64,000 nt of DNA from Spirochaetota bacterium (GTDB lineage Bacteria > Spirochaetota > Spirochaetia > Sphaerochaetales > Sphaerochaetaceae), in NCBI GenBank assembly GCA_918298275.1, contig CAKJZO010000081.1, positions 1 to 64,000 of the forward strand. Reading direction: 5' to 3'. This document shows positions 1-64,000 of the stretch, piece after piece. The position numbers were made by a program, and so were the translations under genes. The notes under the pieces are model-generated. The model saw only the letters and a list, made by a program, of their open reading frames with translations. It was not told the DNA's origin and did no database searches. Each line of letters opens with the position of its first letter. The stretch's first letter is position 1.

Positions 1-1
1 C

Positions 2-3000
2 TCAAAGGCCCTGTGGTTCAACCTGAGCTACCAGACCTACAACACCTACATGAACGCCAGCACTTATCCGTTCATGACCATCTACCCCGTTGCATCGCTT
101 TCCGAAGACCAGCTCTTCACGCTTGCCGACTACTACACCGACAGCGTCTTCAACCCGATGCTCCTCGAGGACAAGTCCATCTTCGACGAGGAAGCCTGGC
201 GTTATGTCCTCAAGAGCCCCGAGGATGACCTCACCATCGCAGGTACCGTCTACAGCGAGATGCTCGGTGCAACGACCAGAAGCCGCAAGGCCGGAAAGAA
301 CTTCCAGAGCGTGATCTTCCCGGGCAGCTACATCGCCAATGACAGCGGCGGAAACCCGGACGTCATTCCCCAGATGACATGGGAAGACATCAAGGAATAC
401 CACGGAAAGTACTACCATCCGTCCAACTCCCTTACCATCCTCTACGGAAGAATCGATGACTGGAAAGGCTATCTCGAGATGCTCGATTCCTACTTCAAGG
501 CTTACGAGAAGAAGGAGTTCGTCTTCATGGATCCGGGATACAAGCCGATTACGGAATCCAAGACCGCAGAGTTCGACTTCCCTGTCGAAGCTTCGAGCGA
601 CACAACCAATTCAACCACAGTCTACTATGGATTCATCTGCAAGGATGTCGACCAGGAGACCATGAACAAGATCGATCTCATGACCACCCTCGCCGGTGAC
701 TCGAGCTCCGTTCTCATGGAGAACCTCAAGAACGCCCTTCCCTACGGTTCCTTCGGCTGCTACATAGACTTCGGCGGACCGGAAATGATCGTCGAGTTCA
801 TCGCAGACAACGTCAACCCGGAAGATGCAGAGACCTTCAAGGCTATCGTCGACAGTTCAATGGCACAGATTGCAAAGGAAGGATTCGATCCCGTCGTAGT
901 CGATTCCATCGTGGCATCGTTCAGACTCGAGACCCTGCTTTCGGGAGAGAGCTCCAGTGTCGGAACCGATGTCATGCCGAACATCGCCTACTACTGGGCA
1001 GGTGCGGATAAGCTTTACGGCTATCTCGACTTCCTTGACAGTGTCGAGAACTTCCAGAAGTGGAACGACGACGGTTCGTTCAAGGATCTCATTTCCAAGT
1101 ATATCGTCTCCAACGACCTCAATGCCCTTGTCTCCACAAAGGCAGTCGCAGGCCTCAAGGAGCAGAAGGACGCAGAGCTCGCCCAGCGTCTGGCAGAGAC
1201 AAAGGCAAAGATGAGCGACGAAGAGATCGCCGCCATCGTCAAGGCCACCAACGAGCCCGAGGAAGAGACAGCAGACACTGCAGCCATGGTTCGCCAGATC
1301 CAGGTCGTCGATGTCGACAGCCTTCCAGAGGAAGCCAGACTCTATGATATCGAGGATGAGATCGGAGCAGACGGAATCCGCAGAATCTGGGCAAAGGCAG
1401 AAGTATCCGATGTCGGCTATGCCGGACTCCTTCTGGATGCAAGCGGCCTCAGACAGGACCAGATCCACTTCTTCAAGCTGTTTGTCAGCCTCATCGGAGA
1501 GCTTGACACCACTGCCCATACAAGAACTGAGCTTTCAAGCCTGATGACCCGCTACCTCTACAACGGTACAATCAGAATGTCCCTTATCGAGGATGACATC
1601 ACAAAGGAAATGACACCGAGACTCAGAGTCGGCTTCATCGCCATGGATGAAGATATGGAAGCAGCCCTGAACCTTGTTCACGAGCTTATCTTCGACAATG
1701 TCTTCGACGTGACAAGAGTCAAGGACCTGGTTTCCAACCTCAAGACCTCCCTCAAGCAGAGCATCAACAACTCCAGCTACAACACACTGGTCTACAGAGC
1801 TCTTTCAAAGAACGGCGGAACAAACACCTACTACAACTACGCCAACTATCTGGACTACTACTTCTTCCTTGATGCAGTATCCCAGGCAATGGAAACGAAT
1901 CCTGAAGTCGTGATCGCCGGCCTGAAGGAAGTCGTCGAGTACTTCAACAACTCAACCAATGGAATCATCCTGTTCGCAGGAAACGAGACAAGCCATGAGA
2001 ACTACCTCAAGGTCGCAGATGCATGGATGGCCGCTCTGGACAAGAAGCCTATCGAGAAGCAGACATATGAGTTCGAGCCGGTTGCAGATAGCGAGGCAAT
2101 GATCGTCGACTCTTCCGTCAACTACAACGTCATCTATGTTCCCAACGGAACACTCGGCTACGAAGAGGCAACCGGAGACTTCGATGCAGTGTCGGCTCTT
2201 GTCAACGACCTCTATCTCATGCCGCAGCTCAGAGACCAGAGAGGAGCCTACGGCGCCTACATCTATCTCACTGATGAAGGAATCTATGCCTTCACCTACA
2301 GAGACCCGAACATCGCCGACTCCTATGAAGTCTATGACGGTCTTGCAGACTTCGTGTCCAACATCGAGATCGATCAGGAGACTCTGGACGGATACATCCT
2401 GTCTTCCTACTCCGGCTATGCACTGAGCACCGGAGAGCTCACCGGAGCAACATCCGCACTGCTCAACCAGATCGGACATGAGGATCAGGAGAGAATCTTC
2501 GACTACATGAAGCAGCTCAAGAGCATCAAGGCAGAGACATTCGCAGAGACCTACGCTCCCCTGTTCCAGACACTCGTAGACAACTACTATTACTACACTG
2601 CAGGAAGCGCTTCCGCAATCGCAGGTGTAGCAGATGCATTCGACAGCGTCATCAACCCGTTCGGTGTCCAGGACAAGTCGCAGCTGACACTTTCTGACTT
2701 CGACGAGGCAAGCCCGTTCTACGATGCTGTCCAGTTCTGTTTCGTCAACGGTCTCATGGAGCAGGCTTCCGACACGGAGTTCGGAACACAACTTCCAGCA
2801 ACTCTCGGAGAGTTCTCCCAGATCATGGTCGCTCTGCTCGGCGGAGACTACACACAGGCAGACTCCATCACCTTCCTCGCACAGTACGGAATCGTTCCTG
2901 TGATGGATGTGGCAACAGAGCTTACCGTCGGCGACCTGGATATGCTGTGCTGCAACTTCCTTGCCGCAGCTGCCGGAGCCCAGCTTGATTCCCTCATCGC

Positions 3001-3088
3001 AGAGGATCTTGCAACACTCGGAATCACCGCAGAGGATGCTGCAACCAGAGAAATCCTGGCTCTTGCAGTCTACTACATTGCAAACTGA
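2..3088 (+). CDS. M16C (presequence protease/insulinase-type) metallopeptidase, 5' truncated by window edge
   Basis: The frame is open to the left edge, so the N-terminus is missing, including the zinc-binding HxxEH that M16 enzymes carry near their start. The 1028 residues visible begin just after that motif: a segment ending MTIYPVAS, then DAVF-like TDSVF and a TVYSEM segment, which match the order in the PreP/M16C family, followed by the second M16 half. M16C enzymes degrade peptides inside a clamshell chamber. The last 120 residues or so look different: two segments (SPFYDAVQFCFVNGLM... and SITFLAQYGIVP...) resemble degenerate SLH repeats, which would anchor the protein at the surface. 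The codon ATG at 50 is internal, not the start. A strong terminator follows. The family call is firm; the SLH reading is tentative. Confidence 0.85.
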   Translation, partial: SKALWFNLSYQTYNTYMNASTYPFMTIYPVASLSEDQLFTLADYYTDSVFNPMLLEDKSIFDEEAWRYVLKSPEDDLTIAGTVYSEMLGATTRSRKAGKNFQSVIFPGSYIANDSGGNPDVIPQMTWEDIKEYHGKYYHPSNSLTILYGRIDDWKGYLEMLDSYFKAYEKKEFVFMDPGYKPITESKTAEFDFPVEASSDTTNSTTVYYGFICKDVDQETMNKIDLMTTLAGDSSSVLMENLKNALPYGSFGCYIDFGGPEMIVEFIADNVNPEDAETFKAIVDSSMAQIAKEGFDPVVVDSIVASFRLETLLSGESSSVGTDVMPNIAYYWAGADKLYGYLDFLDSVENFQKWNDDGSFKDLISKYIVSNDLNALVSTKAVAGLKEQKDAELAQRLAETKAKMSDEEIAAIVKATNEPEEETADTAAMVRQIQVVDVDSLPEEARLYDIEDEIGADGIRRIWAKAEVSDVGYAGLLLDASGLRQDQIHFFKLFVSLIGELDTTAHTRTELSSLMTRYLYNGTIRMSLIEDDITKEMTPRLRVGFIAMDEDMEAALNLVHELIFDNVFDVTRVKDLVSNLKTSLKQSINNSSYNTLVYRALSKNGGTNTYYNYANYLDYYFFLDAVSQAMETNPEVVIAGLKEVVEYFNNSTNGIILFAGNETSHENYLKVADAWMAALDKKPIEKQTYEFEPVADSEAMIVDSSVNYNVIYVPNGTLGYEEATGDFDAVSALVNDLYLMPQLRDQRGAYGAYIYLTDEGIYAFTYRDPNIADSYEVYDGLADFVSNIEIDQETLDGYILSSYSGYALSTGELTGATSALLNQIGHEDQERIFDYMKQLKSIKAETFAETYAPLFQTLVDNYYYYTAGSASAIAGVADAFDSVINPFGVQDKSQLTLSDFDEASPFYDAVQFCFVNGLMEQASDTEFGTQLPATLGEFSQIMVALLGGDYTQADSITFLAQYGIVPVMDVATELTVGDLDMLCCNFLAAAAGAQLDSLIAEDLATLGITAEDAATREILALAVYYIAN

Positions 3089-3108
3089 TTTCGATCGGAT
3101 CTTTCACG

Positions 3109-3141
3109 GAGAGGACAGTTCACGCTGTCCTCTCTTTTTTT
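3109..3141 (+). terminator. Rho-independent terminator of the M16C gene
   Basis: A 10-bp perfect stem GAGAGGACAG/CTGTCCTCTC closes a 6-base loop and is followed directly by a run of seven T. It lies 20 bases after the peptidase stop codon. Confidence 0.9.
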
Positions 3142-3217
3142 GCGGCACTTGGTGAGCCTTCTTCCACGCACTCCCCGGCATTTGCAAATAATTCAATATT
3201 ATAGTAAGAATACAACC

Positions 3218-3994
3218 ATGAACGATTCAGCAAAGATTGCAATACTTATAGATGCAGACAACACCCAGCTTCAGAAACTGGATGCCATCATGACGGAAAT
3301 CTCCACCCGCGGCCGCATCGTCGTAAAGCGCGCCTACGGAAACTGGAAGAAGCGCAACCTCAACAGGTGGGAGAACGAGCTCAAACGCCTGGGCTTCAAA
3401 GCCGAGCAGCAGTTCGACTACGTGTCCGGCAAGAACGCCACCGACATGGCCCTGGTCATCGATGCCATGGATCTTCTCTCCTCCAACGCCTTCGACAGCT
3501 TCGTCATCGTTTCCAGCGACAGCGACTTCACCCCGCTTGCAATCAGACTGCACGAAAGCGGAGCCAACATCGTGGGAATAGGCGTGCAGACAACCCCGGA
3601 GTCATTCCGCAATGCCTGCGATGACTTCCTCTTTTTGGAAAACCTCACCAATGACGATACCCCCGAGACCGTCGAAATCCAGGATAAGTCCGCAGAAGCC
3701 AAGGTCCCCGAGAAGGACGGAGAGAAAAAGCAGAAACCCAAGAAGCAGAAAGTCCCCAAAGAAATACACAACCTGCTCCGCAAGGCCTACGACACCTATC
3801 AGGACAACGACGGTTATGCTGAAGTCAGTGCAGCAGGTTCCTACATCAAGAGAGCCAAGCCGGATTTCGATACCAGAACCTACGGGCATTCCAAGCTCTC
3901 GAGCCTTCTGGAGGCATTCCCAACCAGGTATGAAGTGATCAGGACCCCGGGCAAGAACAACAGCACATTCATCTCATACAAATGCATAGATTGA
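3218..3994 (+). CDS. NYN-domain (LabA/DUF88-like) protein with C-terminal OST-HTH/LOTUS domain
   Basis: 258 residues. The N-terminal 140 residues are a NYN/PIN-like nuclease domain: IDADN at residues 11-15, an internal GKNATD, and SSDSDF near residue 100 supply the acidic cluster that binds metal in RNases of this fold. A charged K/E/P linker (about residues 160-180) leads to a C-terminal OST-HTH/LOTUS domain (KEIHNLLRKAY...YGHSKLSSLLEAFP), which in related proteins binds RNA. Likely role: RNA binding and cleavage, substrate unknown. I chose the ATG at 3218 because the conserved NYN strand starts right after it; the frame continues upstream to 3140, into the preceding terminator. It is a single-gene unit. 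Confidence 0.85.
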   Translation: MNDSAKIAILIDADNTQLQKLDAIMTEISTRGRIVVKRAYGNWKKRNLNRWENELKRLGFKAEQQFDYVSGKNATDMALVIDAMDLLSSNAFDSFVIVSSDSDFTPLAIRLHESGANIVGIGVQTTPESFRNACDDFLFLENLTNDDTPETVEIQDKSAEAKVPEKDGEKKQKPKKQKVPKEIHNLLRKAYDTYQDNDGYAEVSAAGSYIKRAKPDFDTRTYGHSKLSSLLEAFPTRYEVIRTPGKNNSTFISYKCID

Positions 3995-4033
3995 CATGAA
4001 TATGCAATTTTTCTAAGTTTTTTCTGCATACTC

Positions 4034-4062
4034 TAGACAATTATTCTCAAAAGTGGCATATT
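4034..4062 (+). promoter_or_regulatory. Putative sigma-70 promoter of the amino-acid ABC operon
   Basis: TAGACA and CATATT are separated by 17 bases, and the predicted start of transcription lies about 25 bases before the binding-protein start codon, which has an AAGGA ribosome site. The match to consensus is 5/6 and 4/6, so this is only suggestive. Confidence 0.35.
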
Positions 4063-4095
4063 AACTGCATAAAAACTGCAAAGAAGGACAATAAT

Positions 4096-4965
4096 ATGAA
4101 AAAACTTGCAATCATCCTTATCATTCTGGCAATAAGTCTTCCCGTTTTTGCTGCAGCAGCAGCCGAGCAGGCACCGGCAGCAAATACCGACTATTCATCG
4201 ATGTCCCTTGATCAGCTCAAGAGTGCAATCTCAACGGTCAACAAGGGCAAGTTCACGGTAGCAACCTCCCCTGATTTTGCTCCGTACGAGTTCTATGCAA
4301 TCGGCGAAGACGGAGTCCCGTCCCTGGCAGGTTTCGATATGTCCCTTGCACAGTACATTGCAGACTTCCTCGGACTTGAACTCGAGGTCATCCCGATGGA
4401 CTTCGACGGAACCATCATGGAGGTTCAGAACAAGAACGTCGATGCAGGAATGGCAGGATACTCACCGGCGCCTGAAAGAGCAGAAGTAATGGAATTTTCA
4501 TCCGTTTACTACACAGGCGGGCAATCGTTTGTAACAACAAAGGCAAATGCTGACAAGTTCAAGAGCCTTGAAGACACCAACAAGAAAGAGGTTTCGGTTG
4601 CTGCTCAGGTCGGTTCCATCCAGATGGGTCTTGCAAACGAGTTCTCACCCAATGCAGACATCATCGCCCTCTCCAAGGTCACCGATATCATCGCAGAGCT
4701 TCTGACCGGCAAGATCGACGGAGCCTACATCGAGACCGTCGTAGCCCAGTCCTACCAGCAGAACTATCCCGATCTTCAGATCGTCTGTGCCGTTCCTTAT
4801 GCAGAAGAAGGTTCGGTCGTAGGAATCTCCAAGGGCAATCTGGCACTGCTCGAGGGCGTCAACAGGGCAATTGCGCAGGCTCTCTCGGACGGAAGCATGG
4901 GAGCTTTCGTAGACGAGGCCAACGTCAAGGCATCCGGAAACATCATCGAAGGTCTTCTGAACTGA
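4096..4965 (+). CDS. Amino-acid ABC transporter, periplasmic binding protein
   Basis: 289 residues with a clear signal peptide (MKKLAIILIILAISLPVFA, then AAAAEQ). It belongs to the SBP_bac_3 family: the start of the mature fold (FTVATSPDFAPYEF), the central GFDMSLAQYIAD and the later ELLTGKIDGAYIET are the usual landmarks of polar amino-acid receptors. It captures a polar or charged amino acid and delivers it to the permease encoded next. It is the first gene of a three-gene operon with spacing of 8 bases and then a 17-base overlap. The exact ligand cannot be read from sequence. Confidence 0.9.
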   Translation: MKKLAIILIILAISLPVFAAAAAEQAPAANTDYSSMSLDQLKSAISTVNKGKFTVATSPDFAPYEFYAIGEDGVPSLAGFDMSLAQYIADFLGLELEVIPMDFDGTIMEVQNKNVDAGMAGYSPAPERAEVMEFSSVYYTGGQSFVTTKANADKFKSLEDTNKKEVSVAAQVGSIQMGLANEFSPNADIIALSKVTDIIAELLTGKIDGAYIETVVAQSYQQNYPDLQIVCAVPYAEEGSVVGISKGNLALLEGVNRAIAQALSDGSMGAFVDEANVKASGNIIEGLLN

Positions 4966-4973
4966 GGGCATAG

Positions 4974-5672
4974 ATGTTCTCATCCGCAGGCTTTGCCAAG
5001 ACCTGGCAATATATCCAACTATTCGAGCAAGGGCTGATATGCACACTGTCGCTGTCAGCCCTGACGGTTCTCTTCGGCTTCATCTTCGCACTGATCCTGG
5101 CGTTGATGAGAATGTCGAAGATCAAACCCCTGTCCTGGTTCGCGACATGTTACGTCGAGCTTTTCAGAGCAACCCCGATGCTGGTTCAGCTCTTCATCAT
5201 CTACTACGTTGTCTTCGCCAATACCAGCCTTCCGAACTTCAAGCTCTTCGGTTTCATACGTTTCGACCGCTTCCTTCCGGGAGTCGTCGCACTGTCGATG
5301 AACTCAGGAGCCTATCTTTCCGAGATAATCAGGGCCGGAATCCAGTCGATCGACCACGGACAGACCGAGGCAGCAAGGTCCCTGGGCCTCACCTCGGGCC
5401 AGACGCTGAAGGAAATCATCCTTCCGCAGGCAATCAAGAACATCCTGCCGGCAATTGCAAACGAGTTCGTGACCATCATAAAGGAATCGTCCATCTGCTA
5501 CACCATCGGCGTACAGGAAATCATGTATGCGGTCTCCGCCACCAAGGGAGCCACCTACAGGATCGCAGAGCCGCTTCTGATTGCGACGGCAGTCTACTTC
5601 TGCCTTACCTTCCCGACCAGCAAGATAATCGCATACTTCGAAAGGAGGATGAGCCGTGGCGACAGAAGATAA
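4974..5672 (+). CDS. Amino-acid ABC transporter permease (HisM/GlnP type)
   Basis: 232 residues, hydrophobic, with about five membrane segments. The cytoplasmic coupling loop [23 protein letters not shown] is the standard EAA motif of this permease family, near residues 136-158. It starts 8 bases after the binding protein and runs 17 bases into the ATPase gene, so all three are translated together. It forms the membrane channel of a polar amino-acid importer, probably as a homodimer since no second permease is present. Confidence 0.9.
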
Positions 5673-6402
5673 GCTTATTCAGGTCTCAAACCTCTGCAAG
5701 TATTACTACAACGGCAATCTCAAGGCAGTCGACGACGTGTCCTACTCCATAGCAAAAGGAGATGTCACGGCCATCATCGGCCCCTCCGGAAGCGGAAAAT
5801 CCACCTTCCTCAGATGCCTGAACCTGCTTGAGATCCCCACATCGGGAGAAGTCATCTTTGACGGCACGGACATAACCAAGGCCAAGAAGAACATCGACGA
5901 GCACCGCCGGAAGATGGGCATGGTGTTCCAGCATTTCAATCTCTTCCCTCACAAGACCGTGCTCCAGAACATGACGCTGGCCCCGATGAAGGTCAAGAAG
6001 ATGAGCAAGGAGCAGGCAGAGGCCAAGGCAATGCAGCTTCTCAAGCGCGTAGGCCTGGAAGACAGGGCAAACGCCTACCCCATCCAGCTCTCGGGCGGAC
6101 AGAAGCAGCGTGTAGCCATCGTCAGGGCCCTGATGATGGAACCCCAGGTCATGCTCTTCGACGAGCCTACAAGCGCCCTGGACCCGGAAATGGTAGGAGA
6201 AGTCCTTGAAGTCATCAGGGAACTTGCCGATACAGGCATGACCATGGTGATAGTAACGCACGAGATGGGCTTTGCCCGGGAGGTCGCGAAGCGCGTTGTC
6301 TTCATGGCCGACGGAAAGATCGTGGAGGAAGGCACTCCGGATCAGATATTCGGCAATCCCCGGAGCCCGAGGCTCCAGGATTTCCTGAGAAAAGTACTTT
6401 GA
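5656..6402 (+). CDS. Amino-acid ABC transporter ATP-binding protein (GlnQ type)
   Basis: 248 residues with all ATPase motifs: Walker A GPSGSGKS near residue 40, the Q-loop FQHFNLFPH, signature LSGGQKQR, Walker B VMLFDEP followed by TSALD, and the switch histidine in VTHEMGFA. The start is a GTG with AAAGGAGGA seven bases upstream, inside the permease gene, so translation is coupled. It energises import by the preceding two proteins. A bidirectional terminator follows. Confidence 0.93.
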
Positions 6403-6410
6403 GTTCTTTG

Positions 6411-6446
6411 AAAAAAACGCCAAGGTCCGAAAACCTTGGCGCTTTT
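6411..6446. terminator. Bidirectional Rho-independent terminator
   Basis: A 9-bp stem CGCCAAGGT/ACCTTGGCG with a 6-base loop is flanked by seven A on the left and a T run on the right. It can stop both the ABC operon on the plus strand and the GPH transporter gene arriving on the minus strand. Confidence 0.85.
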
Positions 6447-6465
6447 ATTTAGAGCGAATAAACGA

Positions 6466-7944
6466 TCAGATATCGATCTTCTTGCTCTCGTAGTGCTCCT
6501 TGAGCTTCTGTTCCTTGGCAACCTGCAGGTCCGCCACATGCTGCTTTGAAAGCGGATATGCCCACAGAAGCAGGATGCTCATGATGCCGAACATCACGGC
6601 AGGTATCAGGGTTGCGAGGTTGTACATGCTCTTGAGGTTCTCCAGAGTCTGCACCGCACCCTTCTCATACTTGTAGTTCATTCCCATCAGGGCTCCGTTG
6701 ACACAGATGGCTGCAACGACCTGGCCCAGCTTGCGGAAGAACGCGAAGTAGGAATAAGCGGTTCCGTCGTCTCTGGATCCTGTCTTGACATAGATGTCAT
6801 CGATGGTATCGGCAACCATTGCCCAGAGCTGCATGACAAGCACGGTAAGACCGAATCCGCTGATCAGACAGAGTCCGAGGAACGGCCATATGAGCTTCTC
6901 GGGGGACACGCCGCGGAGGAAGAACAGTACGAGGTTTGCAACAGCTGCAAGTATCATTCCGTATGAGGTGATTTCCTTCTTTCCCTTGGACTTTGCCAGC
7001 TTGGGCAGGAAGAACATGAAGACCAGCATCGGAGAGTATGTGCAGGCCTGGGATGCAAGGTTCATCCAGTTTGCATGGAAGTAATCGTTGAACAGATATG
7101 TGTAGAAGCTCTGGGTGAACATCTGGCCTGCAAGAAGCAGCATGGACACCAGGCTGATGGCTACGAACGATCTGTTCTTGAACAGAATCCTTATGGCCTT
7201 CATGCCGGCACCCTTCTCCTTGGGCTGCGGCTTGGTCTTTACCCTTTCCTTGTTGAGCTTGAAGCTGATGAGCAGAAGGACCATTGCAATCAGTGAGATT
7301 GCAACCACGCCCATGATGACAGGTTTGTACATGAGGTCGGTAATCGGCTTTCCGTTCTCTCCGATTACGGGATTTCCTGAAGCATCAAGTCTCTTGGCAT
7401 ATGCGAAGCTTGCAAGGGCAAGGGCCGGGATGGAACCGAGGGCGGCTCCCATGGATCTCCAGACGGAGAGCTTGCTTCTCTCGTGATCGTCAGTCGTGAC
7501 AACCGAAGCCAGGGATCCGTATGGAATCTGCAGCATGGTGTAGACCATTCCGTAGAGGATGTAGGTAACGGTGGCGTAGATGCATGTGCGGCCGTAATTC
7601 TCAGCATCTCCGAGTCCCGGCCATCTGAAGAACATCAGGATGGCTGACAATGTCAGCGGAAGTGCTGCATACAGAATCCATCTGCGGTATCTGCCGTTCT
7701 TACCCGGATGTACGGTATCGGCTATACGTCCCATGATCGGGTCGTTGATTCCGTCCCAGATACGGGCGAAGACGAACATTATCATGATGAACAACGGGCT
7801 CAGGTGGAACACGTCGGTGTAGAATTTCTGCAACAGTGTGGTCACGAGTGCGAATGTGAAGCACCCTGCGGTATCGACCATGGCATAGCCCAGATAGTCC
7901 TTTGTCTTAAGTCCGCTGGTGCGCGAGATGTAGCTTTCGCTCAT
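6466..7944 (-). CDS. GPH-family sugar:cation symporter (MelB/YicJ/YihO-like MFS)
   Basis: 492 residues with about 12 membrane segments. The N-terminal LGYAMVDTAGCFTF and the loop DGINDPIMGRIADTV are characteristic of the glycoside-pentoside-hexuronide:cation symporters, which carry sugars and glycosides with Na+ or H+. It is divergent from a GH31 glycosidase 81 bases away and ends at a shared terminator. In E. coli the sulfoquinovose importer YihO belongs to this same family, so this gene is the best candidate importer for the neighbouring sulfoquinovose operon. A plain alpha-glucoside importer working with the divergent GH31 is equally possible. Start: ATG with AGGAGG close upstream. Confidence 0.88.
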   Translation of the reverse strand: MSESYISRTSGLKTKDYLGYAMVDTAGCFTFALVTTLLQKFYTDVFHLSPLFIMIMFVFARIWDGINDPIMGRIADTVHPGKNGRYRRWILYAALPLTLSAILMFFRWPGLGDAENYGRTCIYATVTYILYGMVYTMLQIPYGSLASVVTTDDHERSKLSVWRSMGAALGSIPALALASFAYAKRLDASGNPVIGENGKPITDLMYKPVIMGVVAISLIAMVLLLISFKLNKERVKTKPQPKEKGAGMKAIRILFKNRSFVAISLVSMLLLAGQMFTQSFYTYLFNDYFHANWMNLASQACTYSPMLVFMFFLPKLAKSKGKKEITSYGMILAAVANLVLFFLRGVSPEKLIWPFLGLCLISGFGLTVLVMQLWAMVADTIDDIYVKTGSRDDGTAYSYFAFFRKLGQVVAAICVNGALMGMNYKYEKGAVQTLENLKSMYNLATLIPAVMFGIMSILLLWAYPLSKQHVADLQVAKEQKLKEHYESKKIDI

Positions 7945-7975
7945 TTACTTTCCTCCTAATTCAACTTAGAATGAT

Positions 7976-7999
7976 AACATATCACTTTTACTAAATGTT
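7976..7999. promoter_or_regulatory. Possible operator between the divergent GPH symporter and GH31 genes
   Basis: The short AT-rich intergenic space contains an inverted repeat AACAT-N14-ATGTT. No regulator gene is adjacent and the half-sites are short, so this is a weak call. Confidence 0.2.
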
Positions 8000-8025
8000 G
8001 TTTAATTTCAAGGAATGGATGAACA

Positions 8026-10371
8026 GTGAAAACCGAACTTGGAAAGATAATTGGTGTAGATACATCTTCTGACGGCTATATCTTCAGAACCGCAAACGGC
8101 AGTCTTGAGGTTGGTTTCAACGGTACGGATTCAATACTCTTTGAGTACAACACAGATTCTTATGATGTTCCAGAATATCTTGATTATGCAATAAAAGAAA
8201 CATACCATGCAAAAACAAGCAATCAGAACTCAGTCCTTTCAGAAGAATCCGACTGCTGGTCCATAGTCCATGCAGACACTGAGATAAAGGTTTCCAAGGA
8301 CAATGCCGTCGTCTCCGTATTCAGAAATGGAATTCTTGTCCACGGAGGCAAGGCAGGCGGCAAGGACACGGTCATTCCGCAGTCACAGTTCAGCCTGATC
8401 TCCGAGGGAAAACACAAAACCGGAAGCTTCACCTTTGCCCTGGAAGATCCGGATATGTTCTTCGGTATGGGAGACAAGAGCGGTGACCCTAACCACAGGG
8501 GCAACAGGTACCGGATGTACAACAAGGATGCCCTGGGCTATGATGCATCCTTCTCGGACCCGCTCTACAAAAGCATTCCGTTCGTGCTCAGGTTCAATGG
8601 AAAGAACAAGACTTTTGCAGGCTACTTCTTCGCCTCCCCTTGCATCGAGGCAATCGACCTCGGAAAAGAAAGTCCGTTCTACTGGTCTGCCGACATAAAC
8701 GGAGGACCGTTCAGGTTCTTCCTGTTTCTGGGCGACGACTACAGGCAGGTTCTGGGACGCTACTGTGCACTTACCGGGCTTCCTGCTCTTCCGCCGCTCT
8801 ACTCCTTCGGCTATCTGGGGTCATCCATGAACTACGTCGAGGCCTATGATGCGCAGAGCAGGATCGAGCAGTTCTTTTCCGATGTAGAGTCCCATGACCT
8901 TCCCTGCGAAGGAATGTATGTCTCTTCCGGATACCTTAAATCGGATGACGGACTCAGGCACGCATTCGTGTGGAACCGCCGCAAGTTCCCGGACCCTGCC
9001 GGATTCATTGCAGGTCTGAGCAGACGCGGCTATCACCTGCTGTTCAATATCAAACCGGGAATCCTGAAGACTCACCCCCAGTACAAGGAGCTGGCGGACA
9101 AGGGATATTTCATCAAGGACAATGAGGGAAAGCCCATCGTAGAATACTTCTGGGGCGGCGATGCCTCATTCATTGATTTTGCAAACCCCGCTGCCTGCTT
9201 GTGGTGGAAGGAAAAACTCAAGGAAGCATATCTGGACAGCGGAGCCGAGGGAATCTGGAACGACAACAACGAATTCGAATTCTCAGACCCTGAGATGAAT
9301 GCCTACAAAACCCGCACCACCTACCCCGTTCTGATGGCCCGCACGGCCTATCAGGCCTGCAGGGAGAAGAACCCCCACATCCGCCCCTGGATCTACTCCA
9401 GAAGCGGCTATGCCGGAATCCAGAAGTATGCGCGCACCTGGAGCGGAGACAACAGCAGCAACTTCCGGACCCTCAGATTCAACCAGTTCCAGGGAATTAG
9501 CATGGGAATCAGCGCCATACCGTTTGTCGGCCACGACCTCGGAGGCTTCTACGGCCCCGAACCGAGCGCGGAACTGCTTGTCCGATGCTGTCAGAGCGCA
9601 ATCTTCCAGAGTCGTTTCGTGATCCACTCCTGGCGCGAGGACGACAGGCCCACCGAACCCTGGAAGTTCCCGGAGGTCCTGCCCCTGATCAGAGAAGCCC
9701 TTCTGGACCACTACCGCCACATCCCCTACATCTACAACGAGGCACGCCACAGCAGCCTCACCGGAGAACCCCTGGAGAGGCTTCTGGTTCTTGAATATCC
9801 CGAGGACGATACCCTTGAGACAAATCAGGAAGACTTCATGTTCGGAAGAAGCGTCCTCAAATCCCCGGTCCTGAATCAGGGCCAGACACAGAGGACGGTG
9901 AGATTTCCCATCGGGGACAACTGGTACAGTCCGAGGCTCGGCAAGCTGCTATGCGGAGGAACGGAAAGGACATTCGATGCCCCACTGGATTCAGTCTGGT
10001 ATTTCTACAAGGCAGGAAGCATCATTCCGCTTTCAGAGAAACCGGGAAAACTGACAACCGGCTTCTTCGGCAACCTTAAAATGCTTGTCCTTCCCAAGAA
10101 CGGAGAGTTCACCTTCTCCTATTTCGAGGACGACGGCGTTTCTGAAGTCACCGAAAGCAGCCACAACATCTGGGAATTCAGCGTTGCATACAATGAGAAA
10201 ACAAAGAAAGGCTCAGTTAGAATCAATCTTCAGCACTGCGGAAACAAAGAGAGCCTGAAAAACAGGAAAATTACGATAGCCTTCCCCGAAGGATTCACCG
10301 GAGAGGTCACTCTTGATGCGGAAGAACTGGACGGATTGCAGGTTTCCTTCAGAGGCTCCTACGTCAGATAA
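8026..10371 (+). CDS. Glycoside hydrolase family 31, alpha-glucosidase-like
   Basis: 781 residues, intracellular (no signal peptide). The N-terminal beta-sandwich includes DMFFGMGDKSGD and the substrate-loop YKSIPFVL, followed by the catalytic barrel. The catalytic nucleophile is Asp413 in GIWNDNNEF and the acid/base is Asp475 in WSGDN. These are the GH31 hallmarks of enzymes cutting alpha-linked sugars. It lacks the sulfonate-recognition residues of the other GH31 in this locus, so it probably acts on an ordinary alpha-glucoside or alpha-galactoside. It starts at a GTG with AGGA upstream and overlaps the converging gene by 8 bases. Precise specificity cannot be given. Confidence 0.9.
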   Translation: MKTELGKIIGVDTSSDGYIFRTANGSLEVGFNGTDSILFEYNTDSYDVPEYLDYAIKETYHAKTSNQNSVLSEESDCWSIVHADTEIKVSKDNAVVSVFRNGILVHGGKAGGKDTVIPQSQFSLISEGKHKTGSFTFALEDPDMFFGMGDKSGDPNHRGNRYRMYNKDALGYDASFSDPLYKSIPFVLRFNGKNKTFAGYFFASPCIEAIDLGKESPFYWSADINGGPFRFFLFLGDDYRQVLGRYCALTGLPALPPLYSFGYLGSSMNYVEAYDAQSRIEQFFSDVESHDLPCEGMYVSSGYLKSDDGLRHAFVWNRRKFPDPAGFIAGLSRRGYHLLFNIKPGILKTHPQYKELADKGYFIKDNEGKPIVEYFWGGDASFIDFANPAACLWWKEKLKEAYLDSGAEGIWNDNNEFEFSDPEMNAYKTRTTYPVLMARTAYQACREKNPHIRPWIYSRSGYAGIQKYARTWSGDNSSNFRTLRFNQFQGISMGISAIPFVGHDLGGFYGPEPSAELLVRCCQSAIFQSRFVIHSWREDDRPTEPWKFPEVLPLIREALLDHYRHIPYIYNEARHSSLTGEPLERLLVLEYPEDDTLETNQEDFMFGRSVLKSPVLNQGQTQRTVRFPIGDNWYSPRLGKLLCGGTERTFDAPLDSVWYFYKAGSIIPLSEKPGKLTTGFFGNLKMLVLPKNGEFTFSYFEDDGVSEVTESSHNIWEFSVAYNEKTKKGSVRINLQHCGNKESLKNRKITIAFPEGFTGEVTLDAEELDGLQVSFRGSYVR

Positions 10372-11332
10372 GCGGAAGAACCATAACGTTCTTCAGCGAA
10401 CACGGAACAAAGCCGGCAGCCATCTTCTTTGCCGATGACTCGAAGCCTACCAGCAGCTCTGAGCCACGGACCTCGATGTCCTCGCTCATGTGGGGCATTC
10501 TGAGCCTTCCGGCCTGCTTTCTGCTGTCCAGGATGTAGAGCGGTATGGTCTGTCCGTCCTGCACGAAGGTCCCGTCAGGCTGTCCTAGGTTGTACGAAAA
10601 GAGATTCGATGAGGCAAAACCGTGCGAGCATGACATGTAGGCCTTGCCCTCACAGACCGTGAAACCCTGTACGAAATCACGCACAGCAAAGGCCTCTGAA
10701 GGGACTGTCTGAAGCCCGAAAGCCTGTCCGCCGTCCAGCTTGTAGGCGAAAACCATTGCCTGATACTCTCCGTCGGCGGTCTTCAGTCTGTGGCTTTCAT
10801 CGGTCTCATAGCCATCGGCATGGTAGTCGCCGACATACACATACTCGTCATCGGAGGCACAGAACGATGCCCTGCACGGCACCGGGATGTAGCCGACAAA
10901 GCTTACATAGTCTCCGGATGCGGCTTTCACGAGGTCTTCGGTCCGGAGTACGAACAGCTTTGAGGCATTGCTGATATAGACGAAATCGTCTGTAGCGGCA
11001 AGTCCTCCGGCATGGCCGGTGTAGACATCCCCGTTCTCACGCCTGAGCGGAACTTCCTTCACCCGCCCGTCGGCGTACACCATGTAGATGCGCGAAGCCT
11101 CGCTTCCGGGATAGTAACCGCAGATCAGGGTGCATTCCTCACCGTCCAGATAGCTCACACCCTGCGGAGTGAATCCTTTTGAAAGATCGGGAATCAGAAC
11201 ACCCTTCTTGGCCTGACGCGAGAAATCGGGATAAAGAATCCATTTTCCGAGAAGCATGGCAACACCGTAGACAACCAGGATTGCCAGAACAACAAATGCC
11301 AGAACAGAGAGAATCCTCTTCAATAAGCGCAT
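10364..11332 (-). CDS. Membrane-anchored protein with beta-propeller-like repeats, function unknown
   Basis: 322 residues. A single N-terminal membrane segment (LSVLAFVVLAILVVYGVAML) anchors a domain that would face outside. That domain has repeated short blade-like stretches such as DFVYISNASKLFVL, DEYVYVGDYHADG and GKAYMSCSHGFASS, which suggests a beta-propeller. It starts 17 bases after the sulfoquinovosidase stop codon and is the last gene of that operon, so it may take part in recognising or handling the sulfoglycoside or its product. I recognise no named family. No catalytic motif is obvious. Confidence 0.7.
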   Translation of the reverse strand: MRLLKRILSVLAFVVLAILVVYGVAMLLGKWILYPDFSRQAKKGVLIPDLSKGFTPQGVSYLDGEECTLICGYYPGSEASRIYMVYADGRVKEVPLRRENGDVYTGHAGGLAATDDFVYISNASKLFVLRTEDLVKAASGDYVSFVGYIPVPCRASFCASDDEYVYVGDYHADGYETDESHRLKTADGEYQAMVFAYKLDGGQAFGLQTVPSEAFAVRDFVQGFTVCEGKAYMSCSHGFASSNLFSYNLGQPDGTFVQDGQTIPLYILDSRKQAGRLRMPHMSEDIEVRGSELLVGFESSAKKMAAGFVPCSLKNVMVLPLI

Positions 11333-11349
11333 GTTCGCCTCCGCATCGA

Positions 11350-13320
11350 TTATAGCACAGACCTTATTTTATCAAAGAATGACGCCCAGGTGCCGTCCTG
11401 CCTGTAGAAGACCGGGATGCTCCTGTCTTCGATTCTCGAAGAGATCTGATACAGGCCCTTGCGGTAGACCTTGCCGGTGAAGAGATGGACCCAAGTGCCT
11501 TCAGGAAGCCATACATGGCGGCTCTTTGCCCCCTTCTTCAGAATCGGGGCAACAAGAAGCTCCGGCCCGAGCATGTACTGGCTGACACAGTTGCGTGCCC
11601 AGCTCTCGTTGCTGAACCAGTTCATGGGTCGCATGACCGCCAGACCCCTGTCCCTGTTCTCCTCTTCACAGAAAACGATGTAAGGCTTGAGTTTCTTGTG
11701 AAGGTCAGACCAGAAGGCCATGTAAGACAGAGTATCGTCATCGGAATCGAACTGCCAGTTGGTCTGCGGCCTGTTGCCCTCGTGGGTTCTCATGACAGGG
11801 GAGAAGCAGCTCATCTCGGTCCATCTGAGAAGAAGCTCCTTGGTTCTCTTCAGCCAGGCAACCGTCGTGTATCCTCCGATATCGCTGAAAGAGATCCCGT
11901 GGCCACTGTATGCCAGCGAAAGCGCCGCAGGAATCACGGAACCTATGCCGTCATCGCGCGACCAGTCTACGTTCTGGTCTCCTGCCCAGATGCTCTGTGC
12001 ATAATGCGGGCTTTGGGCATTGCCGCTTCTCATGAAGAAGATGATCTTGTCCAGATTGCCTGTTTCTTCCAGGGCTTCTCTGTTGAGCCTTGCCCAGAGA
12101 CCGGGCCACAAATTGTGAGCTTCGGTGCCGCTTATGCCGCTGCAGACCACGGCATCGGTCGGAAGATATTCGCCGAAATCGGCCATCCATCCCTTGCAAC
12201 CGAAGGCGATCATGTTCTGCTTGATCTTGGCTTTGTACCACTCGAAGGCCTCGGGATTGGTCAGATCCACATGACCGCAGTCAAACTCCCCGAAGTCGAT
12301 GAAATAGTCTTCCCCTGCGCTGTTCTTCACAAGATAACCGTTCTTCACCGCCTCGTCACAGAGGCTCTTTCCCTTTATCAGGTAGGGATTGATGTAGGAA
12401 GTGAAAAAGACACCTTGCTTCTCCAGCTCGGGAATCCATGCATCAAGGCCGGGATACATCTCGGGGTTCCATTTCCAGTTCCACAGAACTCGCTTTCCGA
12501 AGGAAGTGACTATCTTTCCCGACCAGTCCTGAGCCCACAGGGCGCAGACGTTCACACCTTTGGAGCGGGCTTTCTCCAGCTTTGCCTTCACAACTTCGGT
12601 TCCGCCCTGGACGCCCAGGATCATGCCGTCATGAACCCAGTCAGGGAGAACCTCCTGTCTGCCCAGAAGAAGACTGACCTTGGAAGCGGTATCCTGAAGT
12701 GAAGATCCGAATCCAAAAACTATGCTCTTAGGCAGACTATAGGACATTATTCTATGACAATCGTGCTTTCTGAAATCAAGGACTCCGTAGTCAAAGCTAT
12801 CGACATGCACAAAGTAGTTTTCACTGGAAACAAACGTCGGCTGCGGATAGTAGGTCGTATGGTATGCGCCGCCTGCCTTGTCGTGCAGCTGTGCAAGAAT
12901 AGTCAGGAGTCTGAAGTATCGTCTTCCCACGCCCTGTTCCCTTGTCATGATCGGGAACCTGTGGCCTCGGAGATTGAAGTACGAATACTGTTCTCCGCCT
13001 CCGTAGACTGCTTCATGACTCGAGGCAGGAAGGGAAATACGGAACCTGTTCCAGTCCCCGCAAACAAGATTGAAGGACAACCTCACGAAGCCGTTGTCCT
13101 CCTCTGCCCTGACTTCTATCTCGGTATCGGCAGCGCTGTAGACTACTCGGCCTGCGGCAACCGAGCAGTTCAGGGAAATCCATGAGATCCGGCTCTCACG
13201 GACCTTGAAGTTTCCCCTGTACATCGAGATATCGGATTTTCCCTTTCCGACGGCTATATCAGGCAGCCGGATAACCCTTCCGTCCGAAGTCCTAAGACCT
13301 TGTCTGTCTATTTCAATCAT
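11350..13320 (-). CDS. yihQ: Sulfoquinovosidase (GH31, YihQ type)
   Basis: 656 residues. It hydrolyses sulfoquinovosides such as sulfoquinovosyl glycerol to free sulfoquinovose. The nucleophile is Asp381 in GWMADFGEYLPTD and the acid/base is Asp448 in WAGDQNVDW. The five residues that read the sulfonate in E. coli YihQ (Q262, Q288, R301, W304, Y508) are all present at identical spacing: Gln238 in GVQGG, Gln264 in AQDWSG, Arg277 and Trp280 in GKRVLW, and Tyr484 in IGGY. The offset is exactly 24 throughout, as it is for D405 and D472. This separates it from ordinary GH31 glucosidases and makes the assignment very secure. It has no signal peptide, so substrate must be imported intact. It lies 18 bases after the TauE/SafE gene in one operon. 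Confidence 0.96.
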   Translation of the reverse strand: MIEIDRQGLRTSDGRVIRLPDIAVGKGKSDISMYRGNFKVRESRISWISLNCSVAAGRVVYSAADTEIEVRAEEDNGFVRLSFNLVCGDWNRFRISLPASSHEAVYGGGEQYSYFNLRGHRFPIMTREQGVGRRYFRLLTILAQLHDKAGGAYHTTYYPQPTFVSSENYFVHVDSFDYGVLDFRKHDCHRIMSYSLPKSIVFGFGSSLQDTASKVSLLLGRQEVLPDWVHDGMILGVQGGTEVVKAKLEKARSKGVNVCALWAQDWSGKIVTSFGKRVLWNWKWNPEMYPGLDAWIPELEKQGVFFTSYINPYLIKGKSLCDEAVKNGYLVKNSAGEDYFIDFGEFDCGHVDLTNPEAFEWYKAKIKQNMIAFGCKGWMADFGEYLPTDAVVCSGISGTEAHNLWPGLWARLNREALEETGNLDKIIFFMRSGNAQSPHYAQSIWAGDQNVDWSRDDGIGSVIPAALSLAYSGHGISFSDIGGYTTVAWLKRTKELLLRWTEMSCFSPVMRTHEGNRPQTNWQFDSDDDTLSYMAFWSDLHKKLKPYIVFCEEENRDRGLAVMRPMNWFSNESWARNCVSQYMLGPELLVAPILKKGAKSRHVWLPEGTWVHLFTGKVYRKGLYQISSRIEDRSIPVFYRQDGTWASFFDKIRSVL

Positions 13321-13338
13321 GACTACTCCCGAATAAAA

Positions 13339-14079
13339 CTATATCAGCATGAAGATGCCTGTCAGAAGCAGGCAGATGTAGACCAGAAGCGTGAATACCT
13401 TGCCGTTGACCTTGCTTACCGCAAGGCTGCCCAGGATCACCCCGCCGATTACGAACGGCACCATTATCAGGATTGTCTTCAGGATCTCTCCCGTAACCGA
13501 TCCGTCGGCAATGTATGTAACCGACAGTATCGTATTGAGTGTGACCCACAGAAGGCACAGCGTGGTACGGAAGCGGTCCTTCTCCCTGATGGCGGTCGTT
13601 GCATAGACGATTGCAAGCGGCCCGCCAGAGGAGAACATGCCGTGGACAAGGCCTGCGCCTACAAGTGCCAGGTAAGAATACCAGGACACTGCCTTCGTTT
13701 CTTCTTCCTCTTTGCCCTTCTTGCTTGTCCGATAGTACTGAATCAGCCTGAAAGCCGACACAAGGATGATGAAGACCGCCAGGATCCTCTTGAGAACCGC
13801 GGAATCCACAGCACCCTGAAGAAGGCGTCCCGCAAAGAGGAACGGCAGCATTATTCCCACGATGATCAGATAGTTCTTCCAGTCGATTGCCCTGCGGTTG
13901 CGGATGACCACGGAAAGCTGCGGAACCATGGCCACGAAGGTCAGGGCAACAACGCCCGTATGCATTCCCAGAAGCGCAGTCACGAAGGACACCGCAATCA
14001 CGGTGCCTCCGAAACCGGTAATCACTTCAAGGGTAAACGAGCAGAATACAATCAGACCGCAAAGAAGAACGTTCTGCAT
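13339..14079 (-). CDS. TauE/SafE-family anion exporter
   Basis: 246 residues with about eight membrane segments in two similar halves, each beginning with a glycine-rich motif (VITGFGGTVIAVSF near residue 18 and HGMFSSGGPLAIVYA near residue 145) typical of TauE/SafE. The family exports sulfite, sulfoacetate and other C2/C3 sulfonates. In this operon the natural cargo is the end product of sulfoquinovose fermentation, predicted to be isethionate. One base separates its start from the upstream stop codon, so it is co-translated with the pathway enzymes. Confidence 0.88.
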   Translation of the reverse strand: MQNVLLCGLIVFCSFTLEVITGFGGTVIAVSFVTALLGMHTGVVALTFVAMVPQLSVVIRNRRAIDWKNYLIIVGIMLPFLFAGRLLQGAVDSAVLKRILAVFIILVSAFRLIQYYRTSKKGKEEEETKAVSWYSYLALVGAGLVHGMFSSGGPLAIVYATTAIREKDRFRTTLCLLWVTLNTILSVTYIADGSVTGEILKTILIMVPFVIGGVILGSLAVSKVNGKVFTLLVYICLLLTGIFMLI

Positions 14080-14080
14080 C

Positions 14081-14773
14081 TCAGTCTATGGGAATGACCT
14101 TCCTGTTTTCTCCGAGAAGGCCGATGTGCACGCCCTGGCTTACCAAAGGCTCCCAGTCCCTGTGGGTGATCATGTACTTGTTGGACATGTGCAGGAGCTT
14201 TGATTCGGGGTCACCGTTGGCCTTGATTGCGGCCTTGAGATCCGGATCAAGGGGTCTGTTGGTTCCCATCGGAAGGATGATGACCGTCTTGTAGCCGAAT
14301 CTATCCACCTTGCACGGAGCAAGATGAAGGATCTCCGGCTTGAGAAGGAACGCACATCCCTTGGGAATGTAGAAGACCTCTGCGCAGGAGGAATCCACAT
14401 GGTCGAAATCCACCAGATCCTCGGGAAGCATCCACCACATCAGACAATCGGTGACCGCTATCGTAAGTTCGGGTCCCTTGTGGTATTCGCTTCCGTTCAT
14501 GGAAAAGTTGGGACCGTTGCAGTAGCCGATCTGCGGAACAAGGGCGCCGTAATACGCACAAAGTGCGCTGTCGATTTCAGGCGTGTGCAGCTCGGGGATA
14601 TCGGCCACATAGGTATTGCGCTCGGGAATGACGGTATTCTCATCGATGTAAGAAGCGAGCTTCTCAAAGACCGGGGAGCTAACAAGCCTCGCATAGCGTG
14701 AGAACAGTTTTTCATCCACTGTGTGGATCACGAGGCCGGGGTTCTTCTGCCTAAGCTGCTCCAGTCTGGTCAT
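14081..14773 (-). CDS. DUF4867 family protein (cupin-like), sulfoquinovose operon
   Basis: 230 residues, cytosolic. The segment IGYCNGPNFSMNGSEYHKG, then the later CAFLLKPEILHLAPCKV and VIILPMGTNRPLD match the DUF4867 family as I remember it. The spacing of Glu/His in the two halves suggests a metal-binding cupin barrel. DUF4867 proteins are often found next to sugar isomerases, and a member has been noted in sulfoquinovose clusters of Firmicutes, so a mutarotase or isomerase-accessory role is possible but unproven. The start codon overlaps the alcohol dehydrogenase stop (ATGA). An in-frame start 60 bases upstream is unlikely. Confidence 0.8.
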   Translation of the reverse strand: MTRLEQLRQKNPGLVIHTVDEKLFSRYARLVSSPVFEKLASYIDENTVIPERNTYVADIPELHTPEIDSALCAYYGALVPQIGYCNGPNFSMNGSEYHKGPELTIAVTDCLMWWMLPEDLVDFDHVDSSCAEVFYIPKGCAFLLKPEILHLAPCKVDRFGYKTVIILPMGTNRPLDPDLKAAIKANGDPESKLLHMSNKYMITHRDWEPLVSQGVHIGLLGENRKVIPID

Positions 14774-15948
14774 AGCAGTTCCTCCAGAAGCGGATAGATG
14801 TTCTCCTTGGTTGCCACGGGAAGCTGGTTCCACATCTTGGGATCGTCGAATGAGCGCTCGAAATTCTCATCGATCTGATCCTTGGAAAGCGTGATTCCGA
14901 GATCAGAAAAACATCTGGGTTGTCTGAGATAGACAGTCAGATTGAAGATATCCTTCTCCAGTGCGCTGACAAGGCCCTCGGTGTCCTCTATCTCGGGATG
15001 GAAGGGCTTTGCTACCTGGGCAAGGTACTTTCTGGTCTGTTCTATCTCACATGCAAGACGGAATACTCCGTTGAGAGTAAAAGCACAGGCCGTACCGTGC
15101 GGGACATGCCAGCTCTCGGAGAGCACGAAGCTCAGCGCATGGCCTGCGGCGGTACCGGTGAGGTTGAATGCCATGCCTGCCATGCAGGAAGCATGAAGCA
15201 TCCTGCGGGCGGCAATGTAGTCCTCTTCTCCGACTTCCTTGCCTGCTTTGATTGCGACGCTTGCATCGTACATGGCTCTGATGTTGGAAAGCACTTCAAT
15301 TGCCGCTGCTACGGAGAGCCTGAGGGTATCGGGCTTTGCGTTCTTGTTCCAGATGGACTCCAGGGCATGGTCCAGCGCATCAAGGCCAGTCGAGGCAACC
15401 AATGCCGGCGGTGCCTTCACCACGAAGTCCTGGACCAGGACCGCCTTGTGGGCATGCATCAGAGGAGAACCCAGCGTGTACTTGCGACCATCGGCAGAGG
15501 TGTAGACTCCGACCTTCGTGACTTCGCTTCCGGTTCCCGCCGTAGTGGGAAGCAGAATCAGATCTGCGCATCTTTTCCGGATCTTAAGCTTGGGGCTGTT
15601 GCCCAGATAATCATCCAGAGCCCCGCCGTTGGTCCTGAGCATGGCAAGGGCCTTGGCGCTGTCCAGGACGCTTCCGCCTCCGATTCCGACGACGACATCG
15701 CACTTTCCGAACGCGGGATCCGAGAACATCTGCATTATGTCCGCAGTCCTGGGATTGGGCTGGACGTTGCTGAAGATGACTGCTTCCTTCTTGGCAAAGC
15801 TTGCCAGAAGCTCGTTCTTGGCATCGATGGGTGCATTGTCAGTGACTATCGCAATCCTGCGGCAGGGTCCGATTATGCTCAGAAGCTCTTTCTTTGTTAT
15901 GTGTTTTCTCTCGAGCACCTTCAGCGGGCTGAGTTTGGAAGAAATCAT
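14770..15948 (-). CDS. Iron-type alcohol dehydrogenase, predicted sulfoacetaldehyde reductase (SqwF-like)
   Basis: 392 residues of the group III (iron-containing) alcohol dehydrogenases. GIGGGSVLDSAKA near residue 90 is the NAD-binding turn, and the metal ligands are Asp190 and His194 (TGLDALDHAL), His270 (GHALSF) and His284 (HVPHG). Family members reduce many aldehydes. Its place directly after the isomerase and transketolase genes argues for reduction of sulfoacetaldehyde to isethionate, which would regenerate NAD+ for fermentation. A sulfolactaldehyde reductase role is the alternative if the carbon cleavage differs from what I infer. Both ends overlap neighbouring genes by four bases. Confidence 0.88.
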   Translation of the reverse strand: MISSKLSPLKVLERKHITKKELLSIIGPCRRIAIVTDNAPIDAKNELLASFAKKEAVIFSNVQPNPRTADIMQMFSDPAFGKCDVVVGIGGGSVLDSAKALAMLRTNGGALDDYLGNSPKLKIRKRCADLILLPTTAGTGSEVTKVGVYTSADGRKYTLGSPLMHAHKAVLVQDFVVKAPPALVASTGLDALDHALESIWNKNAKPDTLRLSVAAAIEVLSNIRAMYDASVAIKAGKEVGEEDYIAARRMLHASCMAGMAFNLTGTAAGHALSFVLSESWHVPHGTACAFTLNGVFRLACEIEQTRKYLAQVAKPFHPEIEDTEGLVSALEKDIFNLTVYLRQPRCFSDLGITLSKDQIDENFERSFDDPKMWNQLPVATKENIYPLLEELL

Positions 15949-16418
15949 CTGAAGTTCTCCTTCTCGATGTCCTCTACGATGTGGAAGTTCTTTGTCAGGA
16001 ACTCCTTCTTGAACTCCATCTTCTGCGTGAACTGCATCGAGAGCCAGGCATCGACGATCTCACATCCGAGGAAAGGAGCAGTAATCCATCCGCCGAGGGT
16101 GATGACGTTGGCGTTGTTGATGATCTTTGCCCTCTCTCCGGAGAACACGGAATCAACCACACAGGCATAGATTCCCTTGTGCTTGTTGGCAACGATTGCC
16201 ATTCCCTGTCCGGTACCGCAGATCAGAATACCCTTCTCCGCCTCTCCGTTCTGGATGGCCTTGCAGACCTTGGGAGCCTGCTCGGTATAGGGATGCGGCT
16301 CGTTCTCGTTGGGAATACCGAAATCCAGAATCTCGATTCCGCCCTTGGCGGTCAGATGTTCTACTATTGCCTTCTTGAGCGGATATCCGCTGAGATCCGA
16401 TGCGATTGCTATCTTCAT
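15945..16418 (-). CDS. RpiB/LacAB-family isomerase, predicted 4-deoxy-4-sulfoerythrose isomerase (SqwI-like)
   Basis: 157 residues of the ribose-5-phosphate isomerase B fold. The catalytic cysteine is Cys67 in ILICGTGQGM and the C-terminal VDAWL is conserved. Two places that in typical RpiB hold substrate contacts differ. The usual DH near the N-terminus is Asp8-Leu9 (ASDLSG), and the usual R-x-H-N is Lys98-Ile-Ile100-Asn. Loss of these residues fits a substrate without a phosphate. In the described sulfo-transketolase pathway an RpiB homologue converts sulfoerythrose to sulfoerythrulose, which is what I predict here. The start at 16418 has AAGGAG at good spacing; an ATG 18 bases earlier lacks a site. 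The 3' end overlaps the dehydrogenase by four bases. Confidence 0.85.
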   Translation of the reverse strand: MKIAIASDLSGYPLKKAIVEHLTAKGGIEILDFGIPNENEPHPYTEQAPKVCKAIQNGEAEKGILICGTGQGMAIVANKHKGIYACVVDSVFSGERAKIINNANVITLGGWITAPFLGCEIVDAWLSMQFTQKMEFKKEFLTKNFHIVEDIEKENFR

Positions 16419-16432
16419 ATTGTTCTCCTTGC

Positions 16433-17371
16433 TCATTTCAATATCGATTTGACTTTGGCGCAGATATCCTCTGCCCTAAGATTGTATTCACCTACCAGAT
16501 AATCCACCGTTCCGACCTGCCCGAAGCGGTCGTCGATTCCTATATATCCGATCCTGCATCCGGGACACTCCTGGGAAAGGAGCTTGGTAACTGCAATTCC
16601 CAGCCCTCCGTCGATCTGATGGTTTTCACATGTGACCACTGCGCCGGTCCTTTCGGCACAGGAAACAATCAGGTCCCTGTCGAGCGGCTTAACCGAAAGA
16701 GCATCGATAACAGTAGCCTGGATTCCTTCTTTCTTTAGTTTTTCTGCTGCGGCAATTGCATTATGAACCATCAGTGCACCCAGAGCTATGATTGTGACAT
16801 CACCGCCTGAGCACAGTATCTTGGAGCGTCCGAGCATAAAGTGCTCAGCTTCTCCGTAGATATCGGTCGCCGCTTGTCGCTGGAGACGCAGATAGCAGCT
16901 TCCCTTATGCTCGTACATCGCCCTGACTATTCCCTTTACGGATGCACAGTCGCTGGGCTCGGCAATAACCAGATCCGGAACCATCCTCATAATCCCGATG
17001 TCCTCGAATGCCATGTGGGTTCCGCCGTTGAAGGCAGCCATAACTCCGGGGTCAGTTCCGACAAGCTTTACATTGAGCTTGGCATAGTTTGCGGAGATGA
17101 AGAACTGGTCGAATGTCCTTCTTGCGGCAAAGCAGCTGAAGGTGGATGCAAACGGGACAAAGCCCTGGGTGCTCAGACCGCTGGCAATGCCGACCATGTT
17201 GGCCTCTGCTATTCCGCAGTCGATTGCCCTCTTTCCGAGCTTGTCCTTCAGAGACAGCGTTCCGACGGATCTCATGAGGTCGGCATCCAGAATCACTACG
17301 TTCGGGTCCTTTTCACAGAGTTCCATTATCGCTTCACAGTAAGCGGTCCTGAGTTCTTTCAGTTCAGCCAT
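16433..17371 (-). CDS. Transketolase, C-terminal subunit (SqwH-like)
   Basis: 312 residues covering the pyrimidine-binding and C-terminal domains. CGIAEANMVGIASGL carries the glutamate that activates thiamine diphosphate, and FAARRTFDQ, GGTHMAFEDIG and PSD are standard transketolase landmarks. The split into two genes matches many bacterial transketolases and also the SqwGH enzyme of the sulfo-transketolase pathway. Predicted reactions: transfer of C2 units from 6-deoxy-6-sulfofructose and then from sulfoerythrulose to glyceraldehyde 3-phosphate, giving xylulose 5-phosphate twice. Good GGGAGG ribosome site; overlaps the N-subunit gene by 13 bases. A housekeeping split transketolase is the alternative, but no pentose-phosphate genes are nearby. 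Confidence 0.88.
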   Translation of the reverse strand: MAELKELRTAYCEAIMELCEKDPNVVILDADLMRSVGTLSLKDKLGKRAIDCGIAEANMVGIASGLSTQGFVPFASTFSCFAARRTFDQFFISANYAKLNVKLVGTDPGVMAAFNGGTHMAFEDIGIMRMVPDLVIAEPSDCASVKGIVRAMYEHKGSCYLRLQRQAATDIYGEAEHFMLGRSKILCSGGDVTIIALGALMVHNAIAAAEKLKKEGIQATVIDALSVKPLDRDLIVSCAERTGAVVTCENHQIDGGLGIAVTKLLSQECPGCRIGYIGIDDRFGQVGTVDYLVGEYNLRAEDICAKVKSILK

Positions 17372-18189
17372 TGCGGATCCTCCCCGTGGTAAAGCTCCCT
17401 CACTTCCTGCAAGGTGACCTTGGCGTTGTGGCTTTCGGCCTTGTTCTCAAGCCTTGGAAAGCCCTTGGCCTTGACAGTGTCGCATATGATCATCTTGGGC
17501 TTGCCGTTCTTCTCATGGCAGCGGGAGAACGCCCTATCCAGGTCCTTCAGGTCGTGTCCATCGCAGCGGAAGACCTCCCAGCCGAAGGCCTGCCACTTCT
17601 CTTCAAGGTCCTTCAGCCCTACGACCTCGGCAACCTGGCCGTCAAGCTGGAGCTTGTTGTAATCGGTCATCACGATCAGGTTGTCCAGCCTGTTGGCGCT
17701 TGCGAACATCGCGGCCTCCCAGTTCTGACCCTCTTCCGTCTCGCCGTCTCCGATGATGCAGTAGACCCTCTGGTCCTTGTAGCCCAGCTTTGCGCCGTAG
17801 GCCATGCCGCAGGCAACGGAGATACCCTGTCCCAGAGAACCGGTACTCATGTCTATGCCGGGGGTCCTGTTCCGGTCACAATGGCTCGGAAGCAAGGTTC
17901 CTCCCTTGTTCAGGGTCTTAAGCCACTGCATGGGGAAATAACCCTTCTCTGCCAGAACGGAATACAGAGCCGGTCCGGAGTGGCCCTTGGAGATAACCAG
18001 CAGATCCCTGTCATCTCTCTTGGGGTCCTTCGGATCCAGGTTCCTCATCTCGCCGTTGAACAGGGTCGTCAGTATCTCCACGATGGACATTGAACCGCCC
18101 AGATGTCCTACGCCCAGATTTGCAATGCAGTACAAGCAGTTCTTGCGGGTAAGCGCTGCAAATCTTTCAAGTTCGGAATAATCCTTCAT
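17359..18189 (-). CDS. Transketolase, N-terminal subunit (SqwG-like)
   Basis: 276 residues forming the pyrophosphate-binding domain. GHLGGSMS, SKGHSGPALY, TGSLGQG and the thiamine-diphosphate motif GDGETEEGQNWE...N (about residues 150-180) are all intact. It pairs with the product of the overlapping downstream gene to make one active transketolase. The start codon has GAGGTGAT upstream and lies 13 bases after the isomerase stop. The operon context, not the sequence, points to sulfofructose as donor substrate. Confidence 0.9.
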   Translation of the reverse strand: MKDYSELERFAALTRKNCLYCIANLGVGHLGGSMSIVEILTTLFNGEMRNLDPKDPKRDDRDLLVISKGHSGPALYSVLAEKGYFPMQWLKTLNKGGTLLPSHCDRNRTPGIDMSTGSLGQGISVACGMAYGAKLGYKDQRVYCIIGDGETEEGQNWEAAMFASANRLDNLIVMTDYNKLQLDGQVAEVVGLKDLEEKWQAFGWEVFRCDGHDLKDLDRAFSRCHEKNGKPKMIICDTVKAKGFPRLENKAESHNAKVTLQEVRELYHGEDPQWLN

Positions 18190-18202
18190 CTATCACCTCT
18201 TA

Positions 18203-19531
18203 TCAATATCTTTCCACAGGTATGTCCAGCAGTCGGCAGAATGCCTCAAGCTCATCCCTTATGTCGGCATAGGCAACCACGAAGTGAGGCTCCCAGCCTG
18301 CCTGCACGGAAGCATAGACAAGCTTCTCGGCATCGGCAGAAGTCTTCACGACAACAGATGCGCCCTGGAACTGCTTGCTCTTTTCAAGTGCCTCCCCGCC
18401 TGCGATGAAGGCCCTGAAGGTCCCGTTGCCGTCCTTTCCGATCCTGAACACCGTCACGGAAGCACATGGCCTGCAGCCGAAATCCATGGCTGGACCTATC
18501 TTCCTGTTGGGGTGCACTCCGATGGTGGGTCTGGAAGCCAGGGACGGTGCACACATTCCGCAATGCCAGTAGGTTACTGTGTTCTCGGAGGCATTCATCG
18601 AGACGGGATCTCCGAAGAAGACCGCTCCGCCTGAGAGTCTGGATGCAATGAACATGGAAACTGCTCCGTAGACATCGCTTTCACAGGAGCTGGCAATTCC
18701 CATGTCGTTGAGCATGGAGAGAACCGCACAGTTGGGAGTTCCGAACTTCGTGAACAGATCAGGCCAGCATCTGGAACCTATGACCTTCACGTTGTTCTCG
18801 GCGCAGAAGTCGCTGTAGGCCTTCATGAGCCTCGAATAGCCTTCCATGTTTACTTCCGGAATACCTTCATAACCGCAGCATGTCGATCTGAAGGCATCAA
18901 GGTAATCCCTGCACTCCTCTGCTGTGTACGATTTGGCCTTGTCGAGAATCTGCTCAAGGGGCACATTGACCAGACCGGCTCCGAAGAGTCTGCCGATGTC
19001 AGAGGCATCCGCACGGCCGAAATCAAAGCCTTCCGGAGTGTCCCCGATGGCCGCCACCGTGGTCTCGCGAAGCTGCTTCATGGCCTTCACCGCCTTGCCG
19101 TTGGCCTCGATTGCCTTGCGTACGGCAGCATCTTCAGGAGAGCCGAAAACATATCCGAAGTTGCCTTTTCCGCGCTTTTTCATCATGTTTGCCGCGGAAT
19201 AGGCACCCGTCAGCGAGTTCAACCGAAGCCTCTTGCCATCAATTACCGGCTCCTTGAGAGTCCACAGAAGCACCGGGACATCGGCAAATACATCCATGAC
19301 TGCTGAACAGTAGGCCGCATTGGCAAAGGTGATGTTCTGCAGGACAATCAGATCCGGATTGACCGAAGCAAGATAGTCCTTCAGATCCGCAATGGACAAA
19401 AGCATTTTGTCAGGACAGACTGCCTCATCGGCAAACAGAGAACGCATCAGGGCACAGGACTTTCCGAACTGGTCCCCTGCCACCTCAAGATCGAACGTGG
19501 GTACGCCGATCGGAACATAAACGAACTGCAC
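18203..19531 (-). CDS. L-fucose-isomerase-like isomerase, predicted sulfoquinovose isomerase (SqvD/SftI-like)
   Basis: 442 residues resembling the fucose/arabinose isomerase fold: a Rossmann-like N-terminus opening QFVYVPIGVPTF, then VLQNITFANAAY, and a C-terminal domain with metal-ligand candidates in EVNMEG, SCESDVYGA and YWHCGMC. Isomerases of this type convert sulfoquinovose to 6-deoxy-6-sulfofructose in several sulfoglycolytic clusters. As first gene of the operon it would perform the first step after glycoside cleavage. I place the start at the GTG preceded by CGGAGG nine bases upstream. The ATG 39 bases earlier has no ribosome site and lies across the predicted transcription start. Confidence 0.85.
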   Translation of the reverse strand: MQFVYVPIGVPTFDLEVAGDQFGKSCALMRSLFADEAVCPDKMLLSIADLKDYLASVNPDLIVLQNITFANAAYCSAVMDVFADVPVLLWTLKEPVIDGKRLRLNSLTGAYSAANMMKKRGKGNFGYVFGSPEDAAVRKAIEANGKAVKAMKQLRETTVAAIGDTPEGFDFGRADASDIGRLFGAGLVNVPLEQILDKAKSYTAEECRDYLDAFRSTCCGYEGIPEVNMEGYSRLMKAYSDFCAENNVKVIGSRCWPDLFTKFGTPNCAVLSMLNDMGIASSCESDVYGAVSMFIASRLSGGAVFFGDPVSMNASENTVTYWHCGMCAPSLASRPTIGVHPNRKIGPAMDFGCRPCASVTVFRIGKDGNGTFRAFIAGGEALEKSKQFQGASVVVKTSADAEKLVYASVQAGWEPHFVVAYADIRDELEAFCRLLDIPVERY

Positions 19532-19561
19532 TTGTTTTTCCCTCCGAAATAAAGAGAGTCG

Positions 19562-19577
19562 CTTATCCATTGTATCA
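19562..19577 (-). promoter_or_regulatory. Putative extended -10 promoter of the sulfoquinovose operon
   Basis: On the minus strand TGATACAAT forms an extended -10 element (TGnTACAAT, core at 19569-19574). No convincing -35 is present, which extended -10 promoters tolerate. The predicted transcript would begin near 19562, leaving a leader of about 30 bases before the GTG start of the isomerase. Confidence 0.4.
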
Positions 19578-19647
19578 CGTTTTCAGACTAATACCACGGG
19601 TTAACTAAATATTACCGGAGAGAAGATACATTAGTAACTGTAGGTTT

Positions 19648-20748
19648 TTAATCGCGGGAGTGGATCTCCACACCCTTCTCTGAGAGTTCCTTCTTGATGG
19701 CAGTCTTGTTTTCATACATACGCGCATCGGCAAGACGGATGGCATCTTCGAGGGAAGTCTCCGAATTGAGCATGGCATAGCCGAACGAGCAGATATATGA
19801 AGTCTGCTTGAGGTCCTCACGCATATGGACAATGATTGATCTGATATCGAACTCGTTCGTATTGCGGCAGATTATCATGAACTCGTCACCGCCGACGCGG
19901 TAGGCCGTGCAGTTCTGCGGACAATCCTTGCGGAAGACTCCGGAAACCACTTCCAGCGCCATATCTCCTGCCTCATGGCCAAGGTTGTCGTTGAGGTACT
20001 TGAGTTCGTTCATGTCGATTGAAACCACACCGGTGATGGTCTGGGATTCCATCACCATGTCCTGATAGAAGCTCTGACGGTTGGGAAGTGATGTCAGCGG
20101 ATCCATCTTGGCCATGTGTATGTAGACAAGCACATAGTAAAGCAGGATGGCAGAAGTGAAGATAGCACTGTAATCCTTGAACCCGTCGAAGTAGAAATAG
20201 AGCAATACTCCTACCAATGCGCCGAGGACTATGTAGCGGGAAGCTGTCCTGTTCATCTTGGAATAACTGCGGAAATAGCGGATATTCTGAACTACGAAAA
20301 CGATAATATAGAAGCCGAACAGCACATACGGCAGGTATCTCAGCGGTCCGGCTGCAAAATGGTTGCTCTCATGGTACCAGACAACGATATGTGTCCACTG
20401 AGAGAAGAAGAACAGCGGAAGGCTTATAAGCCAGGGAATGACAAACAGCCAGGCTCGTCTTGGAATCCCGTTGGTTTCCGTAAGGATGGTCATGATCATC
20501 AGAATCAACGGATAGAGGGAATAAAGGCATGCCGTCAACATGGGTCTGAGGAGACTGAGGTGCTCGAAAGTCTGGGTCCATTTCTCAAGCTCGAAGATAA
20601 TCGATTCCAGAAGAAGAAGGACAACGACGATTATAGTCAGCTTCTTCATCCTCTCCGAAAGGTGCGCACTCACACCGAGGATGACCATCAGGCCTATCAG
20701 CTCATAGATCATGGAATAGTTTTCAAGGAAATAGTTCACGATCCACAT
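19648..20748 (-). CDS. Diguanylate cyclase with N-terminal seven-helix membrane sensor
   Basis: 366 residues. About six or seven membrane segments occupy residues 1-210. A GGDEF domain follows: DPLTSLPNRQSF, then DMNELKYLNDNLGHEAGD, then the active-site VGGDEF. It makes cyclic di-GMP from GTP in response to an unknown membrane signal. The product-inhibition site (RxxD a few residues before GGDEF) is absent; the residues there are PQNCTAYR. It is transcribed toward the sulfoquinovose operon but a separate promoter and 116 bases lie between, so linkage is uncertain. Confidence 0.9.
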   Translation of the reverse strand: MWIVNYFLENYSMIYELIGLMVILGVSAHLSERMKKLTIIVVVLLLLESIIFELEKWTQTFEHLSLLRPMLTACLYSLYPLILMIMTILTETNGIPRRAWLFVIPWLISLPLFFFSQWTHIVVWYHESNHFAAGPLRYLPYVLFGFYIIVFVVQNIRYFRSYSKMNRTASRYIVLGALVGVLLYFYFDGFKDYSAIFTSAILLYYVLVYIHMAKMDPLTSLPNRQSFYQDMVMESQTITGVVSIDMNELKYLNDNLGHEAGDMALEVVSGVFRKDCPQNCTAYRVGGDEFMIICRNTNEFDIRSIIVHMREDLKQTSYICSFGYAMLNSETSLEDAIRLADARMYENKTAIKKELSEKGVEIHSRD

Positions 20749-20877
20749 ATGTTTTACCCGCCTATAATGATTACACTATTCCGTTCTCTTTTTCTACCCT
20801 TTTTTTCCAACCCGTCTGTCTTTGACTATATCAACCATAGGGTGCATAATGATATCAACCACGCAAAGGGGGATATC

Positions 20878-22062
20878 ATGGCATACACCGAGTATTTCGC
20901 ACCGACACATGTCTATTTCGGAAAGGAAACAGAGTATCTTGCAGGAAAAGTTCTTAAAGAGAAAGGCGCAAAGAAGGTCCTTCTTCACTATGGATCGGGC
21001 TCTGCAGAGAAGAGCGGACTGCTCGGCATAATCAGGAAGTCCCTTGAGGAAAACGGAATCAAGTTCATCGAACTAGGCGGCGTAAGGCCCAACCCCAGAC
21101 TCACTCTTGCCCGCAAGGGAATCGAGATCTGCAAGAAGGAGAACATCGATTTCATACTCGCAGTAGGCGGAGGATCTGTTCTGGACAGCGCGAAGTGCAT
21201 CGGCTACGGCACACCGTACGACGGGGATGTCTGGGATTTCTACTGCGGCAAGGTGGTACCGCAGAAGCGCCTTCCGATGGGAGCGGTGCTTACGCTGTCT
21301 GCCACAGGCAGCGAGATGAGCAACTCCAGCGTCATCACCAACGACGAGATTTATCCCAACGACAAGTTCGGCTGCAACACAAACCTGGGCAGACCGGTGT
21401 TTGCCCTTCTGAACCCTGAGCTCACCTATTCAGTATCGAAATATCAGACCGGAAGCGGCAGCACCGACATCATGATGCACACCATCGAAAGGTTCTTCCA
21501 CAACGGCCCGGCACTTGATTTCACAGACCGGATTGCGGCAAGCCTTCTCAAGACTGTCATTAAGAATACCGAGATAGCCCTCGAGAAGCCCGATGACTAT
21601 GATGCAAGGGCAAACCTCATGTGGGCAGGATCGCTTTCCCACAACGGCCTTACCAACATGGGATTCGAATCAAACGGAGACTGGGCCTGCCACAGACTGG
21701 AGCATGAGCTTTCTGCAATCTACGACGTAGCCCACGGTGCAGGTCTTTCGGCGATCTGGAGCTCCTGGGCACGATACGTCAAGGCCACGGACCCCTCACG
21801 CTTTGCAAAGCTCGGAAAGCTGGTATTCGGAATCGAGGACAAGGATGTAGACAAGGCCGCAGACAAGACCATAGATGCCTTCGAGAAGACTTTCTCAAGC
21901 TTCGGAATGCCCGTCAGGATCAGCGGACTTGGAATCGATGCAACCGACAATGTGTGCAGGATGCTTGCAGAGAAGGCCTCGCTCAAGGGCGCAAAGACCC
22001 TGGGCAACTTCCGTATTCTCGAGACCGAGGATATGTATCGGATTTTCAAGGCTGCAAGATAA
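20878..22062 (+). CDS. Iron-type NAD(P)-dependent alcohol dehydrogenase (BdhA/YqhD type)
   Basis: 394 residues. AVGGGSVLDSAKC near residue 97 is the dinucleotide-binding turn; GSGSTDIMMHTIERFF, CHRLEHEL and YDVAHGAGLSAIW supply the metal ligands of butanol-dehydrogenase-like enzymes. It probably reduces an aldehyde to an alcohol to dispose of reducing equivalents. It shares only the superfamily with the dehydrogenase in the sulfoquinovose operon and belongs to a different branch. The start ATG follows AAAGGGGGA by 5-6 bases; the long open frame upstream is antisense to the cyclase gene. Single-gene unit. Confidence 0.9.
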   Translation: MAYTEYFAPTHVYFGKETEYLAGKVLKEKGAKKVLLHYGSGSAEKSGLLGIIRKSLEENGIKFIELGGVRPNPRLTLARKGIEICKKENIDFILAVGGGSVLDSAKCIGYGTPYDGDVWDFYCGKVVPQKRLPMGAVLTLSATGSEMSNSSVITNDEIYPNDKFGCNTNLGRPVFALLNPELTYSVSKYQTGSGSTDIMMHTIERFFHNGPALDFTDRIAASLLKTVIKNTEIALEKPDDYDARANLMWAGSLSHNGLTNMGFESNGDWACHRLEHELSAIYDVAHGAGLSAIWSSWARYVKATDPSRFAKLGKLVFGIEDKDVDKAADKTIDAFEKTFSSFGMPVRISGLGIDATDNVCRMLAEKASLKGAKTLGNFRILETEDMYRIFKAAR

Positions 22063-22074
22063 GCAGGTACTTAA

Positions 22075-22818
22075 TCAGTCTTCGTACTCTATTGAACGCA
22101 GGAAGGCCTTTGTGCGCTCTTCCTTCGGGTTTGCGAAGAATTCCTTTGAAGGCCCGGCTTCCACTATGTGTCCGCCCTCGATGAAGATCACCTTGTTCGA
22201 TACGTTTCTGGCAAAACTCATCTCGTGGGTCACCACAAGCATGGTCATGCCCTCTTCCGCAAGCTGACGCATAACGTTCAGGACTTCCCCTATCAGCTCG
22301 GGGTCAAGGGCGCTTGTCGGCTCATCGAAGAAGATTATTTCGGGCTTTGAGGCAAGGGCACGGGCGATGGCAACACGCTGCTGCTGACCACCGGAGAGCT
22401 GGGACGGATAGCTTGAGAGCTTGTCGGCCATGCCTACCTTCTCAAGCATCTGCTTTGCAATCTCGACGGCATCGTGCTTCTTCATGCCGGCACCTGCGGT
22501 GAGGCCAAGGGTGACATTGTCCAGAACGGTCTTGTTGAGAAACAGGTTGTAGCTCTGGAATACGAATGCGGTTTTCTTCCTGAGCTCGGCGATATCGGCC
22601 TTGGTGGCCTTGTTCAGGTCAAAAGTCCTGCCGTCGAAGACCATCGTGCCGCTGTCGGCCTTCTCGAGGAAATTGAGGCATCTGAGCAGAGTTGTCTTTC
22701 CGCTTCCGCTGGGACCGAGAATGGCTACGACATCGCTCTTGTTGACGTCGAAACTGATTCCGTCAAGGACCTGGAGGCTGTCGAATCCTTTCTTTACATC
22801 ACGGATTTCAAGCATCAT
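22075..22818 (-). CDS. Amino-acid ABC transporter ATP-binding protein (second system)
   Basis: 247 residues with Walker [10 protein letters not shown]-loop [10 protein letters not shown], signature LSGGQQQR, Walker B IIFFDEP with TSALD and the switch region VTHEMSFA. It powers the permease and receptor encoded immediately upstream. Its first codon overlaps the permease stop (ATGA). Compared with the ATPase of the first importer it has a shorter core and AGAG insert near residue 100, so the two systems are not recent duplicates. Confidence 0.92.
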
Positions 22819-23489
22819 GAGTTTCTTCCTCCATAGCTTGACAGACGTTTTTCTCCCTTGCGCTGGATGAATGTCAGGAAGGTACAGAACAGCAGGTAGA
22901 TCAGGGCTACCTCGAGGTAAAGCCCCAGTGATTCATAGACACGGCCGTTGATGACCTGAGCCTGGCGGAACATCTCCATGACGGAGATGGTTGCTGCCAT
23001 GGATGTCTCCTTTAGCATTGAAATCAGGGAGTTTCCCAGCGCCGGGAATGCGGTTCTGAATGCCTGCGGGAGGGCAACATGCCACATGATCTTCGGGAAA
23101 GTCAGCCCGACGCAGTAGCCTGCCTCGATCTGGCCTCTGGAGACGCTCTCCAGCGCTCCTCTGATGGTTTCAGACATGTAGGCGCCTTCATTGAAACCCA
23201 GAACCAGCATTGCTGCGGTGAATGCCGGAAGCTTGATTCCGATGCTGGGAAGTCCGAAGAAGACGATATAGAGCTGGACCAGAAGCGGTGTTCCGCGTGT
23301 TATCCAGATGTAGAACCTGCAGAGCTTCTGAAGTCCCCTGACTTTGGCATACTGGACAAGAGCCACCAGAAGCGCAACCACAAGGGCGATGGCAAACGAG
23401 AAAATGGTAAGAGGTACCGTTACCCGGATTCCGTAGCCCAGAAGCTTCGGGAAGGATTCAAGCAGTATCGACCAGAGCCTTTCGTTCAT
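22815..23489 (-). CDS. Amino-acid ABC transporter permease (second system)
   Basis: 224 residues, about five membrane segments, with the coupling loop around [20 protein letters not shown] near residue 135 and [20 protein letters not shown] near residue 65, both typical of His/Glu/Gln-type and cystine permeases. It begins 7 bases after the binding-protein stop. It forms the channel of the second polar amino-acid importer. Confidence 0.9.
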
Positions 23490-23496
23490 CTAAGTG

Positions 23497-24282
23497 TCAG
23501 TTTGCCTTTGTCAGGTCTGTTCCGAAGTACTTGATAGACAGGTTCGAGAGGGTTTCGTCTGCTCTTGCCTGACTGAGGAATGCGTTGATGGCGTTCAGCA
23601 GCGCCTCTGTCTGCTCGCCTTTTCTGATGGGATAGCAGACGGGTTCACCGGCTACGGTCTGTACGATCTTGATGTTTGCATCGGGATGCTCTTCGAGATA
23701 GCTGTCCACCGAGCCCTTTGCATTGATCGTGGCATCCACTCTGCCCTGCTCGATCATCATCATCGTCTCGCCGAGGGTATCGACATAATCGACTGTTGCA
23801 CCGTAGTTCTCTGCAAGCTGGGCGTATGTCGAGTTGGGTGAATTGCTGGTCTTGCGGCCCTTCAGGTCAGCAAGGGTATTGATCGTGGTGTTGTCGCTGC
23901 GGACAACCAGAACCGCCTCCGTGTAAAGGTAGGGATCCGAGAATGAGAACTTCTGGGCCCTTTCTTCCGTATAGCCTACTCCGTTGCAGGCGATATCGAA
24001 GACGCTCTGCTCAACGCCGACAAGAATCGATTCCCAGGGAACCTCATGGAACTCGGGCTTCACTCCGAGACTCTGTGCCAGAAGGGATCCAAGCTCGACA
24101 TCGAAACCGGTGAGGGTGTCACTTGCATCGTGGTATGTCCATGGGGTCCAGTTGCCTTCCGTGGCGATGATCAGGGTTCCCCTCTGCTTGATTGTTGTCA
24201 GGCTGTCCTCTTTTGCGCCGGCGGCGAAAAGGGAGACAAGGCATATCGACAGTAAAGCTGCCATGATTATCTTCTTCATCAT
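23497..24282 (-). CDS. Amino-acid ABC transporter, periplasmic binding protein (second system)
   Basis: 261 residues with a signal peptide ending LFAAGAKEDS, then the SBP_bac_3 fold (GTLIIATEGNWTPW, DTLTGFDVELG, FDIACNGVGYTEERAQKF). The NGVGYTEER arrangement resembles cystine-type receptors, a weak hint about ligand. I start at the first of two adjacent ATG codons behind AGGAG; the second, three bases on, has slightly better spacing. An in-frame codon 63 bases earlier has no ribosome site. First gene of a three-gene operon, divergent from the TrkA-C gene. Confidence 0.9.
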   Translation of the reverse strand: MMKKIIMAALLSICLVSLFAAGAKEDSLTTIKQRGTLIIATEGNWTPWTYHDASDTLTGFDVELGSLLAQSLGVKPEFHEVPWESILVGVEQSVFDIACNGVGYTEERAQKFSFSDPYLYTEAVLVVRSDNTTINTLADLKGRKTSNSPNSTYAQLAENYGATVDYVDTLGETMMMIEQGRVDATINAKGSVDSYLEEHPDANIKIVQTVAGEPVCYPIRKGEQTEALLNAINAFLSQARADETLSNLSIKYFGTDLTKAN

Positions 24283-24433
24283 TATTCTCCTATATGGTTT
24301 GAATATATTAACTGATGTCGATTTTGACAACAACAAGGTGTTCAATAGTTATGAATTATCTCTTTGTGCAACCTTCCCGAATCCTATTGACGGCAGACGC
24401 GGTATCAAAGAAAATGAAAACGGAGAGAGAACC

Positions 24434-25450
24434 ATGAGCCTTGTATCTTCGATAACCCTTATAGTCACCGTCATTATCATCTACTACGCACTGATAAGAA
24501 TCTTCGCCGTGCTTTTCAGGATTACCGGGCTTCCCAAGGAAAAATCAATTTTCCAGGCCGTCTCCCTCCTTACCAATGCAGGCTTTACGACCGGTGAATC
24601 CGAGATAATAGTCAGCGAGAAGACAAGAAGGCACATAGCCACTGCAGCCATGTTGACCGGATACTTCTTCTCCGTGCTCATCGTATCGCTTTTCATCAAC
24701 CTGTTTCTGAGCATCGACTTCTCAGCCATCAGCGAGCAGATACATCTGCTTATCCTTGAATTCGGCGGAATGATTGCATTCCTGCTCATTCTGCGCATCC
24801 CTGTAGTTGATAAGGCCGTAAGCAAAGGTCTGGACGGGGTTACCGTGAAGCTTTTCAAGAAAACGGCCAGAGAAAACTACATTTCCGTTCTGGACACCTA
24901 CGGCAAGGATGCTGTCGTGAACATCTTCCTCTACAGGGTCCCCGATTTCCTCGAAGGAAAATGCATAGTCGATACGGACATGAGGAAGAAATACAACGTA
25001 AACGTCCTCATGTACACCAGAAACGGACAGAACCATTACGTCAAGGCCGATACCATCTTCTCCAAGAACGATACCCTCATTGCCTTCGGTCCCCTTGCCT
25101 CCATCAGGGATGCTTTCCTCTTGAAAGAAAGACCGGATAAGCATGACAGGAAGAAATTCACGGAATTAGAAGAGAACTCGATCTCGATCATGTCCAACTT
25201 CGGTTATCAGATCATGGCGGACATCAAGCTCAAGAGAGTACCGCCTGTGCTCTCCGAAAAGAGTCTTCTGGAAAGCAAGATCAAGGACTACTTCTCCATC
25301 AACATCATGATGGTCTCAAGAAACGGGGAAACACTGAACATCACCAAGGATACCGTCCTTGAAAAAGGAGACCGGGTCATTGCCTTCGGTCCCTATGAGA
25401 GCATCAACACTGTTTTCGGAAGCATCCGCAGTTCAGAACCGGAGGAATGA
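24434..25450 (+). CDS. Membrane protein with two TrkA-C (RCK_C) domains
   Basis: 338 residues. Three membrane segments lie within residues 1-130, followed by two RCK_C-type domains (about residues 180-225 and 270-335), each ending in the typical DTLIAFGP or DRVIAFGP strand. These small domains bind nucleotide or ions and gate potassium channels and anion transporters. The protein has neither a TrkH/KtrB pore nor a Rossmann RCK_N domain, so it is a transporter-linked regulator or a small channel of unassigned function. Start ATG preceded by GGAGAGAG. Its terminator sits inside the converging nitroreductase gene. Confidence 0.75.
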   Translation: MSLVSSITLIVTVIIIYYALIRIFAVLFRITGLPKEKSIFQAVSLLTNAGFTTGESEIIVSEKTRRHIATAAMLTGYFFSVLIVSLFINLFLSIDFSAISEQIHLLILEFGGMIAFLLILRIPVVDKAVSKGLDGVTVKLFKKTARENYISVLDTYGKDAVVNIFLYRVPDFLEGKCIVDTDMRKKYNVNVLMYTRNGQNHYVKADTIFSKNDTLIAFGPLASIRDAFLLKERPDKHDRKKFTELEENSISIMSNFGYQIMADIKLKRVPPVLSEKSLLESKIKDYFSINIMMVSRNGETLNITKDTVLEKGDRVIAFGPYESINTVFGSIRSSEPEE

Positions 25451-26245
25451 TCCGATATACTGCACTTCTCCCGGCACTGCTATGCCGGGATTTTTTATTT
25501 CAAAGGACATTCCGAGATTGCATTCCTCTGCAATCATATCGAAGTGGCAGATTGCAATCCCGAGGTCAATCTTCTGAAGATCCCAGCCGTTCTCCCCTAC
25601 ATATCCCCTGCCCGGCTTCTCATAGAAATGGGCGTTGCAGTCACTTATCACAACCCTCCAGGGCTGCTTGTTCACGGCTGACGGAGCAAGCCTCACAGCC
25701 TCAAGCGCCTGCGAAAGATTACCTGCATTCTCAGTGGTCAGAGGTCTGTCAAATGACCCGACAAAGAAAAGCTCATCAAAATCCAGCCTGCTGTCGGCTC
25801 TGACGCCCTTTCTCATCAGGGTTTCCCTCAATGACATCTTCCTCGCAGGATATCCGAGCGGACTTACACACGGCATGACTTCATCCGGGCCCAGGTCCAT
25901 GGCTTTCTCGAATGCTCCGCGGTTCATGGTTCCGGCTATCCAGGTGGTGCCGATACCCAGGCTCTGGGCATAGAGGACAATCTTCTCGAATTCATATCCG
26001 AAGGCCTCTTCGGCATGGGCAACACGTTTCATCTTGCCGGCAATGAAGGTATCGGTCCCTACGATGACAGGACTTGAAAGGCCATCGGTCTTGGCATCGA
26101 GGATCTTCCATACAATCGGAAGACCATAGGGATTACCGGCCTTTCGGGCAAAGTCCATGATTTTCCGGACATCGTCTTCGGTAAGTGCTCTTCCGTCAAA
26201 CGTACGGACGCTGCGTCTGCTTCGGATCACATCAATAGTATTCAT
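25433..26245 (-). CDS. Nitroreductase-family protein (TM nitroreductase-like)
   Basis: 270 residues. The opening IRSRRSVRTF is the FMN-binding start of nitroreductases, and the C-terminal half with AVRLAPSAVNKQPWRVV and ICHFDMIAEECNLG completes the fold of the duplicated-half subgroup. It likely binds FMN and transfers hydride from NAD(P)H; substrate unknown. The start codon has GGGGAGAAG upstream and overlaps the sirtuin stop by four bases, so it is the last gene of the SirTM operon. An earlier in-frame start 51 bases upstream is not needed. The 3' end overlaps the converging TrkA-C gene by 18 bases. Confidence 0.85.
   Translation of the reverse strand: MNTIDVIRSRRSVRTFDGRALTEDDVRKIMDFARKAGNPYGLPIVWKILDAKTDGLSSPVIVGTDTFIAGKMKRVAHAEEAFGYEFEKIVLYAQSLGIGTTWIAGTMNRGAFEKAMDLGPDEVMPCVSPLGYPARKMSLRETLMRKGVRADSRLDFDELFFVGSFDRPLTTENAGNLSQALEAVRLAPSAVNKQPWRVVISDCNAHFYEKPGRGYVGENGWDLQKIDLGIAICHFDMIAEECNLGMSFEIKNPGIAVPGEVQYIGSFLRF
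25470..25496 (+). terminator. Rho-independent terminator of the TrkA-C gene, embedded in the nitroreductase gene
   Basis: CCCGGCA-CTGCTA-TGCCGGG followed by A and six T. It starts 20 bases after the TrkA-C stop codon and lies wholly within the C-terminal codons of the opposing nitroreductase gene. Confidence 0.85.
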
Positions 26246-27231
26246 TCTTCTCCCCTCATTTTCTTCAACACGATTCCGATATCTCCGTCGATGCATATGG
26301 ACTGCTTCTCGATCTGTCTGATGCTGTAGGCTTCACCGTAGTTGATGCAGGCGTAGACCGCCTTCGGGTTCGATGCCGTCATCTGCCAGAACGGGTATTT
26401 GATGATCACGGGAGTATTGGAACCCACTCCGAGCTCAAGGTAAAGGACATGGAGATTCCTGTGCTCATACAGATAGTCCGAGTACGCCTCGGAAGCCCTG
26501 CGCCAGCCTTCGTCCTCGACGAAGCTGTCATCGGAGCGCAGGTTCATCACAACCTTCGAGCCGTCAACCGGACAGGTCGGGACAAAATCGGAAGGTATGC
26601 TCATCAGAACCTTCCCGTCTTCAGGTTCACGGAAGATTCCGTCCTTGTCTCTGACAAAGCCCTGTGCCTCCATTGCCTTCATGACCCAGCTTTCATTGTC
26701 GAAGGTTTCACGGATGGACGGATTCGTGCTCTGGAACAGCCCGAAGTCTCCCTGAGTGTAGAACAGCCTGCTTTTGTCGAACCCGGCTCTCTGGAACTGA
26801 TGGTCTACATTCGTGGTAATAACGAAGAAATCCTTATCTTTGACAAGTTTCAGGAGATCGTTATAGACAGGGCGCGGAGCATCCAGATATCTGTTTATGT
26901 ATATGTAGCGTGCCCAGTAAGCCCAGAAAACCTCATCGGAACCGAAATCCGCAAAGCCTCCGCCGTACATGTCCCTGAAGCCGTACTTCTGTGCAAAATC
27001 ATGAAACCAGAGATCAAAGCGCTCGCCGCTGTAGATGAATCCGGCGGACGTGGAAAGACCTGCCCCCGCCCCGATTACTATGGCGTCGGCCGTATCTATT
27101 TCAGTCCTCAGCCGACCGATCTGCTCGTCGAAGGTTCCCAGCCCTCTGGAAAGCTGAAGGTCATAGTTCCTTACCGCGTTGTATCCGCTTTGGATGGTAT
27201 CCCTGTATCCGTCATGAAAGAAGCGACTCAT
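26242..27231 (-). CDS. Class M sirtuin (SirTM), protein ADP-ribosyltransferase type
   Basis: 329 residues. The NAD-binding opening GAGAGLSTSAG (about residue 55) and the ITTNVDHQF segment (about residue 140) define the sirtuin fold. The insert RDMYGGGFADF and the WAYWARYI segment belong to the macrodomain-linked SirTM class. Where deacetylases have the catalytic histidine this protein has Gln in LFYTQGDFG, as in characterised SirTMs that ADP-ribosylate a lipoylated carrier protein. The gene overlaps the macrodomain gene by 20 bases. I chose the ATG with GGAGG six bases upstream. The usual partners GcvH-L and LplA2 are not in the window. Confidence 0.9.
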   Translation of the reverse strand: MSRFFHDGYRDTIQSGYNAVRNYDLQLSRGLGTFDEQIGRLRTEIDTADAIVIGAGAGLSTSAGFIYSGERFDLWFHDFAQKYGFRDMYGGGFADFGSDEVFWAYWARYIYINRYLDAPRPVYNDLLKLVKDKDFFVITTNVDHQFQRAGFDKSRLFYTQGDFGLFQSTNPSIRETFDNESWVMKAMEAQGFVRDKDGIFREPEDGKVLMSIPSDFVPTCPVDGSKVVMNLRSDDSFVEDEGWRRASEAYSDYLYEHRNLHVLYLELGVGSNTPVIIKYPFWQMTASNPKAVYACINYGEAYSIRQIEKQSICIDGDIGIVLKKMRGEE

Positions 27232-28006
27232 AGAACCTCCGATCCTCATCAAGGAAGACATTGAACACCACCTGCTCCACTGCTCCTTCATGGTCTTTCA
27301 GCCAGGAATCCACCGTCGAGGTTGCAATCTCGGCGGCCCTGTAGTTGGGGAAGCTGAACACCCCGGTGGAAATGCAGCAGAAGGCCACGCTCTTGAGGTT
27401 GTTTTCAAGACACATGTCCAGAGTGTTGGTATAGCAATCGGCAAGATCCTTCTCCAGGCTCTCGGTAAGGCGTCCCGTGACAATCGGACCTACGACGTGT
27501 ATGACTTTCCTTGAAGGAAGGTTGTAGGCATCCGTGAGCATGGGGATTGCAGTGGGCTGCTCATAGTCCGGTCCGTACTTCTCCCTCAGCTTATCCATCT
27601 TCCGGCTGCACTCCTCGCGAAGCTGGATGCCTGCGTAGGTGTGGATGCAGTTGTCTATGCAGTTATGCATGGGGACAAAGCAACCGAGCATCTGGGAGTT
27701 GGCGGCATTGACGATGGCATCCACCTCCAGCCTTGTGATGTCTCCCTGCCAGATTGACATCCGGTTTCGGATCACGGGAATGTTACAGAGCCTTACGATT
27801 CCCCTTTCCGCTGCCAGTTCCGAAAGATATTCATCCTGGACTTTAAGAAAATCGGAATCCTTCTGAGATGGCATCCTGACGTTGAACAGACTGCGCAGAA
27901 GCCTTTTCTGGGAAGCGCCCTCCGAGGGGATCTCAAGATTGACGTACTCCGGATTCTCTTTCAGAAGCGATCTGATCAGAAACAGCCTTTTCTCGATCTG
28001 GTCCAT
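27212..28006 (-). CDS. Zinc-containing macrodomain protein-ADP-ribose hydrolase
   Basis: 264 residues. The macrodomain is seen in QGDITRLEVDAIVNAANS, then a Cys/His-rich stretch (LGCFVPMHNCIDNCIH) of the zinc-binding macrodomains linked to SirTM, and the later GPIVTGRL and CCISTGVFSFP loops that hold ADP-ribose. It should remove ADP-ribose from proteins modified by the sirtuin encoded downstream, making the modification reversible. It starts 10 bases after the DUF1848 gene and overlaps the sirtuin gene. Confidence 0.92.
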   Translation of the reverse strand: MDQIEKRLFLIRSLLKENPEYVNLEIPSEGASQKRLLRSLFNVRMPSQKDSDFLKVQDEYLSELAAERGIVRLCNIPVIRNRMSIWQGDITRLEVDAIVNAANSQMLGCFVPMHNCIDNCIHTYAGIQLREECSRKMDKLREKYGPDYEQPTAIPMLTDAYNLPSRKVIHVVGPIVTGRLTESLEKDLADCYTNTLDMCLENNLKSVAFCCISTGVFSFPNYRAAEIATSTVDSWLKDHEGAVEQVVFNVFLDEDRRFYESLLS

Positions 28007-28016
28007 TTGTCACTCC

Positions 28017-28943
28017 TCAAATCAGGTTTTCCTGTTCCTCGATCCACGAGACCTGCGGAACATCGTGTATGATATCCCCGTCCATGTAGTTCCCTATCAG
28101 AAACGGAGAGTCCGGATCATGAAGCCGACTGCGCTGAAGAACCTTCTCTGGCTCGGCGTTGGCATAGCAGTAGCGACAAAGATGCCTACAGGTATTATAA
28201 GCTCCGATATCGCAGGAAAGATAGCATGCACATTCGGCTCTTGCTCCTTTCTTCTTCGGTGCATTCAGACGTTTTCCTATTGCCTTCTCGTAATCGCTGA
28301 TGCGCATGCATCCGCCGCAGTCCGCTCCGTAGCCGGCAAGCTCGTCCCCTTCTGCACAGGGTCTGACCGTCATCCCGTGTGCGGCGGCCATATCGATGAA
28401 GGCCTTGCCCAAGAACAGCCGTTGCTCCTTTGGAACTTCCCGGGCTTCCGGGAAGTTCCGTCTTACCTTGGGATAAAGGTCAATGAAGCTTATCACTGCC
28501 GTCCGGGTATACCCGTCAAGCTCTGCGGTCATCTTCTCGAATGCCCTGAGGTGATAGTCCATAGAATACTTGTCAGATATGAAAATCGGGTCATATCTCC
28601 ATCCTATGGCATCGATTCCCACGATATCAGACAATCTTCTGAAGTCATCCAGAAGTCTGTGCTTATCGGGAACGTTGGGCTCGATGTCATGTCCGTAAGG
28701 CGTAATAGTAACGTACCAGTACTGTCCGTAGTCCTTCAGAAGGTCCATATAGACGAACATCGGGGAAGGATTCTTGGTACAGAATCCGATTGCATCCACG
28801 ACCGACGGATCCAGACGGTATCGGCTTACCTGACTTGGATTGAATGGATTGCGTACGCAGACAGAGCCCTCACGAAGCCTGTTTGCGAACCACCGGGAAT
28901 AGAATGCGGGAATATCAGTTCGCTGGCCCGTGTTGATGATCAT
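28017..28943 (-). CDS. DUF1848 family protein, radical-SAM-like
   Basis: 308 residues. The N-terminal half (RTDIPAFYSRWFANRL, then WYVTITPYGHDIEP) matches DUF1848. Near the C-terminus CRHLCRYCYAN provides a C-x3-C-x2-C triad of the radical-SAM type, with further cysteines (CGGC, CACYLSCD) that could hold a second cluster. Activity and substrate are unknown. It is translationally linked to its neighbours: one base after the membrane-protein gene and ten before the macrodomain gene. Confidence 0.85.
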   Translation of the reverse strand: MIINTGQRTDIPAFYSRWFANRLREGSVCVRNPFNPSQVSRYRLDPSVVDAIGFCTKNPSPMFVYMDLLKDYGQYWYVTITPYGHDIEPNVPDKHRLLDDFRRLSDIVGIDAIGWRYDPIFISDKYSMDYHLRAFEKMTAELDGYTRTAVISFIDLYPKVRRNFPEAREVPKEQRLFLGKAFIDMAAAHGMTVRPCAEGDELAGYGADCGGCMRISDYEKAIGKRLNAPKKKGARAECACYLSCDIGAYNTCRHLCRYCYANAEPEKVLQRSRLHDPDSPFLIGNYMDGDIIHDVPQVSWIEEQENLI

Positions 28944-28944
28944 G

Positions 28945-29586
28945 TCAGTTGTCCGTGTTGCGGCCCAGACGCCAGAAAAGCAGCGCCATCAGCCAGTTTA
29001 GCAGACATACTGCAACCAGTAGCACGGCGCCTACTCCCCAACCCCACTTCAGAAAGCCGTAGATATCGGTCATGGGGTTGGATTTTCCTGTCCAGTTTGC
29101 CGCATTCACTGCAATGTACCCTATCCCGTAAATGATTGTCGGCACAACTGCCCAAAGGGAACCTGCGGTTCTGAGACTCTTCTCATGCTTAAGCAGAATC
29201 TGGGAAACTATTGCAAGAACCGGGGCAAACAGATGAAGCCAGAAGCATACCCCGGAAAACATCGGACCATAGCCTAGAGAAGGTCCGAGATAGACCAGGA
29301 CCACTATCAGGGTGACGCTTACGACGGAGCTTCCGGCCAGATGCAGGATGTACAGCGCCTTCGGAAAGCTTTCGGCCTTACTGATCAGAAGATGGACAAC
29401 GCATATCAGGGATGTCAGGGCGCAAAGCAGGTTGGAAAGAACCGTATAGTACCTGAACGCACCCAGACCGCTTGTAACCAGAACGGCATCGTTTTTGGAA
29501 AAGACCATCCCGAATACGGCATAGAAGACCGACAGGACAACCAGAATGTCCAGTATCATTATCAGTGTCTTCTGTCTGCTTGCCAT
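28945..29586 (-). CDS. Pr6Pr-family membrane protein
   Basis: 213 residues with six membrane segments, including SNLLCALTSL in the second and a LHLFAPVLAI segment typical of Pr6Pr-like proteins. Function unknown. I start at the ATG preceded by GAGG; the ATG 18 bases upstream lacks a ribosome site and lies at the predicted transcription start. It is the first gene of a five-gene operon with DUF1848, macrodomain, SirTM and nitroreductase. Confidence 0.75.
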   Translation of the reverse strand: MASRQKTLIMILDILVVLSVFYAVFGMVFSKNDAVLVTSGLGAFRYYTVLSNLLCALTSLICVVHLLISKAESFPKALYILHLAGSSVVSVTLIVVLVYLGPSLGYGPMFSGVCFWLHLFAPVLAIVSQILLKHEKSLRTAGSLWAVVPTIIYGIGYIAVNAANWTGKSNPMTDIYGFLKWGWGVGAVLLVAVCLLNWLMALLFWRLGRNTDN

Positions 29587-29608
29587 TCGGTTGCCTCTGT
29601 TCATCTAT

Positions 29609-29637
29609 AGAATAACTGACGTAAGGCAACTTCTCAA
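29609..29637 (-). promoter_or_regulatory. Putative promoter of the Pr6Pr-DUF1848-macro-SirTM operon
   Basis: On the minus strand TTGAGA and TATTCT are spaced by exactly 17 bases, matching the sigma-70 consensus at 5/6 and 4/6. Transcription would start near 29602, leaving a 15-base leader with the GAGG site. Confidence 0.5.
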
Positions 29638-29889
29638 GCGAATCGGTTGAAAAACTGAACCTATATTTCCTGATAAATAAAAACCCCTTTGCATATCTCC
29701 CCAAAATACTATCTGTATCTTGCATTAAGATAACACTTCAAAGACAATCCTGTAAACCGATCTTTGTGGCAGCAGCCTGAAGCCAAGCCCCTTTTCATAC
29801 TTTGAAAAAAACTGAATATATGTTGCTCAATAACCACGCATCGCAATCAAGAATAAGGCGAAAACAGAAAGAAACCAAGGAGGTCGGAA
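29638..29889. other. Intergenic stretch upstream of the SirTM operon and the small plus-strand gene
   Basis: Together with the preceding promoter this is about 300 bases without a gene. It is AT-rich. Apart from an AAGGAGG ribosome site at its right end, serving the small gene, I see no repeat, strong hairpin or conserved RNA element. Confidence 0.5.
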
Positions 29890-30051
29890 ATGAATCTGCC
29901 TATCAGAGCAATCATCACAGCAGCACGCAGAATGGGAGCCACGGTCTTCAAGATCGCAAGGAATCAGGACGGAGAATACGATTTTCAGTTCAAGTTCAAC
30001 GGGATCTACAGAAGCGTAAGCCTGCAGACCATCCTGGAATATGGAGAATGA
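29890..30051 (+). CDS. Small hypothetical protein, 53 residues
   Basis: The ATG follows a strong ribosome site (AAGGAGG, six bases upstream). The product opens MNLPIRAIITAARRMGATVF and continues with a charged, beta-rich segment (DGEYDFQFKFNG). It is basic at the start and has no membrane segment or known motif. It ends two bases before the converging monooxygenase gene. Existence rests on the ribosome site and balanced composition; no family recognised. Confidence 0.5.
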   Translation: MNLPIRAIITAARRMGATVFKIARNQDGEYDFQFKFNGIYRSVSLQTILEYGE

Positions 30052-30053
30052 AA

Positions 30054-30395
30054 TCATTTCCTTATGAATTTCTCATCCGCCGTATTGACGTCTGCACCTA
30101 CGAAGCGCTCAACGGACATGTGAAGGTCATACTTTTCCCTCAGTGATGCGATTCTGGCCATCATCGGTGATGCATGGTGAGCATCAAGAGCCGCCTGATC
30201 TTTCCAAGAGTCAATTAGAAGAACCGTTTCCGGATCAGATATTGACTGGAAGTACCGGTATCTGAGATTGCCGGATTCCGATCTGATTTCATCCGCAATC
30301 CCGGATGATTCCATTTCCTCGCAGAATGCCTTGGCAGAACCGTTTTTTCCCGTGTAATAAAGGTTGACCGTAATCACAAAAGCCCTCTCGTTCAT
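30054..30395 (-). CDS. Antibiotic biosynthesis monooxygenase (ABM) domain protein
   Basis: 113 residues, a single dimeric alpha+beta ABM fold: FVITVNLYY at the N-terminus, a central ESGNLRYRYFQS and the helix DSWKDQAALDAHHAS. Related proteins (YgiN, LsrG) act on quinols or signalling carbonyl compounds, often without cofactor. The start codon abuts the stop of the MATE-fusion gene (TAG-ATG), so the two are co-translated. Substrate unknown. Confidence 0.85.
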   Translation of the reverse strand: MNERAFVITVNLYYTGKNGSAKAFCEEMESSGIADEIRSESGNLRYRYFQSISDPETVLLIDSWKDQAALDAHHASPMMARIASLREKYDLHMSVERFVGADVNTADEKFIRK

Positions 30396-32210
30396 CTATT
30401 TAAGATCTTTGTCATCCACACGCAGTATCAGGGTGTTTGTCTTGAAAGTGCTGACATACTGGACATCGGATGCAAGCCCCATTACAAGTCTGATTCCGAT
30501 GTTGGCAGTCGGGTCAGCCTTGTTCTTTATCTCCATCTTATGCCGTTCAATCGGATTGAACGGAGTGCAGTCATCCCTGATTCTGAGTATTATCCCCTCT
30601 TCCCCGGCAAGCAGCCTGATGTAGATTAGGTTTTTCTTCTTGGCCTTGAATCCGTGCTGGATAATGTTTTTGCACATCTCCTCCACAAAAAGGGCGATCT
30701 TGTTTGCCGCCCTTACGCTGTAGCCGTTCTCCATGTAGAACAACATGGCAATCCCTGAAACCGCGGAAACTTCCATCATGGTATCGATGACGAATTCCAT
30801 CTCCTTGGCGTCGGGATCAAAGCGGTCTCCGACAAACAGGCGCTTGTCCCTGAAAGTCTTTCCTTTCTGCAAGAGGATGTAAGCAAGGGCCAGAACGGTA
30901 AGAGTCAGATCCACACCGAGAACCGAGAGCCAGACACCCCGCTGTCCTATGATTCTGATCCACAGTTCCATGAGGGAAACCGGTGCGACAAATATCATTA
31001 AGGTCATCATGATGTTGGCGGTCTTGATCTTCTTGACGCCCTGAAGGTAATTGATCAGGCAGTAAAGGAAAACTCTCAGGGACAGTGTGATTGCAACAAC
31101 CCTGACGCCCTCCACGCCCATGGCAAGAGTGTCTGAATTCTCAAACCCCAGATACAGTCCGGCAAAGAACCTCGGAAAAGCAAACAGAATCACGCCGCAC
31201 GCCAGACTAAGGATGATTCCCTGACTCATCGATGCTTTCTGGAGATCATTCAGCGAGTATCGGTCTTCTTCAGAAAAGAAAATCCCGGACATCACCCAAA
31301 CCGAGTCGGATGTCCCGAGATACAGGAATCCGAAAAGGTACAGCACGCTGTTCTGCATTCCGTAGACAGCTATCACGGAACTTCTGAACGCTGCGGCAAT
31401 AATGTGGTTTATCACTATTCCGGCAGCAGAAGCCGTGACTTTGTTCACTGCGCTGATGGAGCCGCGGTAGAACAGTTGCCCGAAAATGGAAAACGGCTTT
31501 CCCTTCCAGTCCACGTGAAATCGGAGATTCCTGTTCTTTTTGAGAAAATGCGTCGCCATGACGCCGAAGTATGCAACATAACTGGCGGAGGTCGCCAGAG
31601 CGAGCCCGAACATGCCCAGATCGGTGAAAAGCACCACATAGAAATCCAGAGCCACATTGATTCCGGTCATTGCACAGACAGCATAGACGGACCGGGAGTA
31701 ATCGTTGTCCAACCCCATGTAGCCTGCCAGGATTGTCGCACCGCATACAAACGGAAGTCCGAAGGAGTATCCTCTGAGGTAATCCGCCCCGATAGGCTCC
31801 AGCAAGGCATTGTCTCCCGTAGCACCGAGGATCCGCATTATCAGCGATGGAATCAGCAGACACAGCACAGAGAAAAAGACGGCGATTATAGTGGATATCA
31901 CGAGGGCAAAGGAGAACGCACTGTTGGCTTTTTTCTTTTCTCCCTTTCCCAGATGCTCAACATACAGGCTTCGTGAACCGCCTGCAAGCACAGATCCAGT
32001 AATGGTGAAGATCAGAAAAGCCGGCCTCAGAAGGCTGCTGGCCGCTACGGCATCGACACCCAGATAGTTTCCGGTGACTATCCCGTCCACGACAGGGCCC
32101 AGGATGAAAGCCATGGAGGTACCGAAGTGGGCAGCAAGATTCTTCCTGAATATGCTGTTCACGACGTTGTACCTGTATTCCGTCTGAATCTGCCTGATCG
32201 AATTCACCAC
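30396..32210 (-). CDS. MATE-family transporter fused to a C-terminal HATPase (anti-sigma/RsbW-like) domain
   Basis: About 604 residues. Residues 20-440 carry some twelve membrane segments with MATE features (GPVVDGIVTGNYLG; later YRGSISAVNKVTASAAG). After a short linker, residues 455-600 form a GHKL ATPase domain: N-box EEMCKNIIQHG, G1 box RDDCTPFNP, G2 NIGIRLVMGLASD. This domain usually occurs in anti-sigma kinases and histidine kinases, not in exporters. I see no phospho-acceptor histidine domain. The GTG start is chosen for GGAGAG nine bases upstream; a TTG 27 bases earlier is possible. Confidence 0.85.
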   Translation of the reverse strand: MVNSIRQIQTEYRYNVVNSIFRKNLAAHFGTSMAFILGPVVDGIVTGNYLGVDAVAASSLLRPAFLIFTITGSVLAGGSRSLYVEHLGKGEKKKANSAFSFALVISTIIAVFFSVLCLLIPSLIMRILGATGDNALLEPIGADYLRGYSFGLPFVCGATILAGYMGLDNDYSRSVYAVCAMTGINVALDFYVVLFTDLGMFGLALATSASYVAYFGVMATHFLKKNRNLRFHVDWKGKPFSIFGQLFYRGSISAVNKVTASAAGIVINHIIAAAFRSSVIAVYGMQNSVLYLFGFLYLGTSDSVWVMSGIFFSEEDRYSLNDLQKASMSQGIILSLACGVILFAFPRFFAGLYLGFENSDTLAMGVEGVRVVAITLSLRVFLYCLINYLQGVKKIKTANIMMTLMIFVAPVSLMELWIRIIGQRGVWLSVLGVDLTLTVLALAYILLQKGKTFRDKRLFVGDRFDPDAKEMEFVIDTMMEVSAVSGIAMLFYMENGYSVRAANKIALFVEEMCKNIIQHGFKAKKKNLIYIRLLAGEEGIILRIRDDCTPFNPIERHKMEIKNKADPTANIGIRLVMGLASDVQYVSTFKTNTLILRVDDKDLK

Positions 32211-32244
32211 TTCTGTTTTCTCTCCGAATACCCTCAATCAGTAC

Positions 32245-32877
32245 TTAAGCCTTTCTAATCGGGTGCCTTATTACTGTTCTGTTCTTGTCAGGGTCGACCT
32301 TTCTGGGATCGCTGAGATAGATTTCATGATGCAGTCTCCTGTCCGAGAAATCAAGCTCATAGCCCTGTTCCCTTGCAAACGAATGCATCATTTCCACGGT
32401 AGCAGGCTCATCGTCATATAGACCGATATGCATGCACTGAACGCAAAGGCCCTCTGTGATGGTAAGAAACTCGACTTTTGAGAAGTCTTCCTTTTTCTTG
32501 CGTGTAGCCTCTCCGACCGCCCAATCGAAGTCTTCCCTGGTCACGAAATCGGGAAGTCTGATGACGGATATCCAGTTGAAGTTCTCCTTGTGTGCATAAT
32601 CGACTCCGGCAACATCATCCTGCCACCAGAACCCCTCGAGGGGAGGAACCACATAGTCAAAGAATCCCTTTATCTGATGGCTCCCCTTCTTGCTCATCTT
32701 GATCGTATAGGCAATTCCATAAAGCAGGTTGAGTGCCTTTGAATACTCTCCGTCGGGATCATTGGGGTTTCCCTTGCCTCTTACCGCAATGAAGTTGAAT
32801 GCAGGAACCGTGACAATTCCAGGCTTGCTTGCCGGCAGATAGAACTCCTTGTATTCTTTCTTGAAATCAAATGCCAT
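32245..32877 (-). CDS. GyrI-like small-molecule-binding domain protein
   Basis: 210 residues, a free-standing GyrI-like/SOUL-type domain: PAFNFIAVRGKGNPND near the N-terminus, and a duplicated alpha+beta core with PPLEGFWW and MHIGLYDDEPATV. Such domains bind hydrophobic cations or drugs, and some hydrolyse them. It lies between an MFS exporter and a MATE-fusion gene, a setting that suggests drug sensing or detoxification. A TATAAT box (minus strand, at 32896-32901) just upstream may give it its own promoter. Confidence 0.88.
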   Translation of the reverse strand: MAFDFKKEYKEFYLPASKPGIVTVPAFNFIAVRGKGNPNDPDGEYSKALNLLYGIAYTIKMSKKGSHQIKGFFDYVVPPLEGFWWQDDVAGVDYAHKENFNWISVIRLPDFVTREDFDWAVGEATRKKKEDFSKVEFLTITEGLCVQCMHIGLYDDEPATVEMMHSFAREQGYELDFSDRRLHHEIYLSDPRKVDPDKNRTVIRHPIRKA

Positions 32878-32928
32878 TTGCGACCTCTCCTGCAGATTAT
32901 ACTACCATACCTGCCCAAAGATTTGCTA

Positions 32929-32969
32929 ATTCAGCCAAAACAATTACAAATGCGGAAATCGGCTGAAAT
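32929..32969. repeat. Inverted-repeat element, copy 1
   Basis: ATTCAGCCAAAACAA at one end and CGGCTGAAAT at the other form a TTCAGCC/GGCTGAA inverted repeat with 24 bases between. A similar element lies at 37443-37482; both are upstream of minus-strand genes. Confidence 0.35.
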
Positions 32970-33009
32970 GGTCCATTCGTGTGCGGCCGTACCGGGGTAT
33001 CAGGAAGCC

Positions 33010-34305
33010 CTACAGCTCCCGGATGGACTTGTTGACAAGCATGAAGATTGCAGTGATGGCGAAACCCACGGAACAGAATACCAGAAGCGGTGTGGAACCA
33101 AAGGACTGCAGTATGACTCCTGCCAGGACCGATGATATAGGAATCATGCCCTGCGAACCTATGCTGGTTATGCTGTTGACCTTGCTCAGCATCTCCTTGT
33201 CCACCACACGCATGATTGCGGTACTTATGGGAATATTCACGTATGAGATGAAGAACCCCATGACCAGAGTTCCCAGGCCGAGGGATATTAGGAATGCGTT
33301 CATTGAAACCCCGCTATCTACGAAATACCAGTAGCAGAAAGTCCAGAGAACCATGACAACAGCGAGAATAGTGATTCTGACTGCAACCTTATATCCGCAT
33401 TTGTCAGGCTGCTCTGCCGCACTGAGAATGACGGCCCCGGCCAGAGAACTGATTCCGAACAGCACGTTGACGACCGACAGCCAGAGTTCCGGTGTCAGCA
33501 CCTTGCTGAAGAGGTATGACGGAGCACTCGAAAGGTCAGTCTTGATGAAGTACGGAAGGAAGTTTCCCGTAATCGGATTGAAGAAGAAATTGATGAACAG
33601 AATCACCCCGAGCAGTGAAAGGATGGCCTTCTTGGTCTTGAGGTAGACCAGTCCGTCCCGCATGTCCCTGAATGCCAGTTTCAGAGTCAGTTTTTCCTCC
33701 GTCGGCGTATGGTCGTAACGGATGAACATCTCGGAGACTCCGGATGCGACGAAACAGAATCCGACAAGAAAGAAAAGGAAAGAGATGGGCAACGCAGCAT
33801 ATAGTATTCCTGCCAGTATTACTCCAAGAATACCTTCCAGCGAGCTTTTGATCGTGAAATAGGAATTCGCCTGCTGGAGCTTGTTCTCCTCCACTATCCG
33901 CGGAAGAAGGGCCCCGGAAGCCGGATTGAACACTCCGCTTACTCCGTTTCCCACTATCCCAAGCACGAACAGAACCGTCAGATGCGCATCCGGTTCGCGG
34001 AAAACCAGCATCAGGACGGTTGCAAGAATTATCATTCCGCCCTTGATGAAATCGCAGGAGTACATGATTTTCGCCTTGTTGTACCGGTCTCCCAAAACTC
34101 CTCCCACGGGAGTGAAGAGAAGCATGGACAGTCCGCACAATGCAAGGTACAGACCCTGGAGAAATGCATTGTTGTTGCTGATTTCGAGGATATAGAAGCT
34201 CACCGCAAAGCTGTAGAGCAATGCCCCCAGCTCCGACACCAGGGCACCGAAGAAAACCAATCTGAAATTGCGTCCGGCAAATACGTTTCTGTCCTTACTT
34301 TCCAT
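33010..34305 (-). CDS. MFS transporter, macrolide-efflux (MefA-like) type
   Basis: 431 residues with about 12 membrane segments. The opening FRLVFFGALVSELGALLYSF, the loop GGVLGDRYNKAKIM and NANPASGALLPRIV-like FNPASGALLPRIV are typical of the DHA3 efflux family. It probably exports a drug or metabolite. It overlaps the upstream XRE regulator by 11 bases, so the regulator and pump are one unit. The ATG just inside the regulator gene is used; an earlier in-frame start lies deeper in that gene. Confidence 0.87.
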   Translation of the reverse strand: MESKDRNVFAGRNFRLVFFGALVSELGALLYSFAVSFYILEISNNNAFLQGLYLALCGLSMLLFTPVGGVLGDRYNKAKIMYSCDFIKGGMIILATVLMLVFREPDAHLTVLFVLGIVGNGVSGVFNPASGALLPRIVEENKLQQANSYFTIKSSLEGILGVILAGILYAALPISFLFFLVGFCFVASGVSEMFIRYDHTPTEEKLTLKLAFRDMRDGLVYLKTKKAILSLLGVILFINFFFNPITGNFLPYFIKTDLSSAPSYLFSKVLTPELWLSVVNVLFGISSLAGAVILSAAEQPDKCGYKVAVRITILAVVMVLWTFCYWYFVDSGVSMNAFLISLGLGTLVMGFFISYVNIPISTAIMRVVDKEMLSKVNSITSIGSQGMIPISSVLAGVILQSFGSTPLLVFCSVGFAITAIFMLVNKSIREL

Positions 34306-35371
34306 TTTCAACCATCCTGCTCCAGTTTTCGGCAAGTTCCCGGTCATCCAGCAGTTCTATGATTTTTCCTATGCTGCCTGTAGCTGATGATCCGAAGAAA
34401 TCCAGGACGAACACTTTCTCCGTGTTTTCCGCAAAACGCATACCGGATAAAGTATAGTCCGGCGAAGAATCAAATCCGGATGCCATGTTGAACGCCTGCA
34501 GAAGCGACTGTCCGGAAGCCTCTTTTCTCCCGTTCTTTGCCTGAACATAAGAAAGAACCGCAAGCATCTCGCCATGTATCTTGATCAGAGCTCCAGTCTT
34601 GTTGTCTTTTTTCAGGCCCTCAAGGATTCTCATCCCCCATTCCACGATATCCATGGCTGACTGCCAGTCTCCTCTTGAGCGGAAAACGAACACATAGCCC
34701 ATAATCGTCGTGAACAGGTCTGACAATCCGTTTGTCAGCGATTCGGAGAGATGGACCGAAGCATCTTCAGGCCGGTTTTTATAAACCGAAAGGATAAAAC
34801 CTATCTGATTGTCGAACATGCCGCCCGCATTGTTCTGTTTCAGCATTTCCAGACATCTGTCCGTTTCTCCCAAAAGAAAATGCACAGTTGCCATTGTTCC
34901 AGAAAGAGAAGCATCGCTGATTTTCGGGTCAGTGTTCTGTGAAAGCAGCAGTCTGCCCTGTTTCAGCAACTCCAGAGCACGTTCAAGCTGACTTCTATCC
35001 CGACTCCCTATTCCGAACACAAGATAGGCAGTTGCGCAGCTTATGACGATCTGAAATGAATTCGGATATTTGCCGATGGCTTTCTCCGCTTCAAGAAGGG
35101 CCTCCGGATCCATTTTCCTGCAGTAATCAATGAGCCGTTTTTCAATGGAATCCATGTTGTTGTCTTTCATCCTATGACCCAGTAGAACATCCACGGACAC
35201 ATCGAAGAAATCCGCTATCTGAACAATCAGAGCCAGCTCAGGGGCAGATAGCCCCGATTCCCATTTGTAAACAGCGCCTACGGTGACACCCAGTACTTCC
35301 GCAAGCTGTTCCTGGGTCATTTTCCTTTCTTTCCGGAAAATCCGGATGTTTTCTGCAAGTGTGAGTTTCAT
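34295..35371 (-). CDS. XRE-family transcriptional regulator with TPR-like C-terminal region
   Basis: 358 residues. An N-terminal helix-turn-helix (residues 4-60: MTQEQLAEVLGVTVGAVYKWESG) binds DNA. The rest, 290 residues, is all-helical with TPR-like pairs and probably senses a ligand. It is the first gene of the operon with the MFS pump and most likely controls it. No operator can be defined from one copy. Confidence 0.87.
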   Translation of the reverse strand: MKLTLAENIRIFRKERKMTQEQLAEVLGVTVGAVYKWESGLSAPELALIVQIADFFDVSVDVLLGHRMKDNNMDSIEKRLIDYCRKMDPEALLEAEKAIGKYPNSFQIVISCATAYLVFGIGSRDRSQLERALELLKQGRLLLSQNTDPKISDASLSGTMATVHFLLGETDRCLEMLKQNNAGGMFDNQIGFILSVYKNRPEDASVHLSESLTNGLSDLFTTIMGYVFVFRSRGDWQSAMDIVEWGMRILEGLKKDNKTGALIKIHGEMLAVLSYVQAKNGRKEASGQSLLQAFNMASGFDSSPDYTLSGMRFAENTEKVFVLDFFGSSATGSIGKIIELLDDRELAENWSRMVENGK

Positions 35372-35498
35372 GTTTTGAATATAAAGGAAAAGGAGCTGTT
35401 TCGGAACACACCACCAATACTATTTGGAGATTTTTTTCTATACTTCTGGTATGTGTTTGCTTCTTCAAACAAACCTGATAGCTGAAATCAGAATCAGT

Positions 35499-36002
35499 TC
35501 AAGAAGAACTGCAAACCCTGACGTTTTTCCGTTCATCATTTATGGCATATCTGATGCACTCGGAAGGGCTTATAGCCTCTTCCCTGAAGAAGTCAGGGAA
35601 CATTCTCTGAGGCGTGTCAGGGCTCACCCACTTCAGGGATTCACTCACACCCTCCTCAGTCACGCTGGTGCACACTGGCTCGAAATCCTCCGGCACATCC
35701 ATCAGAAAGTAGAACGATACCTCATAGATCAGCTTGCCCAGATTGGTTTTCATGTCTCCGTAGAAATAGTTCTCATGGAATGCAATGAGCCTCTTGACGG
35801 GCATCAGAACCCCGGTCTCCTCGAAGACCTCCCGGACGACGGCCTCCTCTGCAGTCTCTCCCATCTTGATCCTGCCGCCGACAGAGTACAGATAACCGCG
35901 GCAGCTTTCGACCATGAGGATCTTCCCGTCTTTGACTATCAGAGCACCTACACAGATGTTCACCAGACCTTCCCCACAGGGGACGCACATATCTTTACTC
36001 AT
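35499..36002 (-). CDS. Nudix hydrolase
   Basis: 167 residues. The Nudix box is complete: GGRIKMGETAEEAVV leading into REVFEETGV near residues 50-75. It binds Mg2+ and cleaves a nucleoside diphosphate linked to another group. The C-terminal half is not diagnostic, so no substrate is given. The start overlaps the DUF4256 stop by four bases; a GTG 15 bases earlier lacks a ribosome site. Confidence 0.88.
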   Translation of the reverse strand: MSKDMCVPCGEGLVNICVGALIVKDGKILMVESCRGYLYSVGGRIKMGETAEEAVVREVFEETGVLMPVKRLIAFHENYFYGDMKTNLGKLIYEVSFYFLMDVPEDFEPVCTSVTEEGVSESLKWVSPDTPQRMFPDFFREEAISPSECIRYAINDERKNVRVCSSS

Positions 36003-36526
36003 ACCAGAATAAAACACCTGAATCCACGTACGGAATAGTACGAATCCGCACCGTTATGAAACATGAATACCGTTCCATATCTTCGCTCACAGAATATAGC
36101 ACCGCCCAGTTGTCTGATCTCCTTCGGTGTATTGATCCAGGAAGAAGTCTTCAGATCAAATTCACCGAGGCTCTGAAGCCTGCGGTAAAGGTCCTCCGTC
36201 AACAAGGAAGCTCCGATCTCAAAAGCCATCCCCAGAGCGCTGCCCGCTGGAGGGTTCTTGGCACGTTTTCTCAAGGCTTCATCATCATAGCACAGACTTC
36301 TTCGTCCCGAAGGAGACTCTTTGGAACAATCGCAGAAAATGAGTTTACCCGTCTTTTCGTCAAACCCGATAGTGTCAGGCTCTCCTCCACTCTCCTCCAT
36401 CCTCAACAGCACCTCTAAAACGTTCGGATTTAAGAGAAAGCGTTTTTCAACTTCTGCCCATTCAAGATCCGAATGAAAAGCCTTGTTTTCAAAAAACCTT
36501 GTCTTCAATACTTCAACAATATCCAT
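35999..36526 (-). CDS. DUF4256 family protein
   Basis: 175 residues. GGEPDTIGFDEKTGKLIFCD, ESPSGRRSLCYD and the C-terminal GTVFMFHNGADSYYSVRGFR match DUF4256, a widespread cytosolic family of unknown function. The Arg/Asp/Cys-rich core suggests an enzyme but no reaction is known. It is co-translated with the Nudix gene and follows the GNAT gene by 10 bases. Confidence 0.87.
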   Translation of the reverse strand: MDIVEVLKTRFFENKAFHSDLEWAEVEKRFLLNPNVLEVLLRMEESGGEPDTIGFDEKTGKLIFCDCSKESPSGRRSLCYDDEALRKRAKNPPAGSALGMAFEIGASLLTEDLYRRLQSLGEFDLKTSSWINTPKEIRQLGGAIFCERRYGTVFMFHNGADSYYSVRGFRCFILV

Positions 36527-36536
36527 GTTTCTCCCC

Positions 36537-37400
36537 TCAGATGTTTTTGTAGATTTCGTAGCAGTTGTGTCCTTTGGGAACGTCTATGAGTTCACCTCTG
36601 AGCATATAGCCGTTCTTTTTGAAGAAATCGACATTCCAGTCGCCGGCATTTGTCATAATCATAGTTGCCCCGTTTTCCTTTGCCAGCTTCTCCACTTCCT
36701 TCAGAAGGAACGTGCCCAAACCCTGACGCCTCAACGGCTCTTCAACATAAAGTGCATCGACAAAGCCATATGCACCCTTGTCCACATCCGCTATCACGCC
36801 GGCAACGAACCTGCCGTCATTGTCCACAAGTTTCTTATGGTAATCAACGCTTTCGCATTCCGGCTCATAGGCTTCACTGTATGTGTCTATGCCGTTTTCG
36901 ATAACATCCGCATCAGCCTCATTGCCCGGTGAAACCCTAAAACGCGCACCGCTGTTGTCGGAAGGTACATATTCAGGTGGATCCCTGTCCAGGTATTTGA
37001 CCAAAGAATAACTGATATAGCCGTTGGGCTTTTTCAGAGTCGTAAAAACCGTATAGCCATGCTTCTCATAGAACGGTCTTGCCATATAACTGGCGGTGCC
37101 TAGAGTCACTACCCTGCAGCCTTTCTCTCTTGCTATGCGCTCGACCTCCCGGATAATCATCGAGCCGAGCCCCTGATGACGATAGCGTTCATCCACCCAA
37201 AGTTCTTCAAGAAGAACCCTGGACCAATGGTATTCATAGGCCTGGGCTATGCATCCGCCTATGATTTTTCCGTCCTCGTTCTCGATTTTGAGGACGAACT
37301 CCTCTTTATCAGCATCCACTTCGCGAGGCACAATTTCATTGATCTTTTCGCCAATATACTCGGCCTCTTCCTTTGTCAGATTGTCAACCTTGAAGTCCAT
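36537..37400 (-). CDS. Tandem GNAT N-acetyltransferase
   Basis: 287 residues with two GNAT domains. The first has the acetyl-CoA loop RYRHQGLGSMIIREVER (about residues 70-88) and the second RRQGLGTFLLKEVEKLA (about 235-250). Both keep the Q/RxxGxG/A signature, so both may bind acetyl-CoA. Acceptor substrate unknown. The start is set at the ATG before DFKVDNLT; the frame extends ten codons further without a ribosome site. Confidence 0.87.
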   Translation of the reverse strand: MDFKVDNLTKEEAEYIGEKINEIVPREVDADKEEFVLKIENEDGKIIGGCIAQAYEYHWSRVLLEELWVDERYRHQGLGSMIIREVERIAREKGCRVVTLGTASYMARPFYEKHGYTVFTTLKKPNGYISYSLVKYLDRDPPEYVPSDNSGARFRVSPGNEADADVIENGIDTYSEAYEPECESVDYHKKLVDNDGRFVAGVIADVDKGAYGFVDALYVEEPLRRQGLGTFLLKEVEKLAKENGATMIMTNAGDWNVDFFKKNGYMLRGELIDVPKGHNCYEIYKNI

Positions 37401-37442
37401 GTTTAAATTGTAACATACAAATGAACACAATGTCTTTTACCG

Positions 37443-37482
37443 ATTCAACCAAAACAAATGAAAAGGTGGATTCTGGTTAAAA
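37443..37482. repeat. Inverted-repeat element, copy 2
   Basis: ATTCAACCAAAACAAAT and TCTGGTTAAAA correspond to the two ends of the element at 32929-32969. It again lies upstream of a minus-strand gene (the tandem GNAT). The similarity is partial. Confidence 0.3.
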
Positions 37483-37531
37483 AACGGAGACGGATTCTCT
37501 GTCAGTTTCTCCATCAGAAAACCTCAAGCCT

Positions 37532-38050
37532 CTATAACTTCTGATTTGAATTGTGACAGATGCCACATCTTTCTGTCCTTATGTAATGCCCTTCCTGTAT
37601 CGCAGCAAATGTCGCCACCGCACTGACAAGCGCCCCGCTGTATTTCAAATCGATTCTTGTTATTGTCAGAGGCAAGATGAACAGAACTATGCCGGTGACC
37701 TTATTCATCACGGTATGTGTTGCAACCAGCTCTTTGCTCATCACATACCCGAATATGATGTTGATAATTTTGATCAGCGCGATTATTGCAATCCAAATGA
37801 AAAGCCATAATGGAATATTAAGTACAGGAATCAGCTTTATCATGCAGACTACGACAAATACGATATCCGCAATCGTATCCAGCCTTGATCCGAACTCACT
37901 GACAGTACCGGTTTTCCTTGCAACTGCCCCATCTGCCATGTCACTGACCCCGGCAGTGATATACAAGACATAGAACACCTGCGAAAACACAGGGCAGAAC
38001 AGCAGGAAGACGCTGATCACTATTCTGATTCCGGTAATGATATTTGCCAT
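37532..38050 (-). CDS. CDP-alcohol phosphatidyltransferase family protein
   Basis: 172 residues with about five membrane segments. DMADGAVARKTG followed by G-x3-D-x3-D (EFGSRLDTIADI) is the complete catalytic motif of enzymes that transfer a phosphoalcohol from a CDP carrier, usually in phospholipid synthesis. The short length and Cys-rich C-terminus (RCGICHNSNQ) are unlike PgsA or PssA, so the acceptor is uncertain. The start lies two bases after the serine hydrolase stop. Confidence 0.87.
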   Translation of the reverse strand: MANIITGIRIVISVFLLFCPVFSQVFYVLYITAGVSDMADGAVARKTGTVSEFGSRLDTIADIVFVVVCMIKLIPVLNIPLWLFIWIAIIALIKIINIIFGYVMSKELVATHTVMNKVTGIVLFILPLTITRIDLKYSGALVSAVATFAAIQEGHYIRTERCGICHNSNQKL

Positions 38051-38052
38051 GA

Positions 38053-39033
38053 TTATCCGAAACAAGGAAGAAGAATATCCTCGATGAAATCCACACGGTC
38101 GAACACTGAGGGTTTGAAATAGGAAGAAACAGCGACAACGATTTCCTTCTCCGGATTCACGTAGATCACGTTCCCGCTGTTTCCGATTGCGGCATAAATC
38201 TTCTTTTCCGGATGAATGATCCACCACAGGTAGCCATACTGCATCCCCCGGAAATACTTGCTTTCCACTTCCCTTGGCTTTGTCATCTCAGAAATCCATC
38301 CTTCTGAAATGATCCGTTTTCCTTCCCATACTCCCTTGTTCAGGCATAGCTGCCCGATCTTCGCCATGTCGGAAGCGCTCATGCAAAGGCCATAGCCCGG
38401 CGTTCCAAGCCCGTCCGGATCTGCAAACCAGATGTTCTCTTTCGGGGCTTTTGATATGGTAAACTCCTTGTGCTCCTCAGCACTCTCGGCATAGTAGTTC
38501 TTATGTTCTGCAATACAGAGAGGTGCAAAGAGATACCTGTTGGCAAAGTCCACTGTTTTCATGCCTGTAGCCTGATAGAGAATTCCGGAGAGAATATGCA
38601 GGCAGACTGTCCGATAATCAAACTCATCGGTAATGCCGTTTCTCCCGCCAAGGAAGTCAAGTGAGGCGGTTGTCCAGTCATCACTGGAGCACACCTTTGT
38701 CCAGGGATCCCCTTTTCCCTTATAAGGTGCACGCATTGTGAGAAGATGCCTGATGGTGACATCATAGATAGTCTTCTCTCCTCGCTTTACGGAATACTCC
38801 GGAAAGAAGGAGAGAACTTTGTCATCCACACTGCCGATCATGCCGTGATCAACGGCAATCCCGGCCAGAAGCGCCATGATGCTTTTAGTGGCGGACATGA
38901 TGTGAGTGCAGTCATTCCGCTTATACCCGTTCCACTGTTCAGAATAAATCTCCCTGCCGTTCTGCAGAATGCTTATCTGACAGATGTTGGGCTGGTTTTC
39001 CTCAATATACCTGTATAATTCCTTCTGGTTCAT
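38053..39033 (-). CDS. Serine hydrolase, class C beta-lactamase-like
   Basis: 326 residues. The catalytic SxxK is in HIMSATKSIMALLAG (about residue 50), with a YxN-like YAESAEEH region and GYGLCMSASDMAKIG later, as in EstB/AmpC-like hydrolases. No signal peptide, so it is likely an intracellular esterase or amidase and not an antibiotic-resistance enzyme. The ATG with GAAGGAC eight bases upstream is used as start. Confidence 0.88.
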   Translation of the reverse strand: MNQKELYRYIEENQPNICQISILQNGREIYSEQWNGYKRNDCTHIMSATKSIMALLAGIAVDHGMIGSVDDKVLSFFPEYSVKRGEKTIYDVTIRHLLTMRAPYKGKGDPWTKVCSSDDWTTASLDFLGGRNGITDEFDYRTVCLHILSGILYQATGMKTVDFANRYLFAPLCIAEHKNYYAESAEEHKEFTISKAPKENIWFADPDGLGTPGYGLCMSASDMAKIGQLCLNKGVWEGKRIISEGWISEMTKPREVESKYFRGMQYGYLWWIIHPEKKIYAAIGNSGNVIYVNPEKEIVVAVSSYFKPSVFDRVDFIEDILLPCFG

Positions 39034-39166
39034 CGTCCGTTGTCCTTCGGAAGTTTCCTGCTTCAATCGTCTGTAAACCGATAATTACCGACGTATCAGG
39101 ACGCCTTCTCCGCAATACGTCTTCATGTGTTTTACCTCCTCTTCATACCGCAAGAATTTGTCTTTT

Positions 39167-39895
39167 TCAAAAGCCATAGAAGTATCTCTTGATGATTTCA
39201 GCCTCAGGATAATTGAGCTCGTCTATCTGCCTGATGACTTCATCAACATCATATCTGACATCAACCGGCTCAATATCGGCTTTGCCGTCTTCAATGTTCA
39301 GAACACCGGCCCGTGCAACAACATGCTCCTTTGAAGGACAACCGAGGGAACCGACATTGATATATAGCTTGTCTCCCCTGCAGATATTCCTGAAATGATC
39401 ATGCCCGTATATTATGACATTGCTTTTCACATCTGCGAACATGGTCAGCAAATCATGCTCTGTGGGATTCTGGACCGAGCCCCTATAATGACCGCTTTTG
39501 TCCATGCATGAATGCATGACGGATATGACCAGTCCCTTGGATTCAAAATCGATTCTTTTCGGAAGACTGCGAAGAAACGCGACAGATTCTTCAGAGAGCA
39601 GACTGTGCTCCCATCTGTGGTGTTCCATCTCACCGTAGCTCATATTCTCCTCATTGGGAAAGACAGCTGGCATTCCCTCAAGCAGATAGCCCTCATGGTT
39701 GCCGCGCACGGCAATCAGTCCCGGAACACGCATCATTTCCCGAACGGTTTCCTCTGGATTGGGGCCAATTCCGATGATATCCCCGCAGCAGATGATTCTG
39801 TCGCAATTCAGTTGCTCAAGCTGCCTCAATATGGCGCGCAGGGCTGTAAGGTTGCTGTGGATGTCTGTAATGATTCCGTATTTCATTGTTTTCAT
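39167..39895 (-). CDS. Metallophosphoesterase (YfcE/DUF4380-type calcineurin-like)
   Basis: 242 residues with all dinuclear-metal motifs: DIHSN, GDIIGIGPNP, GNHEGYL, VMHSC and the final GHDH. The family hydrolyses phosphomono- or diesters. Substrate unknown. A second ATG nine bases into the frame is an alternative start. About 130 bases without recognisable signals separate it from the serine hydrolase gene. Confidence 0.9.
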   Translation of the reverse strand: MKTMKYGIITDIHSNLTALRAILRQLEQLNCDRIICCGDIIGIGPNPEETVREMMRVPGLIAVRGNHEGYLLEGMPAVFPNEENMSYGEMEHHRWEHSLLSEESVAFLRSLPKRIDFESKGLVISVMHSCMDKSGHYRGSVQNPTEHDLLTMFADVKSNVIIYGHDHFRNICRGDKLYINVGSLGCPSKEHVVARAGVLNIEDGKADIEPVDVRYDVDEVIRQIDELNYPEAEIIKRYFYGF

Positions 39896-39924
39896 GATCT
39901 ATCAACCCTGTTGTTTTTCTTTCA

Positions 39925-40812
39925 TCATTCATCCAGTATTCGCAGATAGGAATCAAGCCTCTCATTGATATACTTCGCAAACAGCTTCTCCATAGCAGAA
40001 AGATTATGTTTCACGTGGTATTCGTCAAATGCATCATAATATGCAACTCTGTCCGTGAACTTGATGTCAATGGGAGGGTAACCGGCCTTCATCAATTCCA
40101 TATTTACCAGCAACCTCCCCGTTCTTCCATTACCGTCAATAAACGGATGGATTCCCTCGAACTCAATATGGAATCGTGCAAGCTTCGTGATAATATGCTC
40201 ATTGCTCTCTGCATAAGAGATAAGAAGCTGTTCCATCTTTGGCGCTATAAGGTATGGTTGTGCCGGTTCATGTGCGGCTCCCATTATCCGTACAGGGACT
40301 CTTCTGTAGACTCCGCGGTCATCCTTCTTGTCTGCCAATACAAGATAATGAATCTGCCTGATTATCCATTCGGTAAGCGGTTCATTCCTTTTAACAAGTT
40401 CACACACAAAGTCAAACGCCTCTTTGTGCCCTACAGCTTCCAAATGGTCCTTCAACGGCTTTTGGTCTACTGTCAGTCCACGAAGAACCATATCGGTTTC
40501 CCTGAGGGTGAGCGTATTGCCTTCGATTGCATTCGAGTTGTAGGTGTACTCGACTGCGAACTCTTCCCTCAGTCTTTCCAACTCACCTTCTGTTAAAGGT
40601 CTTTTTCCATCAAGTTCCGCTTTTTTGCGGTCAATCTGCTCAAAAATGCTCTCTCTGGACTTAAATCTCCCATCTGAAGGTTTTTGAGAATCAATAGGGA
40701 TCTTCCAGCCACGACCTTCCTGAACTGCACCGGCAATCTTCCCCTCAGAGCAAAGAACTCTCACTCTTCTCTCTGAGATTCCCCATCTTTCAGATGCTTC
40801 TTTGGTTGTCAT
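39925..40812 (-). CDS. Fic-family enzyme with N-terminal helix-turn-helix
   Basis: 295 residues. An N-terminal HTH (TTKEASERWGISERRVRVL) precedes a class II Fic protein: inhibitory helix SNAIEGN (about residue 95), then active site HPFIDGNGRTGR (about residue 215). Fic enzymes transfer AMP to proteins; the intact inhibitory Glu suggests an autoinhibited, regulated or deAMPylating form. The HTH suggests it binds its own promoter, where three direct repeats lie. The ATG two codons downstream of the first one has better spacing (nine bases) from GGAGG. Confidence 0.88.
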   Translation of the reverse strand: MTTKEASERWGISERRVRVLCSEGKIAGAVQEGRGWKIPIDSQKPSDGRFKSRESIFEQIDRKKAELDGKRPLTEGELERLREEFAVEYTYNSNAIEGNTLTLRETDMVLRGLTVDQKPLKDHLEAVGHKEAFDFVCELVKRNEPLTEWIIRQIHYLVLADKKDDRGVYRRVPVRIMGAAHEPAQPYLIAPKMEQLLISYAESNEHIITKLARFHIEFEGIHPFIDGNGRTGRLLVNMELMKAGYPPIDIKFTDRVAYYDAFDEYHVKHNLSAMEKLFAKYINERLDSYLRILDE

Positions 40813-40829
40813 AGGCATAATCCTCCGCT

Positions 40830-40886
40830 TATCGGAATAATACCATGGCTATCGGAATAATACAATGCAAAATAACGGAATGATAC
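40830..40886 (-). promoter_or_regulatory. Three operator-like direct repeats upstream of the Fic gene
   Basis: On the minus strand GTATTATTCCGATA occurs twice exactly (plus-strand positions 40830-40843 and 40850-40863) and once with two changes (GTATCATTCCGTTA, 40873-40886). The spacing of 20 and 23 bases places the copies on about the same DNA face. The HTH of the Fic protein is the obvious candidate binder, giving autoregulation. Confidence 0.6.
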
Positions 40887-40905
40887 TGCGCCTTTAGAAC
40901 AGGAA

Positions 40906-42009
40906 TCAGTTGAAACTACGAGACAACAGAACCACGGTCTCCATGTGCGGTGTCTGCGGGTAGAAATCGAAGAGCTTGAGGGTATCGGCCTTGTAGCCCA
41001 GCTGGGTGAGGCGCTGGATATCACGGTGCATGGTGGGCGGATAGCAGGAGACATAAACTATTCTTTTGGGGCTCCAGGAAGCGATCATGTCGGGAACCTT
41101 TTTGTCCAGGCCCACTCTGGGAGGGTCGACTATGACGGTATCGACTTTTCTTGTCTTGGGGTTCCACTTCTCCACCGGTGAGGTGAAGAACTGCGTGTTC
41201 TTCAGATGGCTCTTGGCCAGGGAGAGACAGAACCTGTTGATCTCGACTGCCGTGACATCGAACTTGTCCTCCAGATAGGCGCTGAAGGTCCCCACCCCGC
41301 TGTAGAGGTCCATGACGCTGGGTCCTTCCGTGAGGGAGACCACGTAGTCGATCAGCTGAGGCAGGAGTATCAGGTTGGACTGGAAGAAGACCTTGTTGCT
41401 CACGGGCAGGCGTCTGCCGTTGACGGTGATCCAGCCTGTTTTGTCATCGTACAGCACCCCGTCATCCGTGGTGATGCAACTCAGCTCGCTGTTCTTAAGC
41501 TCCCACGCATTGAGTCTGGGAGGGTTTTCAATCAGATCGTTCAGTGCCCTGTCTGCAACAGGACATTTCGGGATTGCTATGCTTTTGTTCGAGCTCTCCG
41601 CACAGAAGCCCAGCCTTGCCTTGCCGTTCTCTATCCTGTACTGGAAGCGGGCACGGCTGCGGTAGCCGAATTCGGGACCGGAGACGGGCTCTTCATATTT
41701 CAGGTCCGGGAAATCGGCAAAGAGCTCTCTGACTATCTGGCTCTTGGCTTCGAACTGGGCTTGGTAATCAAGCTCTATCCATGAACAGCCGCCGCATTCC
41801 GAGCTCTTGGGGCACGGTGACGTACGGCGGTCTGGGCTTTTTGTGATTATGCTGAGAATCTTGGCAATACAATAGCTTGATTTATCTTCCACTATAGATA
41901 TTTCGGCCTCTTCACCGGGGAAGAGGCCATCAATGAATACTACTCTGCCATCATCAAGACGGCCGACTGCACGGCCGCCCTGGGCAAGTTTCTCAGCTTT
42001 TATCAGCAT
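40906..42009 (-). CDS. 23S rRNA/tRNA (uracil-5-)-methyltransferase, RumA/TrmFO-independent TrmA family
   Basis: 367 residues. An N-terminal TRAM-like domain (GGRAVGRLDDGRVVF) is followed by an iron-sulfur site CPKSSECGGC with a fourth cysteine in IPKCPVADR, then the methyltransferase: FFQSNL, DLYSGVGTFSAYL, DPPRVGLDKK and the catalytic YVSCYPPTMHRDI. It methylates C5 of a uracil in RNA using S-adenosylmethionine. RlmD, RlmC and TrmA cannot be separated by eye. Its start overlaps the PepF stop by one base. Confidence 0.9.
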   Translation of the reverse strand: MLIKAEKLAQGGRAVGRLDDGRVVFIDGLFPGEEAEISIVEDKSSYCIAKILSIITKSPDRRTSPCPKSSECGGCSWIELDYQAQFEAKSQIVRELFADFPDLKYEEPVSGPEFGYRSRARFQYRIENGKARLGFCAESSNKSIAIPKCPVADRALNDLIENPPRLNAWELKNSELSCITTDDGVLYDDKTGWITVNGRRLPVSNKVFFQSNLILLPQLIDYVVSLTEGPSVMDLYSGVGTFSAYLEDKFDVTAVEINRFCLSLAKSHLKNTQFFTSPVEKWNPKTRKVDTVIVDPPRVGLDKKVPDMIASWSPKRIVYVSCYPPTMHRDIQRLTQLGYKADTLKLFDFYPQTPHMETVVLLSRSFN

Positions 42010-43754
42010 CAGTTCTTCTCTGCAAGCTCTTCAAGCTGCTTTACGTAGCTGGCGATGATATCCATGCCTTCCTGCCAGAAAGCAGGATCGGTGATATCTA
42101 TTCCAGCGCTCTTGGCAACATCCTCGGCAGAGAGCTGACCTGTCAGAGAAAGAAGTGCATTGTACTTCTCGTAGAACGGGTGGTCACTCTTCTCCTTGGT
42201 GGAGCGGTTGTACAGTCCCAGTCCGAAGAGCTGGCCGAAGGCATACGGATAGTTGTAGAAGGAGAATCCGGTGCTGTAGTAGTGGCCCTTGACCGCCCAC
42301 ATGTACGGATGCAGCAGCTTCTCGTCCAGACCGTCGCCGTAGGTCTTCTTCTGGCAGTCGATCATGATCTCGCACATCTCGTCAGGCATCAGCTCGCCCT
42401 CGCGTCTCTTCTCGAAGATCTCGCGCTCGAAGTAGAAGCGACAGAGGATATCAACGCAGACCTGGCAGGCACCCTGCACGAACTGCTCGATGATGGCAAC
42501 CTTCTGCTCCTCAGTTGCCTGCTCGACCGCACCCTTGAAGACGATGAACTCGCTGAAGATGCTTGCGGTCTCGGCAAGGGTCATGGGGTAGCTTCTCAGC
42601 AGAGCCGGCTTGACGCTGACCACATGGTCATGCCAGGCATGTCCGAGCTCGTGTGCAAATGTAGAGACTCCGTCGTATGTTCCGTCGAAATTGGCGAACA
42701 CCCTGCTCTCCTTGATCTTGGGCATGTAGATGTCATAGGCTCCGCCTGTCTTGCCTGCTCTCGGGAACGGATCGATCCAGTTGTTGTCGAATGCATTGGC
42801 TGCGAACTCTCCCATTGCGGGGTTGAATGCGCCGTACTGTGTCATGACCATTTCCCTTGCCTGCTCGTAGGTGTAGTTCATATCGGCTTTTCCGACCGGG
42901 GCAAAGAGGTCATAGAAAGCGCACTTCTTCAGTCCCAGGAGCTTGGCCTTGGTCTTCAGGTATCTGCGGAACATGGGAAGGTTCTTCTCCAGGGTTCCGA
43001 TCAGGGCGTCGAGGGTCTTGCGGGTTATTCTCGCCCCTGCGCAGGATCTGTCGATCGGGCTTTCCCAGTTGCGTCTCTTCTCGAGCGAGAGGCTTGTTCC
43101 CTTGATGCCGTTGAGTGCATAGCAGAATGCAACCTCATGTTCCTTCCAAACCTTGAGCTCTGCCTCGTAGGCCTTTCTTCTGACCTCGCGGTCGGGGCTT
43201 GTAGCAAGGGCGCGCAGCTGGATGACGGTCTTCTTCTCCCCGTCCAGCTCAGCGCAGGCAGAGGATGAGATTGTCTCCTGGAGACGTCCGAAGGCATCGG
43301 AACCGCTTCTCATGAGGTCTGCGGCCAGCTCCTCGAGCTCCTTGGGCATCTGATGCTTTGCCTCTTCGGCGATCTCATCGAAGATGAACCTGTAGTCGGG
43401 ATGGTCCTTGCAGTAGGCATCGACCTCATCCTTATGTTCTGCAACGAATGTAGTGAACAGCGTGGAGCACACGGCTTCATCCATGCCGAGTTCCTCAACC
43501 TTGTTCAGGGCATTGACTGCGGCCTTGTCGGTAGTATTGACGCTTACGTTGCAGTAGGCATAGGAACCGAGTGTTTCGGATATATCTTCCATCTCGTTTT
43601 CCATATCCACCAGCTTGGCCAGATTCGGCTTTGCAGATTCGAGCTCTTCCCTGATCTGCTTGAGCAGGGTCTTCAGCTTCTCAAGGTCTGCATTGAACTC
43701 CGGCGAATCTACTGCCGGATAAATGGGGCTGAGATTCCATCTCTTCTCTTCCAT
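42009..43754 (-). CDS. pepF: Oligoendopeptidase F (M3B)
   Basis: 581 residues. The zinc site is in FAHELGHAWHDH (HELGH, about residue 366) with the downstream ASIFSEFIVF that supplies the third ligand, and the N-terminal helical lid is present (WNLSPIYPAVDSPEF). It is a cytosolic zinc peptidase that degrades short peptides. Length fits the family. It sits between the RNA methyltransferase and the response regulator gene with a 9-base gap to the latter. Confidence 0.93.
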   Translation of the reverse strand: MEEKRWNLSPIYPAVDSPEFNADLEKLKTLLKQIREELESAKPNLAKLVDMENEMEDISETLGSYAYCNVSVNTTDKAAVNALNKVEELGMDEAVCSTLFTTFVAEHKDEVDAYCKDHPDYRFIFDEIAEEAKHQMPKELEELAADLMRSGSDAFGRLQETISSSACAELDGEKKTVIQLRALATSPDREVRRKAYEAELKVWKEHEVAFCYALNGIKGTSLSLEKRRNWESPIDRSCAGARITRKTLDALIGTLEKNLPMFRRYLKTKAKLLGLKKCAFYDLFAPVGKADMNYTYEQAREMVMTQYGAFNPAMGEFAANAFDNNWIDPFPRAGKTGGAYDIYMPKIKESRVFANFDGTYDGVSTFAHELGHAWHDHVVSVKPALLRSYPMTLAETASIFSEFIVFKGAVEQATEEQKVAIIEQFVQGACQVCVDILCRFYFEREIFEKRREGELMPDEMCEIMIDCQKKTYGDGLDEKLLHPYMWAVKGHYYSTGFSFYNYPYAFGQLFGLGLYNRSTKEKSDHPFYEKYNALLSLTGQLSAEDVAKSAGIDITDPAFWQEGMDIIASYVKQLEELAEKN

Positions 43755-43763
43755 AACTTGCTC

Positions 43764-45110
43764 CTATATGTCCAGATTGTACTCTTCAATCTTGGTAATC
43801 AATGTTCTCCTGGTGATTCCCAGTTCATTGGCAGCCTTGGTGCGGTTGCCTTCCCAGCGTCTGAGTGATTTCTCGATAACCTGTTTCTCAACATCCTTGA
43901 GCGACATCCCCTCGGTGCCGAGGTTTACCTCCGGAGCCTTGCGGGCATCGTGCCTGAGCACATCACCCCGAAGCTCGATGTTGTCTGCGGTTATCAGATC
44001 CCCGTCCGAGAAGATTGCCGCACGCTCGAGGATATTCTCCAGCTCCCTTATGTTGCCGTAGAAATCATAGTTCTTGAGCTTTTCCATTGCCTCCGGGGTG
44101 AGACCTGAAAAATGGCGTCCCATATTGGCATTGAGCTTCTTTATTATCCAAGCGGCCAGAAGCGGAATATCTTCCTTGCGCTCGCGAAGCGGCGGGATAT
44201 GTATGCGCACGACGTTGAGGCGGAAGAACAGATCCTCGCGGAACTTGCCCTCACGCACCATCTCCTCAAGGTCCTTGTTGGTCGCGCAGACTATGCGGGC
44301 GTTGATTGGCATGGGCTCTGTTCCGCCAAGGCGGGTGATCGAACGCTCCTGAAGAACGCGCAGGATCTTGACCTGAAGAGGATAAGGCATGTCGCCTATT
44401 TCATCCAGAAACAGGGTTCCGCCGTTGGCAAGCTCGAACATTCCGCTCTTGCGGCCTACGGCTCCGGTGAAGGCTCCCTTCTCATAACCGAAGAGCTCGC
44501 TCTCCAGAAGATTCTCGGGAACTCCGCCTATGTTGATTGCCACGAACGGGCCTGAGGAGACCGGACTCTGTTCGTGGATGGTTCTTGCCACCACTTCCTT
44601 TCCGGTTCCGCTCTCGCCCGTGACAAGGACGCTGGAATTGGTCTGGGCGATGCGTCCAATCATGTCCTTCACCTTGCGGATCTCGACGCTCTCACCGATG
44701 AAGGCCCTGCCCTGCGGAAGGCGCTCCTCCATCTCCTGCAGCGTTCTAAAGTGCTGGGCTTCAACAAGGTTCTTGAGCTTGATGATGACCTCTGCAGGGT
44801 CAAACGGTTTGACGATGTAGTCCTGGACACCGTTCTTCAGGGCAGTGACGGCATCGGAAATCTCACCGTGTGCGCTCATCATGATGATCGGCATCCTGAA
44901 GCCCTCATCACGAACCCACTTGACCAGCTCCTGGCCGTCCATGCCCGGCATCTTGAGATCCACAAGCATGCCGTCGAAGGTCTCTTCACGCAGTATGCGC
45001 TGGGCCGAGTAGGCGTTTTCCGCACCTACTCCGTCAATGCCTTCGACCTTCATGTATCTGACCATCAGGGACCTGATGTTGGTTTCATCGTCTACGATCA
45101 ATATCCTCAT
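43764..45110 (-). CDS. NtrC-family sigma-54-dependent response regulator
   Basis: 448 residues in three parts. A receiver domain has the phospho-acceptor Asp in [14 protein letters not shown]. An AAA+ domain has Walker A GESGTGKE, the sigma-54 loop GAFTGA and Walker [11 protein letters not shown] Fis-type HTH ends the protein ([16 protein letters not shown]). It activates sigma-54 promoters when phosphorylated. The cognate kinase is encoded 18 bases upstream. Targets are not visible; no -24/-12 promoter was recognised in the window. Confidence 0.94.
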
Positions 45111-45128
45111 CTAAAACCTCATTTCAAA

Positions 45129-46448
45129 TCATTTGCAGGGCAGACTGACCTCTGCCACGGTTCCGCCGTTCTCCCGGTCGTAGATCTTAAGGGTACCGCC
45201 GCGGGCCTCCACGAACTGCTTGGAGATGGACAGACCTATCCCGCTTCCGTGAATCTTGGTGGTAAAGAACGGATCGAACAGCTTCTCCTTGGTCTCCTTC
45301 GGAAGACCGTCGCCACGGTCCATGACAAGAATTGTCACCGTCCTGTGCTTTGCACGGATGTCCACCTCAACCTCGGGATCGCGGCCCTCGCAGCTTTCGG
45401 TGGCATTCTTCATCAGGTTCTCGAACACAGACCTTGCCCTGTCCTCGTCGAAGTTCACGACGATCTCGGGGGTATCGGTCTGTACCTTTATGTTCTGTTT
45501 GAAAAGACGGGCGATGTCACGGATGAAGGACACGATTTCAATGTCCTTCGGTTCTCCCGCGGGGTTCTTGAGGAACTCGCTGACACGGTTGGTAAGGCTG
45601 GTCAGACGGGAGATTTCGTGGTCTATGACATCCAGGTCCTGGTGGAACTCCTCCGGCATGAGCTTGCGCATGAGTGCGCTCTGGATGGTCATTGCGCTCA
45701 GCGGATTCTTGATCTCGTGAGTCAGGGTTCTGGCTGCGGCACCGAGTTTTGCAAGGCTCTCGTTCTTCTGAAGCTGCATCCTGTATTTTCGGTTGTTGTT
45801 GTAAATGCTGAGAATCATGAGGAAAACCAGCAGCATTAGGCCCATTCCGACTATCGAAAGAATCCTTGCGCGTCTGAGGCTGTGGAAGTAATTGCTCCCG
45901 TCGAATTTGACATAGATGATATCGGGAAGGTCCGGATAAGGCGTCTGGTTTCCTCTGGGATCGCTTGGGGCGATGTTTCCCAGTTCAAGTACCACATTGA
46001 GCCTTGAGAGACGGAAATATTCGATCTCATTGGTGCTCTCGTCCATCATGTAGATGCCTAGAGTCGAATCCTGTCCGGTCCTTCTGCCCTGGGCCAGCTT
46101 GGACAATGGAAGCGTCAGTGGGACTTCACCGAGCCTCTGGTAGGCCGAGCCGCTTGAGGAGTAGATGCCGATTCCCTTTACTCCCTCGTCTTCCATGACC
46201 GAAAGGGCCTTGCTGGTGCTGTCGCTCAGGGCCATGTAGATCGAGTTGAAGGATTTCTCGGAATCGAATTTCATCTGAAGCAGGTACTTCTCCGAAATCC
46301 CGTTATAGATCATGAAGATGAAGGCCACGGACAGAACGAATGCAAGAATCAACCCGACATACACGAACGGGCGTTCCTTGCCTTCTATGAATTTCCATCT
46401 GAGTTTTATGTTCTTCTGCGCATCCTGAAGGACTTTCGGAGTTTTCAT
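45129..46448 (-). CDS. Membrane sensor histidine kinase
   Basis: 439 residues. Two membrane segments (about residues 28-50 and 195-218) enclose a periplasmic sensor of roughly 150 residues. The cytoplasmic part has the H-box LTHEIKNPLSAM, N-box FENLMKNATES, the G1 DRGDGLP and G2 GSGIGLSISKQ. It phosphorylates the NtrC-type regulator encoded next. Signal unknown. Its start overlaps a possible upstream start of the divergent Hsp33 gene by two bases. Confidence 0.93.
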   Translation of the reverse strand: MKTPKVLQDAQKNIKLRWKFIEGKERPFVYVGLILAFVLSVAFIFMIYNGISEKYLLQMKFDSEKSFNSIYMALSDSTSKALSVMEDEGVKGIGIYSSSGSAYQRLGEVPLTLPLSKLAQGRRTGQDSTLGIYMMDESTNEIEYFRLSRLNVVLELGNIAPSDPRGNQTPYPDLPDIIYVKFDGSNYFHSLRRARILSIVGMGLMLLVFLMILSIYNNNRKYRMQLQKNESLAKLGAAARTLTHEIKNPLSAMTIQSALMRKLMPEEFHQDLDVIDHEISRLTSLTNRVSEFLKNPAGEPKDIEIVSFIRDIARLFKQNIKVQTDTPEIVVNFDEDRARSVFENLMKNATESCEGRDPEVEVDIRAKHRTVTILVMDRGDGLPKETKEKLFDPFFTTKIHGSGIGLSISKQFVEARGGTLKIYDRENGGTVAEVSLPCK

Positions 46449-46536
46449 GCGTGAAATTATAACTTATAAACCGTTCTCATGTGAATGGATAAATTCCCTT
46501 GAACAAAAGGCATTCTTTCACTACTCTAGACTCGAC

Positions 46537-47487
46537 ATGCTTAAAAAGAAAATCGAAGACCAGGAGCTTCTCGAACACCTCGACAGGCTTCCTGAAGATG
46601 GCAGGCAGGTAGTATTGCTCGCTGATGGCCAGATCCGTCTCACAGGCTTGGGCGGAACCACAATGGTGAACCAGATGCGGAGCAATTTCAACCTCGGCTT
46701 GCTTGAAACCTACATTCTCGGACAGGCCTACATTGCAGCAGGTCTGATGGCTAGCTCCGTAAAAGGCAATGACCGCATCCAGCTCAACGTGGAGTGCGGA
46801 GGCCCAATCGGCGGAATCTATGTCGAATCATGGGCCTGCGGAGCCGTCAGAGGCTTCATCAAGAACAATCCCATCCCACTGGACAAACCTATTGAAAGCA
46901 AGGATTTCTCATTCCTCTACGGACCCGGATTCGTGAGTGTCACGAAGCTTCTCGAGGGAAGCCGCACCCCGTTCACGGGCCAGACGATGATGCAGTACGG
47001 AGACCTTGCCAAGGACCTTGCCCTCTACTACAACGAGAGCGAGCAGACTCCCACAATGTTCAGCCTTTCGGTTAATTTCGACAAGCAGGGCCGGGTCATC
47101 GGTGCAGGAGGACTGTTTCTGCAGGCAATGCCCGGTTGCAGCGATGAAGTTCTGGAGAAGCTTCAGGAAAAGAGCACACGCCTTCCCTCGATGGGAGCAG
47201 CCCTTGCCGAAGGAAAAACCGTCAGTCAGTACATTGAGGAGAACTTCGCCGAATTCGGGGTCCAGGAGCTTGCATCAGAGCATCTGGGCTTTTCCTGCCC
47301 CTGTTCCAGGGAACATTTCGAGACCTTCCTGGGAAGACTTCCGCAGGATGAGAAGGACGGAATCCTTTCCGATGACAAATTCCCGCTGGAACTGGAGTGC
47401 CTGAACTGCGGCACCAAGTACCGCTTCGACAAGAACGAGATAATGAACATCTTCAAGATGGATACAACCAAAGGAGAGAAGGCATGA
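46537..47487 (+). CDS. hslO: Hsp33 redox-regulated chaperone
   Basis: 316 residues. The fold markers GGPIGGIYVES and QMRSNFNLGLLE-like segments are followed by the redox switch: CPCS (CxC) and CLNCG (CxxC), which hold zinc and release it on oxidation to activate the holdase. I start at MLKKKIEDQ because the upstream extension overlaps the divergent kinase gene. The 3' end overlaps the RlmKL gene by four bases, linking oxidative-stress chaperone and rRNA modification in one unit. Confidence 0.9.
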   Translation: MLKKKIEDQELLEHLDRLPEDGRQVVLLADGQIRLTGLGGTTMVNQMRSNFNLGLLETYILGQAYIAAGLMASSVKGNDRIQLNVECGGPIGGIYVESWACGAVRGFIKNNPIPLDKPIESKDFSFLYGPGFVSVTKLLEGSRTPFTGQTMMQYGDLAKDLALYYNESEQTPTMFSLSVNFDKQGRVIGAGGLFLQAMPGCSDEVLEKLQEKSTRLPSMGAALAEGKTVSQYIEENFAEFGVQELASEHLGFSCPCSREHFETFLGRLPQDEKDGILSDDKFPLELECLNCGTKYRFDKNEIMNIFKMDTTKGEKA

Positions 47488-49736
47488 TATTTTTCGCTTC
47501 CGCATCCGCAAACCAGAACGACCTCGTGGAGAAAGAAGTCCGCGAAGCAGGAGGACAGGACATAGTCACCAGTTCCGGCGGTGTCGAGTTCTCCGCTGAC
47601 CTCGAGACGGCATACCGTTTCTGCATGTGGACAAGAAGTGCAACAAGACTTCTGGTTCTGGTACACATGTATGACGGCCTTCAGTCCACAGACGATCTCT
47701 ATGACCATTCAATGACCCTCCCCTGGGAGAACTGGATCAATCCCGAGCGCACATTCGCAATTACGGAGACCGTGAGCGACTGCAGATGGATCAGAAACAG
47801 CCATTTCGCATCTCTGAGGCTCAAGGATGCCATCGTGGAGAGAATCCGCACCAAGTACGACGGAGTCCGCCCCGATGTGGACAGGGACAACCCGGACATC
47901 GTGTTCCACCTTCATGTGAACAGGAACCTCGTACGCTGGTATGTGGACTTCGCCGGCAGGGACCTCTACCACAGAGGATACCGCAAAGCCCAGACACAGG
48001 CAGTTTTGGGAGAGTTCATGGCTGCCTCACTTCTTTACAGAAGCGACTGGTACAAGAAACTCAGAGCCCATCTGGAGAATCCCGAACTTGGGGCACCCAC
48101 CCTTCTCGATCCCTTCTGCGGAAGCGGAACAATCTGTATCGAAGCTGCCCTCATGGCAACCAACACCGCACCCGGACTGCTGAAGACCGAGAGCTTCGCC
48201 TTCCTTAAACTGCCCATTCATAACGATGAGCTGTGGCAGAAGACGGTAGACCAGGCTGAAAGCATGCGCATAAAAAATGAGTGCAAGATCATCGGATGGG
48301 ACATCGACAAGCGTGCCATCGAGATTTCCAAGGCCAATGCTGAGGCTGCCAACGTTGCAGATCTGATTGAGTTCGAAGTGCGCGATTTCACCAAGACTAC
48401 GGAAGAGGATGTACCGGCGGAAACCGGATGCATCGTAACGGATCCGCCCTACGGAGTCAGACTTGACAGCGGATCGGCTGCAATCAGAAGACTCTACACG
48501 GCAATGGGCGAGATCATCTACAACTGCTTCTGCGGCTGGGACATCTGCATACTCTGCGGCAACAGCGAGCTTCTGAGCTTCATCGACATGAAGCCGAACC
48601 GCACCAATACGCTGATCAACGGCGGCATCGAGTGCCAGGCTGCCCACTACTATGTCTTCAGCAAACAGGAACGCCAGCAGATGACAGAGCGCGCACTTGC
48701 CAGAAAGGCCGAGCGTCTTGCTGCTCCGCTGACCCCTGGCGCACAGATGGCGGCAAACAGGCTCAAGAAGAACCTGGCCACCATCGGAAAGCAGATGGAG
48801 AAGGAAGGAGTCACCTGCTACAGGCTCTACGATGCCGACATGCCCGAGTACAGCGCCGCAATCGACGTCTATGAAGGCAAATGGATAAGCCTGCAGGAAT
48901 ATGCAGCCCCGTCGTCAATCGACCCAGAGGATGCTACCAGAAGACTGGAAGAGCTGGTGATAGCTACCGAGAGGACCACCGGTATCGATCTGGATGACAT
49001 CCATGTCAAGCGCAGGGAAATCCAGAAGGGAGCCAACCAGTACACAAGAAGAGGCAGCTCCTCGCACTTCAATATCGTCAATGAGAACGGACACAAGTTC
49101 ATCGTGAACTTCACGGACTATCTTGATACGGGAATATTCCTGGACCACAGGCCGGTGAGAAAGCTCATCGAGACCATGAGCAGGGACAAGAGGTTTCTGA
49201 ACCTGTTCTGCTATACGGCAAGCGCAACGGTCTATGCCGCAGCAGGAGGAGCCCTCTCGACCGTCAGCGTCGATGCCAGTGCAACATACCTGGACTGGGC
49301 GACCAAGAACATGCAGATAAACGGCTTCAACACCCTGAACCACTTCTTCTACAGGGACGACTGCATATCCTTCCTGAAGGAGAACAGCGATGTGTTCGAC
49401 CTGATCTTCTGCGATCCGCCCACGTTCTCCAACAGCAAGAGCAGAGCCGGAAGTTTCGACGTCCAGCGCGACCACGGCTATCTGATCCGCTCCTGCATGA
49501 GACATCTGTCAAGCGACGGAGTCCTGATCTTCTCGACCAACTACACACGCTTCAAGATGTTCGGTGAGCTGTACGATGAATTCATCGTCGAAGATATCAC
49601 CGACAGCACAATCGGAGCGGACTTCGCGCGCAACAGCAAGATCCACCGCTGCTATATGATCCGCCACCGCACGGAACAAGCACTGGTGATCAATCCGCCG
49701 AAGAGAACGGTAAAGAAGATTGTAAAGAAAAACTGA
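47484..49736 (+). CDS. rlmL: Bifunctional 23S rRNA methyltransferase RlmKL
   Basis: 750 residues, two fused methyltransferases. The N-terminal THUMP region (residues 1-160) and RlmL half end in LDPFCGSGTICIEAAL and TDPPYGVRL (m2G2445). The C-terminal RlmK half has RFLNLFCYTASATVYAAAGG and FCDPPTFSNSK (m7G2069). Length and order fit the gammaproteobacterial fusion. The ATG overlaps the Hsp33 stop and has AAGGAGAG upstream. The methyl positions are those of the E. coli enzyme. Confidence 0.92.
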   Translation: MIFFASASANQNDLVEKEVREAGGQDIVTSSGGVEFSADLETAYRFCMWTRSATRLLVLVHMYDGLQSTDDLYDHSMTLPWENWINPERTFAITETVSDCRWIRNSHFASLRLKDAIVERIRTKYDGVRPDVDRDNPDIVFHLHVNRNLVRWYVDFAGRDLYHRGYRKAQTQAVLGEFMAASLLYRSDWYKKLRAHLENPELGAPTLLDPFCGSGTICIEAALMATNTAPGLLKTESFAFLKLPIHNDELWQKTVDQAESMRIKNECKIIGWDIDKRAIEISKANAEAANVADLIEFEVRDFTKTTEEDVPAETGCIVTDPPYGVRLDSGSAAIRRLYTAMGEIIYNCFCGWDICILCGNSELLSFIDMKPNRTNTLINGGIECQAAHYYVFSKQERQQMTERALARKAERLAAPLTPGAQMAANRLKKNLATIGKQMEKEGVTCYRLYDADMPEYSAAIDVYEGKWISLQEYAAPSSIDPEDATRRLEELVIATERTTGIDLDDIHVKRREIQKGANQYTRRGSSSHFNIVNENGHKFIVNFTDYLDTGIFLDHRPVRKLIETMSRDKRFLNLFCYTASATVYAAAGGALSTVSVDASATYLDWATKNMQINGFNTLNHFFYRDDCISFLKENSDVFDLIFCDPPTFSNSKSRAGSFDVQRDHGYLIRSCMRHLSSDGVLIFSTNYTRFKMFGELYDEFIVEDITDSTIGADFARNSKIHRCYMIRHRTEQALVINPPKRTVKKIVKKN

Positions 49737-49745
49737 TTGTGAAGC

Positions 49746-50627
49746 TCAGAGCTTCTTGAGGTAATGACCCTCGACCCATACGCCTTCGTTGACAATGACG
49801 AAGGCGTTTTTGTCATACTTGCGTACTATCTGGCGAAGCTGATGGACCTCATACTTGGAAATGAGGATGTAGAGCATGTGCTCATCCTCGTGAGTATAGG
49901 CACCGATGGAGTGCAGTTCGGTAACTCCCCTGCCCATCTTGGTAAACACCTCGTACTCGATGTCATCGGGATTGGTCTTGGTGATTATCTTCACCTCGAC
50001 GTTGATGTTCTGCGCATGGAACTTGTCTATTGCAAAAGCGTGCACGACTGCGAAGATCACCGAATAGACAACGATCTGGACATCGAAAAGGAACAGACAG
50101 ACCGCATAGATCACAAGGTTCACGGCAAGGTTCACCTGCCCCACCCTGATGTTGCTGTGGGACTTGGAAATCAGCATTCCTATGATATCCATGCCGCCCG
50201 TGGAAGAGGACATGCGCAGCACCAGACCTATTCCGGCGCCGGAGATAAAGGCACCCACTATGGTCGATGCCAGACAGTCATCCACGATCACCGTGGTGGG
50301 AATCAGTGACATGGCAACCGTGAGGGATGTCACAGCTACCAGGGTCTTCAGGAAAAACAGCTTGTCAAGGCGTGGAAATGCATAGATGAGAATAGGCAGA
50401 TTGAGGGCATAGAAGATGATTCCCGCAATATCCTTCGAACCGAATTCGATATGGATGTAATCGGACAATATCGTTCTTATGAGCTGAGCGATACCCACGA
50501 GGCCTCCGCTGTAGAGGTTGAACGGAACTATGAACAGGTTCACGCCTACAGCATAGAGTGCGCCGCCTATGACACACATCAGATAGCGTTCGAAATGTAT
50601 CTTGTTCTCAAGGTCTCTAGCATTCAT
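49746..50627 (-). CDS. YitT-family membrane protein (DUF161/DUF2179)
   Basis: 293 residues. Five or six membrane segments (residues 15-200) include the GGLVGIAQLI and GIGLVLRMSSSTGGMDI repeats of YitT proteins. The C-terminal 90 residues are the cytosolic DUF2179 domain (EYEVFTKMGRGVTELHSIGAYT). Function unknown; the family is proposed to transport small solutes. It converges on RlmKL with a nine-base gap. Confidence 0.9.
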   Translation of the reverse strand: MNARDLENKIHFERYLMCVIGGALYAVGVNLFIVPFNLYSGGLVGIAQLIRTILSDYIHIEFGSKDIAGIIFYALNLPILIYAFPRLDKLFFLKTLVAVTSLTVAMSLIPTTVIVDDCLASTIVGAFISGAGIGLVLRMSSSTGGMDIIGMLISKSHSNIRVGQVNLAVNLVIYAVCLFLFDVQIVVYSVIFAVVHAFAIDKFHAQNINVEVKIITKTNPDDIEYEVFTKMGRGVTELHSIGAYTHEDEHMLYILISKYEVHQLRQIVRKYDKNAFVIVNEGVWVEGHYLKKL

Positions 50628-50647
50628 CCTGACCGCCTTTCATGCAA

Positions 50648-50674
50648 AGAGGCTGGGGAATACACCCAGCCTCT
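50648..50674 (-). terminator. Hairpin between mscL and the YitT gene, weak terminator
   Basis: A perfect 10-bp stem AGAGGCTGGG/CCCAGCCTCT with a 7-base loop. Reading on the minus strand only three T follow, so termination after mscL would be partial or the hairpin may stabilise the mscL mRNA end. Confidence 0.5.
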
Positions 50675-50698
50675 AGACATCATTGGTTCATTTCTCCA

Positions 50699-51070
50699 TC
50701 ACTTGGCTTCTTCAGCAGCCTTCTTTGCCTCTGCCTCTGCCTTTTCCTTCATCCTGTTGATACCGCGGACGATAAGGAAGAGCACAAATGCAGTGAGCAC
50801 GAACTGGATGATGTTCTGGATCAGGTTGCCGTAGCGGATTGCCAGTTCCTCGGTTGTCTCTGTTGCAGCCTTGAGGATAACCTTGAGCTCGCCGAAATCG
50901 GTTCCGCCGACAAGGAGTCCGAGAATAGGATTCAGGATATCCTTGACGAATGAATTCACGATAGCGGTGAACAGACCGCCGATGATGATACCGACTGCCA
51001 TGTCAACGACGTTTCCACGGGAGATGAACTCCTTGAACTCGCCGAAAAAGCCTTTCTTTTCTCCAGCCAT
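50699..51070 (-). CDS. mscL: Large-conductance mechanosensitive channel
   Basis: 123 residues. FKEFISRGNVVDMAVGIIIG is the N-terminal gate, with the second membrane segment IQFVLTAFVLFLIVRGINRM and a charged C-terminal bundle. It opens under membrane tension to release solutes on osmotic downshock. The ATG before AGEKKGF has GGAGGG upstream and is the normal start; the 12 codons further upstream are not conserved. Confidence 0.96.
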   Translation of the reverse strand: MAGEKKGFFGEFKEFISRGNVVDMAVGIIIGGLFTAIVNSFVKDILNPILGLLVGGTDFGELKVILKAATETTEELAIRYGNLIQNIIQFVLTAFVLFLIVRGINRMKEKAEAEAKKAAEEAK

Positions 51071-51148
51071 ATTAACCCTCCATGGGAAAAAAATCTCTAT
51101 TGTCACTGTTTTATATCAAAACAGGAAAAAAAACAATTGTCAGTTGCC

Positions 51149-52060
51149 TCAGAAAGCCCTGCTCAGGAAGGCTCTCAGCTCCAGTCTGTTGGCCATCTTC
51201 GTTGTCGGAACAAGGTAATAATGGTCCGAAACGACGAAACCGATCGAGAAGTTCTTGTATCTGTGATATCTGAGTCCGATTTCGATGGCCATACCTGCCT
51301 TGACGGAATTGCCGTTGATGAACGTGAATCCCATATCAGGTCCGATGGCACCCCATACATCGCAGTTCCCGACAACCGTAGTTGCAAGGGCCTGGGCGTT
51401 CAGATATGCCTGAAGCTGCATCTGGCTCGGCTTGTAGAACAGATGCTTGGAGGTATAGATACCTACATTGCCCTTCACTCCGATATCGAAGATTCCGGCC
51501 TTGAAGAAGGTCCTGAAATATGAAGCGTTGAATCCTATTGTCTTCGGGGCTGCCGAATCCGGGATGCTGTCCATGTAGCCGATGCCCAGATCCAGATACA
51601 CAAGAGGCTTGTACTCCTCGACCTCGACGGTAGGAACATCGATTTCATCCTCTATGACCGTTGCAGCGGCAACCTCTTCATCTGTTGCAGGCTGTTCGGC
51701 TGGAGTCTCAGGCTCGGAAGTCTCCTCCGGCTGTTCTTCGGGCTCTGCGGGTTCGGGCTCCTCGCTCTCGGTATAGATCTCGGAATCAGTAGCGCTGCTG
51801 GGGCTCCAGATTATCCCGTCGTAGGACTGCTGCAGATACAGGGTGTGCAGGACGGACACGTCCAATGTCAGGGACACCTCGTTGACGTTCCGGTCAACTA
51901 CAATCCATCTTCCGTCCTCCTCTCCATCGACCTGATACCTGTAGAATTCGACATCCGGATCGTTTTCATACCATGTCCAGGTGACGATTCCGTCAAGTGC
52001 GAACAAGCCGACAACAGAGACAAACAGCAGGATTGCGATGAACAACAGTTTCTTCATCAT
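51149..52060 (-). CDS. Exported protein with acidic P/E-rich linker and beta-rich C-terminus, probable outer-membrane protein
   Basis: 303 residues. After the signal peptide (MMKKLLFIAILLFVSVVGLFA) comes a fibronectin-like segment WTWYENDPDVEFYRYQVDG, then an acidic linker of repeated E-P-E/E-E-P/A-E-Q units (about residues 92-130), then about 170 residues of alternating hydrophobic strands (YLDLGIGYMDSIP, NASYFRTFFKAG, IGLRYHRYKNFSIGF) ending in Phe, as outer-membrane barrels do. I recognise no named family. Its first codon overlaps the nucleotidyltransferase stop by four bases. Confidence 0.75.
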   Translation of the reverse strand: MMKKLLFIAILLFVSVVGLFALDGIVTWTWYENDPDVEFYRYQVDGEEDGRWIVVDRNVNEVSLTLDVSVLHTLYLQQSYDGIIWSPSSATDSEIYTESEEPEPAEPEEQPEETSEPETPAEQPATDEEVAAATVIEDEIDVPTVEVEEYKPLVYLDLGIGYMDSIPDSAAPKTIGFNASYFRTFFKAGIFDIGVKGNVGIYTSKHLFYKPSQMQLQAYLNAQALATTVVGNCDVWGAIGPDMGFTFINGNSVKAGMAIEIGLRYHRYKNFSIGFVVSDHYYLVPTTKMANRLELRAFLSRAF

Positions 52061-52965
52061 TTCTCCCAAAGTTTTTCGGGATAGACACCCGCCTTGGTCT
52101 TGAGGGCCAGGTTCTGTTTGACAGTATCCCTGTCCTCCTTGTACGTCATTCCGAACCACTTCTCCGTGGTTGAGAAGACCTTCAGTGTTCCTATACCCTT
52201 CTGGACCATTTCACCAGCGCAGTTGGGAAGCAGGACCTCTGCCTTCGGGCTGGTGGCATTCTCTGCCATGAAGCGCTCGAAGTACTCCGTCATGTAATCG
52301 AAAGCCTTGGGCGTGAATCCGAAGAAGTTCATCGAGACCCACTCATCACCTGTAAGATACACATCGCCTTCCGGAAGATGAGATACTATCCTGTCTCCCT
52401 CGAACTCGATCTTGGTGTTTTCCCTCATTCCCTGGAGCAGACCGTCCTTAACCTGGCAGACACCGCGTGAGACACTGCCCATCGGGCTCATCGTGTTCTT
52501 GAGCAGATAGCCTACCATGGCATGTTCGGTGCTGTCGTTCGAGAGCTTGGAAAGATAATCGCCCAGAATTCCATATGCCTCACGGCCGTAGAAATCATCG
52601 GCATTGATGACGGTAAACGGCTCTTTGATGACGTCCTTGGCACAGAGAAGAGCATGGATCGTTCCCCATGGCTTGGTCCTTCCCTCCGACTGCTTGATCT
52701 GCTCGGCATTCAGAAGCGACTCATGTGTCTGGAACACATACTCTGCGTCCATGTTCCTTGCAATCCTGTCGAAGAGTCTCTCGCGGAAATCCTTCTCGAT
52801 ATCAGGCCTGATTATGAATACGACCTTGCCGTATCCGCTCTTATAAGCGTCATAGACACTGTAATCCAACAGTGCTTCACCGTGCATTCCAACCGGATCA
52901 ATCTGCTTGACTCCACCGTATCTGGAGCCAAGACCTGCAGCAAGAACCAATAACGAAGGCTTCAT
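52057..52965 (-). CDS. NDP-sugar pyrophosphorylase-like nucleotidyltransferase
   Basis: 302 residues. LAAGLGSRYGGVKQ is the nucleotide-binding loop of sugar-nucleotide pyrophosphorylases, with VINADDFYG as the metal-binding Asp pair and GDEWVSMNFFGF later. It transfers NMP to a sugar 1-phosphate or related alcohol phosphate. The C-terminal region (TTEKWFGMTYKEDRD) belongs to an uncharacterised subgroup, so no substrate is named. It is translationally coupled to the exported protein gene. Confidence 0.87.
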   Translation of the reverse strand: MKPSLLVLAAGLGSRYGGVKQIDPVGMHGEALLDYSVYDAYKSGYGKVVFIIRPDIEKDFRERLFDRIARNMDAEYVFQTHESLLNAEQIKQSEGRTKPWGTIHALLCAKDVIKEPFTVINADDFYGREAYGILGDYLSKLSNDSTEHAMVGYLLKNTMSPMGSVSRGVCQVKDGLLQGMRENTKIEFEGDRIVSHLPEGDVYLTGDEWVSMNFFGFTPKAFDYMTEYFERFMAENATSPKAEVLLPNCAGEMVQKGIGTLKVFSTTEKWFGMTYKEDRDTVKQNLALKTKAGVYPEKLWEK

Positions 52966-53061
52966 TACAACAAATCTCCTGATTATTTACTAGTTGTGAT
53001 TATACTTCAAATACAATGTTTGGCAAGGACTTAAGAAGCCGTTGACGGAAAGTGAGGAAAA

Positions 53062-54216
53062 TCAGCAGAACGGAATATCGATTTCAACCACGAAATCCAG
53101 GTTGAAGCCGCACTTGACCTCTTGCTTCAGATAGCAGGCGATCTGATCTGCGCTGTAGTGCTTCTCCGGAGGAACCACGCAGTCGAATATAACCTTCGTA
53201 AGGTCCTTTCCATCCACCATCCTCACGTCGTGGAAGGTAATCTCCCCGTCGAGCTTCTTCAGTGCAGCTGCAATCTTGGCCTTGATATCATCAAGTTTCT
53301 CGTTGCCCACCTGAACCGGGTCCATATGGATGGTGATCGATATGCCGAGTTCATCCTTGAAATCCATCTCTATCTTGTCCACGATGTCATGGATCTCGAC
53401 TATGCTCTGCGCTTCATCCACCTCGACATGCACTGTCACGAAATCGTTGTGAACCCCGTAGTTGTGAAGCACCAGATCATGGATACCCAATACACCGGGA
53501 TAGGACAGGATCTTGTCTGAAATCATCTTCACCCGTTCATGTGTGGGTTTGATTCCAATCAGCGGAGCAACCTGCTCTTTGATGGTCCTAATGCTGCTGA
53601 TTACAACAAAAACTGAAACAACCAATCCAACCAGGCCATCGATATTGATTCCACTGATTGCTATCACAATCATTGCGACCAGTATTCCGGCTGTAGTTAT
53701 GATATCATTCCTGGAGTCTTCGGCACTTGCTTTCAGAGCAGGCGAATCTATGGCCTTGCCGCATCTGATATAAACGATCATCTGCACGACCTTGACCGCA
53801 ATCGCCAGTGCAAGAGTGATGAAAGTAACTGCAGTGATCGACAGCTCCTGCGGGTCGATGATCTTTGCAATGGATTCCTTTGCGAACACTACTCCGGTGA
53901 GAAGCATCACTATACCGATGGTGAAGCCGAAAAGATATTCATACCTTGCATGTCCGTAAGGATGCTCGCGGTCAGGTTTCTTCTCGACAAGGGTGAATCC
54001 CAGAATCGTGAGAACGCTGGATGCGCAGTCGGAGATATTGTTCGCGGCATCAGCCACTATACCGATACTTCCGGTCAGCAGTCCGATGGCGATCTTCAGA
54101 ATGCCGAGCAGAAGATTGGAAACAATACCGAACGTCCCTGCCCGTTTGGCATAGCGGGTTCGAATCTGAGGTTCGACATTGTATCCGGAGCTTTTTTCTG
54201 TCTGCATCTGCATCAT
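53062..54216 (-). CDS. Cation diffusion facilitator transporter
   Basis: 384 residues. Six membrane segments contain the metal-site motifs SGSIGIVADAANNISDC and DSRNDIITTAG, with HPYGHARYEYLFG after the second. The C-terminal third has one clear ZT-dimer metal-binding domain and a second degenerate one. It exports a divalent cation such as Zn2+, Fe2+ or Mn2+ by proton exchange. I start at MMQMQTEKSS; no ribosome site is evident and a TATAAT box lies only eight bases upstream, so the true start is uncertain. Confidence 0.9.
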   Translation of the reverse strand: MMQMQTEKSSGYNVEPQIRTRYAKRAGTFGIVSNLLLGILKIAIGLLTGSIGIVADAANNISDCASSVLTILGFTLVEKKPDREHPYGHARYEYLFGFTIGIVMLLTGVVFAKESIAKIIDPQELSITAVTFITLALAIAVKVVQMIVYIRCGKAIDSPALKASAEDSRNDIITTAGILVAMIVIAISGINIDGLVGLVVSVFVVISSIRTIKEQVAPLIGIKPTHERVKMISDKILSYPGVLGIHDLVLHNYGVHNDFVTVHVEVDEAQSIVEIHDIVDKIEMDFKDELGISITIHMDPVQVGNEKLDDIKAKIAAALKKLDGEITFHDVRMVDGKDLTKVIFDCVVPPEKHYSADQIACYLKQEVKCGFNLDFVVEIDIPFC

Positions 54217-54270
54217 AACTGGGATTATAGATTCAAATCCCCGAAATGGTAATACCAAATCCTCCATCAC

Positions 54271-54301
54271 TTGCCCGAAACCGTTCAATCAGGTATATAA
54301 T
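54271..54301 (+). promoter_or_regulatory. Putative promoter of the tRNA-Arg/aminotransferase unit
   Basis: A perfect TATAAT at 54296-54301 has TTGCCC 19 bases upstream, a long but tolerated spacer. Transcription would start near 54307, about 29 bases before the tRNA. Confidence 0.5.
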
Positions 54302-54335
54302 CATTGATTGCCTGCTTTGTTTACGTTCAGGCATC

Positions 54336-54407
54336 GGGTCCATAGCCCAATGGATAAGGCGCATCCCTCCGGAGGATGAAATGCGGGTTCGATTCCCGCT
54401 GGACCTA
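54336..54407 (+). tRNA. tRNA-Arg (anticodon CCG)
   Basis: A full cloverleaf can be drawn: acceptor GGGTCCA/TGGACCT (first pair G-T), a three-pair D stem, anticodon stem CATCC/GGATG with loop CTCCGGA (anticodon CCG at 54369-54371), a short variable region and T arm GCGGG-TTCGATT-CCCGC. The discriminator is A. CCA is not encoded and must be added. It decodes CGG. The next gene starts one base later. Confidence 0.95.
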
Positions 54408-54408
54408 T

Positions 54409-55560
54409 ATGAAGTACGATTTCGACACAGTGACCGACAGACGAAACACAGGCTCCGTGAAATGGGACGTCAGGGAAAACGAGCTTCCCATGTGGGTCGC
54501 CGACATGGACTTCAAGACAGCCCCTGAAATCCTTGAGGCCATCCAAAGGCGTCTGGACAACGGAATCTTCGGCTACTCCACCCTTCCGGATGAATGGGCC
54601 CTTTCCTATGTCCACTGGTGGGACAAGCGCCACAGCTTCAAGACCGAGGCTTTCTGGTTCAGTTTCTGCACGGGCGTCATCCCGATCATTTCCTGCGCAA
54701 TCCGCGAATTCACGGAACCGGGGGACAATGTCCTGATCCAGGCCCCTGTCTACAATGCCTTCTACAACATAATCAGAAACTGCGACCGCAATGTGGTCGA
54801 ATCCCTGCTTACCTACCGCTCCGGGGAATACTCCATGGACTTCGAAGACCTCGAGGCAAAGCTCTCGGATCCAGAAACAAAGATGTTTGTACTATGCAAT
54901 CCGCACAATCCCGTGGGCAGGATCTGGAGCAAAGAGGATCTTCAGAAAGTCGGAGAGCTCTGCAAAAAACATGGAGTCCTGGTGATCTCGGATGAGATTC
55001 ACTGCGACATCACGGACCCGGACATCCTCTACACCCCGTTTGCTTCAGTATCCGAATGCTGCTTGCAGAACAGCATCACCGCCATGGCTCCCACCAAGTG
55101 CTTCAACATCGCGGGCATACAGAGTGCTGCCGCGATGACCCCGAACCCGGATCTTCGGGCCAGAATCGAAAAAGCTCTTTATCGGAATCTGGCCAATGAA
55201 CCCAATTCCTTCGCAGTAGCGGCAACGGTAGCCGCCTTCGAACATGGAGACCGGTGGCTGGACGAGATGAGAAGCTATGTATATCAGAACAAGCAGACTG
55301 TCCTGGATTATGTGCGGAAGAACATCCCCGGTCTGTATGTCGTTCCTTCCAGGGCCACTTACCTTCTCTGGCTGGACTGCTCCGCATTCACATCGGATTC
55401 CCTGTCATTTGCAGCAGAAATCCGCCGCAAGACCGGACTATTCCTGTCCTATGGCACACAGTACGGTGAATCGGGAAAGCAGTTTCTGCGCTTCAACATC
55501 GCCTGCCCGCGCACACTGCTTCTGGACGGCCTTGATCGTCTCAGGCGCGCCCTCAGCTGA
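54409..55560 (+). CDS. MalY/PatB-type PLP aminotransferase, probable cystathionine beta-lyase
   Basis: 383 residues. The opening MKYDFDTVTDRRNTGSVKWD is the conserved start of the MalY/PatB branch of aminotransferases; VCGTGV-like FCTGVIPIISCAI, the CNPHNPVGRIW segment and the pyridoxal lysine in APTKCFNIAG follow in order. These enzymes cleave C-S bonds of cystathionine or cysteine conjugates. Because the first codon matches the family start, it lies one base after the tRNA-Arg gene, leaving no normal ribosome site. An ATG inside the tRNA (54376) is in frame but rejected. Confidence 0.92.
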   Translation: MKYDFDTVTDRRNTGSVKWDVRENELPMWVADMDFKTAPEILEAIQRRLDNGIFGYSTLPDEWALSYVHWWDKRHSFKTEAFWFSFCTGVIPIISCAIREFTEPGDNVLIQAPVYNAFYNIIRNCDRNVVESLLTYRSGEYSMDFEDLEAKLSDPETKMFVLCNPHNPVGRIWSKEDLQKVGELCKKHGVLVISDEIHCDITDPDILYTPFASVSECCLQNSITAMAPTKCFNIAGIQSAAAMTPNPDLRARIEKALYRNLANEPNSFAVAATVAAFEHGDRWLDEMRSYVYQNKQTVLDYVRKNIPGLYVVPSRATYLLWLDCSAFTSDSLSFAAEIRRKTGLFLSYGTQYGESGKQFLRFNIACPRTLLLDGLDRLRRALS

Positions 55561-55562
55561 CA

Positions 55563-56363
55563 TTACCTCAGGAACTTCTCTATCAACCTATCGACATATC
55601 GTGTATCCAAAGGGTTCTCATTATCCTCAAAGGTCATGATCAGGTTTATTCCGGGTATATAACCTTTCTGGCAATACATGAACTGTTTCCAGAAGAATGT
55701 CTTTCTATATTTAGAATCATCCATCCTGCCGAAGTGCTCCCAGCGGTAAATGTTCCTGGTCCTCTTGTTCAGAACAGTAAAGTCAGTATATATCGGCCTT
55801 GCGCCTTCAATCGGCAACGGATACTCGTACCTGTAAGGAACTCCCGCATCAAACAGTCTGTCTGCGATTATCTGTTCGGATTTCGATCTGACCCTATCCC
55901 CTCTCTTTGTATAGTACTCGGGATCCCCCTCCTCAAACCTTCCTCCCTCATACTGCTTCGCCTGCCACATTCTGGCATATTCGTCATCAGGGAGCACATA
56001 AGGCTCAACCAGAACCCGCTTCCCTTCGTTCATCCCGGTGTAGACTTTCAGCAGAGCATCCTCGTCACTTTGTTCAAGGAATCTGCAAAGCAGTGTTTTC
56101 TCTCTTTCAGCTACTTTTATCGCTTTTTCGTAGTACTCTTTCTGTGCCAGTTTCCTGGCATATCCGATTTCATTCTTCTTTAGATATCTTCCCGTACTAT
56201 CAGTCTTTCCTTCTCTGCAGAAGTATTGGTAATAGGCTCCATCTTTTTTTCGGAATTGTCCTGCCTTGAGAATCCCATACGGCAACCCCTGAATCTTCTT
56301 CTTGAACAACGAAATGGAAGAATCAAAGAAGGCCAGTCTCTTTTTTAACAAATCATACAGCAT
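55563..56363 (-). CDS. Putative PD-(D/E)XK nuclease-fold protein
   Basis: 266 residues. The N-terminal 130 residues are helical and basic. The C-terminal half holds a restriction-endonuclease-like core: RSKSEQIIADRLFDAG (Glu in the first helix), YTDFTVLNKRT (Asp) and IYRWEHFGRMDD (E in the position of the E-x-K strand, with W-E-H). This matches a family of uncharacterised proteins seen in gut anaerobes, annotated as hypothetical. DNA or RNA cleavage is inferred. The ribosome site AGGTGAG is good. Four inverted-repeat units lie directly upstream. It converges on the aminotransferase gene with a two-base gap. Confidence 0.75.
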   Translation of the reverse strand: MLYDLLKKRLAFFDSSISLFKKKIQGLPYGILKAGQFRKKDGAYYQYFCREGKTDSTGRYLKKNEIGYARKLAQKEYYEKAIKVAEREKTLLCRFLEQSDEDALLKVYTGMNEGKRVLVEPYVLPDDEYARMWQAKQYEGGRFEEGDPEYYTKRGDRVRSKSEQIIADRLFDAGVPYRYEYPLPIEGARPIYTDFTVLNKRTRNIYRWEHFGRMDDSKYRKTFFWKQFMYCQKGYIPGINLIMTFEDNENPLDTRYVDRLIEKFLR

Positions 56364-56382
56364 AATCTCACCTAAAACTCTT

Positions 56383-56586
56383 TTCTACAAACATGGACAC
56401 TATTCATTGTTTTGTAGAAATAAATGCCCCTTTTTTCTACAAAAGCCCTTCTTATCGTATTTCTTGTAGAAGAAAATGCTATCCAACCATCCCGGAACCC
56501 AGTTTGTTCTACAAATATCCTTGGTAACTGGCTATTTTGTAGATTATCTTTCTACAATAATTTGGAATCCTTTCCTTTTTGTAGAA
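56383..56586. repeat. Array of four inverted-repeat units, TTCTACAAA-N19/20-TTTGTAGAA
   Basis: Eight copies of a nine-base arm alternate in direction. TTCTACAAA starts at 56383, 56435, 56507 and 56550 (the last ends T); TTTGTAGAA starts at 56411, 56463, 56536 and 56578 (single changes in the second and third). Arm-to-arm distance within a unit is 28, 28, 29 and 28 bases, so four units of 37 or 38 bases are defined. The 19-20 base cores differ from each other. Gaps between units are 15, 35 and 5 bases. The array fills the space between radC and the nuclease-like gene. Confidence 0.9.
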
Positions 56587-56597
56587 TCCTCCAAAAA

Positions 56598-57290
56598 TCA
56601 TAAGAACTCACCGCTCTCCATCATCGACCGATAGTCCTCGGATGAGAAGATGATGTGGTCCAGGACCTCTATCCCCAGCAGCTGACCTGCCCTTTTAAGG
56701 CGCAGAGTGACTTCAAGGTCATCCGGCGATGGCTCCAGGTTCCCCGAGGGATGGTTGTGCGCCAGTACCACTGCCGTTGCCCTGGCCTTCAGCGGATCCG
56801 AAAAAACTTCGCGGGGGTGGCAAAGCGACCTATTGACCAGGCCGATGCTGACGACATTGACACCCATCAGTTCGTGAGCCCCGTTGAGCATGATGCAGAG
56901 AAAGTGTTCCTGAGGTCTGTCCCCGTAGTGCTTGATGAGTTCGAAGATGGATGCAGGATCGCGGCAGGACTTGGACCTGAAAAAGGAATACCTTCGTCCG
57001 AGTTCAAGACAGGCACAGATCCTGGAGGCATTGGCCGGACCTAGCCCCGGAATGTTCCGAAGGTCTTCAGGAAGAACCTGCCCGGAACCCCGACTGTCAA
57101 TCAGATCCAGAATGTCCTGAGCTATATCCTGTACCGGTCGCATGTGACTGCCCGAACCTATGATGATGCACAGCAGCTCAAGGTCCGCTACGCCCTTAGG
57201 CCCAAGTGAAACGAGCCTCTCTCTCGGCCTCTGCTCCCTGGGCATCTCCCTGATAGATCGAAAATCGATTGTTTTCTTTTCGTACTGCAT
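56598..57290 (-). CDS. radC: RadC-family JAB-domain protein
   Basis: 230 residues. A helix-hairpin-helix (IPGLGPANASRICACLELG, about residues 78-97) precedes a JAB/MPN metalloprotease-like domain with the metal site AHNHPSGNLEPSPDD (about residue 178). Once named for DNA repair, RadC has no proven role; many copies travel with mobile elements. It is upstream of and on the same strand as the nuclease-like gene, with the inverted-repeat array between. Confidence 0.93.
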   Translation of the reverse strand: MQYEKKTIDFRSIREMPREQRPRERLVSLGPKGVADLELLCIIIGSGSHMRPVQDIAQDILDLIDSRGSGQVLPEDLRNIPGLGPANASRICACLELGRRYSFFRSKSCRDPASIFELIKHYGDRPQEHFLCIMLNGAHELMGVNVVSIGLVNRSLCHPREVFSDPLKARATAVVLAHNHPSGNLEPSPDDLEVTLRLKRAGQLLGIEVLDHIIFSSEDYRSMMESGEFL

Positions 57291-57434
57291 ACTTCCTATA
57301 ACAGAAAAACTGCAGTTTTCATTAGAAATACCGACACCGAAAAACGAAAAAAGTTAGTTTTTTTCTTCAGATCGGAAGGATTGAATTCATTATTCCTCTG
57401 GCTGTAAACTTAGACGAGGCAGGATCACGCTGAG

Positions 57435-59309
57435 ATGAGAACTTATACCGGGAAAACCAAGATACTGATAACGGCACTGATGGTGTTCTGGGTTGTCTTT
57501 CAATTGTGGTTCTGTACGTTCGGCATAATTTCATCAGTCAACCTCAGGGCATTTCATTGCATGTTTCTCCTGCTGTTCGCTTTCCTTCTTTATCCCTCGA
57601 GCAAGAAGCAGGAAACTGAGCTTTCCCGCCCTAAAATCGTTGATATCATTCTCATAGCCATAGCTGTAGCTGCATTCGGATACATGATTGCCAGATACAC
57701 GGAATTCGCACGTACCGGAGGAAGGATAGATACACTTCAGATGTTCATCGCAGTCGCAGGAATCCTGATGGTGTTCGAAGCAGGAAGAAGGACATCCAGA
57801 AGCCTTGCGATCCTTGCACTGGTTTTTCTTGCATACAACTTCTTCGGCAGATTCATCCCCGGCTATCTGGGGCATAACGGATTCACACTGAAGAGGATTC
57901 TCATCACCCAGTTCTGGGGAACCCAGGGAATACTGGGAACCGGAGCAGGAGTTTCAGCTACCTACATATTCCTGTTCGTTGTTTTCGGAGCGTTTCTCAA
58001 ATACAGCGGATTCTCGAATTTCATCAACGACCTGTCCCTTTCCCTCGTCGGCAAGACACCCGGCGGTCCTGCAAAGGTCGCAGTAATTGCAAGCGCGCTA
58101 CTCGGTATGGTCAATGGTTCCGCAGTAGCAAATGTTGCTACAACCGGAACGATAACAATACCCTTAATGAAGAGAACCGGCTATAAAAATGAGTTCTCTG
58201 CTGCAGTTGAGGCCACCGCTTCTACCGGAGGTCAGTTCTGTCCTCCCGTAATGGGAGCTGCAGGATTCATCATGGCCGAATTCCTGAACGCAAGCTACAC
58301 GACAGTCATGATTGCCGCTCTTGCACCTGCATTCCTGTACTATCTGGGTCTGATCATGTCAGTCCATTTCGAGGCAAAAAGACTCGGTCTTACTGGTATT
58401 CCGGAAGAAGACATTCCATCTGCACGGGAGGTTCTGAAAAACGGTTGGCATCTGATGATTCCGCTAATCGTACTCATCACCGTGATGGTCTTGGGCAAAA
58501 GCCCGCTTTATGCCGCGACGTTGGCAATACCGGTCACAGTGGCTTCGTCGTGGCTGAGAAAAGATACCCGCATGACGTGGGACAAGATCATCGCAGCCTG
58601 CGTGGAAGGAGCAAAAGGCGCCGTTACCGTCGGTGTTTCCTGTCTGCTGATAGGAGTGATAATCGGAACTGTAACACTCACAAGCCTCGGCCTGAATCTG
58701 GGATATATGATCCTGAGCGGCTTCACGGGAAGCAACATCTATTTCGTTGGACTTCTGGTGATGATCATTTCCGTGATACTCGGAATGGGTGTTCCCGGAG
58801 TCGCTGCATATGTGATTGTCCAGGCGGTCGCAGTTCCGGTACTGCTCAAGGCAGGTGCGCTTCCCCTTGCAGCCCATATGTTCTGCCTGATCTATGCCTG
58901 CCTTTCGAACATCACTCCCCCGGTTGCCATAAGCTGCTACGTCGCTGCAGGGATTGCAAAAGCAGATCAGACAAAAACCGGCCTTATCGCAGTCAGGCTT
59001 GCACTTGCAGGATTCATCATTCCGCTTTTCTTCCTTGCAAATCCAGTACTGCTTCCTCTTGCAGGCAATCACGCTGCGGCTACGATTCTTGCCGTTGCTT
59101 CCGCGGCAATCGGAACAGTGATGCTGTCCGGAGGCCTTGAAGGCTGGCTTCTGGCAAAACAGCGCTGCATCGAAAGAATTCTCTGCGTCGCAGCCGGCCT
59201 GCTGCTTCTCTATCCCGGAACGATAACGGACATAATCGGATTATGCGCATCCGTTGTCCTTATTGTCGTGCAGGTAAGTAGAAATAAAAGAGAGAATGCG
59301 ATAATGTGA
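57435..59309 (+). CDS. TRAP transporter fused permease (DctQM, TAXI type)
   Basis: 624 residues with about 18 membrane segments. The first 150 residues correspond to the small DctQ-like subunit and the rest to the large DctM-like subunit (GMVNGSAVANVATTGTITIP near residue 220; GMGVPGVAAYVIVQ near residue 455). It is the membrane part of a TRAP importer driven by an ion gradient. The binding protein is encoded seven bases downstream. The extension after residue 560 is unlike shorter homologues and may be an extra helical hairpin. Confidence 0.9.
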   Translation: MRTYTGKTKILITALMVFWVVFQLWFCTFGIISSVNLRAFHCMFLLLFAFLLYPSSKKQETELSRPKIVDIILIAIAVAAFGYMIARYTEFARTGGRIDTLQMFIAVAGILMVFEAGRRTSRSLAILALVFLAYNFFGRFIPGYLGHNGFTLKRILITQFWGTQGILGTGAGVSATYIFLFVVFGAFLKYSGFSNFINDLSLSLVGKTPGGPAKVAVIASALLGMVNGSAVANVATTGTITIPLMKRTGYKNEFSAAVEATASTGGQFCPPVMGAAGFIMAEFLNASYTTVMIAALAPAFLYYLGLIMSVHFEAKRLGLTGIPEEDIPSAREVLKNGWHLMIPLIVLITVMVLGKSPLYAATLAIPVTVASSWLRKDTRMTWDKIIAACVEGAKGAVTVGVSCLLIGVIIGTVTLTSLGLNLGYMILSGFTGSNIYFVGLLVMIISVILGMGVPGVAAYVIVQAVAVPVLLKAGALPLAAHMFCLIYACLSNITPPVAISCYVAAGIAKADQTKTGLIAVRLALAGFIIPLFFLANPVLLPLAGNHAAATILAVASAAIGTVMLSGGLEGWLLAKQRCIERILCVAAGLLLLYPGTITDIIGLCASVVLIVVQVSRNKRENAIM

Positions 59310-59316
59310 ATCTGCT

Positions 59317-60315
59317 ATGAAAAAGATTCTGTTGATTGCTTCAATTCTCATATCGGCGACATTCTGCATATTTGCCGGCGGTTCGAAAGAAACCAGAAGC
59401 TCCAAGGAAAGCGCTGCATCCGACGGACACCCCAAGGTAATCATCCGCTTTCCCACTGCAGGAGCTTCCGGAGCCCTGTACTCAGTCGGCGCTGCAATTA
59501 CGAATATGTGGAACACCCAAATCCCGTTCGTAAAGGCATCAAGCCAGGCATCGGCGGGGGGAATCGACAATCTGAACCAGATAGCAGACGGCGAAAGCCA
59601 GGTTTCCATAGCAATCAGCTCCAACTGCTGGCAAAGCTTCAACGGAACAGACAGTTTCGAAGGAAGAGCAAATCCGAATCTCAGGGTCATAGCAGGCCTA
59701 TACCTCAATCCGAATCAGGTAGTCGTAACCTCAAGAAGCGGAATCAGGACTCTTGCCGATGTCAAGGGAAAGCACTTCGCCGTTGCGGCATCGGGTTCCA
59801 GCGCCGAGGGAGAATGCCGCAATCATTTCACGGCTGCAGGACTGAAATATCCTGATGATTTACGTGCCGAGTACATCTCATTTTCTGACTCGGCGGAGCT
59901 GTTGGGAAACGGCCAGATCGACGGTGCATGGATCATGAGCGGAATCCCCGCCTCCGCAGTTAGCCAGACACTGTCTTCCGGATGCAGACTGCTGGATATC
60001 GATGAAGAAACGATCTCAAAACTCAAATCCGAATATCCCTGGTATGTCACTTATACCATTCCTGCAGGATCCTATCCGAACCAGAACGAAGATGTCCGCA
60101 CTACCGCAATCAAAATGGTGATGTTCTGCTCCGCAGAGCTTGATGAAGAGACGGTATACATGCTGACAAAGACGCTTTGGGAGAATATCGGAGAACTCGG
60201 CCAGTCCCAGGGAAACCTCAGGGGCCTGACTGCAGAGGAAGCTGTCCGTGACATCGCAGGGCTTCCGCTTCATGACGGGGCAAAGCGTTATTACAGCGAA
60301 ATCGGAGTCCTGTAA
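59317..60315 (+). CDS. TAXI-family TRAP transporter binding protein
   Basis: 332 residues. A signal peptide ends CIFAGGSKE, and its Cys may be lipidated. The fold includes FPTAGASGALYSVGAAITNMW, SSNCWQSFNG and the TAXI landmark AVAASGSSAEGE. It captures a solute, commonly a dicarboxylate or glutamate-like ligand, for the permease encoded just upstream. The ligand is not predictable. Good spacing; ends before an AT-rich gap. Confidence 0.9.
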   Translation: MKKILLIASILISATFCIFAGGSKETRSSKESAASDGHPKVIIRFPTAGASGALYSVGAAITNMWNTQIPFVKASSQASAGGIDNLNQIADGESQVSIAISSNCWQSFNGTDSFEGRANPNLRVIAGLYLNPNQVVVTSRSGIRTLADVKGKHFAVAASGSSAEGECRNHFTAAGLKYPDDLRAEYISFSDSAELLGNGQIDGAWIMSGIPASAVSQTLSSGCRLLDIDEETISKLKSEYPWYVTYTIPAGSYPNQNEDVRTTAIKMVMFCSAELDEETVYMLTKTLWENIGELGQSQGNLRGLTAEEAVRDIAGLPLHDGAKRYYSEIGVL

Positions 60316-60425
60316 TCACATACTCCAAACCGAACCTACCTCTTCTTTTTTTCGGATTATTTGGTTCACAAATCCGGTTTTAAACCTTAGAATTAAACGT
60401 AGAACTAAACAAAAGGCGGAACTCA

Positions 60426-61958
60426 ATGGAAAACCTCAATCTCACGATGTTCAAACAGTATGACATCAGAACCAGATATAACGCACTCAGCGACAGTCTC
60501 AAGGAAAGGCTCTACAACGCAATCGCAGTCTATGTCAGAGACAGCATCGGGGCAAAATCGGTAGTCATCGGCCGTGATGCGCGCCTCTATGTGCCCGAAC
60601 TTGCAGAGGGCATCGCAAGACTGCTGCGCAAGGCAGGTCTTGACGTCTATATCAATCCACTTCCGATCTCCACATGTCAGTTCTACTACAGCTGCATGAA
60701 GCACCGTGAGAGCGCAGGCATAATGGTCACAGCCAGCCACAACCCCGGCGAGTATGTCGGACTCAAGCTGATCGCACCCGAAGTTGCCCCGATAGCTCTG
60801 GGATGCGGACCTGAGGGCGGAATCGCAAAGATCAAGGAGCTGTTCATTGCCGATGCCAAGGTCGAGGGTGACAGACAGGGAAAGATGTATGTCATCAACT
60901 ATCTGGAAGACTACATCAACTACTGCATGAAGCTTTCCGGCGTCACGGAAGGCAGTCTCAAGGGAACAAGGATCATGCTCGAGTTCCTCAACGGTTCTGC
61001 CGGAAGCGAGATGGCCCTGGCCTTCCAGAGAGCCGGTGCCGATGTGGAACTGCGCGATGTCGCTCCCGACGGATTTTTCTGGAGAGGAGACCCCAACCCG
61101 ATCATCGAATCATCGATTGCTCCGACAAGAGCCGCGATGAGAGAAGGAAAGTTCGATTTCGGATTCTGCTTCGATGGTGACGGAGACAGAGTTGACCTGA
61201 TGGCCCCCAACGGAGAGCAGATTGTACCGGGTCTGAACATGTCCATCATCGTCAAGAAGATGATCGATATCTTCCACGGCACAAAGATGGAAGTCTATGC
61301 CGATGTCAAGGCAATCCCCCTCTCACTGTGTGAGATTGCAAAGAGCGGCGTCAAGGTCCACATCATCAGAAACGGACACTCCTTCATCAAGGAGAAGCTT
61401 CGCGAGAACTGCGCAAACGGCTATTTCGCTGCAGAAGAGGAAAGCGCCCACTACTACATGAACTACCCGTATGATCCGGATGATCTTTCGAAGGGCTATG
61501 CCGCCATAGAATCCACCCTGTTCATCGCTCTTCTGAGCGCAAGATGCTACAAGGAAGACCCGGCAGCCTATGAGCGTGCCTATAAGCTTCAGACCTCGCT
61601 CTTCCGCGAGCGCGAGTGGCCGCTTCACTGCGAGGCAGCACCCGAGAAGATGCCGCATCTGATGGATGAAGTCGAGAACAAGATGCGCAGCCTTGGTGCC
61701 ACAATCATCAAGGACATGGACGACGGAAGCGACCTCGATGCATGCCTGATGAGATTCAACCTGCCGCAGACCTTCAGCGCAGACTATTCGCTTGAAGGAA
61801 AGAAGTGGGTGCAGGTCGCACAGAGAATCAGCCGCAGCGAGGAAGCCATGTGCCGCTGGGAAGTCGTTTCCAACGATCCTGATCTGTGTGCAGAGTACAA
61901 CGGCTATGTAAAAGAAATAACCGACCGCTATGTCGCGGCCGGCTATGCCAAGTATTGA
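60426..61958 (+). CDS. Phosphomannomutase/phosphoglucomutase
   Basis: 510 residues of the alpha-D-phosphohexomutase family. The phosphoserine loop is TASHNPGEYVG (about residue 98), the metal loop is FDGDGDR (about residue 253), the sugar-binding loop is AEEESAHYY and the C-terminal phosphate loop is present (SRSEEAMCRWEV). It interconverts hexose 1- and 6-phosphates for cell-envelope or glycogen synthesis. The opening MFKQYDIRTRYN matches the family. Good match of length. Confidence 0.92.
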   Translation: MENLNLTMFKQYDIRTRYNALSDSLKERLYNAIAVYVRDSIGAKSVVIGRDARLYVPELAEGIARLLRKAGLDVYINPLPISTCQFYYSCMKHRESAGIMVTASHNPGEYVGLKLIAPEVAPIALGCGPEGGIAKIKELFIADAKVEGDRQGKMYVINYLEDYINYCMKLSGVTEGSLKGTRIMLEFLNGSAGSEMALAFQRAGADVELRDVAPDGFFWRGDPNPIIESSIAPTRAAMREGKFDFGFCFDGDGDRVDLMAPNGEQIVPGLNMSIIVKKMIDIFHGTKMEVYADVKAIPLSLCEIAKSGVKVHIIRNGHSFIKEKLRENCANGYFAAEEESAHYYMNYPYDPDDLSKGYAAIESTLFIALLSARCYKEDPAAYERAYKLQTSLFREREWPLHCEAAPEKMPHLMDEVENKMRSLGATIIKDMDDGSDLDACLMRFNLPQTFSADYSLEGKKWVQVAQRISRSEEAMCRWEVVSNDPDLCAEYNGYVKEITDRYVAAGYAKY

Positions 61959-61966
61959 AACAAAAA

Positions 61967-61986
61967 GCAGGGGCGATTGCCCCTGC
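61967..61986. terminator. Hairpin shared by the phosphohexomutase and the converging VanZ-FKBP-HdeD operon
   Basis: GCAGGGGC-GATT-GCCCCTGC is a perfect 8-bp GC stem. On the minus strand it is followed by TTTTTG, so it is a clear terminator in that direction and a weaker one for the plus strand, where no T run follows. Confidence 0.75.
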
Positions 61987-62078
61987 ATTACACCATAGCA
62001 TTACACTATAAATTTCAGTAAGAGCGGATGCAGCGGACCCTAAAAGAGTTTATATAATCAATTCCTGCAGTCTGCTCT

Positions 62079-62708
62079 TTACTGTTCTTTTTCCTCATTA
62101 TCCACGACTTCAGCCTCACCTACGATCACCTCCTCTTCCTTAACCTTACCGTTGCTCTTGAAGAGGACGATGATCGGAATTGCAATCATGATTACACCGA
62201 TGACGATGAATCCGATGGAAAGGATCTGGACAACCTTCACCAGGGTTTCCATCGGCTTGAAGAAAAGAAGCAGAGCAATCAGGGCCTCGATCACAGCCTC
62301 GACGATGAAGCTTTTCCTCTTATCCTCTACGCCGAACTTTCCGGCCACAGCAGAGTTCTGAAGAGCAACTATTGCAGAGAAAACAAGGCTGATTGCAAAG
62401 ATATAGACCATCACGGTGAGGGCAGTATCGGTTGCGAACAAAGCTACCAGTACAGCTGCGATACCGAGAGTCAGGGATTCGAAACCCTTGATGAGGGTAA
62501 GGTTCTTGGTCAGGTCGGTGAACTTCCACTTCTTGACGCCCATGAGGGTGTAGAAGCCGTCAAGGGCGGCTCCGATACCTGCGGCAATCATGACGATCTT
62601 CAGAAAAGACTCGGTATGATTGATGATCAGAATGCCCAGCGCAAGAACAACAGCACCGATGCAGACTGTAACAAGAAGACCTTTTTTCCCGCTGATAGTC
62701 TTGGTCAT
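62079..62708 (-). CDS. HdeD/DUF308-family membrane protein
   Basis: 209 residues with six membrane segments in two similar halves (LLVTVCIGAVVLALGILII... and FIVEAVIEALIALLLFF...), as in the DUF308/HdeD family, and an acidic C-terminal tail (EEEVIVGEAEVVDNEEKEQ). E. coli HdeD is linked to acid resistance, but for this protein no role is known. It starts one base after the FKBP stop. Confidence 0.85.
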   Translation of the reverse strand: MTKTISGKKGLLVTVCIGAVVLALGILIINHTESFLKIVMIAAGIGAALDGFYTLMGVKKWKFTDLTKNLTLIKGFESLTLGIAAVLVALFATDTALTVMVYIFAISLVFSAIVALQNSAVAGKFGVEDKRKSFIVEAVIEALIALLLFFKPMETLVKVVQILSIGFIVIGVIMIAIPIIVLFKSNGKVKEEEVIVGEAEVVDNEEKEQ

Positions 62709-62709
62709 G

Positions 62710-63636
62710 TCATTCCCCCTTCACGATTGAGTATGTCTCGACATTGAAGATAAGAAGCGAATTGGGATCCATCGATCCGGTTGCTCTGTCTCCGTAGCCC
62801 AGATCCGGATGAATGTAGAAGATGTAATGGCTGCCCATCGGCATGAGCATCACGCCTTCACGGAAGCCCTCGATGACACCAGAAAGCGGGAATGTGGAGT
62901 GCTCACCGCGGGCATAGGAGCTGTCGATTACCGTTCCGTCCAGGAGCTTGAGCTCATAGTCCAGTTCGACACTGTCCGTAGAAGCTGCAAATTCTCCTGT
63001 ACCCTGGCGGACAATCTCATACTGAAGACCGCTTCCCGTGGTATAAATGCCCTCTTTTGTCGCATTTTCCTTGAGGAAAGCCTCTGCTCTGGCAAGGTTT
63101 GCATCCGCAACGGCGGCCATCCTGACATCGTAATCGGTCAGATAATCATTGAGCATCTGGTTAAGCTCCTCGATGGAGTAACGAAGGCTGCCGGTCATGT
63201 AGTCATAGATGCCCATTGAACCGAAATAGGGTTGAAGTTCGGGATAGACCTGAGCCTGATACATGGAGAAGTAATATGATGCGTAATCGGGTCCGTAGTA
63301 ATCTGCGACATAAACTCCGAATGCATAACTGAACCTCTCTGCAAGCGTGGACGGAAGAACAAGCTCAATGTCCTCCTCCGTCTCCTCGGCAGATGACGAT
63401 TCCTCTGAAGAAGCAGTTTCCTGAGGCTCCTCAGATTTCGGCTCCTCGGCCTTCTGCTCTTCTGCAGGCTGTTCCTCTGCCGGTTTGACCTCAGCAGCTT
63501 TTTCCTCTGCAGGCTGCTGTGCAGCAGTCTGGGCAGGAGCATCCCCGTCATTCTTGGAACCCTTGGATGAGCATCCTACGAAGAATGCAAGGGCTACAAC
63601 CAACAAAAGCAATAGAACTGAAATCTTCCTGAGCAT
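62710..63636 (-). CDS. FKBP-type peptidyl-prolyl isomerase lipoprotein
   Basis: 308 residues. The lipobox LAFFVGC at residues 16-22 predicts a lipoprotein. An Ala/Glu/Pro-rich linker (about residues 30-90) joins an N-terminal helical FKBP-dimerisation region (FSYAFGVYVADYYG) to the C-terminal FKBP domain (QYEIVRQGTGEF; LDGTVIDSSYARGE; GFREGVMLMPMG; HPDLGYGDR). It should catalyse proline isomerisation of exported proteins. Middle gene of a three-gene unit with VanZ-like and HdeD genes. Confidence 0.93.
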   Translation of the reverse strand: MLRKISVLLLLLVVALAFFVGCSSKGSKNDGDAPAQTAAQQPAEEKAAEVKPAEEQPAEEQKAEEPKSEEPQETASSEESSSAEETEEDIELVLPSTLAERFSYAFGVYVADYYGPDYASYYFSMYQAQVYPELQPYFGSMGIYDYMTGSLRYSIEELNQMLNDYLTDYDVRMAAVADANLARAEAFLKENATKEGIYTTGSGLQYEIVRQGTGEFAASTDSVELDYELKLLDGTVIDSSYARGEHSTFPLSGVIEGFREGVMLMPMGSHYIFYIHPDLGYGDRATGSMDPNSLLIFNVETYSIVKGE

Positions 63637-63663
63637 ATCAAACTCCCGAAATGTGATATCAAA

Positions 63664-64000
63664 TTATCCTTTTTTCTTCCTGCGCCTTTCAATCAGGCAC
63701 ACGAAATAAACACAAAGCAATCCGATCAGCGCTCCGACAAGAGCACCGAGACCATCGGCAATCAGGTCCGCAGCCTCGAAGAACCTTCCGAACCTTGGCT
63801 GGCAGAGCTCAATGGTATAGCCGCAGAGAAAAGACAGAAAGAAGGCTCCGAGAACCGGCATGAAATTCGACAGGAATATCCTGTGCCGCACGGAATTATG
63901 GAAATCGACGAAGAAAAGGAAGCCGAGGGCCATGTAGGCAAGGAAATGGGCACCCTTGTCCTTGCCGACAATGTACTGAGGCACGTTCACATCCTTTGCA
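63664..64000 (-). CDS. VanZ-like membrane protein, 5' end beyond window
   Basis: The frame is open to the right edge; the codons before MNVPQYIV (63990) read ...A-K-D, so the true start lies outside. Three or four membrane segments with DKGAHFLAYMALGFLFF and the C-terminal RFGRFFEAADLIADGLGALVG match the VanZ family, whose best-known member aids teicoplanin resistance; most are of unknown function. A basic tail (RRRKKKG) ends it. First visible gene of the FKBP operon. Confidence 0.85.
   Translation of the reverse strand, partial: AKDVNVPQYIVGKDKGAHFLAYMALGFLFFVDFHNSVRHRIFLSNFMPVLGAFFLSFLCGYTIELCQPRFGRFFEAADLIADGLGALVGALIGLLCVYFVCLIERRRKKKG

Follow-up and report, generated by a model that had tools for sequence, protein, structure and literature searches.

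In animal mitochondria, excision of the tRNAs that punctuate the transcripts sets the 5′ ends of the mRNAs and leaves them with no more than a few leader bases. The tRNA cluster located before tufB in E. coli provides a bacterial example of a tRNA-mRNA operon, from which the tRNA is cut out while the mRNA keeps a leader with a Shine-Dalgarno (SD) sequence. Another point of comparison is Leptospira interrogans, a spirochaete and presumably a distant relative of the organism studied here. Its transcripts are reported to include about 440 leaderless mRNAs; their leaders are shorter than 10 nt and, for half of these mRNAs, shorter than 2 nt (PMC5243855). According to a review, a 5′ phosphate, a short distance from the 5′ end to the AUG and a weak structure all favour leaderless translation (PMC9031893). 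In the selCAB operon of one termite-gut symbiont lineage, the tRNA-Sec gene ends at position −2 of the selA start; for related tRNA-Sec overlaps, the same source describes a leader-less mRNA left by tRNA processing and reads it as repression (Mukai 2021, PMC8124441). This case is the nearest to ours: our search of open-licence PMC papers found no published bacterial case with an ordinary tRNA, and the accessible sections of two other papers handle leaderless mRNAs and tRNA processing apart (PMC4681348, PMC3848588).

The locus described here lies in the window, i.e., the whole 64,000-nt stretch of DNA that was analysed, and associates a tRNA-Arg gene (anticodon CCG) with a malY/patB-like C-S lyase gene. 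As in mitochondrial punctuation, the tRNA abuts the coding sequence and leaves no room for a leader (1 nt in the window, 1 and 2 nt in two relatives), but this concerns one transcript and not a whole genome, the ribosomes are bacterial and most genes of this organism have leaders. As in tRNA-mRNA operons of the tufB type, tRNA and coding sequence would share one transcript with no terminator between them; however, the SD leader retained in the latter has no counterpart at malY of the window. The selC-selA case shares with our locus the end of the tRNA at −2, the bacterial context and the position of the tRNA 5′ of a PLP enzyme gene, but associates tRNA-Sec and its own enzyme in a special-purpose pair (PMC8124441), whereas at our locus the tRNA is an ordinary elongator and the gene behind it is a metabolic one with no known connection to that tRNA. 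Lastly, the start codon is predicted to lie very close to the 5′ end, in a weakly structured region, as in bacterial leaderless mRNAs (PMC9031893, PMC5243855); for most of the latter that are known, transcription begins directly at the AUG, whereas the 5′ end would here come from tRNA 3′ processing.

The tRNA-Arg(CCG)/malY junction and its history in the genus

ARAGORN calls a single tRNA gene in the window, tRNA-Arg(CCG), which matches Rfam RF00005 (63.7 bits) and is near-identical across the seven aligned members of the genus (Table 1). The junction runs from ...TGGACCTA over a single T into ATGAAGTAC. An earlier note on this DNA had placed the discriminator base at 54407 and the ATG at 54409, and both positions are correct according to ARAGORN and the sequence; the range at its head extends to 54411, the third base of the start codon. 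Relative to A54409, the tRNA ends at −2 and, as that note had pointed out, the 1 nt that separates the two genes leaves no space for a normal ribosome site. The downstream protein matches NCBIfam TIGR04350 (PatB family C-S lyase) from residue 5 with 410.5 bits for a cut-off of 340. An assembly artefact is ruled out, since two other genomes of the genus (G006 and G007) carry the same junction. Overall, the tight tRNA-Arg/malY junction is real, goes beyond chance and is common to these three genomes.

Table 1. Features of the tRNA-Arg(CCG)/malY locus of the window and selA loci of the family.
Feature	Position or locus	Strand	Support or genomes
TTGCCC, −35-like box of the putative tRNA promoter	54271..54276	+	In all seven aligned genus members
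TATATA, −10-like box, 17 nt from TTGCCC	54294..54299	+	TATA-like box visible in all seven aligned genus members
TATAAT overlapping TATATA	54296-54301	+	
tRNA-Arg(CCG), no encoded CCA, discriminator A54407	54336..54407	+	ARAGORN, RF00005
GGA of the acceptor strand (3′ side); no other SD-like stretch precedes the ATG	54401..54403	+	Anti-SD duplex −3.0 kcal/mol
Lone nucleotide separating tRNA and ATG; the released mRNA is predicted to begin with it	54408	+	RNase Z specificity
malY/patB-like C-S lyase gene, 383 aa	54409..55560	+	TIGR04350, PF00155, purifying selection
selA loci behind tRNA-Sec	L334-L341		G154, G140, G139, G130, G152, G026, G024, G076

Some other features of this tRNA and of its surroundings can be mentioned. 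The first acceptor pair of tRNA-Arg(CCG), 54336/54406, is G-U, likewise in relatives. Another locus of the same genome (L079, contig C9) carries a tRNA-Arg for which ARAGORN gives the anticodon GCG, also reported in relatives; the usual bacterial anticodon for that tRNA-Arg is ACG. At the other end of the locus (55558-55563 region), a convergent ORF on the − strand (55563-56363) ends 2 nt away from the end of malY, and it is therefore probable that transcription from the tRNA through malY continues antisense into this ORF.

The conservation of the MalY start, also claimed previously, holds in all eight genus genomes in which the gene was found: the protein begins with M[KRT]YDFDT[VI] at the same column. 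In three of them (G010, G009 and G002), the same ATG is located 13, 13 and 35 nt behind tRNA-Arg(CCG) and is preceded by an SD-like AAAGG (the longer tRNA call of ARAGORN in G009 and G010 gives a spacer of 12 instead of 13 nt). Since the same codon follows an SD-like spacer in these relatives, comparison with them fixes the start codon of malY independently. The spacers of G010 (L004) and G002 (L006) repeat GGACC(TA) from the 3′ end of the tRNA (AAAGGACC), which may have arisen by slippage or by a partial duplication.

The genus set includes 11 genomes, several of which are incomplete (63-95%), so single absences carry little weight. Asked whether relatives keep the junction, the comparison gives a divided answer: malY lies directly behind the tRNA in five other genomes, but only two of them share the tight arrangement, at 1-2 nt, while the three others have 13-35 nt with an SD-like element. 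The spacer is 1 nt in the genome of the window (G000) and in G006 (96% MalY identity to the window protein) and 2 nt in G007 (74%). In G008, a DUF3737 gene (PF12541, 429 bits) stands between the tRNA and malY, which are 865 nt apart; in G005, DUF3737 also precedes malY, and no tRNA was called at that locus. The three remaining genomes had matches at the tRNA alone (G003 and G004) or at neither tRNA nor malY (G001). Within the genus, DUF3737 was found only in G008 and G005 (2 of 11). Related loci of other bacteria (L097-L176, n = 80, 47-59% identity, mostly Firmicutes and none from this genus judging by titles) showed a DUF3737 match in 63 cases, one of them on the opposite strand. DUF3737 is thus the usual upstream neighbour of malY (L097-L176 and L007/L008), which suggests a link to this C-S lyase.

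The MalY tree, G005, (G008, ((G007,(G000,G006)),(G002,(G010,G009)))), groups the six genomes in which malY directly follows the tRNA (support 93/83) and, within them, the three with a tight junction (99/98). Since DUF3737 is kept in G008 and G005 outside this group, a single loss of its gene is the simplest account; of the two resulting lineages, one has an SD spacer and the other a 1-2 nt leader. With two of the five relatives at 1-2 nt and three with an SD-like spacer, the near-leaderless state is, as far as this sampling of the genus indicates, a trait of one clade (G000, G006 and G007). The tight junction would not be needed, since three relatives keep a normal leader. Behind it, malY is under purifying selection: over the 383 codons, G000 and G006 differ by dN 0.019 and dS 0.331 (synonymous sites are near saturation in the comparison with G007). 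In other genera (L012 in G034, L013 in G017 and L020 in G016), tRNA-Arg(CCG) precedes a gene whose start, by eye, resembles that of the nucleotidyltransferase-like ORF 52057-52965 of the window. This tRNA seems to have swapped partners between genera.

Proposed origin and translation of the malY messenger

The earlier proposal that both genes share a transcript finds support in the sequence: promoter-like boxes lie 5′ of the tRNA, no terminator was found in the 75 nt behind it and the gap is 1 nt. We therefore infer that tRNA-Arg(CCG) and malY are co-transcribed. In the same genome, 27 of the 41 tRNAs have a terminator-like site ≤75 nt downstream, a count that misses hairpins, as at least five of the 14 uncalled tRNAs show one by eye. 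A generic promoter scan of 54100-55700 detected no promoter-like site on the + strand, the TTGCCC/TATATA boxes being also uncalled. Transcripts joining a tRNA and an mRNA with an ordinary leader seem usual in this genome. tRNA-Trp and tRNA-Thr(GGT) also lead into reading frames, and since the latter have AGGAG ahead of their ATG, the odd part of our locus would be the missing leader.

RNase Z cleaves tRNA precursors that lack CCA just behind the discriminator base, so that the trailer carries a 5′ phosphate. The reading that we favour, with a probability slightly above one half (about 55%), is that (i) the tRNA promoter starts a two-gene tRNA-Arg(CCG)-malY transcript, (ii) RNase P would trim the 5′ side of the tRNA, (iii) RNase Z would cut behind A54407, because CCA is not encoded, (iv) this cut would release a 5′-phosphorylated mRNA beginning with U-AUG, and (v) ribosomes would translate this mRNA by the leaderless route, a bacterial form of tRNA punctuation. 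Both the cleavage product and its translation are thus predictions. RNase Z is encoded by G000 (337.5 bits, cut-off 292.95) and scores over the cut-off in eight of the 11 genus genomes; ten of the 11 have a PolyA_pol domain. Little structure is predicted for the first 60 nt of the released RNA (−5.6 kcal/mol; 192 of 200 shuffled sequences fold at least as stably), and likewise for the counterpart 5′ region of G007 (−2.9 kcal/mol, 164 of 200). Furthermore, a folded tRNA ending at −2 would not fit into the 30S mRNA channel; translation would therefore require either prior removal of the tRNA or opening of its acceptor and T arms. Two points may count against the favoured model: the 5′-monophosphate end could shorten the mRNA lifetime and the single base before the AUG could lower leaderless translation. 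The link between tRNA maturation and enzyme synthesis, also proposed from the sequence, may mean merely one common transcript.

An unlikely alternative is that MalY is made only from the precursor RNA, its tRNA being unfolded or unprocessed, with the GGA of the acceptor strand, 5 nt ahead of the ATG, serving as a weak SD, so that tRNA folding and protein synthesis would compete. This GGA is well placed and provides the best anti-SD duplex at −20..−4 in the three tight-junction species (−3.0 kcal/mol in each). malY of G008 does not have a much better one (−3.5 kcal/mol), though it lies directly behind the DUF3737 stop. Among the 80 relatives, five have a duplex as weak as that of the tight trio or weaker. 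Such a weak SD is not remarkable in the window, since 15 of its 47 long ORFs (≥200 aa, from the first ATG) have none better. However, the tRNA dictates this GGA, which the SD-led relatives have as well; its presence hence gives no sign of selection. Moreover, the tRNA fold is stable (−29 kcal/mol) and is retained in the minimum free energy structure of a longer precursor, and the selA and ABC ATPase genes described below have the same layout without any SD match.

The main functional rival of leaderless translation is repression by processing: tRNA processing would switch malY off by leaving an untranslatable or short-lived mRNA, and low MalY would be tolerated or used. It has been proposed, in work on the tRNA-Sec overlaps, for the leader-less mRNA that tRNA processing leaves (PMC8124441). 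It would also fit with a tight junction that came after the loss of the DUF3737 partner gene. Nevertheless, we regard it as distinctly unlikely, because malY is under purifying selection and has been kept through divergence to 74% identity, and because the similar position of seven of the eight selA genes of the family is hard to reconcile with it.

A promoter belonging to malY itself, inside the tRNA gene or upstream, could start transcription at or near the ATG and make the tRNA an incidental neighbour. Leaderless mRNAs from start-codon promoters are indeed common in a spirochaete (PMC5243855), but the scan mentioned above found no such site, and the −10 position for a start at 54408/54409 falls in the fixed T arm and acceptor, which hold no TATAAT-like hexamer; this makes such a promoter very unlikely. 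Finally, translation starting inside the tRNA, either at the ATG 54376, in frame with malY (11 extra residues), or at the ATG 54381, from which translation would couple to malY, which the GGAGG of the anticodon arm precedes by 5 nt and whose ten-codon counterpart in G007 (L003) ends in a TGA overlapping the malY ATG, is hardly credible, since the 2-nt spacer of G007 puts the counterpart of 54376 out of frame, the 54381 frame of G000 continues out of frame with malY to 54527, neither start is conserved and both require an unfolded tRNA.

selA and ABC ATPase genes behind tRNAs in the family

Junctions of this kind are not restricted to malY. A selA gene scored over the cut-off in eight of the 139 genomes of the family (G000 gave no match), and a tRNA-Sec gene lies just upstream in all eight (Table 1). 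In seven of them, the ATG is located 1, 3, 4, 4, 4, 4 and 7 nt behind G73. In the eighth (L340, G024), no ATG, GTG or TTG was found between the tRNA-Sec and the conserved SelA N-terminus, so that translation may begin at an unusual codon or within the tRNA, unless the sequence contains an error. selC is often found near selA and selB, according to one paper (PMC5330540). At the scale of the phylum, a tRNA-Sec pattern matched 35 of 392 genomes. Among the 30 loci read, 19 hold selA; in seven, including one that also belongs to the family set (L309, G026), 1-6 nt separate the tRNA from the opening of the selA frame, and the start is 11-12 nt off, further downstream or unclear in the others.

A third association, seen in one genus of the family, involves tRNA-Pro(GGG) and an oligopeptide-type ABC ATPase gene, separated by 2 nt in G088 (L274), 5 nt in G100 (L275) and 7 nt in G120 (L287), among 30 loci read from matches in 47 of 48 genomes. 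In G098, G084, G087, G091 and G096, which belong to the same genus, the ATPase gene has a leader with GGAGG or GGAGGG. None of the 11 selA and two ABC ATPase rows scored had an SD match (+0.3 to +2.4 kcal/mol). These cases repeat the malY pattern, that of an almost leaderless gene behind a tRNA. Their acceptor strands are pyrimidine-rich, which argues against a role of the acceptor strand as SD.

A broader pattern, GGTTCRANTCCN{11,13}ATG, had matches in 101 of 138 genomes of the family, of which 90 loci were read (30, plus 60 chosen by hand), so that this screen gives no rate of tight junctions. A tRNA was called in 67 of these 90 loci and, among the matches read, only two distinct tight junctions besides that of malY looked real, namely those of selA and of the ABC ATPase gene described above. 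The other matches were discarded: some were short ORFs or ORFs that read through a terminator-like hairpin, others fell outside tRNAs, and a coding motif that recurs among the latter presumably belongs to isoleucyl-tRNA synthetase.

Taken together, tRNA-Arg, tRNA-Sec and tRNA-Pro(GGG) allow a wider proposal: the family might use tRNA 3′ processing by RNase Z as a standing route to leaderless malY, selA and ABC ATPase mRNAs, with protein output tied to tRNA maturation. We put it forward tentatively, as a possibility that we would not yet bet on.

Implications

Mitochondrial tRNA punctuation is classical, and one selC-selA case with identical spacing had already been described (PMC8124441). To these, the present locus adds an ordinary elongator tRNA paired with a metabolic gene, a reconstruction of how the junction evolved, and the finding that such junctions recur within one family. 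Should the released RNA be translated, bacterial RNase Z would be an enzyme that makes messengers, like its mitochondrial counterpart, and leaderless mRNAs could arise from processing too and not from transcription start alone. The genus provides a natural series in which one gene behind one tRNA goes from SD-led to near-leaderless, and selC-selA provides a second one. With these two series, the possibility that tRNA processing feeds leaderless translation becomes directly testable with short reporters.
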